Shown here one piece after another: positions 1-64,000 of a stretch of DNA of 64,000 nucleotides; the stretch's first letter is position 1; every line of letters begins with the position of its first letter. The notes beneath the pieces were generated by a model, which was not told where the DNA came from, made no database searches, and saw only the letters and a list, made by a program, of their open reading frames with translations. Source of the DNA: Salminus brasiliensis (lineage: Eukaryota > Chordata > Actinopteri > Characiformes > Bryconidae); contig NC_132900.1 of the NCBI RefSeq assembly GCF_030463535.1, positions 24,173,456 through 24,237,455 on the forward strand, given 5' to 3'. The translations under genes and the position numbers were made by a program.

Positions 1-305
1 ACAATTAATGTGTAATTACAGCCGTGTGTAAATGAAGCCACCGAGCTTTAGCTGAATTAGCCTGCGGGACACACATACCGCCTTCGACTGCATCTGACCA
101 GTGATACGCACACTCATGACACAGGCCATGAGCCACCCGCAGCCTAATTCCCCTCATCGCATTCTGTCCCACGATCCCCTGCGCGTGTGAGGTGAGCCGA
201 TCGTCGCCGTGGCGACCCCCACCGTGTGCCAGGCCACTAATCGAGTTCTCGGTAATCGATTAATCAAGTTTCACTCCTGCCGTGCTCTCCCCTTGTGCCC
301 TGTTT

Positions 306-307
<2 letters not shown>

Positions 308-363
<56 letters not shown>
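308..363. repeat. (GT)n microsatellite
   Basis: A run of about 28 GT units upstream of the first MMS22L exon seen in the window. The open frames across it on both strands are repeat artefacts. Confidence 0.97.
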
Positions 364-365
<2 letters not shown>

Positions 366-518
366 ATGCGTATGCACACACGCATTTTCTTTAAACGGCA
401 GAAAATGATAATAATAATAATAACAGTAGTAATAAGTGTGAGTGGAGTTGGAATAAAGGCAGAAATAAACATTTTATAATTAAAACAATGCTAATAAAGG
501 GCAGTGTCAAAACTCAGT

Positions 519-531
519 GTCTCTCTCTCTC

Positions 532-573
<42 letters not shown>
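519..573. repeat. (CT)n microsatellite forming a splice-acceptor pyrimidine tract
   Basis: An almost pure CT run that ends directly in the CTAG acceptor of the MMS22L exon starting at 575. The microsatellite therefore serves as the polypyrimidine tract of that acceptor. Confidence 0.9.
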
Positions 574-574
574 G

Positions 575-3500
575 GAGTGTACAGCAGCGGTTTAAGCAGC
601 TTGGCTCCTCTGACTGCCCAGATTGGGCTCCTCCTCCCGCTGTGGTTAAAGAGCGCCACCTGGCGGTGGCAATCGCTTTATGGACTCATTTTTTTCCTTT
701 CTTGCGCAGTCTGAGGCTGTCTCAGACCCCCCCACCACAGCTGGCCGACGCAGCCACAGGTCAGAGCCGGCAAACTGAATAAATGCAGAACTTTCACACG
801 GTTTGATAAAACTTACAATCTCTATTAATTAAAACAAATGGAAGTGATTTGGCATGTCAACTGCAAAGGTTTTGCAGTGGGGTTGCTGTAATATGTCTTA
901 CCCTCTCTAGTAGCCTTGACAGTGAGTAACTTGAGCACTGACTAAGAGGCCAGGTTTAGTGTGTGGCCCAGCATTTCACATGGAGGATTTTACCCACTTC
1001 AGCAGCAACAACCATTTTGGAGGGCTATCAGTAACTAAACTAAACCTTTCTTGGGTGATCTGTCGTTCCTCTGCTACATACATTAACAGCTCAGCCATAT
1101 CTGGCCCTGTGTGGCTCTCATTCACTGCCCTTTTTCCTGTGGTAACAGGACTAGGTGAGGCTAATGTCCCTCTTTCTGTGTTTTTTTATTTTTTTTTTTT
1201 AAACCAGGTTTCACTTTGTTGGCTCTGGACATGCCCAACTCTGCCCCCCAGGACCTACAACCCCACCCAGTCCAGTCTGTAATGCACAGCTTTGGCTGGG
1301 ATGAGATGCTCTGTCCCCTGCTGGTGACTCGCTATCTCAGCAACCTGCTGCAGAATGGGTACCTGACTCCTTTTATCTGTACATTTTTTTTGTAAATGTG
1401 AGCTGGATTTTTGGCTGATCTGTCATTTTGAAACCGGTCTTCTCTTTGGTCTTGCAGCGAACTGGTGGGCTGGATGGGGTCTGGTTCTGGCTCCGGTTCG
1501 GCTCAGGCACTGTGTGTGAGGGCCTGGATTCGCTGTGTTTTACAGCAACATCTACACAAAACCCCAGACAACATCAGAGCAGGTACAATCTGCCTGCCTA
1601 TCTGTCTATATGCTCATGTCTGACTGACAGATAGGTAGGGATAGAAAGATACAAAGAGATGGGTAGACAGACAGCCCTACAGATTGGTAGAGACACAGAC
1701 AGGGACAGATTAAAAGGAAAAAATTGTTAAACTGTTGTGATCTATGTTATATACAGTACAGGCCAAAAGTTTGGACACACCTTCTCATTCAATGCGTTTT
1801 CTGTATTTTCATGACTTTTTACATTGTAGATTCTCACTGAAGACATCAAAACTATGAATGAACACATGTGGAGTTATGTACTTAACAAAAAAAGGTGAAA
1901 TAACTGAAAACATGTTTTATATTCTAGTTTCTTCAAAATGGCCACCCCGCTCTGATTACTGCTTTGCAAACTCTTGGCATTCTCTCAATGAGCTTCAAGA
2001 GGCAGTCACCTGAAAAGGTTTTCCAACAGTCTTGAAGGAGTTCCCAGAGGTGTTTAGCACTTATTGGCCCCTTTGCCTTCACTCTGCGGTCCAGCTCACC
2101 CCAAACCATCTCGATTGGGTTCAGGTCCGGTGACTGTGGAGGCCAAGTCATCTGCCGCAGCACTTTATCACTCTCCTTCTTGGTCAAATAGCCCTTACAC
2201 AGCCTGGAGGTGTCTTTGGGGTCATTGTCCTGTTGAAAAATAAATGATGGTCCAACTAAACGCAAACCAGATGGGATGGCATGTCGCTGCAGGATGCTGT
2301 GGTAGCCATGCTGGTTCAGTGTGCCTTCAATTTTGAATAAATCCCCAACAGTGTCACCAGCAAAACACCCCACACCATCACAGCTCCTCCTCCATGCTTC
2401 ACAGTGGGAACCAGGCATGTGGAATCCATCTGTTCACCTTTTCTGCGTCTCACAAAGACACGGCGGTTGGAACCAAAGATCTCAAATTTGGACTCATCAG
2501 ACCAAAGCACAGATTTCCACTGGTCTATTGTCCATTCCTTGTGATTTTTGGCCCAAACAAATCTCTTCGCCTTAGCAGTGGTTTCCTAGCAGCTATTTGA
2601 CCATGAAGCCCTGATTTGCGCAGTCTCCTCTTAACAGTTGTTCTAGAGATGGGTCTGCTGCTAGAACTCTGTGTGGCATTCAACTGGTCTGTGATCTGAG
2701 CTGCTGTTAACTTGCGATTTCTGAGGCTGGTGACTCGGATGAACTCGCTGTAGCGCTTGATGGTTTTTGTGACTCCACTTGGGGACACATTTAAAGTATT
2801 TGCAATTTTCCGGACTGACTGATCTTCATTTCTTAAAGTAATGATGGCCACTTGTTTTTCTTTAGTTAGCTGATTCTTGCCATAATATGAATTTTAACAG
2901 TTGTCCAATTGGGCTGTCGGCTGTGTAGTAACCTGACTTCTGCACAACACAACTGATGGTCCCAACCCATTGATAAAGCAAGAAATTCCACTAATTAACC
3001 CTGATAAGGCACACCTGAAAACCATTTCAGGTGACTACCTCTTGAAGCTCATTGAAAGAGAATGCCAGGAGTGTGCAAAGCAGTAATCAGAGCAAAGGGT
3101 GGCTATTTTGAAGAAACTAGAATATAAAACATGTTTTCAGTTATTTCACCTTTTTTTGTTAAGTACATAACTCCACATGTGTTCATTCATAGTTTTGATG
3201 CCTTCAGTGAGAATCTACAATGTAAATAGTCATGAAAATACAGAAAACGCATTGAATGAGAAGGTGTGTCCAAACTTTTGGCCTGTACTGTGTGTGTATA
3301 TATATATACATATATATACATATATTGTGTGTGTGTGTGTGTGTAGGTAAGGTGCTGGATGAGCAGTTAGCTGAGTTAACCAGACTGGTGCTTCGGTTAC
3401 CAGAGGTTGACTCTTTGCTGCAGAGAGCGAGTCTACAGCCCCCTACTGCAGGAAAACATGAGCCGAAACCTGCACTGGCACTGTTTATCAAGGTAAGAAC

Positions 3501-6500
3501 GTGCACACACATATAGAAGTCTCCATCTCCTATATATATAATTACACACACCCATGCATGCACCCCCCCCCCCCCTTGGACTAGTCATAGTTCTATAGAA
3601 CCACTGGCTTTACTAAAGAACCTTTGAACCTTTTTTTAGTCTATAGGTCGTGTGTACTCCAGTCTGCAGCTGCTGTCCGAGCGCTCCTCTCTGGTGTGTA
3701 AAGCGCTGGAGTATTTGGGTGATGTGCTGAAGTTTATAAAACCCTACTTGCTAAACCGCAGCCCAGATGGCTTACATCTCACCTACTGGACACTGGGTGA
3801 GTTACAGTTCAGTTGGATTCAATTTCTAGATGCAATTAGAATAACGTCTAAACACCGAATGTGAAGAGTCTGACTGATGTATTGGTTGAATGATTGATTA
3901 CATTGGCTAATATAATAATTGACAACCCAGTTTTTTGGGCTTGGTATCTGTGCAAGTGAAGGTGACAGAAGTATGTTTACTGTAAGCATCTTCCTCCCCT
4001 GTTTTTTAAAGAAGTGATAGTAATGCTGCTGTTTGTTTTCAGGCTGTGTAGTGAAGCAGTGGAGCCCCCTGCTGGCCACAACCAAAGGACAGCCACTGCT
4101 GCTGCGCATTGTAGATGTGATGCTCCTGCCGCGCTCATTGTTGCAGCAGGACAAGGCCCCATCCACACAGGACAAGGCCCCGCCCACTCAGGTGCTCTCT
4201 GCCCTGCGGGACACGCTGCCACTTTACCTGCAGGTAATCTAATGTTTTTTGTATGTTGGCGGTTGAATTTTATAGTGCGTTTGCAGTGCTCTCACGGTGT
4301 GTTTGTGCATGTCTGTGTGCTCTGCAGGGTCTATCTGTAGCTGCAAGTGCATCTCAGACTCAGGGTGTGTATCTGAGGCAGCAGCTGCGCAACGTCATCG
4401 TCCAATACCTGAGCCGCTTTCTCCCAGCCGCGCCCTCTACAGGAGCTGTGGCAAATCACCCAGTGCTATTGTCTGGCTGTGAGGCCGTGCCCAGCCCTCG
4501 AGGGGCGGTGCTAAGGAAGACCATCCTACAGGTGCTGAGGTAATATATTCCTTAATTTAAATATTCTCAATTTACATATTGGTAACTTACATGTCACAAT
4601 TTTTATGAATGTGTTCTCTTTAAAGAGCTCTTTGCAATTTTTTTTAATCAGAGCTTGTGAACATATACAATTCTCTCTCAATGAATCTGCTTGGACTATT
4701 CTTATTCCTGTGTGCTTTTTCTCTGATTATTCGGATTCAGGGATAATTTTCTGCAGTTTAAAGGCCACGGCCCTCCTCCTCGACTGGCCGCTATGTTGTC
4801 TTTCCTGCTGGAGCTCTTAAGACGGAATAACGACTCTGATCCTGACCTCCTGACCATAACCCTCCCACAGGTACTGCGCTGTCTGATGCTCGTCAACGAA
4901 CCACAGGGTGAGCGTGCACACACACATGCAAACAGTGTCCTTATTATTCTTATTATTATTACTACTACTACTACTGTTGTTTGAATAATGTACAATAAAG
5001 AAATGTCTAACTTCTAATAAGTATGTTCATTTATACATTATATTAATATTAATACTTTGTTGGGGCTCCTTTACCACAAATAACTGCGGCGTGGCGTGGA
5101 GGCAGTCAGCTTGTGGCACAGCTGACATGTTATTGAAGCCCAGATTACTTTGATGCTATCTTGTCTGTATTGCTGGGTCAGGTATTTCTCATCTTCCTTT
5201 TGGCAATGCCCTATAAATTCTCTATGAGGCTCAGGCCCAGAGAGTTGGTAGCTGACTGCGATGACTTGGACTTGGATAACACAACGACGCAACACCAGCA
5301 GATGACACAGCACCCTAAACGATCACTAGACTTTAGACTCCTTGGATTCTGTGCTTTTCCACTCTTCCTCCAGACTGTAGGATGCAAATTTGACTTAAAT
5401 CTGCAAAGAGGCCTTTTAGAGCACTGAGCAACAGTCCAGTTCTTTTTCTGCTTAATCCAGCTGCCTCCGATGCTCTCTCCGGTCATGAAGTGGCTTGATA
5501 TTAGGAATGTGGCAGTTGTAGCCCCTTTCTTGGAAATGTCACACTGTTACACTGACACCAGCCTCAGTTCTTGAATCGACTTTTCTTGACAGTCCTCTCA
5601 AGGTTGAGGTTATCCCTGTTCATGCTCATGCACATTTTCTTACCACATTTCTTTGTTGACACAAAGACTCAAAAGCTATACAGCTATTATGACTGCTTCT
5701 ACTACAACTACTATGCAATTATAAATGAATATAAAAAATAAATGAATTTCTACTTATTTCCTGAATACAACAAAGTCACTTCAGTGACCCCTGGTCACTG
5801 AGCCCTGGGGTTCATAGGGTATGTTTTTAATGGATACACAGCTGTGTGTGTCATTAAGCTGTAGCATCACTGTGTGGGTATATGTGTGTGTGTTGCAGTG
5901 AAGAGGCTGAGTGCAGACTGTTTGCAGCTGATGGTCGAGAGATGTTTGTCTGCAGCTGGAAATCAGCCGTGTGAACAGATCATCAGTGTTCTTCGGTAAC
6001 TCACTCACTAGCACTTTGCACACTTCACACTGTCTGAACAGTCATCCACTCACCAGCTTTACCACTGCCACTCAGATGGCTTCATCGTTTATTTATAATT
6101 TATTAGTGCATCCAATATGTCACTATGGATGTTTGTTTAGCTCTTAAGAGTTTTTAGTACGGATGCACCAATACCTAATTCTCCAATATCTTTGATACCA
6201 GTAAAAACTAACCACTTAATAGATGCCTATAAATCCCGATACTTTCATTCATATTGATATATTGTGTGTGTGTGTTTAGAACATATGTGGAGGAGAACGA
6301 AGGCGTGTATGAGCTTCAGGTGTACAGTGTGCTGGAGACAGTAGCCATCCTCAGTCCCTCCACTGTGTCCACTCTGATTCCAGTTCTGTCTCGGAGTTTG
6401 AGAAACACTGAGCAGAAAAGAGGACTTGGCAGGAATATTTCCCTCAGGTAATTGTAATAATAATACATTAAGTTTATTTATTAAGCAGCTTACTGGGAGC

Positions 6501-7024
6501 AGCTCGAGGTGCTTTCCAACCCGTAGCACATATAATAAACCATATCCAATAAGATATATATTGTAGTAGTAGTAGTATTAGTAGTATTTTATAAAAAAAA
6601 AATAATAATTGAAAAAATAAATAAATAAAACCCTAAACTTCCATGATACATACAAATATACTGGCATACATATTGTAGCAGTTGGACAAAAACCTTGTAT
6701 CTTCAAAACGGCAACTTTCCAGGAAAAGAAAAGTGGACGTCATTTTGGAGCAGTTCTTGAGCAAGATATTTAAATAAAATGTAAAGAACAACTGCCAGAT
6801 TCACTTTATCTCAAAAAGTCAAAAACAGTAAAAATAAGGAAACAAGGTTTTTGCAGGAGAGCAACAATATGGGCAACTATAACAATAATCTTTTTTAAAT
6901 TTTATGTTTATATGATATAATTGGTATATAATTCTCTCTATCTCTCAGGAATGGCTATAAGTCTCTCTTGGCCCTGTTGGGAGAAGCAGGTCAGGCTGAG
7001 TTGGTCAGTCTGGAAGAGGATTAA
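575..7024 (+). CDS. mms22l: MMS22L, C-terminal part (DNA repair protein MMS22-like; 5' exons lie outside the window)
   Basis: MMS22L pairs with TONSL on post-replicative chromatin and promotes RAD51 loading at stalled or broken replication forks. Eleven exons join with GT-AG borders and one continuous frame: 575-759, 1208-1358, 1458-1582, 3347-3492, 3640-3796, 4043-4233, 4328-4539, 4741-4907, 5899-5995, 6280-6447 and 6949-7024 (stop TAA). They encode about 557 C-terminal residues. Recognisable family stretches include KSLEYLG-like (here KALEYLGDVLKFIKPYL), PPPRLA, NEPQVKRL and a GLGRNI motif near the end. The first exon begins with the last base of a split codon, so the gene continues to the left. 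Two local oddities are a GSGSGSGS tract in the exon at 1458 and a 21-bp tandem duplication in the exon at 4043. A Tc1-like transposon fills most of the intron 1583-3346. Identity is from remembered family similarity and from the convergent KLHL32 neighbour; the exon at 575 is slightly less certain than the rest. Confidence 0.9.
1754..3290 (-). mobile_element. Tc1-like DNA transposon with about 190-bp terminal inverted repeats
   Basis: The ends read CAGTACAGGCCAAAAG (left) and its reverse complement ending at 3290. The two terminal arms, about 1754-1945 and 3100-3290, are near-perfect inverted copies. A TA lies immediately left (1752-1753); the right flank has become a TG microsatellite. A Tc1-type transposase is encoded inside on the minus strand. 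The element sits within an MMS22L intron, antisense to the gene. Confidence 0.92.
1933..2851 (-). pseudogene. Tc1-like transposase, disrupted
   Basis: Minus-strand fragments follow Tc1 transposase order. An N-terminal helix-turn-helix region (2525-2851, with ITLRNEDQSVRKIA and IKRYSEF) is followed by a middle piece (about 2316-2510, with LWSDESKFE) and a catalytic C-terminal piece (1933-2418, with QQDNDPKDTS and PQSPDLNPIEMVW). The DDE residues are visible: D in WSDES, D in QDNDPK, and E in NPIE. The pieces lie in different frames, so at least one or two frameshifts break the gene. It is probably not autonomous as it stands, but it is lightly damaged compared with the other copies here. Confidence 0.85.
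5055..5655 (-). mobile_element. Tc1/mariner-like transposon remnant
   Basis: Minus-strand coding remnants keep the order of a Tc1 transposase C-terminal half, including a decayed match to the 'ENL...' and 'RVNAPK' segments often seen in fish copies. Several stops and frameshifts are present and I could not find clean termini. It lies in the MMS22L intron between the exons at 4741 and 5899. Confidence 0.6.
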
Positions 7025-7109
7025 CTGCTTTGACCTGCATGTAAATACTGTACATGATGTGTTCAGTGTGAATTCTGTTTTCTTTTTGTATCTAATAATA
7101 TCTCAATTT

Positions 7110-7115
7110 AATAAA
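7110..7115 (+). terminator. mms22l: Probable MMS22L poly(A) signal
   Basis: AATAAA lies 86 bp downstream of the MMS22L stop codon, which would give a short 3' UTR. No competing signal lies closer to the stop. Confidence 0.7.
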
Positions 7116-7129
7116 TCTTTGGAATTAAG

Positions 7130-9055
7130 TGTGGCTGTATTATTGGTGTTCACTGGCTACATCACTGATCGCTCACAACACTTGTTTACAGTGCTAGCTT
7201 GAGCCAAGGGAGTTTCAATCTGCTTGTAACAATTGTTTGGACTGTCAATCCAACCAACTGTCAAATCACTGTGTTGGCAAAATCTACTTCCAATACCACT
7301 TTTTGGTGAACATGAAGGCGAATAGCTTTAAGAACTCAGAATAGTCAGATGTATTGCACAATTGCATAACTGTTGAATTTAATGAAATAAGCTAGGAAAA
7401 AAAACATTGAGCAATGGCTTTAACTGTTATTCATTCAAATACAGACATTCAAGACATTCAAATTACTTTCTTCCACAGGTTCAGAGTTTGTGTGTCGTGT
7501 GTTTGTTGGCAGTGGGTTGGAAATGGTCAGAATCAGAAACAATCAGGTAGTCCTGAGTTCTAACCTCAGATTTTTTTTTTTTTACTTGTTAGTTTATATT
7601 CTTGCTCATATTAAGCACAAATCTGTCATTTAATCACTTATAATATGGACCAGAATCTATATTTCCCAATCTTGCATGGGAACATGATGGCCTTGGAACA
7701 AAGCCTGAAGCAAGCTACATAAATTAGCTGGCTGGCCGAAGTGTGGGTAAGGTTGGCTACATTTCTGTTAGCACAAATCCGTTGTTTCAAATTCTTATTT
7801 TTTATGAGGTCACCATGCACCTGTTCGTCACAAAATCCTTTCACTCCCCCTCCCATTACCCCAACCATGAGAGCTACCTAGAAAACACTCAGCTAGCTCA
7901 CTGATACTGTTTTGCTTACAAATACATCACGGTACGGAAGGAGGATGAGTTCTGAAATGCATGCACTGCAGACACAACATAAAAATGAGTACAGTGGTAG
8001 AGTTGCACTGGCAGCATAGCTGGTGTTAAAGGTAACCCTCTTCTCTCCATTAAAGCAGTAAGTTTGTTCAAAATGTAATTGGCATAATTTCCCCCTCATC
8101 CCAAATGTAGCCGAGAGATGTTTGGTATGTCTTTAGTTTAACTCTGGAAGTAAAAGGCTAACTAGCCCCACCTATTCTGTCAACATCACTTTAAAAGAAC
8201 CCATTCAGCCTACAGCAGTTTAAACTGACCCATTCAGACCACAGCAGTTTAAAGCCACATTTAGCCATGTCCATTCAGACTAATTCTATGTTTCAGCCTG
8301 AATTACCAAATCAGCAGGCCATTCACATATATAAGTCTTAAAGGCACAGTAACAGACACAGCCTGTTTATTACTAAAAGACAGAGATATGGGCCCATAAA
8401 CAACAAAACATGGTTTAGTATGTGATTTAGGCGTGCAGTTAGCACCAAGCTAAATGTTAGGAGCTTCTGTTACTTGTTCGAATACATTCTTGGGTAAGGG
8501 GGGGGGTGTGCTTCTGTGGGCGTTTACTGGCACTTGAATGGCAGTCTTTTCAGCTTTGTTAGTAGTTGCACGGCAGCTGCAGTTTGTAGCTGGATGAGAT
8601 GAGAAGAAATGTTGTGCTATAAACATACCTTTGTGGTAAAACAAGAATTGACCTCAAACTCGATTTAAACTGTATGGATGAAATGAGTTAGTCTATTTTT
8701 GAGCTTATTATGGTGAATTTAGACCAAACAAACAGCATCGCTCTGAGACAGATCATGTGATCAAAACACTGTGTTAAATAACTCACTGTATGTATAAACA
8801 CAGAATATGCTCTTCCTTAATGGATACAAATATGCACTCCTTGTTCAGGTTCCCTCCAGAAACAGAGCTCAGTCTATCAGTACAAACACATGTAATCTGC
8901 AGATCAGTTGAGTTGGAGCAGAATGGAGCATAATGGAGTATGGACTGCTAATTCCCAAAGTCCATATGCTTCTATGGAAATCAGTTGTGTAGGTCCGTGA
9001 GAAAATTGACATTTGCATTTATGTTTTCTGTTTGTTTACTCTGTCTGTGTGTGTG
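7130..9055. other. Interval between MMS22L and KLHL32 3' ends, no gene seen
   Basis: AT-rich sequence with no splice-compatible coding exon. It should contain the KLHL32 3' UTR (minus strand), but I could not fix its poly(A) site; TTTATT on the plus strand near 8366 is one candidate. A poly-T run lies near 7568 and a poly-G run near 8499. Confidence 0.5.
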
Positions 9056-12000
9056 TTAGAACGTTCCTATGCGGTGGTGGGGCATCTGTAGAGTCTGCAG
9101 GTTGGGGCAGGTGAAGTACGGGGCAGGTAAAAAGCATGTTGCTATTCCATTAGAGGCGAAAGGAAGAGTTGGCCCATAAAACACTTCCTCTTTTCCTTTA
9201 GTGCTTACGTCCAACACCTGTCAATTACACAAACAACATCATTTACTATATTATTAACTCTACACATGCACTAATTACACTTTTCCACATTATTTACATT
9301 ATTACCTCCATATGTACACAAATTACCCGTTCACCTTTTGTCACCATACAACCACAAACTTAAATATATGTTATTGAGATTATAGACCTACACACAAAGA
9401 TACATGGATTTCCAAATTTTAATCAAATAAAAATCTAAAAAAAAAAGTGTGACGTGCACAAGTATTCAACCACCTTTACTCTGATACCCCTAAATAAAAT
9501 CCAGTGCATTACTATCAAAAGTCACTTACTTATTTAATAGAGTCCAGCTGTGTGTAATTTAGTCTCAGGATCAATACACCTGTTCTGTAAAGGCCTCAGT
9601 GGTTTGTCAGAGCACAATAGTGAACAAACAGCATTATGAAGACCAAGGAACTCACAAGACAGATCAGAAATAAATCTATGAGTTTCTACAACTGACAGAT
9701 CGTGAAAGGATAGCACTGGTCAGAGAATCAGCCAAGAGGCCCATGGTGGAGGAGCTGCAGAAATTCACAGCTCAAGTGGGAGAACTAGAAGTTGTGCACT
9801 CCACAAAACTGGCCTCTATAGATGAGTGACAAGAAGAAAACCATTGTTGAAAGAAAGACATAGGAAGTGCTGTTTGCAGTTTGCCACAAGCCATGTAGGG
9901 CACACAGCAAACATGTGGAAGAAGGTGCTGTGGTCAGATGAGACCAAAGTTTAACTTTTTGGCCTAAAGGCAAAGCGCTGTGTGTGGTGGAAAAGTAACA
10001 CTGCTCATCACCCTGAACACACCAACCCCACTGTGAAACATGGTGGTGGCAGCATCATGCTATGGGAATGCTTTTCTTCAGCAGGGACAGGGAAGCTGGT
10101 CAGAGTTGATGGGAAGAAGGATGGAGCTAAATACATGGCAATTCTGGAGAAAAAAAACCTGTTGGAGGCAGCAATAGACTTAAGACTGGGAAGGAGATTC
10201 ACCTTTTAGCAAGACAATGACCCTAAACATGCAGCCAGAGCTACAGTGGAATGGTTTAGATCAAAGAATATTCATGTGTTAGAATGGCCCAGTCAAAGGT
10301 GACAAAATGTGAAAAAGAATACTTTTGCAAGGCACAGTATATCATTTACCTCATATGTGTACTAATTACCACATTATTTACATGTATTACTCCATGTGTG
10401 CATTAATTATACCTTTACCACCTTACTCCACAGATGCCCTAATAATCCATTTACTACATTATTTGCATCACTTATTCTGTGTTGCCTCCTTAAAACATTA
10501 TTTACATAAATTATAGTAACAATAATCTTTAGAATTATTGTTTTGCCATACAATAAATTACATTGAAGAATTATTGCATTGTTATATAATTACTTGCAAT
10601 AATATGTATTACTACTAAGTTAATAGTATAAGTATAAGGGAATATAATATCAGTAAAAACAGGTTTGAGTTAACAGTCAAGGTAAGTCAAAATGAACATA
10701 CCTTTTCAGACTTTTTCCCACGTTTTCCCCCTTGGTTTCAGTCAAACTAAAGACAAATGCAGTGTCTAGAGGTATTTTTTAGGGGTATTAAATCTGAACC
10801 AAGGTTCAATTTAGCAATCGCAATAATGAACTCTGCATGATGTTCCTAACCCCCATTCTAATCAACTACATGGGCTGTGCCACCCAATACTTGACACCGA
10901 TTTGTTTGTAGAAGGCCGAACATCTAATGTTATTGCATTGTCAAATCGCAGTAATCGAGACATGATTAATTAAATACTTTAAATACCAAGTTTTAGTCCT
11001 TTGGCGCTAAGTTTTATTTACCCTGCTCCTCGGATGGCTAAGTTACTTTTCCAGTATAAGCAGTAGAACGCAGTGCACTGACCTGAATGCAGGCCAGGGG
11101 TTCATTTGTCCAGATCGAGTAACCACCAACCACGTAGATCCTGTCATCATGGACGGCCATGCCCGCCTCATTTTGGCCTGTATGGATTGAGCAAGAGACA
11201 TGACCACACTATTTCACTGGAGAATTGGAACATTTTCAGTTTAGTGTTTCATAAATTTAACCCTTTTGTCTTTACCAGAACTGAATAATAAAATAAGACA
11301 AGTACTGCAATACTGCTGAGTTTAAATACCGGCATGAAAAACAGTCAACTACAATTCCAGAAGTGTATATCATTTTTAAATTCCCCAAAATCATTAGGCG
11401 ATCGTTGAAAACCTAGATAGCCCTCAGGGTTTCCCACAGGATTTAATTACTAGGCTGTAGTGTGTGTGTGTGTGTGTACCGGTCAGTAAGCTGAAGGTGC
11501 AGCGCGTCCACTGGTCCAGGTCTATATTGTAGGAGTCAATGTGTCGGACTAGAATGCGGTCATTATTAAAGTCCAAGTCGTTTCCTCCTAGCACATACAG
11601 CTGCCTCCGCACTGCCGCCATTACATGATACACCCTCCTCTGCAGCATTGGGCTCCTCACCAACCACTGATTCTACACCACAGAGAGGAATCACATTAAA
11701 CTGCATTCAACAGCATTAAACTTAGACAGTCTAACAGCACTAAACAGCATTAAACTTTGATTAACCAACAGAACCTTCCACTTCCAGTATTCTTGCACCT
11801 ACATACTACAATACTTACAATACAATAGTGTAACAAATACCAGTAAAGAAGCCCTAAACTTTCAAATACCAGCAGCAATCACTGCATCAGGGTGACTCAC
11901 ATATGGTGGACAGAAACTATAGATATAACACAGGTGCAACACTTTTAAATTGTGTGGGTGGAGAGAACTGTCATTTAATGCACACTATTGTGAACAATGC

Positions 12001-15000
12001 AGTGAAAGATGCACTCCAGCCCAAATGAGAGATTTAGCATTTACTACAGCTGTTGTAACTACGCCTACTATCCTCGAACAGTGGTGTGGCAATTGCATTT
12101 AGAGTGAAAATTTCCATCTAAAAGACTAAACCCCCTTTTGATGTGTTTTGAAAGTGTGAGGGACTACAGCTGCTTTTGGATAGATATTTTGGGGGTGGGG
12201 CTGATTGAAATTAAGTGTTTATTTTATGTATCATGTAGCAGTTTTGTGTCTTAGGGCCTAAGTGTAAACACTGTCCGTTACTGATGGTGTGAGAACTGAA
12301 AGAGTGAACACACAGATGTCTGCAGGATGTTCTGATACTGTCTCTTTGTTAGTATGGTAAGGAAAGCGTCTGAGTCTGTGTGTATGAGAGTGAGAGAAAG
12401 CGAGAGTAGCCATCTGTTGGGGGCTGTGTGGATGGGGGTTGGTGCTACTGGCAGGTGAATGTGGAGCTTCTGTGAATACCAATGAGGTTATCCTCTCTCT
12501 CCACTTTAGTATCATCCTCTCTCTCTCCAGTTGTCTTTATCCTTTAGCGTCTTTTTCGCTGTCTCTCTCTTTTTTCTCTCCTTCTAATTTTCTCTCTCCT
12601 CTCCCCCTTTGTCTGTCAATTTTTTCCATATCTCCCCACTTTGCCGCATAGCTCCAGTGCTAATTGGTGGGGTTTACACTTCTGTTATTTGGTAGCTACA
12701 TTAGCCTTGTCGCTCCTGTGCTAACTTGTGGGGTATAAGCTTCTATTACTTTATAGCTGCATTAGCCTCATAGCTCCTGGGCTAACTGGTGGGGTTTAAG
12801 CTTCTATTACTTTATAGCTACAGTGTTCTTGTAGCTTATGTGCTAAGTCAAGTCAAGTCAAGTCAAGTGGGTTTATTGTCATTTCAACTACATACAGAGT
12901 ACACAGTGAAACGAAACAACGTTCCTCCAGGACCATGGTGCAACATAGACAGTGCATACAAGACACAAGTGCAACACAAACAAACAAGTGCGGACAGACA
13001 ACACAACACAGTACAGACAGAGGATAATAAATAATGACGGTAGAGACGGTAGGGAATAAGCTTTCATTACCTGACATTCACCTCGTAAGTTGCTAAGTTG
13101 CTAAGCCTTGAAGGTCCAGTGCAAATTGGTGGGGTGTAAGCTTCAACTGATTGATAGCTATATTAGCCTCAGAGTTCCACTGCTAACTAGTGGCATATAA
13201 GCATTTATTGCTTGATAGCTCAATCAGCCTCATAACTCCAGTACTAATTGGTGGAGTAGAAGCTTCAATTGCTTGGTAGCTACATTAGCCTTGTAGCTTT
13301 GGTGTAAAACTAAAAAAGCAGCAAACATGTTTTGGCTGATTGGGTGATGTATGCACTGTCTATGTTGCACCATGGTCCTGGAGGAACGTTGTTTCGTTTC
13401 ACTGTGTACTCTGTATGTAGTTGAAATGACAATAAAACCCACTTGACTTGACTTGACTTGACTTGATTTTCGCAGAAAGAAAGGCAGTTAATCGATGACA
13501 CAGAAGCTTTATCTCTAAACATGCACACACACACACTCTGTTTACCTGCTCTGGGTCAAACACCATCAGTCTGTTCTGGTACTGTGCTGTGTTTGTGACG
13601 CCACCTAAAGAGGAGATACAAAATCATCAGTATCCCAGTCAGACATAACAGAGCTTAAAACAGGGACTAGACTGAAAAGTGCAGTATCAATTTAAAATGA
13701 GACTACACTGTTTGTTGACTACTGATGTTTTATAGCATAGTAAATGCACTATTTGAATCCTCACTGCTGCATGCTGGGAATATCTGTTTATGGCCAGAGG
13801 GTGCTCTGCTAGAACCCTTATATCACCCACATGGAATTAGTAATAAACATCGTAGGTGATGTCACATAAAGCCAGTAACCTAAAGGCAGGTCTATAAGGA
13901 AGGTGATTTTAAAATATTTTGGCCTTCAAATTGAACCTTGACCATACCGGATATCCAGAGCAGGTCGTCTGCCACGCACCCAGCGTGGCAGGACAATGAC
14001 CGGTCAAACGGCTGGACGTAGCTCCATTTGTTCCTGCGGGGGCAGTAGCGCTCCACACTAGGCAGAACCTGCCTCAGCTCGTTCCGACCCCCCACCGCAT
14101 ACAGGTACTGCCCCAGGGCAGCCAGCACAAAGTGCTCACGGCACGCCTTCATCGATGCCACGTCCGTCCAGCGGTTGGCACGCGGGTCGTAGCGGCACAC
14201 GCTCCGCACAGCACACGTGCGGCCACTCACGTGCTCCACCTCGCCGCCCGCCACGAACAGAAAGTTCCCCATTACTGTCGCGCAGTGGTGGCTTCGCCCT
14301 GCTGGCATGGGCGCCAGCTCACTCCAGTTGGCTCCGCCCCCTACCTGCCGTAGGTTCTCCTGAGGGGCAGGGTTGAAGAAGCGCAGCTCCCGTACACGGC
14401 TGACCTCGCGCTTACGGCCACCCGTGATGTAGAGTGTGAGTGACCGGTAGCGGGGGGTGGTCCGGGGGGTCTGGTGCAGTGGCTGGGCGAAGGGGCAGCG
14501 ATGGTAATCCAGTGCCTCCTCCAGCAGGGAGGCGGCAGCGGGGCAGGATCGCAGCAGGGGCAGGCTGCAGGACACGCGCTGCAGGGTGGACAGATCCATC
14601 AACCCAAAACGGACGTGCTGCAGGAGCTCCTCTGAGTGATGAAGCCGACAGCCATGCTCTAACCACCGCACCAGCAACTAACACACAGATAGAGAGAGAG
14701 TTGTGGAAAAAAGAGAGTGAGAAAAAGAGCAAAAAGAGAGAAAAAGACGGGGAGAGGGAGACAAACAAATAAAAGGAAGCGAGAGAGTATAAGAGAGAAA
14801 AGTCAGGGAGTAAAAGATAGAGAGAATAGAAAGAGAGAGAGAGAGAGAGAGTGTGTTAACTTAAGGTCATGATGGATCAGAGAGCTTCCTCAGGGCAGAA
14901 TAAATTACCCTCACGCCCACACACACACACACACAGTAGAAGAAAGGGAAAAAACAAAGAGGAAGAAAATGTGATTTCCGGAGCATGAGTGTGTGATGAT

Positions 15001-15038
15001 GATTGACAGGTGGAGTATATCAGGGCAGGTTTGGCTCA

Positions 15039-15074
<36 letters not shown>

Positions 15075-17291
15075 CATGAGCTGCCCATCATGGTGCTGTC
15101 AGATGGCTGAATTAACCCGGGATGTGTGTGTGGGTGTGTATGAGTGCAGCTGAGTGTAATCAGGCGGTGATGAGGCCGGAGTTGGCCGGTGGAGAGGTCA
15201 GAATGAGGGGCCATCAGAGGGGGAGAGGTTTTATCAGTGGGGGGGTTAAGCAGGGGTGGGCGTAATTGGGGGAAATGAACAGTCTCACACAACACGCACA
15301 GAATGCAAAAATACCCTCAGCACATCAATCACACAGTAGTGTTATAAACTATCATACAGCGTTGTTCTCACCGGAATTATAAACATAATAACAATAAAAT
15401 AAATAAATAAAGATGATTACTTAATTTAGAAAACACACACACACATTTACACTTGCAAACATGCACATACCTGCCATATCTCCTCCTCTGTAAGGGATGT
15501 TAGCTGGTCGCTCTTTAGCACCTCCCGCAGGAGGCGGAGCGGCAGCAGCAGAAGCTCTGCCTCCTCCAGCTCTGCCAGGTGCTCCACCAGGTAACCAATC
15601 ACAGCCTCCTCCAGCACGGGCAGGTGGAACAGGTCAGCTAATCGGTACAGCTCCAAATAATTCACACTGCTCAGTTCCTACACACACACACACACATGCA
15701 CAGACCCTCCTGACTAAATGTACAGGTTATAATCAGAGGCTTGAGATTACAAGTATAAAATACATTTAAATAGTGAAGTTGAATATGTTTGTAGAATTTT
15801 AGTTCCAAAAGTTTTACATGTAATTTTGTAGTAATTAAGTAAGTAGTAAGTACTTTCAGAAGGGGAATGTGGGGCACATGGAGCCACACTGCCATCTACT
15901 GGCAGAACTGTTCAAATTCATTCAACTACCCAGAACTCCCCAGTTCTCCCCATATCCCCAAACATAAGGTTTTCTCCTTATCTCGCCAGTATGAGCAAAC
16001 ACCCCTTTTTTCATATAATTTCCAAAACTTTTGTGCAGCAGTTTGTGAGTGTGTGTATGTGTACCTGTATTAGGTATTGTGAGCAGAGTGTGAGAAGCTC
16101 CAGAAGCTGCAGGTGACTCCCAGCAGATAAAACATCCTGAATAACCCCTGGATCCAACACTATCTACAGAGAAAGAGAGAGGGATATGATCTGAAACATA
16201 TACTAAACATACAGCTTAACTAGTCACTAAAGTGAGTGAAGGTGCAGAACTGAGCCACCTGCTGGCTGCATCCAAATATATCTAAATATCTATATATATC
16301 CAAATATATATAAATGCAAAACACTGGGTGCTGATTACATCACCAAAATGTGGACTTTGAGGAGGAGTGCAGGGCTCAGGGTACCATTTAGGACAGGTCT
16401 ATAATGTCAACTATAACTCACTATAAGTGGCATATTGTGTCTTACAGTCTGTAATGTAAATCACCCCCTACTTACAGTTTAACATAACCAGCAGGGGGTG
16501 CTCTGGCCATTTTCCTTGTCTGTGAGTCTAACTTTCTACAGTCCATAGTTTCTTTTTTATTAAAGAGCAGTGACATTCTCTAGCATAAAGCTAAAGCATA
16601 CCTGCTTTTCTCACTCTCTTTAAGTTTATTACAGCACTGACAGCTGTGTGGGGATGATGTGTGTCAGAAAAAGCCTAGAACCTCCTTGGTGTGTGCTGGC
16701 CTAAATTACACTCTGCACGTCTCCAGGGAAAGTGTGATTAATCATAGTTACTAACCTCCATGCCTCACACTGCATGCACGCACACACACCAAACCTGAAT
16801 CCCATCTGAAATCTGAGATGACCTTAGACTGCCTACATCAGATGTCTACAGTTACTTTTGTCCAAGCTGTAATAAATCTGCAGTTTTATAAGTACATAAC
16901 TAATATTCATAACTGACCACTTGCAACAAGCATTCTTACAAGTGTGCCAACTTGGAATTCATCACAGTGCTATACTTACTTACTATCCAAACCCACCAGG
17001 GAACCTACACATGTCTTCTGAGTTTAATATAGAGTGTTGATGATGGCAAAATAGTGGCAAATACTGTTTTATGTAGGGACTCTGGATACATACACACTCT
17101 ATATCCCTCCTACCCTGATTTTAAAGTGTTAGATACAAAATCTTCTCAAGATGATGGTAAAACAGTGTCTCAGGCTTCTGGCAATGTATTCATAACCACC
17201 TTTTTGTGAGGGACAAGGGTGTTTTTTAGACTACCTGTTGTACTGGGGTTCACACATAATTTAGTAGGTCACAGTATAATAATATTACTAG

Positions 17292-17327
<36 letters not shown>

Positions 17328-18516
17328 TAGTAACATTACTGTCACGCAGATGCATGAAACACTCCCTTTACGACATTAAACTAAATGCGAAAATGTAATT
17401 TGGTCTTTGAAGCATCATCAAATAAAGCTACATAACATAAATAAAGCTATGCTAACACAAATGATGTCTTTGCTAGTTTAATGAATGCATTTGCTTCAGT
17501 GGTCTACCATGTATTTTGATTATACATTTTGTTTATATATATATATAATCAAATATATATCTTGTGCCCTGTAGTTCTGCTCAGCAATCCAGAATACAAT
17601 TGACTTAACCACCGTGATTTTAGTGGGGCATGGCAACATATTACTTATACTAGTACTTGTAAATTGGGTCTAATGATGCCCCTGGTGAGGAAGCTTTTAG
17701 AGGTTCAGACGTCTAGTTCTTTCCACTATCACTGCGAACAACTCTGTGACTCTTGTTTCACATGGAACTTGCAATGAATGTCTATGTTTACATCTCAAGC
17801 ATTTAATTATGCACAGAATTTTGAGAAAAAAGTTTACTTTACAAAACTAACTGATCACTGTTATGTTATGTTATTTATGATTAACGTCCATAATAAAACG
17901 AGTGTTAGCAAACACATTGACCTAGATAATGTTTGTCTTAGCAGGTCTGACATTGAGCTATGAGTGTGGTTTTCCACAGAGCTTCCAAATACATTTTTCT
18001 TCTATGGTAATTGATTAAAAACAACACCAGACTGTTGCTAAAAGGTGACTGGTTGAGAGTTGTATGAATCATTATTTTACAAATGGGCAATTTGCTTCAA
18101 ATGTCGAAAGAGTTGAATGTATTGAAAACAGGATTTTTTTAATGACATGTTCTCTGACTTTTAGTTTACAATTTAAGCAAAAACTATTTTTTAAACTCTA
18201 AAAGTGCTATTTGGGGAGGTATAAGTTTTCATTACCTTACATTAACCTCTAAGCGCCAATGGTAAACTCAAGATTCAAACCTCAGACACTGGACATAATT
18301 TGGTTGGCTGACTAGACTTGGAATGTCGGGAAAATTGCATAAATATGATTTTTGTGGCCAACCTATCACTTTAAACGTCCTGTTGACTGTACAGGCCGTG
18401 ATTACACATGACGAATGGGCGAGTGTTATTGACTGTAGTTAATGACTGTGATCCGCTGATTTGATTAGACTGGCTGAGCAGAGCTGGTTCGATTAGAGTG
18501 TGAGGAGTAGATTTGA

Positions 18517-18572
<56 letters not shown>

Positions 18573-18692
18573 GGCCTTACCTGGCCTGTGTAAGCGAAGT
18601 CCAGTGCATGTTTTAGTCCAACACCAGACACACCCTGCAGAGTAACCTCATCAGCCTCACTCTCAGCCATACACAGACTAAACATGGCCTGA

Positions 18693-18763
<71 letters not shown>

Positions 18764-19457
18764 ATACATTAGAACAACCATACTACATACCACATCATTC
18801 ACATTTATATAAGAGTTATACAGCATCAAAACCAAGCAAGTCTAATAGAGATGTCCAAAACTATGCCTGTCACATACAAACACACAGCTTGTATAATCTC
18901 CACAGAAAAACACTGACCAATAGAACATGATGCTCCAGAGCAGCCATGAACACATGAGCCACTGCAAAGCATAGGATAGATGGATATAAAGCCCTCAGCA
19001 CTGGACTGTGGAGCAATTGAGTGTTCCCTGGAGTGATGAAGCTCCATCTAATACCTCTGGGATGAGTTCTAGTGGCAGAACTAATCACCCAACATTCTCA
19101 TGCTCTCGCTCTATGGGCTGAATGCAATCATATAATCACAGCAAAATTCCAACATCTAGAAAAAAACCTTCCCAATAGAGTACCGTCTGTCACTGCAGCA
19201 AAGGGGGACAAACTCCCAGTTAATTCCCTTGATTTCAGGTCCACTGCAGAAGCAGGCATCCACACACTTATATTCAGTGCAGTATTCAGTGTTGTGTATA
19301 TACTTTATACATATATGTATAAAGTATATATGCAGTATGTACAGCATGCTCTGCTTGCGCACGCACAGATCATATGTAGAGGCCAGACTGAACCCACTGT
19401 GTTCCAGCAGGAGTTTGGTGATCAAAGGCATTGATTAGTGTTACACAGCAGGGCATA

Positions 19458-19524
<67 letters not shown>

Positions 19525-22500
19525 TCTACTGTCAGGACGAGAGCAAGATGAATCCTACAAACACACACAGACACCAGCCCAGCATTTGCTTGGGAGACAC
19601 TTCTATTAGACCTCTCTCTGTGCCCAAAACACCAACATATTCACATTTGCTTTCAGACACTGGTGTGGTCTGGACTAAACGTCATGCAGAAAGTAATGTA
19701 GCTAACAGTACAGAATAGAACTAAACACAGTAGCAGTCTGAGTTCCACTTAGAGCTGCACAATATATATGCACAATAGTCACATATCAGTATGTGCAATA
19801 TTATCTAATGCAAATGAAATAAATTACAACTTAATTAAAACTTTTTTGCTGCTTGATGTACAAGGCAAATCCCCACTGTTCTCATTTTCCATGGCATATC
19901 TATCAGAAACTGATTATATCTACCTGATATCATTTATTTTACTCCAATCCTGTGTACTCCAATCTAGTGAAATATTAATACTGCAACATGTTGGATCATT
20001 GACTTCTGGTGATATCTGGAGAAAATTACTGTATTTTATTATACTGCAATATATATTGCAGTAAAAACACTTGTTTTCTCCAATCACAGGTTTCTCCAAT
20101 ATTGTGCAACGCTAGTTCCACTGGTACCATTTTTTGAGGGGATGTTTTATTATTATCATAAAATTCATTATGGAGGTTCCTGTAGCTTCTGCACCATTTA
20201 AGGTGAAACGGAAGCTGATGAATAACTTCTGAATAACTTGTGGGTGCAGCCGTACTGTAAGGGGTGGCTCTAGGGCAAGGCCTCCTCCTGCCACCAGGGG
20301 GAGGCCCTGAGTCACCCCAGCCAGTAATCGAGCCCAATTCCCTACACCTGGGCAGTAGGCTATATAGGCACACAGATCCAGTTGCCCCACGGCTGGATCT
20401 TTTGATTCTGGTGGTGTGTGTATCTGTGTGCCTGTGTAGTCTCGAGGTGAAGGCTGAGTGTGTGTCACTCCCCTTCGTGTGTCTCTCCCGGTGTCTGTGC
20501 AGTGTGTGTGTCTGTGTGTGTGTGCGTGTAGCACACATACACTCGTGTACCAGAGGAAGACAGGAGTGTCTGTCTTCCCTGGTGTGTGTGCCCGTGTGTG
20601 TGTGTGTGTGTATGTGTGTGTGTTTGCACACATACACTAGTTTTACAGAGGAAGGCAGGAGTGTCTGTCTTTTGGGAGATCCTTTTGCCCTCAGTTGTAT
20701 ATCCCTCTAGAGTTAAAGAGGTAGCCAGTTCTCCCCTGGTGTCCTTCGTTTGTTTATTAAACCCATCCTTTTTAAAGTTTCTTTTGTTGGCCGCTTTCAT
20801 AACTGCCGCTTTGGTGAAGCGGCAGAGCGTCAGTCTCGCGACGCGGCGGCCTGGGTTCGAGTCCCGAGAGGCTTTGTTTTTCATTTCCATTTTACCTGCT
20901 CTAAGATTGAGAGACTCTGCACTTGGGCCCGTTGGTCACGTGATCGTGGTAGCTCACTCAGTAGCGTGCCGGCCCGCCAACACGGCGGCCTGGGTTCAAA
21001 CCCCGCTGCAAGTGAGCACCACATTACACGTACAATGTTAATATGCTCTGCCACAAACTTAAACAAGCAGGGGATCAGTGTGCGGCCAGTATGTCGATTT
21101 ACACAGATTACAGGGGTCAATTGTTGATGTTTTGGAAGTGGGTTAGGGGCGAGCTGGGGAAGCAGACTGATCAGATGATCTAGCTGACTGTTTCTTCACG
21201 TTCAAAGGTAAATGTTCCAAACCCACTGGTGGGATCGTACTTGCCAAATACTTAAGAGGTCAGTGGCTGGTCAGTTTGGGATCAGAATTAGGACTGAAAA
21301 CTTGACCTCTCACCCTGAAGTAGTCGCTGCAGGCAGCCAGCACGGCTCTATGGGCATGAAACTTCTGCTCTCCGGCCACCAGCGTGACATCACACAGCAG
21401 GCCATCCATTCGTTGCTGGTTCAGGGCCGCCAGGACAGAGTGCTGGTGAGATTTGGACTGACACAACCTCTGACCCGTCAGCATGGTCTGGGGGCTGACA
21501 TTTACACACATGTATTAGTCTGAAGTTGATGATACAGGTGCATCGAAACAAGATATTACTGGTTAACATTATTTTGCCATGCCCACCAGAGCATAGTGAC
21601 ATCAGCATACAACATTTGAAGGTGGTGAAAATCAATACAAGGAAAACAAGGAGGGTTTGGATTTCCAGTTGGTATATGACACACTGCTTTAGTACCAGCA
21701 GTCAATGTGAGAATCTGTGTTACTGCAGCAGCAGCAGCAGAGGCTTGCCAGATCACTGCAGACTCCTTACTGCAGCTCCAAACCCCCCAAGGTACAAACT
21801 GTCTCTGTCTGTCCCTCACACACATATATTGCATTTCCACACCACCACAGACCTCAATAACCACACTGTACCACGTCTATTCAGGTAGAGGTGGGTGATA
21901 TGGCTAAAATATTACATTCTCACAATACACAAAAGATATTTACTTATTATTATATAATAAATATATATAATAATATATATATAATAATACATAGTAATAC
22001 ATAGTAGTTACTGAATCATAAAAGATTTTGTATAATACATAGTACATACTGAATAATTAAATAATATTGAATAACTCATAATGGCTACTTTTGTTACCAA
22101 AATATTTGTAGTAGATACTGAATTCATGGAAGATACTGAATAGTTTAGAATAGATACTGAATAATCGATAGAAGTATTATTCAATAATTCATGGTAGATA
22201 CTGAATAGGGTAAATATATTTATTAGGGCCAGGTACCCATTAAGCACACTAACATCTTTGATCTCAAATTACTTAAAGAATGTGTCCCTAACATGATATC
22301 TTAAACAAATAATTGTAAGCCAATTAGACAAGCAGTCTAAGATATGACTTTCCATAGTCTCAAAAAGATTTTTGAGACACAACACAGGTGCTACAGTACA
22401 TACTTAGCATAGCTGCCATATATGACCGTGCACCTAACTAATGTATTTTACCACAAATATTACTGTAGGGTAAGCTTAGGTATACTGTATTTAAAACTGT

Positions 22501-23590
22501 ACACGTCTGAAGTATAACCCAGAAAATGTGTTTAAAAACTGTCATATATTATTCTTCTGATCAGAAATGGTTGCTAATCTAATTATGCTCAGTCTGCTCT
22601 TATACTGTACATTAAACATCTATGAACATATTTCATACATTTCCTGAAGGTTGTTACTGCTTACTACATATTGTGGATAGTGGGACACAAACACCTAATT
22701 CCCCTTTATATATAATAAAATGTACTGCAAAAAAGGTCACAAAATTAGAACAAGTAAGCATGAATAACTGCACAAATCATTTAATGTTTCATTTTAAAAT
22801 ATTAAAAGAACTTTCCACAAAAAACACAACTACCTAAAGATTCACAGTCTATAAGGTTTTTGTATTTTATGTATTATATGTTTTAATGGCTTTTTTGTCA
22901 GATTTTGGTTGGTGTGGCGCAACAGATAACACCACTACCTGCCAGTGAACTACCATACCACGTGGGAGACTGGGGTTCGATTCCCAGTCTGGGTGACTAT
23001 GCTGTGCTACACCAATAAGAGTCCTTGGGCAAGACTCCTAACACTACACCGGCCTCTGTAATATGAGTACCCTTGTAAGTCGCTCTAGATAAGAGCGTCA
23101 GCTAAATGCCATAAATGTAAATGTAAATGTAAATTTTAATATTTTGGTACTCATTAGTGGCTCTTTCCTTTCAAACAAATTACACCTATTTAAAACACTT
23201 AGTTAAAGAATTAACTCACTCAAATGTATTGCTGTGAGCTTAATTAATTAATAGTGGTTATTGGAAAATGCATAGTAGTTACTAAATAATTTATAGTGGA
23301 TACTGAATAATTGATCATAGATACTTAATATTTCATAGTGGTTATTTGAAGAATTCATAGACAATACTGATTCATTCATAAAAGTTACTGAATATTTCAT
23401 AGTGGATACTGACTAGTTTATAGTGGATACTGAATAATTCACAGTAATACCTAAATAATATGTTTTAAGATTAATAATTGAATTATAAATCTAGATTTTA
23501 GGAGGTTTTGAATATTTACTCCTTAAAACAACAAGTTAACATCAGCCAGAACTGATTCATAACAGGCGTGTCACTGTGTGTGTTTGTGTA

Positions 23591-23645
<55 letters not shown>

Positions 23646-23693
23646 AAGCATGGAGAGGAGGTGTTTGTACCTTGGAGGGGGCTCAGAGGGCAT
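9056..23693 (-). CDS. klhl32: KLHL32, BTB-BACK-kelch protein
   Basis: A predicted substrate adaptor for CUL3 ubiquitin ligase: the BTB/BACK part binds the cullin and the kelch propeller binds substrates. The substrate is unknown. Ten coding exons on the minus strand join in frame into 618 aa (human is about 620): 23671-23693, 21314-21494, 18581-18688, 16065-16163, 15471-15677, 13948-14677, 13546-13604, 11480-11672, 11083-11177 and 9056-9217 (stop at 9056-9058). The N-terminus MPSE...MLTGQRLC matches human KLHL32 spacing exactly. BTB covers about residues 40-137 ([20 protein letters not shown]), BACK about 145-245 (FGLMDLSTL). Six kelch double-glycines follow: YITGG, FVAGG, YAVGG, WISGG, YVLGG and YVVGG. 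The C-terminus is PHHRIGTF. The start lies in a 27-nt microexon, so 5' UTR exons must lie further right. Introns hold a Tc1-like element, LINE tails and many microsatellites. It converges on MMS22L. Confidence 0.95.
9425..10340 (+). mobile_element. Decayed Tc1-like transposon
   Basis: Lies in the KLHL32 intron 9218-11082. The plus strand carries Tc1 transposase C-terminal remnants: [20 protein letters not shown] at about 10000-10070, then [11 protein letters not shown] at about 10209-10240 after a stop codon. The DLNPIENLW segment is missing because the copy jumps from EWPSQ straight to a TIR-like end (caaaatgtga...ttgcaagg, about 10300-10335). The left end near 9450 carries the matching 'acaagtattcaaccacc' type terminus. 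Confidence 0.75.
11465..11479. repeat. Short (TG)n tract at a KLHL32 donor site
   Basis: A short TG run directly beside the donor of KLHL32 exon 11480-11672. On the transcript it reads as a CA tract just inside the intron. Confidence 0.6.
12650..13315. repeat. About 63-bp tandem repeat array, interrupted by a LINE tail
   Basis: Diverged units share 'tagctccagtgctaa.tggtgg', 'aagcttctattactt' and 'tagctacattagcct'. Three or four units lie at 12650-12845 and more at 13085-13315. The array is split by a retroelement tail at 12841-13040. It lies in the KLHL32 intron 11673-13545. A related single unit is visible near 18210-18270 (taagttttcattacctta). Confidence 0.75.
12841..13040 (-). mobile_element. 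LINE/SINE 3' tail, minus orientation
   Basis: Read on the minus strand, the piece ends in a 'gacaataaacccac' stretch followed by TTGAC tandem repeats, the tail of a fish non-LTR element. It is 5'-truncated. The same family occurs at 13338-13468 and 62230-62452. Confidence 0.75.
13338..13468 (+). mobile_element. LINE/SINE 3' tail, plus orientation
   Basis: About 120 bp nearly identical to the reverse complement of 12841-12965. It carries 'caccatggtcctggagg', 'gacaataaaacccac' and TTGAC tandem repeats. With the copy at 12841 it forms an inverted repeat with a spacer of roughly 370 bp. Confidence 0.8.
14690..14852. repeat. Purine-rich (GAGA/AGAG) low-complexity tract
   Basis: A run of GA-rich sequence immediately upstream (in transcript sense) of the large KLHL32 exon 13948-14677. 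On the minus strand it forms a long pyrimidine tract before that exon's acceptor. Confidence 0.8.
15038..15072. repeat. (CA)n microsatellite
   Basis: About 17 CA units in the KLHL32 intron between exons 13948-14677 and 15471-15677. Confidence 0.95.
16985..17260. repeat. Diverged dispersed repeat, copy 1
   Basis: Shares 'tatccaaacccaccag', 'acctaca.atgtctt' and the 'aaccacctttttgtgaggg' block with 26125-26320 and 26402-26700. A further block at 17670-17760 (aggaagcttttagaggttcagacg) matches the end of the right-hand copies, so this copy may extend to 17760 with an internal insertion. Family not recognised. Confidence 0.55.
17296..17325. repeat. (ATT)n microsatellite
   Basis: About ten TTA/ATT units in the KLHL32 intron 16164-18580. 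Confidence 0.9.
18520..18571. repeat. (TG)n tract next to the KLHL32 exon 3 donor
   Basis: About 26 TG units. On the KLHL32 transcript this is a (CA)n tract starting about 10 nt into the intron after exon 18581-18688. Confidence 0.97.
18696..18761. repeat. (CA)n tract next to the KLHL32 exon 3 acceptor
   Basis: About 33 CA units. On the KLHL32 transcript this is a (UG)n tract ending about 8 nt before exon 18581-18688, followed only by UUUUUCAG. Confidence 0.97.
18945..19235 (+). mobile_element. Tc1-derived non-autonomous element, copy A
   Basis: Carries 'gatgaagctccatctaat', 'cctctgggatgagtt', 'ccaacatctaga' and 'gcagcaaagggggacaaac', which together form a repeat family common in fish. The last block is a relic of a transposase C-terminus. 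Related copies lie at 32990-33285, 37005-37190 and 48940-49365. Confidence 0.6.
19470..19520. repeat. (CA)n microsatellite
   Basis: About 25 CA units after a short CT run, in the KLHL32 intron 18689-21313. Confidence 0.96.
20245..20800 (+). mobile_element. Possible LTR-like or other retroelement piece
   Basis: The stretch opens with TGTAAGGGG, has a TATA-like box (tatata, 20361-20366), a GT-rich transcribed-like body with two diverged copies of a 'cacatacact...aggagtgtctgtctt' block, and an ATTAAA near 20757. This order resembles a solo LTR, but I see no second LTR, primer-binding site or coding region. Open frames across it on both strands are repeat artefacts. Confidence 0.3.
20805..20880 (+). 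repeat. tRNA-like module (SINE head) 1
   Basis: An A-box-like TGGTGAAGCGG is followed about 45 bp later by a perfect B box GGTTCGAGTCC. The stem pairings of a functional tRNA are not evident, so this is treated as a SINE head or tRNA-derived relic. Confidence 0.5.
20930..21020 (+). repeat. tRNA-like module (SINE head) 2
   Basis: 'TAGCTCACTCAGTAGCGTG' resembles an A box and D-arm, and GGTTCAAACCCCG resembles a B box. It lies about 120 bp after module 1 and shares the CGGCGGCCTGGGTTC core with it. Likely a tRNA-derived SINE. Confidence 0.55.
21900..22215. repeat. AT-rich degenerate tandem repeat ('tagatactgaataat' type)
   Basis: Units such as 'tagatactgaataattc' and 'catagtagttactgaat' recur about every 20-40 bp. 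The same motif recurs at 23265-23455 and 60785-60915. Located in the KLHL32 intron 21495-23670. Confidence 0.65.
22905..23137 (+). mobile_element. tRNA-derived SINE
   Basis: The head has an A-box-like GTGGCGCAACAGATAAC and a B box GGTTCGATTCC. The body runs into the tail block 'gtcgctctagataagagcg' / 'cagctaaatgcc' and ends in TAAATG tandem repeats, the 3' tail shared by many fish SINEs and their partner LINEs. Essentially full length, in the KLHL32 first coding intron, antisense to the gene. Confidence 0.88.
23265..23455. repeat. Degenerate tandem repeat ('catagtggatactgaataatt' type)
   Basis: About eight imperfect units of 20-30 bp related to 21900-22215. It resumes just after the SINE, so the SINE may have split one longer array. 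Confidence 0.7.
23577..23644. repeat. (TG)n microsatellite
   Basis: A TG run of nearly 70 bp ending 27 bp before the KLHL32 start microexon, on the donor side. On the transcript it is a CA tract close to the donor. Confidence 0.95.
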
Positions 23694-24204
23694 GCTCCTG
23701 AAGGACAAAAGAGGAGCTTCAGTCTACTGGGATTAGAACACACAGCGGGGGCCACACTGAGCATGTGCAGAACTCTACAGAGAGAGAGAGAGAAAGGACA
23801 GGCTGGTTTAAGTTTGGTTTCAGATGCTCATACAAAATGCAATACAGTTTTAATACATTCCATTCAACTGGTGTAAACCACCCCAATTTTGCTGTGCTCC
23901 TCCTAACTTCCTTTTCGTTTTCTCTCTTCCATGTATCGAGATGTATCGAGCCCTGTTCCGACTGTTCTGTCCCAGTACTGCCAGACCTGGCTCTCCACTA
24001 CCCTGCTGCCCACTGCTATGCTGTCCTGCTCTCACTCTCACATTTCACTCACATTTCCATCATGTATGGCTTAACGACAGCTCTTATTTCATTTACTATT
24101 TTTTGTTAGTTTGTATTTTTGTTGTTCTAGCATGTCTTGTGCTATCCAGTGTCGACAAGAGGAGGATGGGTTCCCCTTTTGAGTCTTAATTTCGCTTAAG
24201 GTTT

Positions 24205-24790
24205 CTTTTTTAAAGCAACCCTACATCACAGTACCACCACCATGTTTGGCTGTCGATATGACATTGTAATAGTGGAATGCCATGTTACCTTTACAACAGC
24301 TATAATGGGACTCCAGTCTTCCAAAAAGTTCCACTTTCAACTCACTAGTCCACAGAGGATCATTCCAAAACACTTGGGGAACATCAGGGTGTTTTGTGGC
24401 AAATGTAAGATAAGTCTATAAATTCCTCTTGCTTAGAAGGCTCTTTCCTCTTTTACTAATACTAATAATACTAATAATTTAGCCCCTGCTCTTTCTAACC
24501 GTGCAATCATGAACACTGACCTCATCTAAGGCAGGCAAGGCCTGCGGTTTCTTAGATGGACGTTTGGATTATCCTGTGATTTCCTGGATGACTTTTAGTT
24601 GGCTGTCCACTTCTGGGAAGTTTCTTCCATTTGGAGATAATAGCTTTTGCTGTGGCTCACTGGAGTCCCAGAGCCTCAGAAATGGATCTGTAACCCTTTC
24701 CAGACATGCATTTCCACACAAGCACTGTGTGTGTATTAAATGTGCATTGTTTATTAGGCTAATTTCATGTTCATGGTAGATCTAAGGATT
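24205..24790 (-). mobile_element. Tc1-like transposon remnant
   Basis: Contains 'accaccaccatgtttggctg', 'cactagtccacagaggatcatt' and 'aaaacacttggggaacatca', blocks characteristic of the minus strand of fish Tc1-like elements (transposase GHSQTWWW/WSDE-region relics). No open frame or clean termini are left. Confidence 0.5.
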
Positions 24791-24799
24791 ACTTTTTAG

Positions 24800-26120
24800 T
24801 ACAGGCTAATAAGCTTTACTTCACCTTACCAAACGTTATGTAAACTTAAACCTAAAGGGAGAAGTAACATTAACATTAATGCTAGCTGCTGCCCATACAG
24901 ATCTTGATCTTGAATGATTAGTTAGTGCCTCTAGCCAGCTACCTACATCTATCAACAGTGAGAATTACTACTATACTACTTGTTTAAAACAGTGGCAACA
25001 TTGGCCAATTAATCAGCTTAACATATGCTATTTTTATATGTTTGCATGTGTCAGTGTTTGTGTGTGTCTGAGTAGTCTTAAAGCCTAAAGTTTTGAAACC
25101 CACACACAGCCTACACAGCCACAGAGATAAAGGGCTTTCAGAAGCTACAGGCTACGATGCAAATCTCTGAGGGATCAAATTACATGTCAACAATATGAGT
25201 GTCTGTTTTATCAGGCCTAATGGATGGCCATGTAGCAACAACACAGAGCCTCAGTCTGAAACACTGTCTAACCTGTAACGCAAGGGTACAAGGTTTCACC
25301 ACAGCAGAGACTCTACTCTACGCAGTGTGTGTACAGTTTTACCCTGAAACCGTTCACAGCTGGACAGCGGATTCATGGGCGTCTCGCGACCTTCAGTGTT
25401 GATGCCATGTTCCAGCTATCGATCTGATTACTGACTGACCTTCAGACACACAGAGGGGCAGAGAGAAATTGAGATACTTTGTGAGGAATATACAGCAACG
25501 GCGAAGAGACTATCTATAACATACAATTTATCACATTATATTATATTTTGGTTTTAGACCAGAAATAACACATAAGCCAACTGCTAATGTGTTAGTCTGG
25601 GACAAACATATTGCATAATAGCCAGTACTTTAGTTTGCACTAACAAACTAAAAACAATATCCCATCAAATTGTGATACTTGTGAATGACAGATGCACTGA
25701 AAATGTGATTAATTAAATGTATTTAATTTCACTGAATGTCCATAATTCAATTATAATAAAAATGATAAATTATATAATTACTGACAAAAGTCAATAAGTA
25801 AACTGAAATGTTGAGTTGAATTCATTCATGTACATATCTCAATTCATCCAATTCAATGCAACAGTTTTGCATTGCATTTGCATTTTGCAATTGCTTGTGC
25901 TTGAACACCTGTAAATATTTACATTTGATGTATCTTAAAGAAAGTTACTTCTATTTACAAATGTATTTAATGTATTTACTATTGTAGCCTGTAAAGTTTA
26001 TCTGGGACCAATTCCTGCATAGTTCAGTGTTTGAGATAAACATATTTAGAGTCGGAGCTGATGTGAATTGTTCATTCTTTAGTGGTGAAGATAGCAATAG
26101 ATAATTGCTATGACTATAAC
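24800..26120. other. AT-rich interval, no gene seen
   Basis: No coding exon, tRNA-like motif or tandem array recognised. It could hold KLHL32 5' UTR sequence, which the sequence alone does not reveal. Confidence 0.4.
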
Positions 26121-26124
26121 ACAT

Positions 26125-26705
26125 TTCCTATCCAAACCCACCAGTGAATCTACATGTGTTTTATATGAAATGTTAGTAAAGTTTTTTTTTTTACTGAAAC
26201 TCTCTATGGGGATATAGAACTATGGGAAAACAGCATCTTGCAATGTAGTCATAATCATTTGGTGTAATAACTTTCTGTGAAGGAGCTTTTGGAGGTTCTG
26301 TTAACATACCATGGACGCAGGTAAGTATGGTTGGGCTGATATTTGCTGTTCCATTTTAAATAAGCTAACTGGTGGGTATAGCCCATGTATAGGGGATTCA
26401 TTTCCTATCCAAACCCACCAGTCAACCTACAAGTGTCTCCTAAGTTTTCCTATATGAAATGCTGAAAAAAGTAGCAGATCTGAACAAATACATTTTCTTT
26501 GGGGACTATTTTTGCAGCTCAACACCCTGAATATATCCCATCCCAAATAAATCCCATCCCTCTCTAAACTAAGGTAAGAATGTTGTCTCAGGCCCGAGGC
26601 AGTGTATTCTTAACCATTTGATGTGATAACTTTCTGGGAGCTTTTAGAGGTTCAGATGTCTGGTCCTACTGACCACCAGTGAGAACAATTCTGGCTGGGC
26701 AATTT
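26125..26705. repeat. Diverged dispersed repeat, copies 2 and 3 in tandem
   Basis: Two successive copies (26125-26320 and 26402-26700) begin with 'cctatccaaacccaccagt' and end with 'ggagcttttggaggttc' or 'gagcttttagaggttcaga'. They match 16985-17760. Family not recognised. Confidence 0.6.
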
Positions 26706-26899
26706 CCTCAAGTGTTTCACACCAAAACCCACTGGATTACTTTATACATCGTAACCGTTTAATTATTGTTTCCCTCTAAACTAACTAGTGTGGGCTGATG
26801 AAACGCATTTAACAGCTGGTAAACAGTTTTCTTTATCCATGCAATGAATAGAAATCACATGCACTCATTCATTCCCTCACGCATTGCATTAATTCGTTA

Positions 26900-27053
26900 A
26901 TTTTGGCATGGAGACACGAGCCTGCATCGCCCACGCTCGTGCAGTTCGTGCAGTCTCCGCTGGCAAGGGTCTCCTAGCAACAGGGTAACCAAAACGGTCG
27001 GTTTGGGGGTAAAAACACAAAATCACAAGTTCGTGTTTGCACCATGCATCTCT

Positions 27054-27093
<40 letters not shown>

Positions 27094-27640
27094 GTACAAA
27101 TCAGTCCCACCATTTTGGCTCCTAGAAAAACATCTCACGCTCATGTGACGGTTAACACGCGCGCGACCACACTGTCCTGCACATCTGAGTGTTTTTCTGC
27201 TCCAACACCGTTGTTGTAACGAGCTGGTGAGTGATGTCAGGTGCGGTACGGAGCAGGAAAACACCACACGATTACAGTAAGAGCGCTCAAAGTATAGGAC
27301 GTTCAGTTACCATTGCATCTAGCGCTGCTCTTCCTGTATCCTACCGCAGCCATTCGCCCCTGGACATTACTGGTGCCCTGTCCGGATCCACAAAACGCGA
27401 GCTGAACGGTGAACTTGAGCCGTGTATTTGAGACTGCGGTCACACACATCCATCCATCGACCTCTCCATCCATCCATCCATCTGTCCGTCTAGTCTCCGC
27501 CTCCCCAGGTCATGTGCGCTCAGCTGGGTCATGTGACAAGCCTGTTTTTTTTCTTAATCACACCCGTATTCCGGCAGGCCCCGCCCTGACCCACTGGGAT
27601 TGGTCAACATCTCACACTGCTAGGACTCTTTCACAGTAAG
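26900..27640. promoter_or_regulatory. GC-richer, CpG-containing interval; candidate KLHL32 5' promoter/UTR region
   Basis: CpG dinucleotides are clearly denser here (for example acacgcgcgcgacc near 27155) than in the flanking AT-rich DNA, and the interval lies upstream of the KLHL32 start microexon. A minus-strand GCAATG|GTAACT near 27305 could be a donor of a non-coding first exon. It also contains a (CA)n tract at 27056-27091 and CATC repeats near 27450. Inference only. Confidence 0.3.
27056..27091. repeat. (CA)n microsatellite
   Basis: About 18 CA units inside the CpG-richer interval. Confidence 0.95.
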
Positions 27641-27949
27641 TTTATATATAAATAAAGTCAGAGTGGGTTTTACATAGTCAGATTTTTAGTTTGAATGAAA
27701 CTAGACGTCAGAAAGAAGGTCCCTCACAGAAAGATTTTACTACAAATGGTTAATAATACATTGCCTCATAGCCTCGAGTCTGTAGCCTGTAGTTTTGAGA
27801 AGAGGTTGGGTCTTAAACAGGTGTTAAACTCGCATTAAATTACTATTATATTATATTAGTATAGTATATAGAGTATATATATAGTGTGTGTATAATGTGT
27901 TTATAGTATATGTATGTTAATGTGTATATATTCTGTATATCTATTTTGT

Positions 27950-28030
27950 AAATATCTGTGTTTTTTTTAGTACCTTTACTACTATTGTGTCAATGTGATG
28001 TGACAATAAATGTGATTTGATTTTATTTAA
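27950..28030 (+). mobile_element. LINE-type 3' tail fragment
   Basis: 'gtcaatgtgatgtgacaa' leads into AATAAATGTGATTTGATTTT-type tandem sequence, the 3' end of another fish non-LTR family. Only the tail is recognisable. Confidence 0.5.
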
Positions 28031-28950
28031 TTTGATATCATATTTTATCATATTATAAACTTCACTGGTCGGTTTGATTGGTAAATAAAATGGCAATATT
28101 TATATTTATCTTATCTTATCTTAATATTTGTGTGTTGTAGTCATGATGACTGATGCCTGGTTTCTATCTCCGCCACTGAAAAGGCATAAAAAAAAAGCAG
28201 ATACGTTTTTCTACAATTAAAAACTATTTCACACCAAACCTGAATTATGCAGGATAAAAAAATATATAAATTCAGTTGCCTGAAGTGTCAGAGACCATTC
28301 CCAACATACCAACTGTTAGAGACCCAAATGGCAATGAAAGTTGAGTTACAAGCACATTCAACCACCCAAGCACCAGCACCACACACAGAAAAGAGAGAGC
28401 CAAAAGGAACACACATGCCAAACAACAACACAAATAAAGATGAATGGCCGGCTTAATAAACACTGGGGCAAAGTGTCAGTCGTTATTTCAGCCTCTAAAA
28501 TCTAGTGCAAAAAAAACATAAAAACAGAAAACACAGAGAAACCCTGTCATTTACCACATATTGTACCACCCTAAGCATGCTTTGTGGTATTCATTACATG
28601 TCAGCTCTGACAGGAAGTGTCTAAGTTGAAACCAGATGAGCCAGTCTTCAGCCTGTGGGGAGGGAGGAGGAAAAAAGGGTGGGGTTAGCTAGCAGTGAAA
28701 AGAGAGAGAGAGAGGGGGATATATGTGGGCAGCGAAGGAGAAAAATCAGTGGAGAAAGACAAAAACAAAGAAGAGCGCGAGGAACGTGTGGACATATCTC
28801 AGAAGATCTACACCGGGTTGTGGGTTACGGCCAACAGAGGTGTGAACAAAGAGACTCTACAGTTTTGCCCACCAACATCTACTCATCTGAGAAGAACTTC
28901 TGTACATATTTCAAATCTTTTTGATGTTGGTCGCTGCCTTAAAGCCCACA

Positions 28951-30380
28951 ATGGATTCCTTCAACACTGTGCTGCGCTTTCTGACAAATCAGAAAACCAC
29001 CATCGGCTATGGAGTCATGGCCATTGCCACCATTGGTGGGGAAAGGATTTTTTCACTTTTTTCCTTCCAGTGTCCGTGTAACACTCAACAGAACTTCACT
29101 TATGGTATGACGTACCTGCTTGGGCCTGCTGTGGTGCTGCTGACAGTGGGTCTATTCCTTAGTACGGGCCTGTGGCGCCTCTATACAGGCTGCTGTTTGA
29201 ACCCCATGAAGCTGTGCCCCAAGGGAAACTGCATAGGATGTGCATCCATTTTCCTGAAGGTCCTGGTGGGCGCTCTGGTGCCTCCCATCATGTGGTTGAG
29301 CGTGGCCCTGCTTAACGGAACCTTCTACGAGTGTGCAGTCAGTGGGCTGGAGGATAAAATGATCACTGACCTTTTCTGTAAGTTCAGGAACAGCACTTGC
29401 AAGGAGGAGTTGGCCAAGGTGCCATGCAAAACGTCCAATTTACCTGCAGCCGAGACCAACGAGCTCCTGCTAATGCTCAGAGCGCAGTCCCAGGTGAGTG
29501 CACTTCATTTGCATGTACATGTAGAGAAGAGAAATATATAATACAATGTGAAAATCTTTCGTAAAGATCTGTAGAGCTGTTTAGGTACAGGGGTTTCTAA
29601 TAAAGTGGCCAGTGAGTGGGAGCACAAGGTATGGGTTTCTAATAAAGTGGTCAGCAAGTGGAAGCACAAGAAAGGGGTTTCTAATAAAGTGGTCAGCAAG
29701 TGGAAGCACAAGCAAGAGATTTCTAATAAAGTGGCCAATGAGTAGAAGCACATGGTAGGTGTTTCTAATAAAGTGGTCAGTGAGTGGAAGCACAAGGTAG
29801 GGGTTTCTAATAAAGTGGTCAGGAGTGGAAGCACAAGGTAGGGGTTTCTAATAAAGTGGTCAGGAGTGGAAGCACAAGGTAGGGGTTTCTAATAAAGTGG
29901 TCAGGAGTGGAAGCACAAGGTAGGGGTTTCTAATAAAGTGGTCAGTGAGTGGAAGCACAAGGTAGGGGTTTCTAATAAAGTGTTTATTTGTGATTTCAGA
30001 TCCTGGGCTGGATCCTCATTATAACATCAGTTCTGACTGGGCTGATTGGGACCTGTTACAAAAACTGCCGCTCTCAGGTGAGTTACCTACAGCTCACCTT
30101 CTGGAAGATATACATGCAAAAAGAAAAGGAGAAGTTCGACTCATTCGCAGACGACTATGCCACCAAGCTGGCAGAGCGGAACCTGAAGAGCTTCTTTGAG
30201 AATCAGGATCCGGAACCTTTCCCTTTTCCCAATCACACGGCCTGGGAGCAGGTCTCGGCTGTGTACACGTTCAATCACAGCGAGCAGTGCTACAGCACCC
30301 TGCAGAGATACGTGGAGCGGCCTGATCGAGATTACAGCACAGAGAAGACCCCGCTGCAAATGGAGCACAGCCTAGAGTAA
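28951..30380 (+). CDS. calhm5: CALHM5-type calcium homeostasis modulator channel
   Basis: CALHM proteins form large-pore oligomeric channels in the plasma membrane; the physiological role of CALHM5 is not settled. Two exons, 28951-29493 and 30000-30380, join in phase 0 (CAG|gtgagt ... ttcag|ATC) into 307 aa; human CALHM5 is about 309. Four membrane segments are visible: about residues 17-38, 52-73, 102-121 and 182-204. The family CPC motif is at C41-C43, with C82, C128, C143, C150 and C159 in or near the loops. NGTFYEC (residues 122-128) contains an N-glycosylation sequon. WLSVALLNGTFYECA, KVSYLQL-like (SQVSYLQLTFWK), ERNLKSFFEN and PFP...AWE match CALHM5 best, though CALHM6 is a close relative. 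ATG at 28951 is chosen because it gives the family start (MDSF versus human MDAF); an in-frame ATG at 28924 would add nine residues. The only intron carries an AATAAA-bearing minisatellite. Next gene downstream is RWDD1. Confidence 0.93.
29585..29985 (+). repeat. About 41-bp minisatellite with AATAAA in each unit (CALHM5 intron)
   Basis: Ten units of 'ttctaataaagtggtcag' plus 'tggaagcacaaggtagggg', with lengths of about 39-45 bp. Each unit carries AATAAA followed by a GTGG-rich segment on the sense strand of CALHM5. Open frames on the minus strand (LLTTLLETP repeats) are artefacts. Confidence 0.95.
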
Positions 30381-32985
30381 AGACAAATGGCAGAGGCATG
30401 AGTGGGTTGCTTTAAAGGGTGCCCACCTGAGTGCCACTTATAGCTTTTGTGTGGGTTCATGTCCCAAAACAGCCATAATTGATCTTTTTTACAGCCCTTT
30501 TTAACAGGCTGTTTTTTTGTACAGTGCCTTTAAGGCTGATTCACCTTATTATTGGATGTCCTCAGGGATGTGGTAAAAAATAACCTTTAAACACTATTTT
30601 AGTTTCCCCCTTATGTTCCCTTAGCTCTGCTACAGTCAAATGGAAACATGTCCATGGCTGTGACATCACAGTCATGATGAATTCTGATTAAGTTTGTTTT
30701 TGCAACATTTTTCCTCCATGTATGGACCTGGTATGGACTGAATGTTTATTGTAAAAAATGGATCTTCGAGGATTTCAAACATGCATCCGGAGACTCTAGA
30801 TTAGATTCACGACCAGAGATTTACAATTCGACTTAAACCCTCTTTCAGATTGGATCGGTTTCTCTGATGTTTACATGTCTCCTCAGTGATCTCTTGCATC
30901 TGGGAGGCTGAACAAGTTATACAATGTCACTTGAATACATTTACAACAGCTGTGTTCAAACAATCAAAGAGACACTGGTCCCAACTAGCGGACAAAATCT
31001 GTTTCATTCTGACATGAGGTGACATCTGCCTGGAAAAACACAGAGAAGTGAATCTGCACCCAGATACTCAACTCAGACTCGCACCTATGGACCCAAAGCT
31101 CGTACACAGAGACTTGACTCAAACTTGCTTTTAGAGACTTGACTCATGCCAGCTTTACACCAAACGACTTTTCAAGCGATTTCATCGTTTTTCGGCAAAA
31201 TGTTGGAATAAAATCCAGCGAATCTTGCTAGAGTTGTAGTGCGCACCTGTCATCTCTATCGTTTGGTGCAAGGTGGTCAGGATAGCTGTCTTAACTCTTT
31301 TTCTTGTCTTGACGTTCTGATGAAATCAACCATGTTTAATATTATCACATGTTTTTAGTCTGGGCTCATGCTCATCATTACATGACTATTATGAGAAACT
31401 AATAGGTGAGCCTTCTCCAACACTAAACAGAAAGCAGCAAAGCAGGAACATACTTTTTTCTGAATAAATTCTTGCACACAAGGGCAGCTGTGGCCAAAAG
31501 TTTCTGTTTCTACTCCATTGTTCAACAATTTCTCTTCTTGTACATTTTCACCAGGAGCATGATTGCAAACAGCAAGATAGATCTTAGTCTTTGCAAAATC
31601 AAAGTCTTTTCGGTCTTTTAGTCACAGACTATGATTGTGGCCTCCCCAGAGTCTCTTTCATGTCTCACCTACCTTCTAGAGATGTCCCTGTAGCTGCTTT
31701 GCTGCTTCCTGTTTGGTGCTGGGGTCTAAAAACTTCTATTAAACATGGTTTATTTTATGAGAACATCCAACTGAATGAAAACTGAGTTAAGACAGAATTC
31801 GCTTAACAATTGTTTGGTTTTAGGGCCGACATTAGTCCAGCATGCAGAGACTTGAGACTCTACACTGTCATAAACATGGAGTAAAGTACATAGTTAAAGC
31901 AACCGCACTGAAACCTGAATTTTACCTGTACTTATGTTTGAATTCCAAACATGTCTTGGCTGAATCAACTACATTTATATAAAATCTGTGAAAACTGTGT
32001 TATTTGTTATTAACTGTACCCGTAATTGTAACAGAATAATTTGCCTTTGGAAGTATAGGTGCTACACTATTAAGAAATAATATGTACATATATCCTCATT
32101 CTAAACTAAAATATTTTAAAATGCTTAAATAATATTTCATTTCCGTTTGTCTGCCTTAAAAAGCTAAGTCTGTACACAAAAAAAGAGCTGCCTAACCTTA
32201 CAGGCTTTTGCTGCATATCTTTACACTATCAGTGATACTGTGGGTGACTGCAGTGTGTGCTTGTTTTTTTTGCAAAAGCAATGTTAACCTGAGAGAAGAT
32301 TGAAATGGCTTGAATTGGCTATTAGCTTGTCAATAGTGGGACACATTGTGAGAGTTATGATTAGTGTAAAAAGAGTGACTGTGAGAATAAAAAGATTAGG
32401 CCTTTGAGGTCTGATTTTACCTTGTACTTCTGTTTTTGTATGTAACAAAAAACAGTTTCCGTTTTCAGGCCTATACTTCAATATGAGGTTGACGCAACTG
32501 CCCACTAGCTTCTATTATAAGAAAAAAAACAAAAAACAACAAAGATGGGGCTGAAGCAACTGCCTATTGACTTTCTATAGTAGATGTTTTTCAGTTTTCG
32601 GTTATCTTATGCAGCAAATAAAGACAAAACACTCGAATGTTCCTTCAAAGTTTACAGCTGCATGTTGAGACACACACACATCTGTGACTAAATAACTTGT
32701 GCCTGCAGATCCTGTGAATTTGGCTTTTATTGCGACATTTAACAGCAGAATGAGCCATGAGTGTTTATTTCATTCCTAATCTGATATGCATCCAGACTGC
32801 ATCTCAGAATGCTTCTGAACAGCTGGACGTTGTTTTTGTTTTCAGGAAAAGACTAATAAACCACTAATAAACACACTGATTGCAAAAAATGTTTGCAATC
32901 CAAAATTACACGGTCATTTTTTAAAATGAATGAGTTCAGCTGCTTTAAGGTGACTGACAAAGTAGGTCACACAGCATAGAAAAGC
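30381..32985. other. CALHM5 3' UTR and intergenic interval, no gene seen
   Basis: No coding exon is recognisable. An inverted pair 'ttacaccaaacgact' (about 31149) and 'tcgtttggtgcaagg' (about 31259) suggests a short MITE. The CALHM5 3' end is not fixed; AATAAA occurs at several points (for example near 32617). Confidence 0.4.
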
Positions 32986-32989
32986 ACTG

Positions 32990-33285
32990 ATCCATAAAGC
33001 AGGGGCACTCTGGAGCAGCCGTGAACATTTAGGGCCAGGGTCACTGTGCACTACAGGGGTAAATAGCCCCTCTGTGGGGAAGTGGAGCTGTGTTCTTTGG
33101 CACGATGGAAATCCAGTCAATACCTTTGGGATGAGTTTGAGTGGCTAACAACAACTAACAACATCTTTTGACCTCACTGATGCTCTCACTCCTGGGGCTA
33201 AATACTATCAAATCATCTTCAAATCCTCCACCATCTGGTGTACAGTTACTGTAGCAAAGAACGACAAACTTCCTATGAACACTCT
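32990..33285 (+). mobile_element. Tc1-derived non-autonomous element, copy B
   Basis: Shares 'agcagccgtgaacat', 'acctttgggatgagttt', 'gacctcactgatgctct', 'caccatctgg' and the 'agcaaagaacgacaaac' block with copy A at 18945. Diverged, no coding capacity. Confidence 0.55.
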
Positions 33286-33629
33286 GGTTTCTATGTGTGA
33301 CAAAGTTATTGAACTGAAATTCTGGGCTGCTCTGAGTGGCTCTTCTTTAGTGCTTTGGTCACTGGTCTCAGTCGAGGAAGCAGCTAGCCACAAGTTTCTA
33401 TAATGCAGCCGGCGCACAGACAGGAAACCCAGAGGAGGTTTACAACCACATAAAGGAAGGAAATGCAGACTTTGATATGAGGGTACTTGTTTCCGTCAGC
33501 AAAGAGACAACTTTTCACATTAAGAGTAAACTGTGAGTGTGCAGATTCTTAAGGTTGCTAAATGTTGTTGCATGTATGTTAGGGATTTAAAGAATTTGAA
33601 CTGCAGTGGGCGCATTTGTATTTGCATGT

Positions 33630-34975
33630 AGTTGTAGTAATACCAAACAATCAGCACTCAGTAGCAGTAATGTCAACCAATCAGCACTCAATAATAGAGA
33701 TGCCAACCAATCAGCACCCAGTAGCAGAAGTTGCCAAATAATCAACCTTCAATAACAGGAATGCCAACTAATCAGCACCAAGTAACGGAAATGCCAACCA
33801 ATCAGCACTCAGTAACGGAAATGCCAACCAGTCAGCACTCAGTAACAGAAATGCCAACCAATCAGCACTCAGTAACGGAAATGCCAACCAGTCAGCACAC
33901 TTAGCAGCAATGTAAATCAACATTCAGTAACAGTTATACCAACCAATCAACATTCAGTAGCAGTTATACCAACCAATCAGCATTCAGTAGAAGTGCCAAC
34001 CAATCAGCACCCAATAGCAGAAGTTGCCAACCAATCAGCACTCAGTAACAGAAATGCCAACCAGTCAGCACACTTAGCAGCAATGTAAATCAACATTCAG
34101 TAGCAGTTATACCAACCAATCAACATTCAGTAGCAGTTATACCAACCAATCAACATTCAGTAGCAGTTATACCAACCAATCAGCACCCAATAGCAGAAGT
34201 TGCCAACCAATCAGCACTCAGTAGCAGTAATGGCAACCAATCAGCACTCAGTAACAGAAATGGCAACCAATCAGCACCCAGTAGCAGAAGTTGCCAACCA
34301 ATCAGAACTCAGTAGCAGTAATGGCAACCAATCAGCACTCAATAACAGGAATGCCAAGCAATCAGCACTCAGTAGCAGTAATGCCAACCAGGCAGCACCC
34401 AGTAGTAGAAGTTGCAAACTAATCAGCCTTCAATAACAGGAATGCAAACTAATCAGCACCCAGTAGCAGAAGTTGCCAATTAATCAGCACTCAATAATAG
34501 AAATGCCAACCAATCAGCACTCAGTAACAGAAATGCCAACCAATCAGCACTCAATAATAGAAATGCCAACCAATCAGCACCCAGTAACAGAAATGCCAAC
34601 CAATCAGCACTCAGTAACAGAAATGCCAACCATTTAGCACTCAGTAACAGAAATGCCAACCAATCAGCACCCAGTAGTAGAAGTTGCCAACTAATCAGCA
34701 TTCAGTAGAAGTGTCAACCAATCAGCACCCAGTAGCAGTAATGCCAACCAATCAGCACTCACTAACAGAAATGGCAATCAATTAGCACTCTTTGGCAGCA
34801 ATGTAAACAATCAACATTCAGTAGCAGTAATACCAACCAATCAGCATTCAGTAGAAGAAGTGCCAACCAATCAGCACCCAGTAGCAGAAGTTGCCAACTA
34901 ATCAGCACTCAGTAACATGAATGCCAACTAATCAGCACTCAGTAGCAGTAATACCAACCAATCAACACTCAACTG
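33630..34975 (+). repeat. About 30-bp minisatellite composed of CCAAT boxes
   Basis: More than 40 units of the form 'ccaaccaatcagcactcagt' followed by 'aacagaaatg', with 30-31 bp periods and variants (ctaatcagc, cagtcagc, caatcaaca). About 26 units keep an intact ACCAATCA core. The 30-bp unit keeps frames open on both strands (NQHSV-type and LLLSADWLAF-type repeats), but these have no other sign of coding. It lies about 0.8 kb upstream of the RWDD1 start codon. Confidence 0.97.
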
Positions 34976-35785
34976 TTTATACAGTCATTGGTTTAAACTG
35001 TTTAACGCAGTTCAGTAGGTTACTAAAATATTATACTATTTTATTACATTTACAGATGCAGTGTTTGTATGATTGCACAATGACACAAACAGATTTTTAA
35101 TCCGTTAGCAAATATTTTCCTATAGAGAAATAAATGAACCAGACAGTCGTAGAAAGTTTTAAACGTGACCAGCTGATGGCGTCGTTTTGCACTTACCCTC
35201 GCCACAGTGCAAAATGCCCACGTGTGCCCTAACTAGGACACCTAGCTAGGGCGTTGAATGGCTTGAATTGGGTTCTAGTTATCTAGCTATGTCATAAGGG
35301 CGTAAACTTTAGTTATTTAAGATAACCTCTTACTGGTTACATTTCCCTCACTATTGCAATATAAAAATATGTTGTGCAAATTATTTTATTGGCGTTAGCA
35401 AAAGGGAGATGGCTAGACTGTGTGCTAAATTTGCAAGCTAGCTAGTGCTATCTAGCAATGCATATACATGCATTGTGGCTTCGGCTAACGAAATAAAATG
35501 CATACATATTTTTTATTGTTTAACGCCGCTTTGTAGAGGTTGCAATCCTTCAAAATTCAGAAAAGTAGTAGTCTATGAAGAACAGATTTTTTTTAGCAGA
35601 CAAAACTAAAATCTTGTAGTGTACACTTAAAGTAAGCCCCTAAACGTTTGTGCTGGGATCCGGTTGCAGTCGCAGGCAATAGAAGTCGATACGGGACAAC
35701 GTCGATTGTAGCCTCTCTTAGCTCACAAGCACGTTTTTGTCCGTTGGTCAAAGCGGGGCTGGTGGATGGACAGCAGGGAAATAAA

Positions 35786-38700
35786 ATGACCGACTACGGA
35801 GAGGAGCAGCGGAACGAGCTGGAGGCGATAGAGTCCATTTATCCTGACTCGTTCACAGGTTAGATTGTACAGTTGTAATGTTCGTGTTAGCTAAGGCACA
35901 CTAGCTCTGCTGGCTCTCCCACTCTTCCCTACTGGAGTGCCAGACAAGCGGCTTGAGCTTTCGTAACCTGGTTAAGTTTGATATGTTGTTAAATATGAGT
36001 AGAGTATATTTTAAAACGTTATAAATACTAACAGGTTATTCCTATGACTGTTGTATGTAGCTAGCTAGCTGTAGGTAACGTAGTTGCCAGTGTTGTAGTA
36101 GCTGAAAAGTGATTGTTGAAATTTTCCGTTCCACCTTAACTGGTGCAGTGGTTCGTTAGCTAGCTAGCTACATGTAACTGCTGCACCATTTAAGGTGGAA
36201 CGGAAAATTCTAAAAAGAGCCTGTTAATGTGGCAGCTAACGATGAGACAGTTCTATCACGTTGTACGCTATTTATTCAGTTAATCGTTGTAAATGTTTTC
36301 TCCTCTCTCCAGTTCTCTCTGAAGAGCCCACAAGCTTCACAATCACAGTCACCTCAGACGCTGGAGAAAACGACGAGAGTAAGTCAATTGCCAAAGGTCC
36401 TGGTAACCGTCCTGACCTGCACATTTTCTACTTAAATTACTCCCTAAACCAACACATTTACCTGGTCCAGATCATAAGGTCGGGTTTATTTAGGAATTGT
36501 AGACTATATGTCGATATTACGTATCATGAAGTTTAACACTGTGTCCACCCACTGTCCGCTCTATTAGACACTCCTAGGTGTTCACACACTTCAGCAGCAC
36601 TGCTGTGTCAGATCCAGTCATACCAGCGTAACACACAAACACACCACCACCATGCCAGTGTCACTGCAGTGCTGAGCATGACCCACCACCCAAATAATAT
36701 CTGCTCTGTGGTTATATTGTGGGGTCCTGCCCATTGAAGAACAGTGTGAAAGTGGGATAACAAAGTATGCAGAGATACAGATGGGCTACAGTTTGCAGGG
36801 TGCCCCTTTCCTTTTTGTTATCTGTATTTCTGTCTCTCTCTCTCAGCGGTTCAGGTGACGTTAAAGTTCACCTATGTGGAAAAATACCCAGATGAGCTCC
36901 CACTTTGGGAGATCGATTCCCAAGAAAACCTTGAGGATTCGGACACGGAGGACATCCTGACGCTTTTAAAGCAACAGGTATGTTTTTCAAGCACATGAAC
37001 ATACATAACATGTGGCGTGATGATAAAGCTTCATCCAGTACCTTTGGGATGAGCTGTAGTGTCGAAACTAATCATCCAACATCAGTACCAGACCTCACTG
37101 ATGCTGAAATTCTCTTCACAGCAATGTTCCAACATCTAGCGTAACGCAGGGAGCAGTGGAGCTGCATTCTCTTGAGCTTAATAGACATAAACACATTTGT
37201 TCTATTACAGTTACAATGAGTTGGGTTTCTGTTGTTCTGTAGGCAGAAGAAAATCTGGGCATGGTCATGATCTTCACGCTGGTGACTGCTGTGCAGGAGA
37301 AACTTAACGAAATAGTCGACCAGATGAAGAGCAGAAGAGAAGAAGAGACTAGGAGGCGAGAGAGGGAGGCTGAAGAGGCAGAGAAAGTAAAGTTCTTACA
37401 GCTCTCCTCAATTAATGACCAAATGCACCAGAATGAAGGAGGATTATTTACTGCTTTGTTTATAATAGTAGTGGTATCAAATAATAAAAAAATGATAATG
37501 TGTAATGATACACATGTTTTTAGGTATGGTATGATTTCCTGTTCTGAGAAAGATTTGAGTCAATATTATTTTAGATACTAAAGTTGTGTTGATCCCATTG
37601 AGCTATTCAGTGCTGCCCTCTAACTAAATAACCCCCCAGAATAACAGCCTCTAAAACAGGGGTCATTAGAAGTCCAGCACAGGGTTCATCCGTTCTCACC
37701 CCTTTTTGGAAAGCTGCTTTCAGATTTATAGGTTTGATCATTGGTTGTAATAACACTAATACTAGTAATAACTGTTATTACTACTGTTATGAAATATATG
37801 AAATAAGTACACTTTAAGATATAATTCAATTCAACTTTGTCATTAAACTAGTACAGGGTTGTACATTATAACGGAAGATGTGCTGAGATAGTAGATAGTA
37901 GAAACACTAGTGCAAACACTAATTGCAGTCAGTATTTATTTATTGCATAAACAGTAACTGCAGGTTAGGGGTAGAATTTAAAGTGTAAACAGTTTCTCCA
38001 TCAGGTAAGAAAAAATGAAATGGTGTGGTTAGTTTTTGAGCCACTAGTTAAATCTAGGACTTAATCTTTCTATTTCTCCTTTCAGCAGGCCTTCCAGGGA
38101 ACTGTGGTCACGATAGAGAATTTCCTGTCATGGAAGGCGCAATTCGAGCAGGAGATGGCGGAACTGAAGAGGAAAAAACAGAAGGAGGAGGAGCAGTCTG
38201 GAAAGAATAAACTCACAGGTAATCCACTCTATTTTACGTAACTACTTTCAGTACTTTAGAACTAGTTTGATTGTTTACAGTCCTATCAGAATATTATGAC
38301 CACCTCTGGTTTGGAATGGCAAATAAAAAAAGCATTGGAAAATGTCAGAATCTTTGTGACATCTTCTTAATATCCAGAATGAATGTCTAACATTTAATGT
38401 CCAGAAATAAAGCTATATGAAGTTAAAATTCATTTGTTTTGTTTGTTTTTTACTATAAACACATTTGACTTTAGCTTTGTTAAAAAAAAACCCTTCTATT
38501 CCACCCCATATAAGTTGTTATTAAATAATATAACTGTTTACTAATAATAGCTAATTGATTAAGTAATTAGTGAGTCAAGAGTATGAACTGTAACCTGTTT
38601 TGTTCTGTTGCAGGAAAGCAGCTGTTTGAGAGGGATCATAACCTTGACACCTCAGATATCCAGTTTCTGGAGGACGGTGAGGGGCTTCAGCATTTTATCA

Positions 38701-39108
38701 GGGAACATGGAGTTAAATGTTAAAAATGGAGCTATGAGACATTAGCATGGTGCTAACTGATATTCTTTAGCCCATGTTTATAGAGAAGTGAGTTGTACCG
38801 TGATAAACACAAACAAGTCTATAAGAGATTACACCTGAACACCTCCATCTGGTTTGTAGTGTATATGATTGTTAGCAACATTTGCTTTATAGCTTCAGTT
38901 ATTAAATTAAATTTGATCTTTCAACAAACTGTCACTTTAAGGCCACTGTACAGAGATGCTGGTGGTAAATCTGGTTGTGTGTTGTCCACTTGCAGGTGGG
39001 AACAGTGTGGAAGTGGACGAGTCTCTCTTCCAGGACATGGATGATTTGGACCTGGATGAAGATGATCCTGATTTTGACCCACTGGACCTGGGCAGTGATG
39101 AGGACTAA
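35786..39108 (+). CDS. rwdd1: RWDD1, RWD domain-containing protein 1
   Basis: RWDD1 is the vertebrate relative of yeast Gir2. It binds DRG GTPase complexes through DFRP2 and its RWD domain resembles that of GCN2. Seven exons join in frame into 240 aa (human 243): 35786-35858, 36313-36378, 36847-36977, 37243-37386, 38086-38218, 38614-38676 and 38996-39108. The RWD domain covers about residues 1-115, with the YPDEL hallmark near residue 60 and a NELEAIESIYPDSF start nearly identical to human. A charged coiled-coil follows (KSRREEETRRREREAEEAEK), then KNKLTGKQLFE, DTSDIQFLEDG and a very acidic tail ending DLGSDED. The start codon is the family start, MTDYGEEQRNELEA. A palindromic MITE sits in intron 1. 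The gene converges on ZUP1. Confidence 0.97.
36119..36210. mobile_element. Palindromic MITE, copy 1
   Basis: Arms 36121-36138 (attttccgttccacctta) and 36191-36208 are perfect inverted repeats of 18 bp, extending imperfectly through 'gtgcag'. The centre is TAGCTAGCTAGC-rich. It lies in RWDD1 intron 1, about 260 bp after exon 1. Same family as 45871-46011. Confidence 0.85.
36541..36765 (+). repeat. Interspersed repeat (CCACCACCATGCCAGTGTC type)
   Basis: Contains 'accaccaccatgccagtg', 'gcagtgctgagcatgaccca', 'gcccattgaagaacag' and 'taacaaagtatgcagagata'. This block order is common in ostariophysan fish genomes as I remember them; I cannot assign its class. In RWDD1 intron 2. Confidence 0.6.
37005..37190 (+). 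mobile_element. Tc1-derived non-autonomous element, copy C
   Basis: Shares 'gataaagcttcatccagtac', 'ctttgggatgagc', 'gacctcactgatgct' and 'ttccaacatctagc' with copies A and B. In RWDD1 intron 3, close to the exon at 37243. Confidence 0.55.
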
Positions 39109-39781
39109 ATTGGTCAAAAGGGCCAGGCTGGGAGTGGACACAAATGACTGTTCAGACTCCAGGCTCACCCTGCTCTCATAAACTGTTTTTCCAGGCTGCT
39201 GCCTATATTACCAAAACTGTTGATTTTTATTTTTTTTCATTTCTACCATAATGTCATTAAATCCCATCAGTTGAGTTGGCGTTGCTTGGCTGGCTTTTCA
39301 CATTGTTTCGGTTTATTTTGATATGCTCACAGCAGCCACTAATATTTGAAATGAGAATACAGCTGGGAGTGATTTTACTGTTATCTGAATTCTGAACACA
39401 GCTAATCCCCTGCCAAAAGAATTAAGTTGTATTAAAACAATTTGCCAAAAAAATTAAGTTTCAGGATTGCTGGACTGTATAGAAAATGCTCCTGAAAACA
39501 CATTGCTGATTAAGCCTATAGCAACTTAGCCCTGTATATTCTAAATTATTCAGCATACATAGGCCTGTCACAATTAATTTAATGTTTTGTACAATATATA
39601 CATAGCCTCAACCATTTTTGCTGATAAACAAAAGTTTAGACAGCTGTTTAATGACCATTGCATCAGTAATGGCTTCTTCATACATAAGATGGTGTAGCTA
39701 ATGGGGTTGTTTTGGGGTTTTTTTTTTGTACCGATTCTGAATTATTTATCTAAAGATTGCGTGCTTTAAATATAGCATTGC

Positions 39782-39787
39782 AATAAA
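39782..39787 (+). terminator. rwdd1: Probable RWDD1 poly(A) signal
   Basis: AATAAA in sense, about 675 bp after the RWDD1 stop. It lies about 50 bp from the opposing ZUP1 signal. Confidence 0.65.
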
Positions 39788-39831
39788 CTTTTTGCAAATT
39801 AAGCATATGATGCAAAGTATAAAAAAAATCA

Positions 39832-39837
39832 TTTATT
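39832..39837 (-). terminator. zup1: Probable ZUP1 poly(A) signal
   Basis: TTTATT on the plus strand, i.e. AATAAA for ZUP1, about 110 bp past its stop codon. Confidence 0.65.
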
Positions 39838-39946
39838 AGCTTAGGAAAGAAATAAAACACACACAACAAATATTTCCCAACCAGTAAATCACAGCATGTT
39901 TCACTAAGATTCCAGACTAGCAGCATTTCAGTTTGAAGCAGGAACG

Positions 39947-42900
39947 TCAGGGAATTCTGTCAGAATGCAATGTCCTGGAGTTCAGAATACGGTTCTGGGA
40001 GGGGGAAATACATGGAACACCACACTGAGTTAACAAGTCAAACAGTACTTTGTACTGATCACAACTACCATAGACATGATGGCTAATAAGATGTTTAATT
40101 AAACTAAATGTTACATCACTATAGTGTGCATATAAACATAAATTGGCCAAATAAGAAACTAAAGTCTAAAGATAAATTGAATAGGCAGAATGTTCCATGT
40201 AATTAATAAGTAATATATTACAGCTACACTAAGCTTACACTGCATGAAAGTGCCTCTGCTACTAAACTCGAACATGGTTATATAATGATACCAACCACTC
40301 AAACTGGAGCCAAAATTCACCAGACCCTTACCCTTTTCTCCTCCAGAGTTAACACCCCTTCCGCCACCACCACCTGGTACTGTGTGTGTTTTAGGTGGCC
40401 AGAGAATTTGCGCATGCGGCTGATTGAAGCTGCAGCAGTGTTGGAATTCAGCAGCTTCTTCATCTCCCCTGAAGGACAGCCTGGATCCAACAACAGCACA
40501 CATACACTCCCATTCTTCCGCTCTTCCACTCCCACAATGGTGCGACTGTGACCTGGGTGCAGGGGTGGAGCTTTGGTTTTAGACGAACAGTGGAACATTA
40601 TGAAGTTGGATTTGTTTAGGTTTTAAATAATTATTTGAATTAATCTTCAGAATTCACTGTGAGATAATTCAGACAGTAATGGGACATTTTTTCTCATCAC
40701 GCAACAATGGAATGGAGTGTAGATAATGGATACAGGTTTAACCATAGAACAGAACAATGTAACAAAGGAAATGGATAAAGAATAACCATGAGCACAAGTA
40801 TCCAGGCATATTTTAATGGATCAGGTATTGGCTATTTTAAGCCAGATCCCATTTCAATGCTTTATTTTTACCACTCTAATCCTTCAGAGCCCCCTCCTGT
40901 GTCTACGGTCCATAAACAGACATTTCCAGACAACCCTTCTCAAAGTAGTGAGAAGAACGGAAAACTGTGGTTCTAGTGCTTGGACTACGTTTGAGCCACT
41001 TTGATCCACTGCAGCTGTACCTTGGTGTTGCAGGTAGATGGGTGGTAGATTGGTCTTCACGACTCTTGGTGGCAGTCTAGCACCCCTGCTGGAGTGGTGG
41101 GAGAAATAGTTTTTCACCCACTCAAAAAGTCTGGGGTGTGTGTTTCCTGGGCCGGTGGGCTGGTGGAAATCCACAATGCGGGCTCTGAGGAGACAACCAA
41201 ACTTTTCAACTTCGACAAAACACAAACAGCTAAGAACAGCAGTGCTTAGACCAGTGTTTCTCAACCCTGGTCTTGGAGGCACCCTGCCCTGCACACAATT
41301 ACTGGTTTCCCTGCTTTAACACTCCCACTGGAAATTCTAAAAGAGCTTGTTAATTAACTAATTAGTAGAATCAGCTGTACTGGGAGAAGGGAAAGCAATA
41401 AATGTGCAGGGCTAGGTGCATCCAGGACTCAGGTTTAGAAACACCGTTTTAGACCAGTGGTCTACAATCCCCTTTTTCTTTTTGCAAATTCCAGCTCCAT
41501 CCCAAATCTAACACACCCTATTCAGTCAATCAAGATCAATCCTAAATTGAGGATTGCATACCTGACTCTGTGAGCAGTGAGAACGCTGTAGATTTCAGTG
41601 GCTCCGATCCAGGCTCGGGTGCCCTTCAATTTCCTATTGAAGTGGGACGCCCCTTGGGGGTCAATGCCCTCAGCCCAGGCTGCCTCAATCAGAGCCTGCA
41701 CTTGTGGGATACTGGGAATTGAGCCTAAAACAGGGAGTCAAAAACACAGTGAACAACTATTACAGAATTACCAACATTACTATTAATAAAGGTAGGAGCT
41801 TTTAAACTATATATCTGATTTAAACAGAAGGACAATGAGAATTCCTGTTTTAGCAGACTAGACCAACAGTCTGAGCATGAGAAAGGGTGCTACAGCAATG
41901 AAAGAACAGAGTGTACCTGGTAGTGTGTGTAATGCAGTGTACTCCTCTGTCCTCTGCAGAGCTGACAGAAGCATCTGAAAGTTTCTGTAGCCACAGCCCC
42001 AGCCCTTGTCTCCGTCCGAGCTGGAGTAGTGGTCAGTTTCTGCACACAGCCACACGTGGACGGTGTCACGAGCCTCACGCTGATAAAAGTCATACAGCGC
42101 CTCTAACACACCTGATATACAATAACACACACCATGTTAGCACCATTGTAATCAGTGGGGTACCTGATTAGTTACATTTGCCCTATAGCTCCAGTATAAT
42201 ACCAAAGAAGCAAACTTCAGACACCAAACAGCCTGACTACATTTGGGGTAAATGTTGGAAATTGTGGAACTGGGACATATGAACAAATTCTTTTGTCAAT
42301 CCACTCTACTACACTGACCAGCAGTTCTGCTGCGTCCATCATCTACTCCTGAAGCCAGTGACTCCATCATTTCCGCTCGTTTCCTGTGAAACTCTGCAGG
42401 ATTCATCTGACCTCGGCTCACGGCTCGCTCCATATTCCGCTCCATCTGCCTGCGATAGCCACCACTGTTGTCCAGCCCAAACACCTTCTGCACGGATTAT
42501 GGGGTCATCAGGTGTCGGTTTCAGAAGTTCACACAGGGGGTTTCATATATGCGCTTCATATACGGTATCCGTGGCCCTGTCTGCATGGAGCTGCAATGTT
42601 ATTTGTATTCATGTGTTATACAGTTTACCTGCAGCTGTTTGAAGTCTTCTTTCTCCCTTTCGGCCTCTTCTGCCTTCCTCTTCTTCTCGTCTTCCTCCTG
42701 GAGCTGCCTGGCCAACCTCAAGTCTCCAGACAGGTCCCCTGTAAAGAAAAGAAAAAAATATATTATACCTATATTATAGGCTTGAGAAGTAATACAAGAG
42801 CTAAATTTGACTGCAATTTCTATTGGTTTGAAATATTCTCACTCTTTATTGAGAAATTATAGTACAACTACACATCAATAGCAGGGTTGGGATGTCACAA

Positions 42901-44194
42901 ATGAACATGTGTCTACTATCTAATACACATTCTCTAATCATAATGATCATTATATGATCCATATGTGATTTATACACTTTTGCTGTTACTGCAACTCTAA
43001 CATTTCCTTGTTTTAACTTATGTAAAAAAAAAAGTGATGACAGTGTGCATTTGTGTGTACCTGCAGCAGCGGCTGTGCCGTAGTCCAGATGCAGCTCCAC
43101 ATGCTCCTGCAGTGAGTTGTTGTCCACACAGGCCACAGAACATAGTGGACACTCATACAGCGGTAAACCTGCCAGTTCAACATAAAAGAGTTTAGACATG
43201 GCATAGATGGGGTTTGATTTAAGATGCATGATGTACTGCTGAATTAGACACAGTATATTATCTTTACTTACCCAATTTCTCATTTCTTGCTGATGAACAC
43301 GCCTGCCCTGATGATGGCCCTGCTTCGGGAACAGCACCTGAAAACAACATAACAGCACATACACATTAAATATACTGAAAACAGAGTCAAATTCCATGAC
43401 ATCTTTCCCATCTGCTGCCTCAGTTTTCAGTGTTAGCAGTATAAAATACCTTCAGATGCAGATACAGCCTGGTCCTGGAGATGCAGCTCGACATGTTCTT
43501 GAAGAATAAAGCAGTCACTGCAGACCAGACTGCAAAACGGACAGGAAAACATCCTCTCTGCAACAAAATAACCACAAATAACCAAACACATCCAGACAAA
43601 AGCCACTATTTCACTATGTTATCTTTTAGAGCTGTGACAAACACCTTTCTTGGGGGAAGACAGGCGCTTCTGCTTGGATTTGCGATGATTTGCTGCGTAT
43701 TCCTCAGTGTGCTTAGGGTGGACGCTGGGTGCTTTCGCAGATTCTGTGAGGTTCTTTAACATGTTCGGTATGGTCGCTGCAGGAGGTGAGGATTTGGTCG
43801 TGGATGGGGCTCCTTGACCTTGAGTGAGCGCAATTCCTGCACTGGGAGCAGCTGTCCTGTTAGCCATTGCAAAAGTGTCCTGACCTGAAGGCTGATGGGA
43901 AGCTGGAATCCTCCAGGAGTTACAAAGAACTGGCGAATTTTCCACTGTCCATTTAGCGTCATCTGTTCTAGAGGGGTCTGGCACCCAGTCTGCTAAAGAC
44001 TTTGCAGTGGGTGTGCGCTGAAGAACCATCTCTGTGTGCGCAGTGCTAATGTGGAAGTTCAGCTCATCGTAGGAGACTCCAGACAGTGAGCAAAATGGAC
44101 AGCTCATCTCATTTTCCAGATGGCTCAGGAGAAGGTGGGTTCTCATGTCCGATTCGGACGCGAGTTCTTGGCAGCAGATGTCGCACACAGGCAT
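39947..44194 (-). CDS. zup1: ZUP1, K63-specific ubiquitin peptidase with zinc fingers
   Basis: ZUP1 (ZUFSP, peptidase family C78) cleaves long K63-linked ubiquitin chains and acts in genome stability. Eleven coding exons join in frame into 633 aa: 43645-44194, 43450-43557, 43272-43337, 43061-43168, 42629-42738, 42319-42487, 41917-42111, 41562-41724, 41021-41184, 40332-40552 and 39947-39994. Four C2H2-like fingers are visible near residues 4-25, 32-53, 189-209 and 248-268. A ubiquitin-binding helix follows (LARQLQEEDEKKRK, in the exon at 42629). The catalytic domain has the nucleophile in GDKGWGCGYRNF (C410), the histidine in QHQGHSRTIVG (H546) and the aspartate in LLLDPG (D567). The C-terminus ends in RIP (human KIP). 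The protein is about 55 residues longer than human, mostly in the low-complexity linker after finger 2. A non-coding first exon ends at 45349 (donor gtaagt). Head-to-head with KPNA5. Confidence 0.95.
41238..41475. mobile_element. Imperfectly palindromic MITE ('gtgtttctcaaccctggt' type)
   Basis: Left end 'agaccagtgtttctcaaccc' and right end 'caggtttagaaacaccg...agaccagtggtct' are inverted copies. The interior has 'cctgccctgcacac' and 'ttccctgctttaacac'. This family is frequent in fish genomes. In the ZUP1 intron 41185-41561. Confidence 0.65.
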
Positions 44195-44379
44195 GGCAGG
44201 ACAACTTCTGTCAGTGGAGAAAGTAATAAACAGAAAAAGGCTCAGTGACTCAGCAAGTCGTGTTTCCGAAGTATCCCAAAACAGAAGTGTCACAATACCA
44301 GAACTGTGATTTTGTAACGAGGCAGGGGCAGTATAACAATAACATCAAACTATAGTATATAAAAAACTACTGTTTCTTG

Positions 44380-45110
44380 GATCATTATCTTGTTGCAGAA
44401 GCAAATCTCTTTTCAGCTTCAGCCTTTAAAAAAATGCTTTGACATTTGTGTCCAGGATTTGCTGGTATTTTGTGGAACCCATTCTTCCCTCCACTTGTGC
44501 AGAATTTAAATGACACTAGCAGCAACACAACCCCAAAGCAACCCATGCTTCACAGTTGACAAGGTGTTCTTTTCATGAAATTGTTCAGTTTCTTCTTTTT
44601 TCTCCAGACAGATTCGTTGTGTTGACCTCATCCGTTCACAGAACTCTTTTGGCTTCTATAGATGTTCTGCAGCATGCTTTAAACATTACGTTTTGTGACA
44701 GGCAAGCTTTCCTTCTTTCTTCCATAAAGATCATTGTGGCAGCAATGCTGCAGTGAAACAGTCCACCAACACTCTTCACTCAGCTAAATCTTAACCTCCA
44801 AGCAGGTTCTTGGCTTTTGGTTCTTTTATTTGACAGTTTTACTAGCTTACGAGCAGTTATGTCAAGACGTTTTCCTGATCTTCCAGACCTCTATAGTTCA
44901 CCTGAATCGTCATTTCCTAACGTTTTCAGATATTTAGAAAGTTGATTAGAGGAGCCCATGGTTGCTAAGTGTTAACACAAAGTTTGAAGAGTTAATGAAC
45001 GTATAAAGCTTCAAATTTGGATTCAGCTGCCAGTTTCTAATTACGACTGGTGACACCTCACCTTTGTCTTGTCCAAAGACTCTTTACAAAGCACTTTACC
45101 TCTCCAAAGT
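44380..45110 (-). mobile_element. Tc1-like transposon remnant in ZUP1 intron 1
   Basis: Blocks such as 'caaggtgttcttttcatgaa', 'tggcttctatagatgttctgc' and 'gactggtgacacctcacctt' match the antisense of a widespread fish Tc1-like family. The transposase is reduced to fragments. It lies between the ZUP1 non-coding exon and the first coding exon. Confidence 0.55.
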
Positions 45111-45348
45111 AACAAAAAGCGCAATAGATACTGACACATGCAGGTCCAAGTGCTAAAAGTCCCAAAATATGTAGCTTTTTAATCAAACGAAGCTGTTTTA
45201 GAGACTGAAAATGTTTGTTTACATCCACCGACAAAGGCTGAATGAATGAGCTAGCTAGTGCTACAGCATTACGTTCCTATGCACACATTCAGAGATGCCT
45301 TAAACCACAAATAAACCTCCAGCATATCTAAATCGTGTCAATACTTAC

Positions 45349-45600
45349 TCGATTATATTTGCAGGCGAGATTTTTGCAGCCGCTCTCGTTTCACGAAACT
45401 AAACTCTTTTTTATTTTCGTTTTCCACGCCTGACCTGCCGGAATCATCGCGGGAAGTGACGCGCTTCTCGTCCGTAACCTGTGGACGCCATATTGCCCTC
45501 CTCAGCCGGAGTGAATCGGGAAGGAGGCGAGAGGAAAGGAATAACGAATAAAATATAAAAAGCAACACAACGCGCAGGATTGGAGGCTTAAAGTAAACAG
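45349..45600. promoter_or_regulatory. Bidirectional ZUP1/KPNA5 promoter with non-coding first exons
   Basis: A minus-strand donor (GA|gtaagt, exon edge 45349) and a plus-strand donor (AAACAG|gtgaga, exon edge 45600) face away from each other 252 bp apart. They bracket a CpG-bearing core. The core has an ETS-like GGGAAGTG (about 45450-45457) and a YY1-like element GACGCCATATT (45484-45494, ATGGCGTC on the minus strand). No TATA box is evident. Exact start sites cannot be read from the sequence. Confidence 0.7.
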
Positions 45601-45870
45601 GTGAGACTCCTCTACTGGCTGAGGTGGCTTTAGGATCGGCGAGTGGGTGGTTTAAGGGTTTAATCCCACTGAGAATGGAGGGCACTGGCGGAGTGACGTA
45701 GCTAGCAAGCAAAGCGGGTGTATTTGGGTTGCGAAACCGGGGGAAAACAGATAAATGTCTGTGTTTTTTGCGGTGTAAAACACCGTGTTCACAGTCGATT
45801 TGTTTGGCTTGTCCTTCTCACCCACCTACATCTGATTTGAGGGGTGTTTGAAGCTCCAAAAAGGCTGGAG

Positions 45871-46011
45871 TTGCCTTCTTAGTCGAATTGTCCGTTCCAC
45901 CTTAAATAGTGCAGCAGTTAGCCAGCTACATCTTGCAGGCGCTACAATGTAGCTAGCTAGCTAACTGCTGCACGGGTTAAGGTGGAGCAGAAAATTCCAT
46001 TAAGAAGGCAA
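45871..46011. mobile_element. Palindromic MITE, copy 2
   Basis: Arms of about 52 bp (45871-45922 and 45960-46011) are inverted copies: 'ttgccttctta', 'ccgttccacctta' and 'gtgcagcagttagc'. The centre is CTAGCTAGCTAG. In the KPNA5 5' UTR intron, about 270 bp after non-coding exon 1. Same family as 36119-36210. Confidence 0.88.
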
Positions 46012-46387
46012 ATTTCATCTTCGTGTTGCCCCACTTGATGACAAACCAGCTGTTAGTAGCTCATTTTTAGAAAAAAAATCAAACTCATATGAGCATTTGG
46101 CCAGACCCAGATTAGCCCTAAATCTAGTAAGAACAGGTTTTAATGGATGACAATCTAGTTTTGTTGGCATAGCAAGAGCGGTTTGGTTCAGTACTAGTGC
46201 CGGTATACCGATCCTGATACTGGCATGCTGTTAGCGGTACCCGGTATGATGCTGTTCTATCCTTAATGTAATAACTAACGTGGTATTAGTCCTGTTTAAT
46301 TGATCTGTATAAGAAACACTGAATAAAAAGTACTAAATAGATTTTCATGCAATTCTGATTGTCTTTTCCACTGTGATCGCAGACAAA

Positions 46388-49300
46388 ATGGCAAGTCCAG
46401 GAAAAGAGAGCTATCGAATGAAAAGCTACAAGAATAAGGCCCTGAACCCACAGGAGATGAGGAGGCGAAGGGAGGAAGAGGGGATTCAGCTGCGGAAACA
46501 GAAAAGAGAAGAACAGGTGGGTAGAGAGGAGGATTGCCACTTGAGAATGTCTTCTGGGTTTGTCAGACGTGAGAAGGTCCAGAACGTGTTACTTTGGAGC
46601 ATTTGAGCAAAATCAAAGTTTGTAAAGGTTTGATCATTTTCATCCCGAAAAGTACAGAACAGCATCAAATGTTTCAGCAATGAAGACTTTTTAAAAAGTA
46701 ACTTTTTTTTTACTCCAAAAAAAAAGTAAAAATGTAATCTAATGTAGTAATGATGACGTCAGTGAGTGTGAATCTCCATCGCCAGCTTTCCTACTAATCA
46801 GCACTCGGTTGCAGTAATGCTAGCATCTCAGCTGCTGTAGAAAAATGGAAATATACTTTTTTTTTTTTTTTATCTCCTTTCACCCCCATTCATTTGAGGT
46901 CTTGCTTGCACTCACTGGACATGGTATAGTGTGTTTCAGAATTACAAATAATCTCTAAACAACTTAGCTTTTACTTATCACAGAACAAGCAAAAAGCAGT
47001 GTTACTTTCTGTTTTGTGAAAGTGAAAGTAGAACAGAGAGATTCCTAGATCATTCAGATGCTTATTCACGCACCTCTGATGCCTGTGCCTTTGGACGCAC
47101 ACCATTGATTTAATGTTTGTCAGAAGGGTTGCTGGTAGGGATGGCCTGATCAGTGTTTTTGGGGAAGATGCTGATTGCCAAACGTCTTTGCCAAACGTTT
47201 GATTGGCTGAGCAGTGTGTGCTAGTTCTGCTGTGTTCTGATCAACTCTGATGTGCTGAGTGATTCTCGAGAGGGGTTTTCATTTAGTCATGATAAAAGTC
47301 TTTACTCTGCTTCCCCCGAGGCAGTTATACACATTCTACAAATATTTGTGTTTCAGTCAAACACTGTGAAATCATCAGACTGGCTCTGCACATGGAGTGA
47401 ATTTCTACACTGTATTTATCGGACTTCTGCAGCTGTGTGTGAGGTCCATATTGCTATCTAGCAGTTAAATGAGCATCTGCACAGTATAGTGACTAAGGAG
47501 GCCTTTCACCACACTGCAGCAACTCACCAAATATGGATCAAATATGACCTGACCAGCTCTCAGGGTCAGCTAGAAAGATTTGCAGCATATTTACATATTT
47601 AGGCTGCTAATCCGCCGAAGCCGATACATAGCCAGTGGAGACTTCCATCTCTAGTTGCTGGCACGTAACTGAAGCTTGGTTGTTGCAATTTCAACACCAG
47701 AGATAACTGATAGGTTGACCTCTTGTCAGTGAAAGTTTGCAGAACAGTGAGCTAATGTAATAAATGAAATTGTGTCTAAAACAGGACATTTTATTATTTT
47801 CTGTATATTATTAAATTCAGTAAATATACAGTAATTATATATGTGTGGAAGTGTGGCTCTGTAAAGAAGAGCACTTATTCACACTTAGAAATATCAATGC
47901 ATGTAATTTGCCCAGGGGTGCACACCTTTTTTGAATCAATGTTGGTGCACTCTAACTAAAGTTCTTTGAAAGCCCTAAGTATCATTTTTAAAATGTGTTG
48001 CTGAGCCTGTGTGAAACATGGTGATCGATCTTGATTCCTGAACTGCAGCTCTTCAAGAGGAGGAATGTTTATGTGCCGCCGGGTGACGAGTCTATGCTGG
48101 AGTGCCCCATTCAGGATCCTGATGTCAGCTCCACCGTCCCTATATCTGGGGTAAGTTTGGTATTAATAGTCAGAATTGCACAAAATGACTGAAACAACTA
48201 TTTTTTAGTCATTTTTATTCAGTATTTTTCATACTGTTCAAGTGTTATTTAAGATATCAGTTAGAACAGAGGTGGTGACCTGGGGCCGAGGTCCAGCACA
48301 GTTTGCTGAGTTCCCTGCTTTATCACATGGCTAAACCTGGCTGTTGAGGTGAAGCAGATGTGCTTGAGCAGGAAAAGCACTGTGCAGAGCCACTGTATTG
48401 ATTGATTCAGTTCCACTAGCAGGATACGCTTTAATGAAGGACTGATTAAATAATATATATACATAAAATGTAGGATGGGAACTGCAAATGCTGGCTGTCC
48501 TTCAGAAGAACACCTAAAATGGTTTGTATTAGTGCTTACTGTTGAATATTTAGTGTTTTTGCTGCTGTTTTTTATTGCAGGAGGGAGTTATAACTCAAGA
48601 CATGGTTCAGATGATCTTTTCTGAAGACCCAGACCAGCAGCTAATAGCGACCCAGAAATTCAGAAAATTACTCTCCAAAGGTTCAGTCTAATCTCTATTG
48701 TGTTTATATTTAAGATGTAAATTATATTTAATTTGTGAAGTCTTCCCCTTATAAAGGTCTAGATGTCTTTATTTGCATTGTGCATTATTTGTCTTTGGGG
48801 AGAAGTTCCATATAGATGTTGTATCAGTATCTTCTCACAGTTCCTAAATTGGTGCATTCCTAGTATGGAGTTCAGACATCGCATAGATCATAAATATGAA
48901 GTTAATTTGCTTATTGAAAATCCTGTTACCCTATAAAGACAAAAGTATTAGGACACCTGCTCAATAATTGTTTCTTCTGAATTTGAGTTAATCCTACTTT
49001 TCTGGAAGTAACTGGAAGACTACTATGTTTTGGAGCATTGCTGTGAGGATTTGATTGAATTCAGCATGATTACCACCCAAAAAGAAGCACTGACTGGACC
49101 ACAATCATTCCAGAGAACACAGATCTGCTGCTCCATGGCTTAAAGCTGGAGGGCTTTATAGCTTTCTAACCCATGTCTGGTATTTGGCATGGTGCCAATA
49201 GCTTCATGTTTATCTGCTCCAGAGAGTACTATTCTATTGGCCACAGCTATCCACAGGGACTAGACAGGCTGTGTGTACATTGGCATATCTGTGTCAGCAA

Positions 49301-52007
49301 CGTTTGCAGCTTAAAGTAGCTGAATACATTTATTAGAATAAGTGTCCATAAACATTGGGCTACATTTTTATTAATAATAAACTTTTTGACTCCTTCCTAG
49401 TTTATATGGTGACTCTTGTACTTATTTTGTAGAAACAACAAATAACATATGTTTCTGAACTCTTGCAGAGCCCAACCCACCAATCGATGAGGTAATCCTC
49501 ACTCCAGGTGTGGTCAGCAGGTTTGTGGAGTTCCTGAAGCGGAGCGACAACTGCACCCTTCAGGTGAGCCGTCAAGAAGACTCTAGTTTGCAGTTTCGAA
49601 GTGTTCAGTCATTTGCACTTAGTACCATGTACTGTGTAAGTGTGAGCCATATGACAAGGTTATTTAAATTAGGTAAAAAGATGAGAAAACTGTACGGATC
49701 ACATGCAGTGCAGGAATAGGACTGGCCTGATACAGTGCTGACACAACGGATTAATCTTCTCACCCTCTGCAGTGTGCTTTAGTTCGCTCCAGAGGTCAAC
49801 CCATGACCTCTGGGTTATTTTCTTCTCATCAGAGACTATAATGCACTTCATTTTTCTACATATAGAAAGTCTGATGTTTGTATCAGCTGCATAGAAACAG
49901 GCTGTAATAAAGAAAAAGCTTGTGTTTAATGTTGTTGTGTTGTGGACAGTTTGAAGCTGCTTGGGCCCTGACCAACATCGCTTCAGGGACGTTCCTGCAC
50001 ACCAAGGTGGTGATAGAGACGGGAGCTGTGCCCATTTTCATTGAGCTGCTCAACTCTGAGTACGAAGATGTGCAGGAACAGGTGACCTGTCGCTTTCTAG
50101 ATCTTGTTTTTTCTCTGTCAATAGAGTAGGATCCTTTTAACTGAATACAATTGCTTAATAAGTCAAATAGTAGTATTATATCCCTATATTTGACAATAGA
50201 TTAAGATATTTCCATTTGCTGAGATGTCATGTGCATATTCTGCAAATGCAGTACTATATTCATTTTAAAACACGCTTAAAACAAAAACTAGACAAAAGAA
50301 TCCAGGAAATATTGGACTGTTTTGTTAAAGTAGGCTTGTTGAAGAAGGATTCTGAACTTATGCTTCTGCATTTTCAGGCTGTGTGGGCACTAGGAAACAT
50401 TGCGGGGGACAATGCAGAGTGTAGAGATTTCGTCCTTAACTGTGGCATCCTGCCATCTCTGCAGCAGTGAGTATTACACAGATGCACGTCGGGATGTAAA
50501 TCTCACTAATGGAACTAATACACTAACAGAACTGTTTGCACTGTAGTGGAGTGTAAACAATGAAGCTGTGCTTTTAGCCCTGCCAGAAATAAAAGTTCTT
50601 ACCTAATTAAATTGTACTTTAATTAATTCTAACTTTTACTAGCATTACGATATTGCTGCATTTAAATAACTGCCTTCAAATCAGTTCATCCCTAAAAGTA
50701 TGTGGACACCACCTGTGATATTTCTGCTGAAATCAAGGCTATTAACCGGAAGTTTGTCTCTCTTTACTGCAGTATCAGATTTTACTCTTTTGGGATGGCA
50801 TTAATTAATTAAAAAAATAAATAAATCTTTTTGTGCAGTGGTGTATTTGGATCTCATTAAAGCATATTTTAGTGGTATGATGGAATGCTGAAATCAGTTA
50901 TATGAACCAGCTATATATAGTGTGTGCAGAACTATTACACAAATACTTTTTATTGTTGAACAACAACTATGTTCTCAATTAACCCAAAAGACTCAAATAT
51001 CAAAGCTTAATATTTTTGGAAGTTGGAGTGGTTTTTTTTTATTTGGCCATTTTAGGAGGATATCTGTTTGTGCAGGTAACTATTACTGTGCAGAATTATT
51101 AGGCAACTTAATAAAAAACAAATATATACCCATCTCACTTGTTTATTTTCACCAGGTAAACCAATATAACACAAAATTTAGAAATAAACATTTCTGACAT
51201 TCAAAACCAAAACCAAAAACAAATCAGTGACCAATACAACCACCTTTCTATACGATGACACTCAAAAGCCTTCCATTCATAGATTCTGTCAGTTGCTTGA
51301 TCTGTTTATGATCAACATTGCGTGCAGCAGACACCACAGCCTCCCAGACACTGTTCAGAGAGGTGTACTGTTTTGGGCCCATCCATCTGGCCCATCAAGA
51401 GTCACTCGCATTTCATCAGTCCATAAAACCTTAGAAAAATCAGTCTTAAGATATTTCTTGGCCCAGTCTTGACGTTTTATCTTGTGTTTCTTGTTCAAAG
51501 GTGGTCGTTTTTCAGCCTTCCTTACCTTGGCCATGTCCCTGAGTATCGCACACCTTGTGCTTTTTGATACTCCAGTAATGTTGCAGCTCTGAAATATGGC
51601 AAAACTGGTGGCAAATGGCATCTTGGCAGCTTCACGCTTGATTTTCCTCAATTCATGGGCAGTTATTTTGCGCCTTTTTTTTTCCCAACACGTTTCTTGC
51701 AATCTTGTGTTTCATCCCTCTGCAAGACATCTCACAATTTTTTACTTTTCAGAGTCCGTCAAATCTCTCTTCTGACCCATTTTGCCAAAGGAAAGAAAGT
51801 TGCCTAATAATTAAGCGCACCTTATATAGGGTGTTGATGTCATTAGACCACACCCTTTCTCATTACAGAGATGCACATCACCTGATTTGCTTGATTGGTA
51901 GTTGACTTTCAAACCTATAGAGCTTGGAGTAGGACAAGTATAAAAAGAATGATGTGATCAAAATACTCATTTGTCTAATAATTTAGCACACAGTGTATAT
52001 GCTGTTA

Positions 52008-52074
<67 letters not shown>

Positions 52075-55000
52075 TTTTTTTTTTAAATGTAGGTTACTCG
52101 CAAAATCGAATCGTCTTACCACAACCCGGAATGCTGTGTGGGCACTGTCTAATCTCTGCAGAGGGAAAAACCCTCCCCCTGACTTTGCTAAGGTGAGAAT
52201 ATTCAGTTATACATGGAGCACCTCTCTGACCGTTTCCACAATCTTGCAGGCCAGTTCGTACCTTTTCCCATTACCTACTACATTAGGAAGTGTTTAGATC
52301 TGTCATTTCCACTCCGGTTCCTGGAGTACCCACAAACTTCATGTTAGGAAAGGATGGGTAATCGGCTCATTTGATGGATTAGGAAAACGCCAATAACCTT
52401 TTCACACTCAAAGCACTGGTGTGTTATTCGCATAACCTACTACTTTGCATTACAACGCTCCAGCCTGTACCATACAGTGTTTTATCAGGTTCCTCCAGGT
52501 TTTCCTGGGGGGAGGTTTTCCTTACCACTGTTGTCTTTGGCTTGCTCACTTGCTTTTTGTTTTTTCACGTTTTATTTATTTTTCTTTTTTATTTTTTGTC
52601 TTTTTACTGGATTCCCGTAAGCATCTTTGCTACAATGTCAACAGCTGTTTTGACATCCATTCTAAGCAGGTTGTCTCGTTTCCCAGGTGTCTCCGTGTCT
52701 GAGTGTTCTGTCCAGGCTGCTGTTTAGCAGTGACCCAGATGTGCTGGCGGATGCGTGCTGGGCTCTCTCCTATCTGTCAGATGGGCCGAACGACAAAATA
52801 CAGGCTGTCATCGATTCGGGAGTGTGCAGGAGACTGGTGGAGCTGCTCATGTGAGATACCTTAAACACTAGCAAGCACACACAGTCCACAGTAGTGCTGG
52901 GCGGTATTGCCCAAAAATGCTTTTTTTTTTTTTTTTTTTTTTAAGATTCTGCCATCATGCTGTTTATTTTATTTATTTATTTTTTGCATTACTGGGACTT
53001 TACTTCTGACAAAAAATAAGCCATAAATCTATGTACACATGATCTCAACATTTTACTTTCATCTTATTTCCAAGGTTTTTAGCTTCCCCCCTTAAAATGA
53101 TTTCATGTAGTGTTCATGTAGTGTTCATGTAGTAGTTCATGAAACAGTTGCAGTATGTACAAACTGCAATATAGTAAGACTAAAGCATAAAATACTGTAT
53201 ATGTATATGTAAACATTGCTTCCTTTTTTGCAAAACAGTATTTTAAGGTGGTTCTATAAACTGACATAATGTCTGCAGTATTTAAGTATTTAGAGAGATA
53301 TTCATCAGATGTTGTACTGCTCAAGAAACATGCAAAATTGCTGTTGATCAGTTAAAATCATTTGGTTTTGCCTTGTAGTTTTATATCACAGTGTATTTAA
53401 AATTGACTCACTAAGGAATGGACTTAAAGTAAATAACAAAAATAAAAGTCAGGGCACAACTTTAAGAATTATGGATATAAATATATCCATTCACTTTATG
53501 TATTATGTTATTTCACATAGTTTCACATTGTGGCCTCTTGCTGAGGATAGATCAACTTGCATGTACTTACCAAGTACAGAACCTGCATTCTAATAAACGT
53601 CTAATAAAATGATTCAGAAAATAATAATACATTTCATGGGCGCACACAGATCTCTAAAGTTAAACTTTATGAATATTTGTATTATTTTTAATAATAATTT
53701 GTAACACATGTTAACATTGGTTTTAGTCCTTATCTTAAGAATCAGTGACTTATTTAACAACTTAAGTGCATATCAAATATTGATATTGTGCCAAACAGAG
53801 CAACACAACAAATAGGTAAGCCTGTAACTACTGAAGCCTTTAAAATACATATTTTGTACATTATTTTGTAAGTAAGCAATTACCTCAGAAACCTTTTAGG
53901 TTCTTTATTATTGTGGCATGTTCAGAAAGTGTTTTAAACTATGCTTAAATGTCACACAGATTTGGTGACTTCTGTGGATGATTAAACAAAATCACCCACA
54001 CCCATCCATTTTATGTGTCATAATGCAAAACAAGTTTAGGTGGTGCGATATGGTAGATATATTGTATCTTTATTTATTTATTCATTTTCTTAGTAAACTG
54101 TACTAGTGCAACTGTGCAAGTTTTTTGTAGTAAAGCATGCAGTTCTGATGATTAGTACTGATAATATCTTTAAAATATCGTCATGTTACCCATGTTCTCA
54201 GGCACAGTGATTATAAGGTGGTGTCCCCTGCACTGAGGGCTGTGGGGAACATTGTGACGGGAGATGATATTCAGACCCAGGTGCACAAACACTCCTTTTT
54301 CTAGTGTCTGTAGCATTTTACTGTGTTTTATAATTCTATAACACAAGTTGTACTGTACGGATGTTCTGGTGCTGTAGGTTATTTTGAATTGCTCAGCATT
54401 GCCCTGCCTGCTCCACCTGCTCAGCAGCCCTAAAGAGTCCATTAAGAAAGAGGCGTGCTGGACAGTGTCCAACATCACTGCTGGAAACAGAGCGCAGATA
54501 CAGGTACACACACACACATACACCTCTCATACTGGTGCAGACCACAGTACGATTTCACGTACACACTAGGGTCAGGGTACATTGATTGATTGATTTGGAA
54601 CCATTTATAATAAACATAGTACTTTTCTTGGAAATACTGATCAGTGGAGCTGGGGACCACATGCTTTCCTTTAAATGTGTCGGCTGCCTGGGGATGCCGC
54701 ATAGGCAGCAGTTCAAAAAGAGGCTGGCTTTGCATGTATCGGTGGAGACGTGTTAAGTCATTACCTTCCCCTTGTCGGGAGCATTGCCAGAGCTAGGGGG
54801 AGTTACGAACTGGTAGGTTAATTAGCACTACCAAATTGGGAGACAAATTTGACAAACAAACAAATAATAACGTGCAGATGAGTTCTACAACAGCATACTT
54901 GGATGTGCGGGTATCTCTTGGTATGAAAAATGTTTACTTTAAGGCCTTCATGATAAGTATTTTTACATGGGGACCTGGGTGGACACATTAATTGTAATGC

Positions 55001-56113
55001 AGAATAGCAGATTAACGGTAGAGTTTGTAGAGTGTATTTATCTGTTTGTTTCTTTGCAGACGGTTATCGATGCCAACATTTTCCCTGTGCTGATCGAGAT
55101 CCTGCAGAAGGCAGAGTTCCGCACCAGAAAGGAAGCAGCGTGGGCAATAACAAACGCCACCAGTGGGGGCACTCCAGAGCAGATCAGGTTCAGTCACATA
55201 CCTCATACGTTTCTCTATAGGGGAGGAATGAAAAGTATAGTAGAAACTCTCCTCTCTCATATTGTGGTAAAAATGCATGTTCTAAACTGCATGTTAAGCA
55301 TGTCTGGATTCTCTGAATTAGCTCCTGAACTGACACTAAAAGACTAACCTCGCCATAATACCCCAAACAGACCAGTAGGCGGTGTGTAAGGTGGAATTAA
55401 GAAGCTTTGGTAGTTTCAGGTTACAGTTTGAATAGCTGCTGTTCTGCAATAGTGTTGGAGTTTAGTAGCAGTGTCAGTTAGCACTCAGTTTAGCAAGACA
55501 GTAAACACAGTATTTGATTGTGCAGGTACCTGGTGTCTCTGAACTGCATTAAGCCGATGTGTGACCTTCTAACGGTGATGGACTCCAAGATAGTGCAGGT
55601 TGCTCTGAACGGCCTGGAGAACATTCTCAGACTTGGAGAACAGGAGTCCAAACAGAATGGAACCGGCATTAACCCATACTGCGCACTCATCGAGGAGGCT
55701 TATGGTATGTACTCGCAGTATTAGTTTTGTTCTTTACTTTAAAATAACAGCTTCAAAAACGCATTAATATTCCAATGACTTGTCATTCAGCCTCTGTCAT
55801 TGTCACATGATGCCACATCACACCACATGATGGCAGCAGTGTTGCATTCAGAGCTTCACATATTAGCATTAACTGGTTGTTTTTTTTTTGTTTGTTTGTT
55901 TGTTTTTGTTGTTGTTTTTTTGAAGGTCTAGACAAGATTGAGTTTCTCCAGAGCCACGAGAACCAGGAGATTTACCAGAAGGCCTTCGACCTGATTGAGC
56001 ATTACTTCGGCGTTGAGGAGGAGGATGCCAACATTGCTCCTCAGGTGGATCAAAACCAAGGCCAGTACATCTTCCAACAGCCTGAGGGACCAATGGAGGG
56101 CTTCCAACTGTAA
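46388..56113 (+). CDS. kpna5: KPNA5, importin subunit alpha-6
   Basis: Importin alpha binds classical nuclear localisation signals and links cargo to importin beta for nuclear import. Thirteen coding exons join in frame into 536 aa: 46388-46516, 48049-48150, 48581-48680, 49469-49563, 49950-50081, 50378-50466, 52093-52192, 52687-52850, 54202-54280, 54378-54503, 55060-55187, 55526-55704 and 55926-56113. The importin-beta-binding domain (about residues 10-55) shows the basic [16 protein letters not shown] and KRRNV. The armadillo repeats show the W/N ladder: [52 protein letters not shown] and WAITNATSG. The C-terminus [17 protein letters not shown]...EGFQL matches KPNA5. KPNA1 and KPNA6 are close paralogues; linkage to RWDD1 and ZUP1 decides for KPNA5. 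The start ATG follows acceptor cgcag|ACAAA in exon 2; a non-coding exon 1 ends at 45600. Introns contain several transposons. Confidence 0.96.
46793..46820 (+). repeat. Single unit resembling the CCAAT minisatellite
   Basis: 'actaatcagcactcggttgc' followed by 'agtaatgc' matches the variant units at 33630-34975 at all but about two positions. It is isolated in KPNA5 intron 2. Confidence 0.5.
48266..48535. mobile_element. MITE-like interspersed repeat
   Basis: 'gaacagaggtggtgacctgg', 'ttccctgctttatcacatgg' and 'gagcaggaaaagcactgtg' form a block order seen in fish palindromic repeats, related in layout to 41238-41475. In the KPNA5 intron 48151-48580. Confidence 0.45.
48940..49365 (-). mobile_element. 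Tc1-derived non-autonomous element, copy D
   Basis: Begins 'aaagtattaggacacctg' and ends 'ataagtgtccataaacattg', imperfect inverted ends of the same family as copies A-C, with 'cagagagtactattctattg' inside. No open frame. In KPNA5, before the exon at 49469. Confidence 0.6.
50920..51996 (-). mobile_element. Tc1-like transposon, partly decayed
   Basis: Ends are near-inverted: 'tatagtgtgtgcagaactat' on the left and 'ctaataatttagcacacagt' on the right. A minus-strand frame (51355-51702) keeps the transposase core: [23 protein letters not shown]-like linker, QDWAKKYL and [17 protein letters not shown], including the first catalytic aspartate. The DDE C-terminal part is missing. In KPNA5, between the exons at 50378 and 52093. 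Confidence 0.82.
52012..52070. repeat. (TG)n microsatellite followed by poly-T
   Basis: About 30 TG units then a T run at 52071-52084, together forming the pyrimidine-rich tract before the KPNA5 acceptor at 52092. It directly follows the Tc1-like element. Confidence 0.96.
52920..54180. other. Long AT-rich KPNA5 intron, no feature beyond simple repeats
   Basis: A poly-T run (52920-52942) and a short 'tgtagtgttca' triplication near 53100-53140. No coding exon or transposon terminus seen. Confidence 0.5.
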
Positions 56114-56149
56114 CTAGCTGTGACCGAGCTAAGCTTCAGGTGCTGCTTC

Positions 56150-56263
56150 CATCCTGCCTGGAGCCACGACACACTCTTTCTATCTTTTTCATTCACTCTC
56201 TCTCCCTCTCCGTTTTTTTTTTTGTTTGTTTTTTTTTTTGTTGTTTTTTTTATATTCCCTCTC

Positions 56264-56355
<92 letters not shown>

Positions 56356-56385
56356 ACTCTCACTCTCACTCTGGGTGGATAAAGG
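56150..56385. repeat. Pyrimidine-rich (TTTC)n(TC)n tract in the KPNA5 3' UTR
   Basis: T-rich stretches with TTTG, then TTTC repeats (about 56265-56297), then about 25 TC units to 56350 and CACTCT repeats to 56375. It starts within 60 bp of the KPNA5 stop, so it would be part of the mature mRNA. Frames through it are artefacts. Confidence 0.95.
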
Positions 56386-56632
56386 ACCTTCTCCAAACCC
56401 GTAGAGTTGCTTGCATCTGCTCATACAGTGCCCCGGGCTACCCCCAACTTATTCAACTTGGAGAGAAGAGTGGATGAATAAGGAAACGTCTGTAATCCTG
56501 TAGGAGCTTACAGGAATATTATCCTGTTGTGACTCTGCCCTGTCTCACATAGACTTCTAGTGTTTTTGTTCCCCCCCCCCCCCTCCTAAAATGAGGCAAG
56601 AACTGTCATTCTTTATTTTTTTGTTTTCAGAT

Positions 56633-56637
56633 TATTA

Positions 56638-56670
<33 letters not shown>
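56633..56670. repeat. (ATT)n microsatellite
   Basis: About twelve ATT units in the putative KPNA5 3' UTR, between homopolymer tracts (C at 56572-56582, T at 56800-56825). Confidence 0.9.
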
Positions 56671-58214
56671 GACATTGGCACTGGTGTCCCAAATAATAAT
56701 AAAAAAAAACTCCCTTTTGAAATGTGAAACTACCTCTATAATCATCAGCGTTAAAGAGTGTTTGGAAGCAGCGCTGAGGGTAGAGTTTTCTCCTGTTGTT
56801 TTTTTTTTTTTTTCTTTTTTTTTTTTCCCCTCCTCTTTCTTGAATACACACACTGGTTTTTCCGCTGTGTAGCCTGTGGTGCGTTCACAGCCGCTCATTA
56901 TTAGTTAGGAACTAACTGAATTTGCATGAGCAAACTGTTTTTTGTTTTTGTTTTTTTGTTGTTTTTTTTGTTGTTTCTTTCTGCCTGTGTGATCTCACAC
57001 AAACACACAACTCTGTCTAATGCTGTGTTGGTAAACAAACAAACAGACATCTATGATGATATCAGCTCCAGTGACTTACAAGGCATGAAACTGCTGCCCC
57101 TAGTTGCTGTCCTTAACTAAAGTGTTGGCACTGGCTCTTGTGCTGATGGACGTTTAACGTAGAAGAGGAGCTTGTATTTATTGGGACGGAAGTGCACATG
57201 CACGTGTTTCTGCGCGCGCGTGTGGGGTGGACAGCCGCAACCTTACACACTCACCCTGCTACCGCTGCTCCAACATGCATCGCGGAGATTAACGAACGCT
57301 ATGGCGCATCTTATTTAAATATTGGTCATGTGACCGCTCGAATGCAGTCTGGTTGGTGTCTCCATCCACAGTCATGCTTTCTAAGGAACTGTTCGGGAAC
57401 TTGCATTAATTTTTATCTTTTTTTTTGTTTTGTTTTCAAGTTTCTTATCTGAGGCTTGTGTTTCTGTTTCTGGACTAAACTAAATATCAATCATTTGTTG
57501 GTTTGATATATATTTAACGTAGACTGACTTCAACACTTGGACTGGAATTTCCGTATTGACTGAACAATAAACACAAAGTTGCTCCAGGACATGGAATACT
57601 AATGCTGGACTCTGATGACGGGACAAAGCTTTCTCTTGTTTTTGGTGTTTGACTGTGTTTTCTCCAGAGGCATGTTGTCTCCCCCCTGCCCCACCTCGTA
57701 AATGCCATTAACACCAGATAAGGAACTGCCATCTTCCGCAGTTTGCTCGTTTAAGACCTCCTGCCTGCACTCTGGTCTCATCTCTCAGGCTCTTGGTTTC
57801 AGTTCTCCCCCCTTTTTTTTTTTTCTCCTATAAATATAAAGGCAACATACCATAAACCACCCGCCCGTTTCAGCATGCTCTGTGTCGATAAAAATGAAAA
57901 TCTCATATTCAAATTCATTTTTAATTGAATAATCAGAACGCAGGCAAGTCGCTATGAGCATATTTACACAACATTTGAGATTGTAAAAGAAGCACATTCA
58001 ACAGTGTATAGTTTTCTAATATTTCTCATGTTTGTACAATGTTTTTCAGGTTTGGGTTGCTTTTTTTTCCCTTTTCCCCCTCCTCATCGGGGAAAGGTTT
58101 TTTTGTTTGTTTTATTTGGGTGTTTCAAAAGTCAACGTTGGTACCAATCTGCCATGTAGAGGACATTGGTTTTCTCCTCAAGAATGTTAAAATTGTGTAA
58201 AATGATGTAGAACA

Positions 58215-58220
58215 AATAAA
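58215..58220 (+). terminator. kpna5: Candidate distal KPNA5 poly(A) signal
   Basis: AATAAA about 2.1 kb after the stop codon. An upstream AATAAA near 57566 could be a proximal alternative. The non-repetitive sequence between the stop and this point fits a long 3' UTR. Confidence 0.5.
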
Positions 58221-58734
58221 ATGTTCTGTTACACAAGAGATCACCAGTGTTGCAGGCTGGCTGTGAGACTTTGGAAGGGAGTGAAGCTCCTACACTTTCC
58301 ATGCTTTACTTTGGAGACAAGGGAGTTGTAACCCAATGCACCTGGCAGAGATGGTACTGAAGAGAAGCAGAAAGGCACTTGCATTAAATCTGCCACTATG
58401 TGGTGCTGTGTTCACATTCCACATTAGCCAAGGCAAAAGTCCTTTTCCACAGGGCTTTTTTTCTGTCCCATGCGTGTGAAACCTGCAGGTTCTAAACAGC
58501 TGTTTGTTCTCTAGTGCTGTATACACCCACACATACCAGTGGCTAGTCACAGGGCTATCTGGAAGGGTGTCTGAGAGTGTGCAAGAGCTTATTGTTCAAC
58601 ACTGATGTGTGAAGCTGTTAAAGCGTTTTATTCTACATAGCAGTAGTTTAGGACACTGTGCAGTATTTCATCCCTCTGCCTTTATTGGGTTTACCGTTTC
58701 TTTTGTTTGTGTGTTACATCCAAGCATGTACGGT

Positions 58735-59945
58735 TGCAGTCGAAATTATTCAACCAAAATTTCCAAACTTTCTGCCTATTTGCAATAAACCAATCCAACA
58801 AGAACGATTTACATAGCTCAACCCAAATACTACACCTTTAACGACTACTGCAGTTTCAGAATTATTCATCTTTAGTTCTTAGTAGAGCACCCTATTCCTG
58901 CTATGGCCTGCTGCAAATGTGATGTATAACCAGACACCAGCCTCTGGCTGTGTTCCTGAGGAATCTAGGCTCATTCCTTATAGGCAGTGGCCTCCAGTTT
59001 GTTATTATTGGGTTTGCGTGCTGCAACCACCTGCTTCAAGGTTTTCTTTGGGGTTCAAGTCTGTGACTGTGACAATCAAGCCGTAATGTTCCAGGACTTG
59101 GCAACTGAAACCAAGGCCTGGTGGACTTGTTTGGGATCATTGTCCTGTCCCAAGGTTCCGTGACACCCAAGCTTCAGCTTTCTCACAGAAGGCAAGAGGT
59201 TTTCTTCCATGATTTCCTGATACTTAATTGAATCCATCTTGCCCTCCACATACTGCAAGTTTCCTGTGCCAGAGAAGGCAAAGCAGAGATTCACAGAGCC
59301 ACCACCATGCTTCACTGTAGGCAAGGTTTTCTTTGCAGCGTATGCGTTGTTCTTTCTCTTCTAGGACAATCCTGCTGATCTATAGGCCTGAAAAGTTTCT
59401 GTTTTGTTTAATCAGTCCACAGAACACAATCCCAATCTTCTGTGGCTTTTCTTGTGCTTTTGGTTCAGTAGAGGAGTACGGGCATGGAGAGCTTCAGCGC
59501 TTCAGCAGTATGTGCCTTACTGTGCAAGCTGAAACCTCAGTACTGCCACCAAACCTTTTGCAGTTTGTCTAGAGCTATATTTGACCAACTGCTTCCGATA
59601 ATGTGTCTCCCTTTCTGCCACGTCCAGGTAGTGTTGCCAGTGTTTCTGGTTTTGTTCCTGGAGATACAGTTGGAAGCATAGTTCACAAAAGTTAATTTAG
59701 TGCATTTCCTTTTTTTAATATACTTTTTTATTGTTTATGCAAGTCAATGATCTTCTTTGAACTTTTTGGAGAACTCTTTTGACTTATTTTGCCACATTTC
59801 TATATATTCAAACTTTCATATTTGATGTTCACTGATGTTTGATATCTCAAGCACACCTGATGCAACAAACAAGTTGCCATCTCATTTGTGAATGTGTGCT
59901 CTTCTGTTCAGGAGGTTGAATAATTCTGAGACAGCAGTTCATTTA
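58735..59945 (-). mobile_element. Decayed Tc1-like transposon
   Basis: Ends are inverted: 'cagtcgaaattattcaacca' on the left and 'aggttgaataattctgagac' on the right. The minus strand keeps transposase pieces ([13 protein letters not shown] at about 59290-59324 and QDNDPK near 59140) with frameshifts. Intergenic, downstream of KPNA5. Confidence 0.78.
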
Positions 59946-59959
59946 AAAGGTGATATTTG

Positions 59960-62100
59960 TGTTTTGGTGAAATTTGGACAGCTGAAAGTTTGTATATTTA
60001 GGTAATAAACATCATTTTTAATTATTTCTATTGTAACCCAAACACATTTACATAATTTGTGGGAACCCCCTACTGCAACAGAGAAATGGTTAAGGCTAAT
60101 AAATAGGAAGGTGATAGTTTGCTAGTGGTTAAGTTGTAAAGCAAACAGCTTTCTCTGAAAAATGCACCCCAAAACTCCTACCTTTAAAAGGTCTTTAAAA
60201 CTGTACAATTTCATGTATTTAAGTGTTAGTAAACAATAAGCAGCAAGTTCTTCCTTGAACTACAGCCGGCAAAACTTGTCACAACTCTTGACGTGTCATT
60301 TTTTTGATTACAAATACACAAAAAATGTCTGAGAAAAACAGGCTGCTGAGTAAATGAGTTTGTTGACACGAATCTGAAAATGCACCTGTTGTTGTAGAGC
60401 CCTTATTGTCTGCAGTTTCTTGTCCCTGGTATTTCCACCGCCTGCGTGTGACCACTCCGAGGTCAGACTGTGAGTAAGCTTCATAATTAGTTCAGGAATG
60501 TGTTTGACATTTAAAGTTTGGTGAAACAACGTCACACAAAACATGCTAAAGACCAATGAATCACCATCACGCCTGACTACAGACCGGAAAAGTTCCAGGA
60601 AGTTAGTGGGTAAAGGGTAATTTGTTTTTGGCCAAAAATAAATTAATCAATTAAAAAAACTTAAGTAGTTTGGCATTTATGTAGCTTTTCAATAGACAGA
60701 CAAATGTACAGGAACATGTTACTGAAAGCTCAGCCAAAAGGCATAATCAGTTTAGGCCTATTGCAGTTTATAGTTTTCACTGTCAAACCTACTAATTCAT
60801 AGCTGATACTGAATGATTCATGATGGTTCCTAAGTGGAGTAGATATTTAATAATTCATAGTGGATAGCAACAATATTTGGAGTAGATACTGAAGAATCCA
60901 TCATGCATACTGTAAGTTTATTAAAGCAGCAGTTTAAGGGGTTAGTATTACTCCTGCATATTTGAAGTAAATATCCAATTCCATGTCTGTCATTTGCTTG
61001 GGGTTGTAAAAATTCCTTTAGTATCTGGTTTCAGGGAAAAGGCTTTGAGTCTGTCACGCTTTCTAAGGCAAGTTTCGGTCTCATATCATCCAGAGGTGGA
61101 AGTACAAATATTCCAGTTAGGAAAAAAAAGGGCTTCTAATTTCTTGATTTTAAACCTTTCTTGAAATGTTGAGTTAAAGATGAACTCAACCGTGACACTT
61201 CCTGTGTCCAAAACTATGCCCTAGTCGTACGTAGTACGACATAGTACGTACATGCACTATTATAAGGAACAGAATTCGACAACATAGTGAGCGTTTTTGT
61301 ACACCTTGTTATGAATGTGAGCTCACAGAGTGCCAGATTGCTACAGTGGTTTCAAAATCCAGAACCAGTATGGCTCAATAATCATTTTTGTGGCACAAAC
61401 CAAAGTTTCAAGGTATATTTGTAATGCTTTTTAATGCCAGGACACATGACCCCATGCACAGAACTCCCTCAAACACGTGGCATCAAAAGATGATTTTTTT
61501 TTAAAGTAACAAGCCTGTTCTAAAATGTAGTGAGTTTCTTGTGAATATTTATATTTTAGTTTAAATTTACTTGACATCTCTGATGTTTCCATTAAAGACT
61601 TGCTACCAGTACTAGCTTAATATCTATTATACTTTATTGTGTGTAAGTGTGAACAGGGGTAGGCACTCCAAGTCACACTAAGAAATACATTTGCAAAAAT
61701 AATATATTAATTGGTAACATTATCTTCCTGGATCCTCATTTCATAGCTTTTTTAGGTCCATTTAGGAAGCAGATATGCACATCAACCAGCCAGTTGACTT
61801 GCCTGGTTAGGGTAATTCTAGGCATGAACTATTGCAGAACAGTCCTTGGAACTGAAATTTACTGTGTGAAATAAAACATGGACTAATATGTCCATTCCTT
61901 CTATTGCAGCTTCATTTACATGTTAGTGCAAGAGTGAAATGTAATGTTTGCAGCATATTTTATTATGTGAAGAGTAAGTTGCTTTAAAAATGCCAATCTG
62001 AAGGTAAAACACGTACAGTTTAGTCTAACAAGGACTTATATAGGCAATATGATCCAAACATTAACATGCAATTAGTGATCACAATTGCTTTCCTGGGTGA
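59960..62100. other. AT-rich intergenic interval, no gene seen
   Basis: No exon-like open frame or RNA gene. A short run of 'catagtggata' / 'gtagatactgaa' motif at 60785-60915 repeats the motif of 21900-23455. Confidence 0.45.
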
Positions 62101-62109
62101 CATACAAAT

Positions 62110-62455
62110 AAAGAGAAAGAAAAGAATTTTATTGTCACGTTTCTGCCAATTAACAAAAATATAATCATTAGGGGGTGTAGAACATGACATCCATCATCAT
62201 GTAGCCTGTGGGTGTATCATCACATAATTTCTTCTTTACCTCAACTTTCCCTGTAGCTGTAACAGGTGTCTTTGTCTTGCCTGTGTTTTTTCCCTTCCTG
62301 GTCTGTGTCTCTGTGTCGCATTGTCTTGTACTGTCTGTTTGCACTATTTCTGTGTTGTGTTGCACCATGGTCCTGGAGGAATGTAGTTTCGTTTCACTGT
62401 GCACTCTGTATATAGTTAAAATGACAATTAAGCCTCATGACTTGACTTGACTTGT
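62110..62455 (+). mobile_element. Non-LTR element 3' end
   Basis: Contains 'ttgcaccatggtcctggagg', 'gtttcgtttcactgtg', 'aatgacaattaagcc' and TTGAC repeats at 62437-62453, the same tail as at 12841 and 13338. It extends further 5' than those copies ('ttgtactgtctgtttgcact'). Confidence 0.7.
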
Positions 62456-62459
62456 TTAT

Positions 62460-63085
62460 GTTTGTTTCTTGTCTCTGCCCTGGCCCCGCCTTGTCATTAG
62501 TGTTCCCACCTGTGTCTCCCTTGTAGCCCTGCCATCTTGTTAGTCTCAGGTGTTCCGAGTTGGTCCGTGTTTAAGTAGTCGCTTTGTTCCAGTGTTTCTT
62601 TATCTGGTCTTGTACATATACATATTCATGTGTGTTCATGGCAGTTCACGTTTTGTTTGTCTTGGCCTCTCTAGTCTCTGTCTGTTTCTTTTGTTAGCTT
62701 AGCTGTATGGTTAGCTGTGTTTTTATGTCTTTTGTTAGCTTCCCAATGTTTTTGTTTTCCAGTTTGTATTTCTCTGGAGCGTGTTTGTTTCTTTTGTTTA
62801 ATAAAGTACCTGCATTTATATCTGCCTCCACTTCCAAGCTTCACAAAGTGGATGTAGCAGGTAATCCCTGGGCCAGGTATGATGTTAGATGGACTCCCCT
62901 TCCTAACCAACCTCTCGGTTAAGTGTGTGAGGCACCGGAGACCTCCACTACCCATAGCCGAAAAAGTTGAAGTAAGCAACCTGCTTGGGTCTCCCCCTCC
63001 CTGGATGATTTGCCCTTAAGTAATGGCAGTCGTCTCTGCTCCAGTGCCAGTGGCGCCAAGCCATCCACTCCTAGGTCGATTTTCA
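62460..63085 (+). mobile_element. Possible LTR or retroelement fragment
   Basis: A CT/GT-rich stretch ends in AATAAA (62800-62805) and 'gtacctgcatttatatctgc', an ending seen in fish LTRs as I remember them. No coding domain, second LTR or PBS is visible. Similar CT-rich sequence resumes after the SINE at 63483-63650. Class uncertain. Confidence 0.3.
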
Positions 63086-63086
63086 G

Positions 63087-63482
63087 GTAAGGTAAAGGTG
63101 CACGTATTTGTCACTGTACACTGTACAGCGAAATGTGTCCTCCGCATTTAACCCATCTGGTAGTGAACACACACTCACACACACACATGTGTTAGGGGCA
63201 GTGAGTACACACACACACACCCAGAGCGGTGGGCAGCCAACTCCAGCGCCCGGGGAGCAGAGAGGGTAGTGAACACACACTCACACACACACATGTGTTA
63301 GGGGCAGTGAGTACACACACACACCCAGAGCGGTGGGCAGCCAACTCCAGCGCCCGGGGAGCAGAGAGGGTAAAGGGCCTTGCTCAAGGGCCCAACAGTG
63401 GCAGCTTGCCGAGCCCGGGAATCGAACCCACAACCCTGTTATCGATATCCCGGAGCTCTAACCGCTGAGCCACCACTGCCTC
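63087..63482 (-). mobile_element. tRNA-derived SINE with an internal 105-bp duplication
   Basis: Read on the minus strand, it starts GAGGCAGTGGTGGCTCAGCG with an A-box-like TGGCTCAGCGGTTAGAG, then a B box GGTTCGATTCC, then the conserved 'cccttgagcaagg' body. The segments 63161-63266 and 63267-63370 are near-identical tandem copies including the CACACA tracts. It ends with 'tcactgtacactgtacagcg' and 'gtaaaggt'-type tail sequence. Confidence 0.88.
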
Positions 63483-63654
63483 GTCATCATCTGCCTCCAG
63501 AACTGTGCCCAGGCTGGCACCTCAGACTGCACCTCAGCCTTTTGCCAGTCCTGGGCTTAACTCTGTGTTTGTTTCTGTGCCTGTGTCTGTTCCTGTTCTG
63601 ATCCCTGTCTCATCCCTGTGTATGGTCCTGTGCCAGTCTCTAATTTTGTCTCAG

Positions 63655-64000
63655 TCTCATTAAGAACTTGTGTTTCACTTCAATTTGAAAACATCTTAAA
63701 CAGTTTATAGTCTTTTGAGTCCTTAATGCCTTTTAAGTCATTTGTGATGAATTGAGCTGACGTAGGGACGTAGTTCAACAAACAGATTTTTTGTTCATTG
63801 TTTTTTTTTGTTTTTTTTTTATTTATTTTTTTTTTAACTGTCTTTTTAACAGAATAGTGCTAGGTGGGTTGGATCTGCTGTGGAGTCTCTCTGTTTGTGC
63901 CTATATATCAGTATCAGTGCAGTGTAGGGAGAGTGGATATCCATTAGGCATTTGAACTCGCTGTTGAGAACATGGATTTTGAATGTATTCTGTTCCTACC
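63655..64000. other. Right end of window, no gene seen
   Basis: T-rich low-complexity sequence at 63790-63835 and no recognisable exon. Confidence 0.4.

What the first reader, a model, noticed from the sequence alone, without database searches (positions are those of the whole stretch)
33630..34975. A 1.35-kb minisatellite made of about 26 intact NF-Y-type CCAAT boxes, 30-31 bp apart
Each repeat centres on AACCAATCAGC, which fits the NF-Y consensus (RRCCAATSRS), and successive boxes face the same way at 30-31 bp, close to three helical turns. NF-Y-regulated promoters often carry several CCAAT boxes spaced about 30-35 bp. Dozens in one array, about 0.8 kb upstream of the RWDD1 start codon and 3 kb after CALHM5, could act as an enhancer, a decoy sink for NF-Y or a nucleosome-depleted domain. 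Many units have lost the box (ctaatcagc, cagtcagc), so it may also be neutral.
Basis: partly seen in the sequence, partly recalled or inferred. Interest (0 to 1): 0.7.

Follow-up and report, generated by a model that had tools for sequence, protein, structure and literature searches.

The report
Dispersed fish minisatellite carrying CCAAT boxes
A run of about 45 thirty-letter repeats upstream of a fish gene does hold many protein-docking "CCAAT" motifs, but the same repeat lies in dozens of other places in this genome and often loses the motif, so it looks more like ordinary repeat DNA than a built switch.

Summary
Window 33630-34971 holds 45 units of mostly 30-31 bp; 26 of 45 keep an in-register CCAAT and 22 of 45 fit RRCCAATSRS. 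The unit belongs to a dispersed minisatellite family: an exact 20-mer occurs 61 times in this 1.07-Gb genome (reversed control 0), and the listings give at least 38 loci, enriched near contig ends. The two largest arrays read have almost no CCAAT (1 of 83, 2 of 137 units). In the window array CCAAT changes as often as base-matched linker positions (P=0.67), and the boxes keep no common helical face. Single-unit copies, one in this window (46790-46820), share flanks with each other and with some arrays, so the unit is probably an internal piece of an old dispersed element, amplified in tandem many times. Against full neutrality: across 15 arrays the wider AACCAATCAG changes less than expected (P=0.005). 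CCAAT minisatellites that act through NF-Y are known (human ABO, ERV-9/LTR12), so the functional idea is possible and not new.

The parts
33630..34971 (+). Minisatellite array, 45 units of mostly 30/31 bp, consensus AGTAGCAGAAATGCCAACCAATCAGCACTC, one orientation; 26 of 45 units with intact in-register CCAAT
33871..34219 (+). Multi-unit block present twice inside the array (about 33871-34043 and 34044-34219), a trace of unequal exchange or conversion
   Evidence: unit table; repeat families D3/D4
34501..34680 (+). Dense run of intact boxes at 30-bp spacing (34510, 34540, 34570, 34600; one broken; 34660)
46790..46820 (+). Isolated single unit of the same repeat, box broken (CTAAT)
   Evidence: score 42, next best outside the array 24, reversed unit at most 20
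46640..46880 (+). Stretch around that single unit that resembles the surroundings of single units elsewhere (old dispersed element)
   Evidence: 82% over 55 bp of left flank with L035, E 6e-8, unit not included; left flanks alone score 71 against at most 40 in shuffles; genome search: matches at 9 other places, 4 of them running 35 bp or more beyond the unit
35001..36500 (.). CpG-rich stretch (o/e 0.68-0.89 in 500-bp windows) around the first exon of the RWDD1-like gene; the array lies just outside it
35786..35860 (+). Start of the RWDD1-like reading frame (ATG 35786); gene name from the finding and from recall, Pfam gave no hit for this short ORF

Best explanation
The array is one member of a dispersed minisatellite family. 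Its 30-bp unit is probably an internal segment of an old dispersed repeat element, of which single-unit copies survive, one in this window. At many places the segment was amplified in tandem by slippage and unequal exchange, so each array has its own unit variant and length. The CCAAT box sits in the unit by descent; how many boxes an array shows follows from which variant was amplified and how far it decayed. NF-Y binding upstream of RWDD1, if any, would be incidental and not maintained by selection. Shown: family membership, dispersal, array-specific homogenisation, different array lengths in related duplicates, near absence of the box in the two largest arrays read, shared flanks of several single units and some arrays. 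Inferred: that the window array itself came from the element (its own flanks match nothing held), and that it is neutral.
For: 541 matches from 40 scored of 116 candidates, listing capped; 61 exact 20-mers, reversed pattern 0, in 22 loci; at least 38 loci from both. Of 37 on large contigs, 17 lie within 2.5 Mb of the left end and 2 to 6 of the right end, 5.0 expected for both. The nearest unit is in the same array for 89% of 604 units, 10% with shuffled labels. L041, L042 and L043, parts of a segmental duplication, carry 34, 26 and 55 units. L052 keeps CCAAT in 1 of 83 units and L055 in 2 of 137, at 95.7% and 94.2% homogeneity. Window array: CCAAT 12 changes, 11.0 expected, P=0.67; 58% of units intact against 50% from base-matched linker columns, P=0.35. 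Element: flank-only scores L035-window left 71 (shuffles at most 40), L036-L058 left 71 (41), L047-L051 right 85 (28); nhmmer, reversed control empty; window 46640-46880 finds 9 other places.
Against: Over 15 arrays the wider box AACCAATCAG (unit positions 16-25) has 135 changes, 168 expected, P=0.005, the lowest of 30 circular windows; without L052 and L055 P=0.001 (Mann-Whitney 0.009). These are 2 of 9 segment-by-dataset tests, uncorrected. In one search the box is kept better than linker columns at P of about 0.1 or less in 8 of 15 arrays (two at 0.01 or less: L056, L018), against P=1.0 in L041 and L052. L047 keeps 41 of 41 and L048 54 of 56 boxes. The window array's own flanks match neither the element nor other arrays. 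The window array directly abuts a CpG-rich window, as does L056; 10 of 17 arrays have such a window within 1 kb, 7.7 expected from points in the same loci, P=0.13.
Confidence: 0.8

Rival explanations
1. The array is an NF-Y-dependent enhancer or upstream promoter element of RWDD1, working like the ABO minisatellite: several NF-Y trimers bind, keep nucleosomes off and help the promoter 0.8 kb away.
For: 22 of 45 full NF-Y consensus sites; 30-31 bp unit close to the 31-bp direct CCAAT repeats preferred in one class of human NF-Y promoters (PMC4982600 passages); adjacent CpG-rich start region; precedents ABO and LTR12; family-wide deficit of change over the wider box.
Against: CCAAT in this array changes like the linker; the first C of CCAAT has 27 changes over 15 arrays, above the linker mean of 18.9; arrays are not clearly closer to CpG-rich windows than other points of the same loci (10 of 17 against 7.7, P=0.13); the two largest arrays read nearly lack the box; helical phase drifts.
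Confidence: 0.1
2. The family as a whole is a sink for NF-Y: hundreds of sites over dozens of arrays titrate the factor.
For: 351 of 695 units in the 20 arrays read keep CCAAT (summed, duplicates included); sequestration of NF-Y by transcripts of CCAAT repeats is described for LTR12 (PMC11853044 passages).
Against: CCAAT words are common anyway (129 in this window on both strands, 29 of them in the array), so some hundreds of extra sites are few genome-wide (inference); about half of the units lack the box.
Confidence: 0.03
3. Another feature of the unit, centred on AATCAG rather than on CCAAT, is under weak constraint (an unknown binding protein, or a mutational cold spot).
For: AATCAG (20-25) has 71 changes against 95 expected, P=0.014 over 15 arrays; positions 22-25 are the same in all 15 array consensuses, but so are 7 other positions.
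Against: Not significant in the window array alone (P=0.31); several segments tested; the search probes held this core, which favours it.
Confidence: 0.07

Closest known systems
Human ABO gene upstream minisatellite (Kominato 1997, seen only through passages of PMC2988417; 43-bp unit is recalled)
   Same: A minisatellite upstream of a gene (about 4 kb from the ABO start codon), its repeats carrying CBF/NF-Y CCAAT motifs, copy number variable between alleles
   Different: ABO enhancers of four repeats are named and tied to higher reporter transcription; here about 45 units, dozens of loci, no binding data, box decaying
ERV-9 / LTR12 U3 tandem repeats (PMC11853044 passages)
   Same: Dispersed element with short tandem units (about 41 nt, 5-17 copies) that carry CCAAT
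   Different: Those lie inside an LTR, their CCAAT is described as highly conserved and NF-Y binding as validated; here no LTR was identified and the box is often lost
Dispersed vertebrate minisatellites (subtelomere-rich by recall) and satellites grown from tandem repeats inside transposable elements (PMC7004042, title and start of abstract in a search listing)
   Same: Short unit, many separate arrays, array-specific variants, enrichment near contig ends, single-unit copies in a larger dispersed repeat
   Different: The host element is not identified here; the paper named concerns satellites from retrotransposon-derived tandem repeats in a plant journal

Membership tests
Dispersed minisatellite family | Head-to-tail short units, tens of copies | tested here: met
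Dispersed minisatellite family | Same unit at many unlinked loci | tested here: met
   At least 38 loci from the listings; reversed control 0
Dispersed minisatellite family | Array-specific homogenisation and length change | tested here: met
   Nearest unit in same array 89% against 10%; 34, 26 and 55 units in related duplicates
Tandem repeat grown inside a dispersed (transposable) element | Single-unit copies and arrays with homologous flanks | tested here: met
   L035, window 46790, L036 and arrays L058, L051, L047 (flank-only scores); L057 weaker (26.0 bits, unit included, against at most 15.7 for unit-only matches). Most other arrays read show no such flanks
Tandem repeat grown inside a dispersed (transposable) element | The window array itself lies in the element | tested here: not met
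   Flanks W_L and W_R match only themselves
Tandem repeat grown inside a dispersed (transposable) element | Defined element ends, target-site duplication, class | tested here: inconclusive
   GCGCCCTCTAGTG motif 6 times, all within 330 bp of units; no convincing inverted ends (L036 27 against a shuffle maximum of 24)
NF-Y enhancer minisatellite (ABO type) | NF-Y consensus in the unit | tested here: met
   22 of 45 units RRCCAATSRS
NF-Y enhancer minisatellite (ABO type) | Box positions conserved above linker | tested here: not met
   Window array P=0.67 for CCAAT; over 15 arrays CCAAT P=0.20, but wider box P=0.005
NF-Y enhancer minisatellite (ABO type) | NF-Y binding and effect on transcription | not testable with these tools
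   No ChIP, ATAC or reporter data on hand

The most novel reading that the evidence does not exclude
An old dispersed element seeded a CCAAT-bearing 30-bp segment over a fish genome; repeated tandem amplification turned it into ready-made NF-Y clusters, some of which (boxes kept in 41 of 41 or 54 of 56 units, or abutting a start region as at RWDD1) have been taken up as NF-Y enhancers, which would explain the family-wide deficit of change over AACCAATCAG.
Probability: 0.1. Interest if true: 0.6.

Novelty: new member of a known kind. Interest (0 to 1): 0.22.

Why it matters
It is a warning that a striking cluster of factor-binding motifs can be the by-product of tandem amplification: the family around it, not the single array, shows what the motif is worth. 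If some arrays were shown to bind NF-Y, the family would offer dozens of natural replicates with 0 to over 50 boxes each to measure how site number and spacing act in vivo.

Tried and rejected
Helical phasing of boxes over the array: not supported (resultant 0.11 at 10.5 bp per turn, 0.25 at 10.4). A shared element around all arrays by BLAST of flanks: at E 1e-8 only the C27 segmental duplication had shared flanks next to arrays. Comparison of 600-bp flanks of 8 single and short loci found only a shared repeat of L057 and L040 far from the unit. More sensitive searches then found a shared element for a minority. Fold-back structure: only L050 has units in both orientations among the loci scanned. 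Inverted ends around arrays: only a CA-repeat match at L048 passed the threshold. Closeness of arrays to CpG-rich windows: no clear excess. Phage collection: no match, not informative for a fish. Rfam over window 46400-47100: one hit far below its gathering score. Papers: one search by sequence, a 12-mer of the unit, whose 3 hits were seen only in the listing; topic searches on CCAAT or NF-Y minisatellites, satellites and tandem repeats listed no paper on this repeat, judged by titles and starts of abstracts. The box-blind survey of units did not complete.

Rows dropped before counts: L042 and L043 (relatives of L041) and L040, L046, L050 (under 10 units) from the 15-array tests; L018, and L042 and L043 from the final count; units with fewer than 24 letters; C75 from the contig-end test, which assumes 29 chromosomes and bounded lengths for contigs whose size was not shown.

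Ascertainment: 6 of the 25 loci read (L053, L057, L017, L018, L035, L036) were found only by a pattern that contains the box, and the 90-base probe also holds it, so intact boxes are over-represented. Queries and profiles include 24-25 bases of the unit, which lifts their scores; the L035 match and the scores do not.

Full report
What is there. The array runs from 33630 to 34971: 45 units in one orientation, eight of 31 bp, five of 25-29 bp, the rest 30 bp. The unit consensus AGTAGCAGAAATGCCAACCAATCAGCACTC holds AACCAATCAG, which fits RRCCAATSRS. 26 of 45 units keep the in-register CCAAT and 22 of 45 the full consensus. In all, 29 CCAAT lie in the array against a mean of 3.6 and a maximum of 9 in 200 dinucleotide shuffles.

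Surroundings. Two CALHM-type ORFs lie upstream (Pfam Ca_hom_mod, E 8e-64 and 6e-13). Downstream an ATG at 35786 opens the RWDD1-like frame (name from the finding and recall; Pfam found nothing in the short ORFs). CpG o/e is 0.68-0.89 in the 500-bp windows covering 35001-36500 and 0.28 or less in those covering 33001-35000; the unit consensus itself has no CpG. The array sits on the outer shoulder of a promoter-like stretch. Over 17 arrays, 10 have a CpG-rich window within 1 kb, 7.7 expected from other points of the same loci (P=0.13), so closeness to such stretches is not a clear property of the family.

It is not unique. The genome that holds the window (1.07 Gb, 103 contigs) was searched with a 90-base consensus: 541 matches among the 40 of 116 candidates scored, listing capped. 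An exact 20-mer pattern gave 61 sites, none for the reversed pattern, in 22 loci. The listings merge to at least 38 loci. I read 25 of them: 20 tandem arrays (with the window) and 5 places with one or two units; 13 were not read. Of 37 loci on large contigs, 17 lie within 2.5 Mb of the left end and 2 to 6 within 2.5 Mb of the right end, 5.0 expected for both (P 5e-8 on the conservative count, assuming 29 chromosomes). With the 21 loci alone it is 9 left and 1 to 4 right, 2.9 expected, P 2e-4.

How it evolves. Each array has its own unit variant: the nearest unit lies in the same array for 89% of 604 units, 10% with shuffled labels. Three related places on C27 (L041, L042, L043) share flanks in part: L041 and L042 the left flank at 99.0% over 4.1 kb, L042 and L043 the right flank at 99.7% over 3.9 kb, L041 and the others 93.5-93.9% over 230 bp on the right. 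They carry 34, 26 and 55 units, so length changes fast. The window array shows repeated multi-unit blocks. These are the marks of slippage and unequal exchange.

Is the box kept? In the window array, parsimony gives 12 changes at CCAAT against 11.0 in base-matched columns (P=0.67), and 58% of units are intact against 50% expected from linker columns (P=0.35). The two largest arrays read have fixed box-breaking variants: L052 has CCAAT in 1 of 83 units, L055 in 2 of 137, at 95.7% and 94.2% homogeneity. So amplification of an array does not need the box.

Results against that reading. Over 15 arrays the wider AACCAATCAG has 135 changes, 168 expected (P=0.005), the lowest of 30 circular windows; without L052 and L055 P=0.001. 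AATCAG gives P=0.014 and 0.021. CCAAT alone is not significant (76 against 86, P=0.20; 13 arrays P=0.15), and its first C, which NF-Y needs (recalled), has 27 changes, above the linker mean of 18.9. In one search, 8 of 15 arrays keep the box better than linker columns at P of about 0.1 or less, two of them at 0.01 or less (L056, L018; L018 has CCAAT in 14 of 22 but the full consensus in 2 of 22), while L041 and L052 show the reverse. Weak constraint, a mutational cold spot or probe bias could each give this.

Geometry. 30 bp is 2.86 turns at 10.5 bp per turn, so neighbouring boxes rotate by about 51 degrees and the array as a whole has little common face (resultant 0.11; 0.25 at 10.4). A class of human NF-Y promoters prefers direct CCAAT repeats at 31 bp, with further peaks near 41, 52 and 63 bp (passages of PMC4982600). 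The array is near that spacing but does not hold phase over distance.

Where the unit comes from. Four loci hold a single unit (L035, L036, L053, L057) and L017 about 1.7; a lenient scan of 300 bp on each side found no further units above shuffles, except a slight excess right of L057 (26 against 24) and a tie right of L017. Another single unit lies in the window at 46790-46820, its box broken to CTAAT (score 42; next best 24, reversed unit at most 20). Its left flank matches L035 without the unit (82% over 55 bp, E 6e-8; flank score 71 against at most 40 in shuffles). The left flanks of L036 and array L058 score 71 against at most 41, and the right flanks of arrays L047 and L051 score 85 against at most 28. 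nhmmer links the right flanks of L051, L047, L058, L036 and a stretch of L050 (E 2e-8 to 7e-3). A profile of four left flanks finds L057, which was not in it, at 26.0 bits, while unit-only matches reach at most 15.7; reversed sequence gives nothing. The flank-only scores of L057 were not significant on the left. The word GCGCCCTCTAGTG occurs 6 times with at most one mismatch in the loci read, each time within 330 bp of a unit or array, reversed control 0.

Late genome search. Window 46640-46880 matched itself and 10 further pieces at 9 other places. Eight of the 9 cover the unit at least in part, four of these run 35 bp or more past it into the right flank, one has a second piece of left flank nearby, and one place matches left flank only. 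None of the 9 lies within 2.5 Mb of a contig end, unlike many arrays (C28's length is known only by bounds). They were not read, so whether they are single units is not shown. Taken together the unit is probably an internal piece of an old dispersed element that was amplified in tandem at some copies, perhaps more readily near contig ends. The window array's own flanks match nothing held; for it the origin is inferred. The class of the element is unknown.

Comparison with the known. The human ABO gene has an upstream minisatellite with CBF/NF-Y motifs, and alleles with four repeats are tied to higher reporter transcription (passages of PMC2988417 citing Kominato 1997, Irshaid 1999 and Yu 2000). 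LTR12/ERV-9 elements carry 5-17 tandem units of about 41 nt with conserved CCAAT bound by NF-Y, can act as enhancers, and their transcripts can sequester NF-Y (passages of PMC11853044). The array works like those only if NF-Y binds it; by the features tested it is a member of a dispersed minisatellite family.

Verdict. Real observation, ordinary cause most likely, function untested. Interest is low to moderate because the family would be a good natural test set for NF-Y site clusters.

Noticed in passing
G000 contigs C1-C29: Family loci crowd at the left ends of contigs (17 of 37 within 2.5 Mb) far more than at right ends (2 to 6); perhaps a convention of contig orientation, otherwise unexplained.
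   Followed up: partly
window 46790-46820: Single copy of the array's unit inside an old dispersed repeat, 12 kb from the array; similar places elsewhere lie in contig interiors.
   Followed up: partly
window 29589-29982: A second minisatellite, 42-bp unit, 9.5 copies, 91% matches, between the two CALHM-type ORFs.
   Followed up: no
window 36121-36210: Inverted repeat (ATTTTCCGTTCCACCTTAA ... TTAAGGTGGAACGGAAAAT) just after the first exon of the RWDD1-like gene, seen by eye, MITE-like.
   Followed up: no
window 36622-36729: Stretch matching the far left of L036 (nhmmer E 4e-12), another dispersed repeat.
   Followed up: no
L041, L042, L043 (C27 24.64, 24.75, 24.80 Mb): Related places sharing left (99.0%, L041-L042) or right (99.7%, L042-L043) flanks whose arrays differ in length (34, 26, 55 units).
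   Followed up: partly
L050 4347-4571: Units of the family in both orientations side by side, the only such case among the loci scanned.
   Followed up: no
L052 right of the array: The 83-unit array ends at a run of N, so its full length is unknown.
   Followed up: no
window 63159-63372: Tandem duplication of a 104-bp unit, 98% matches.
   Followed up: no
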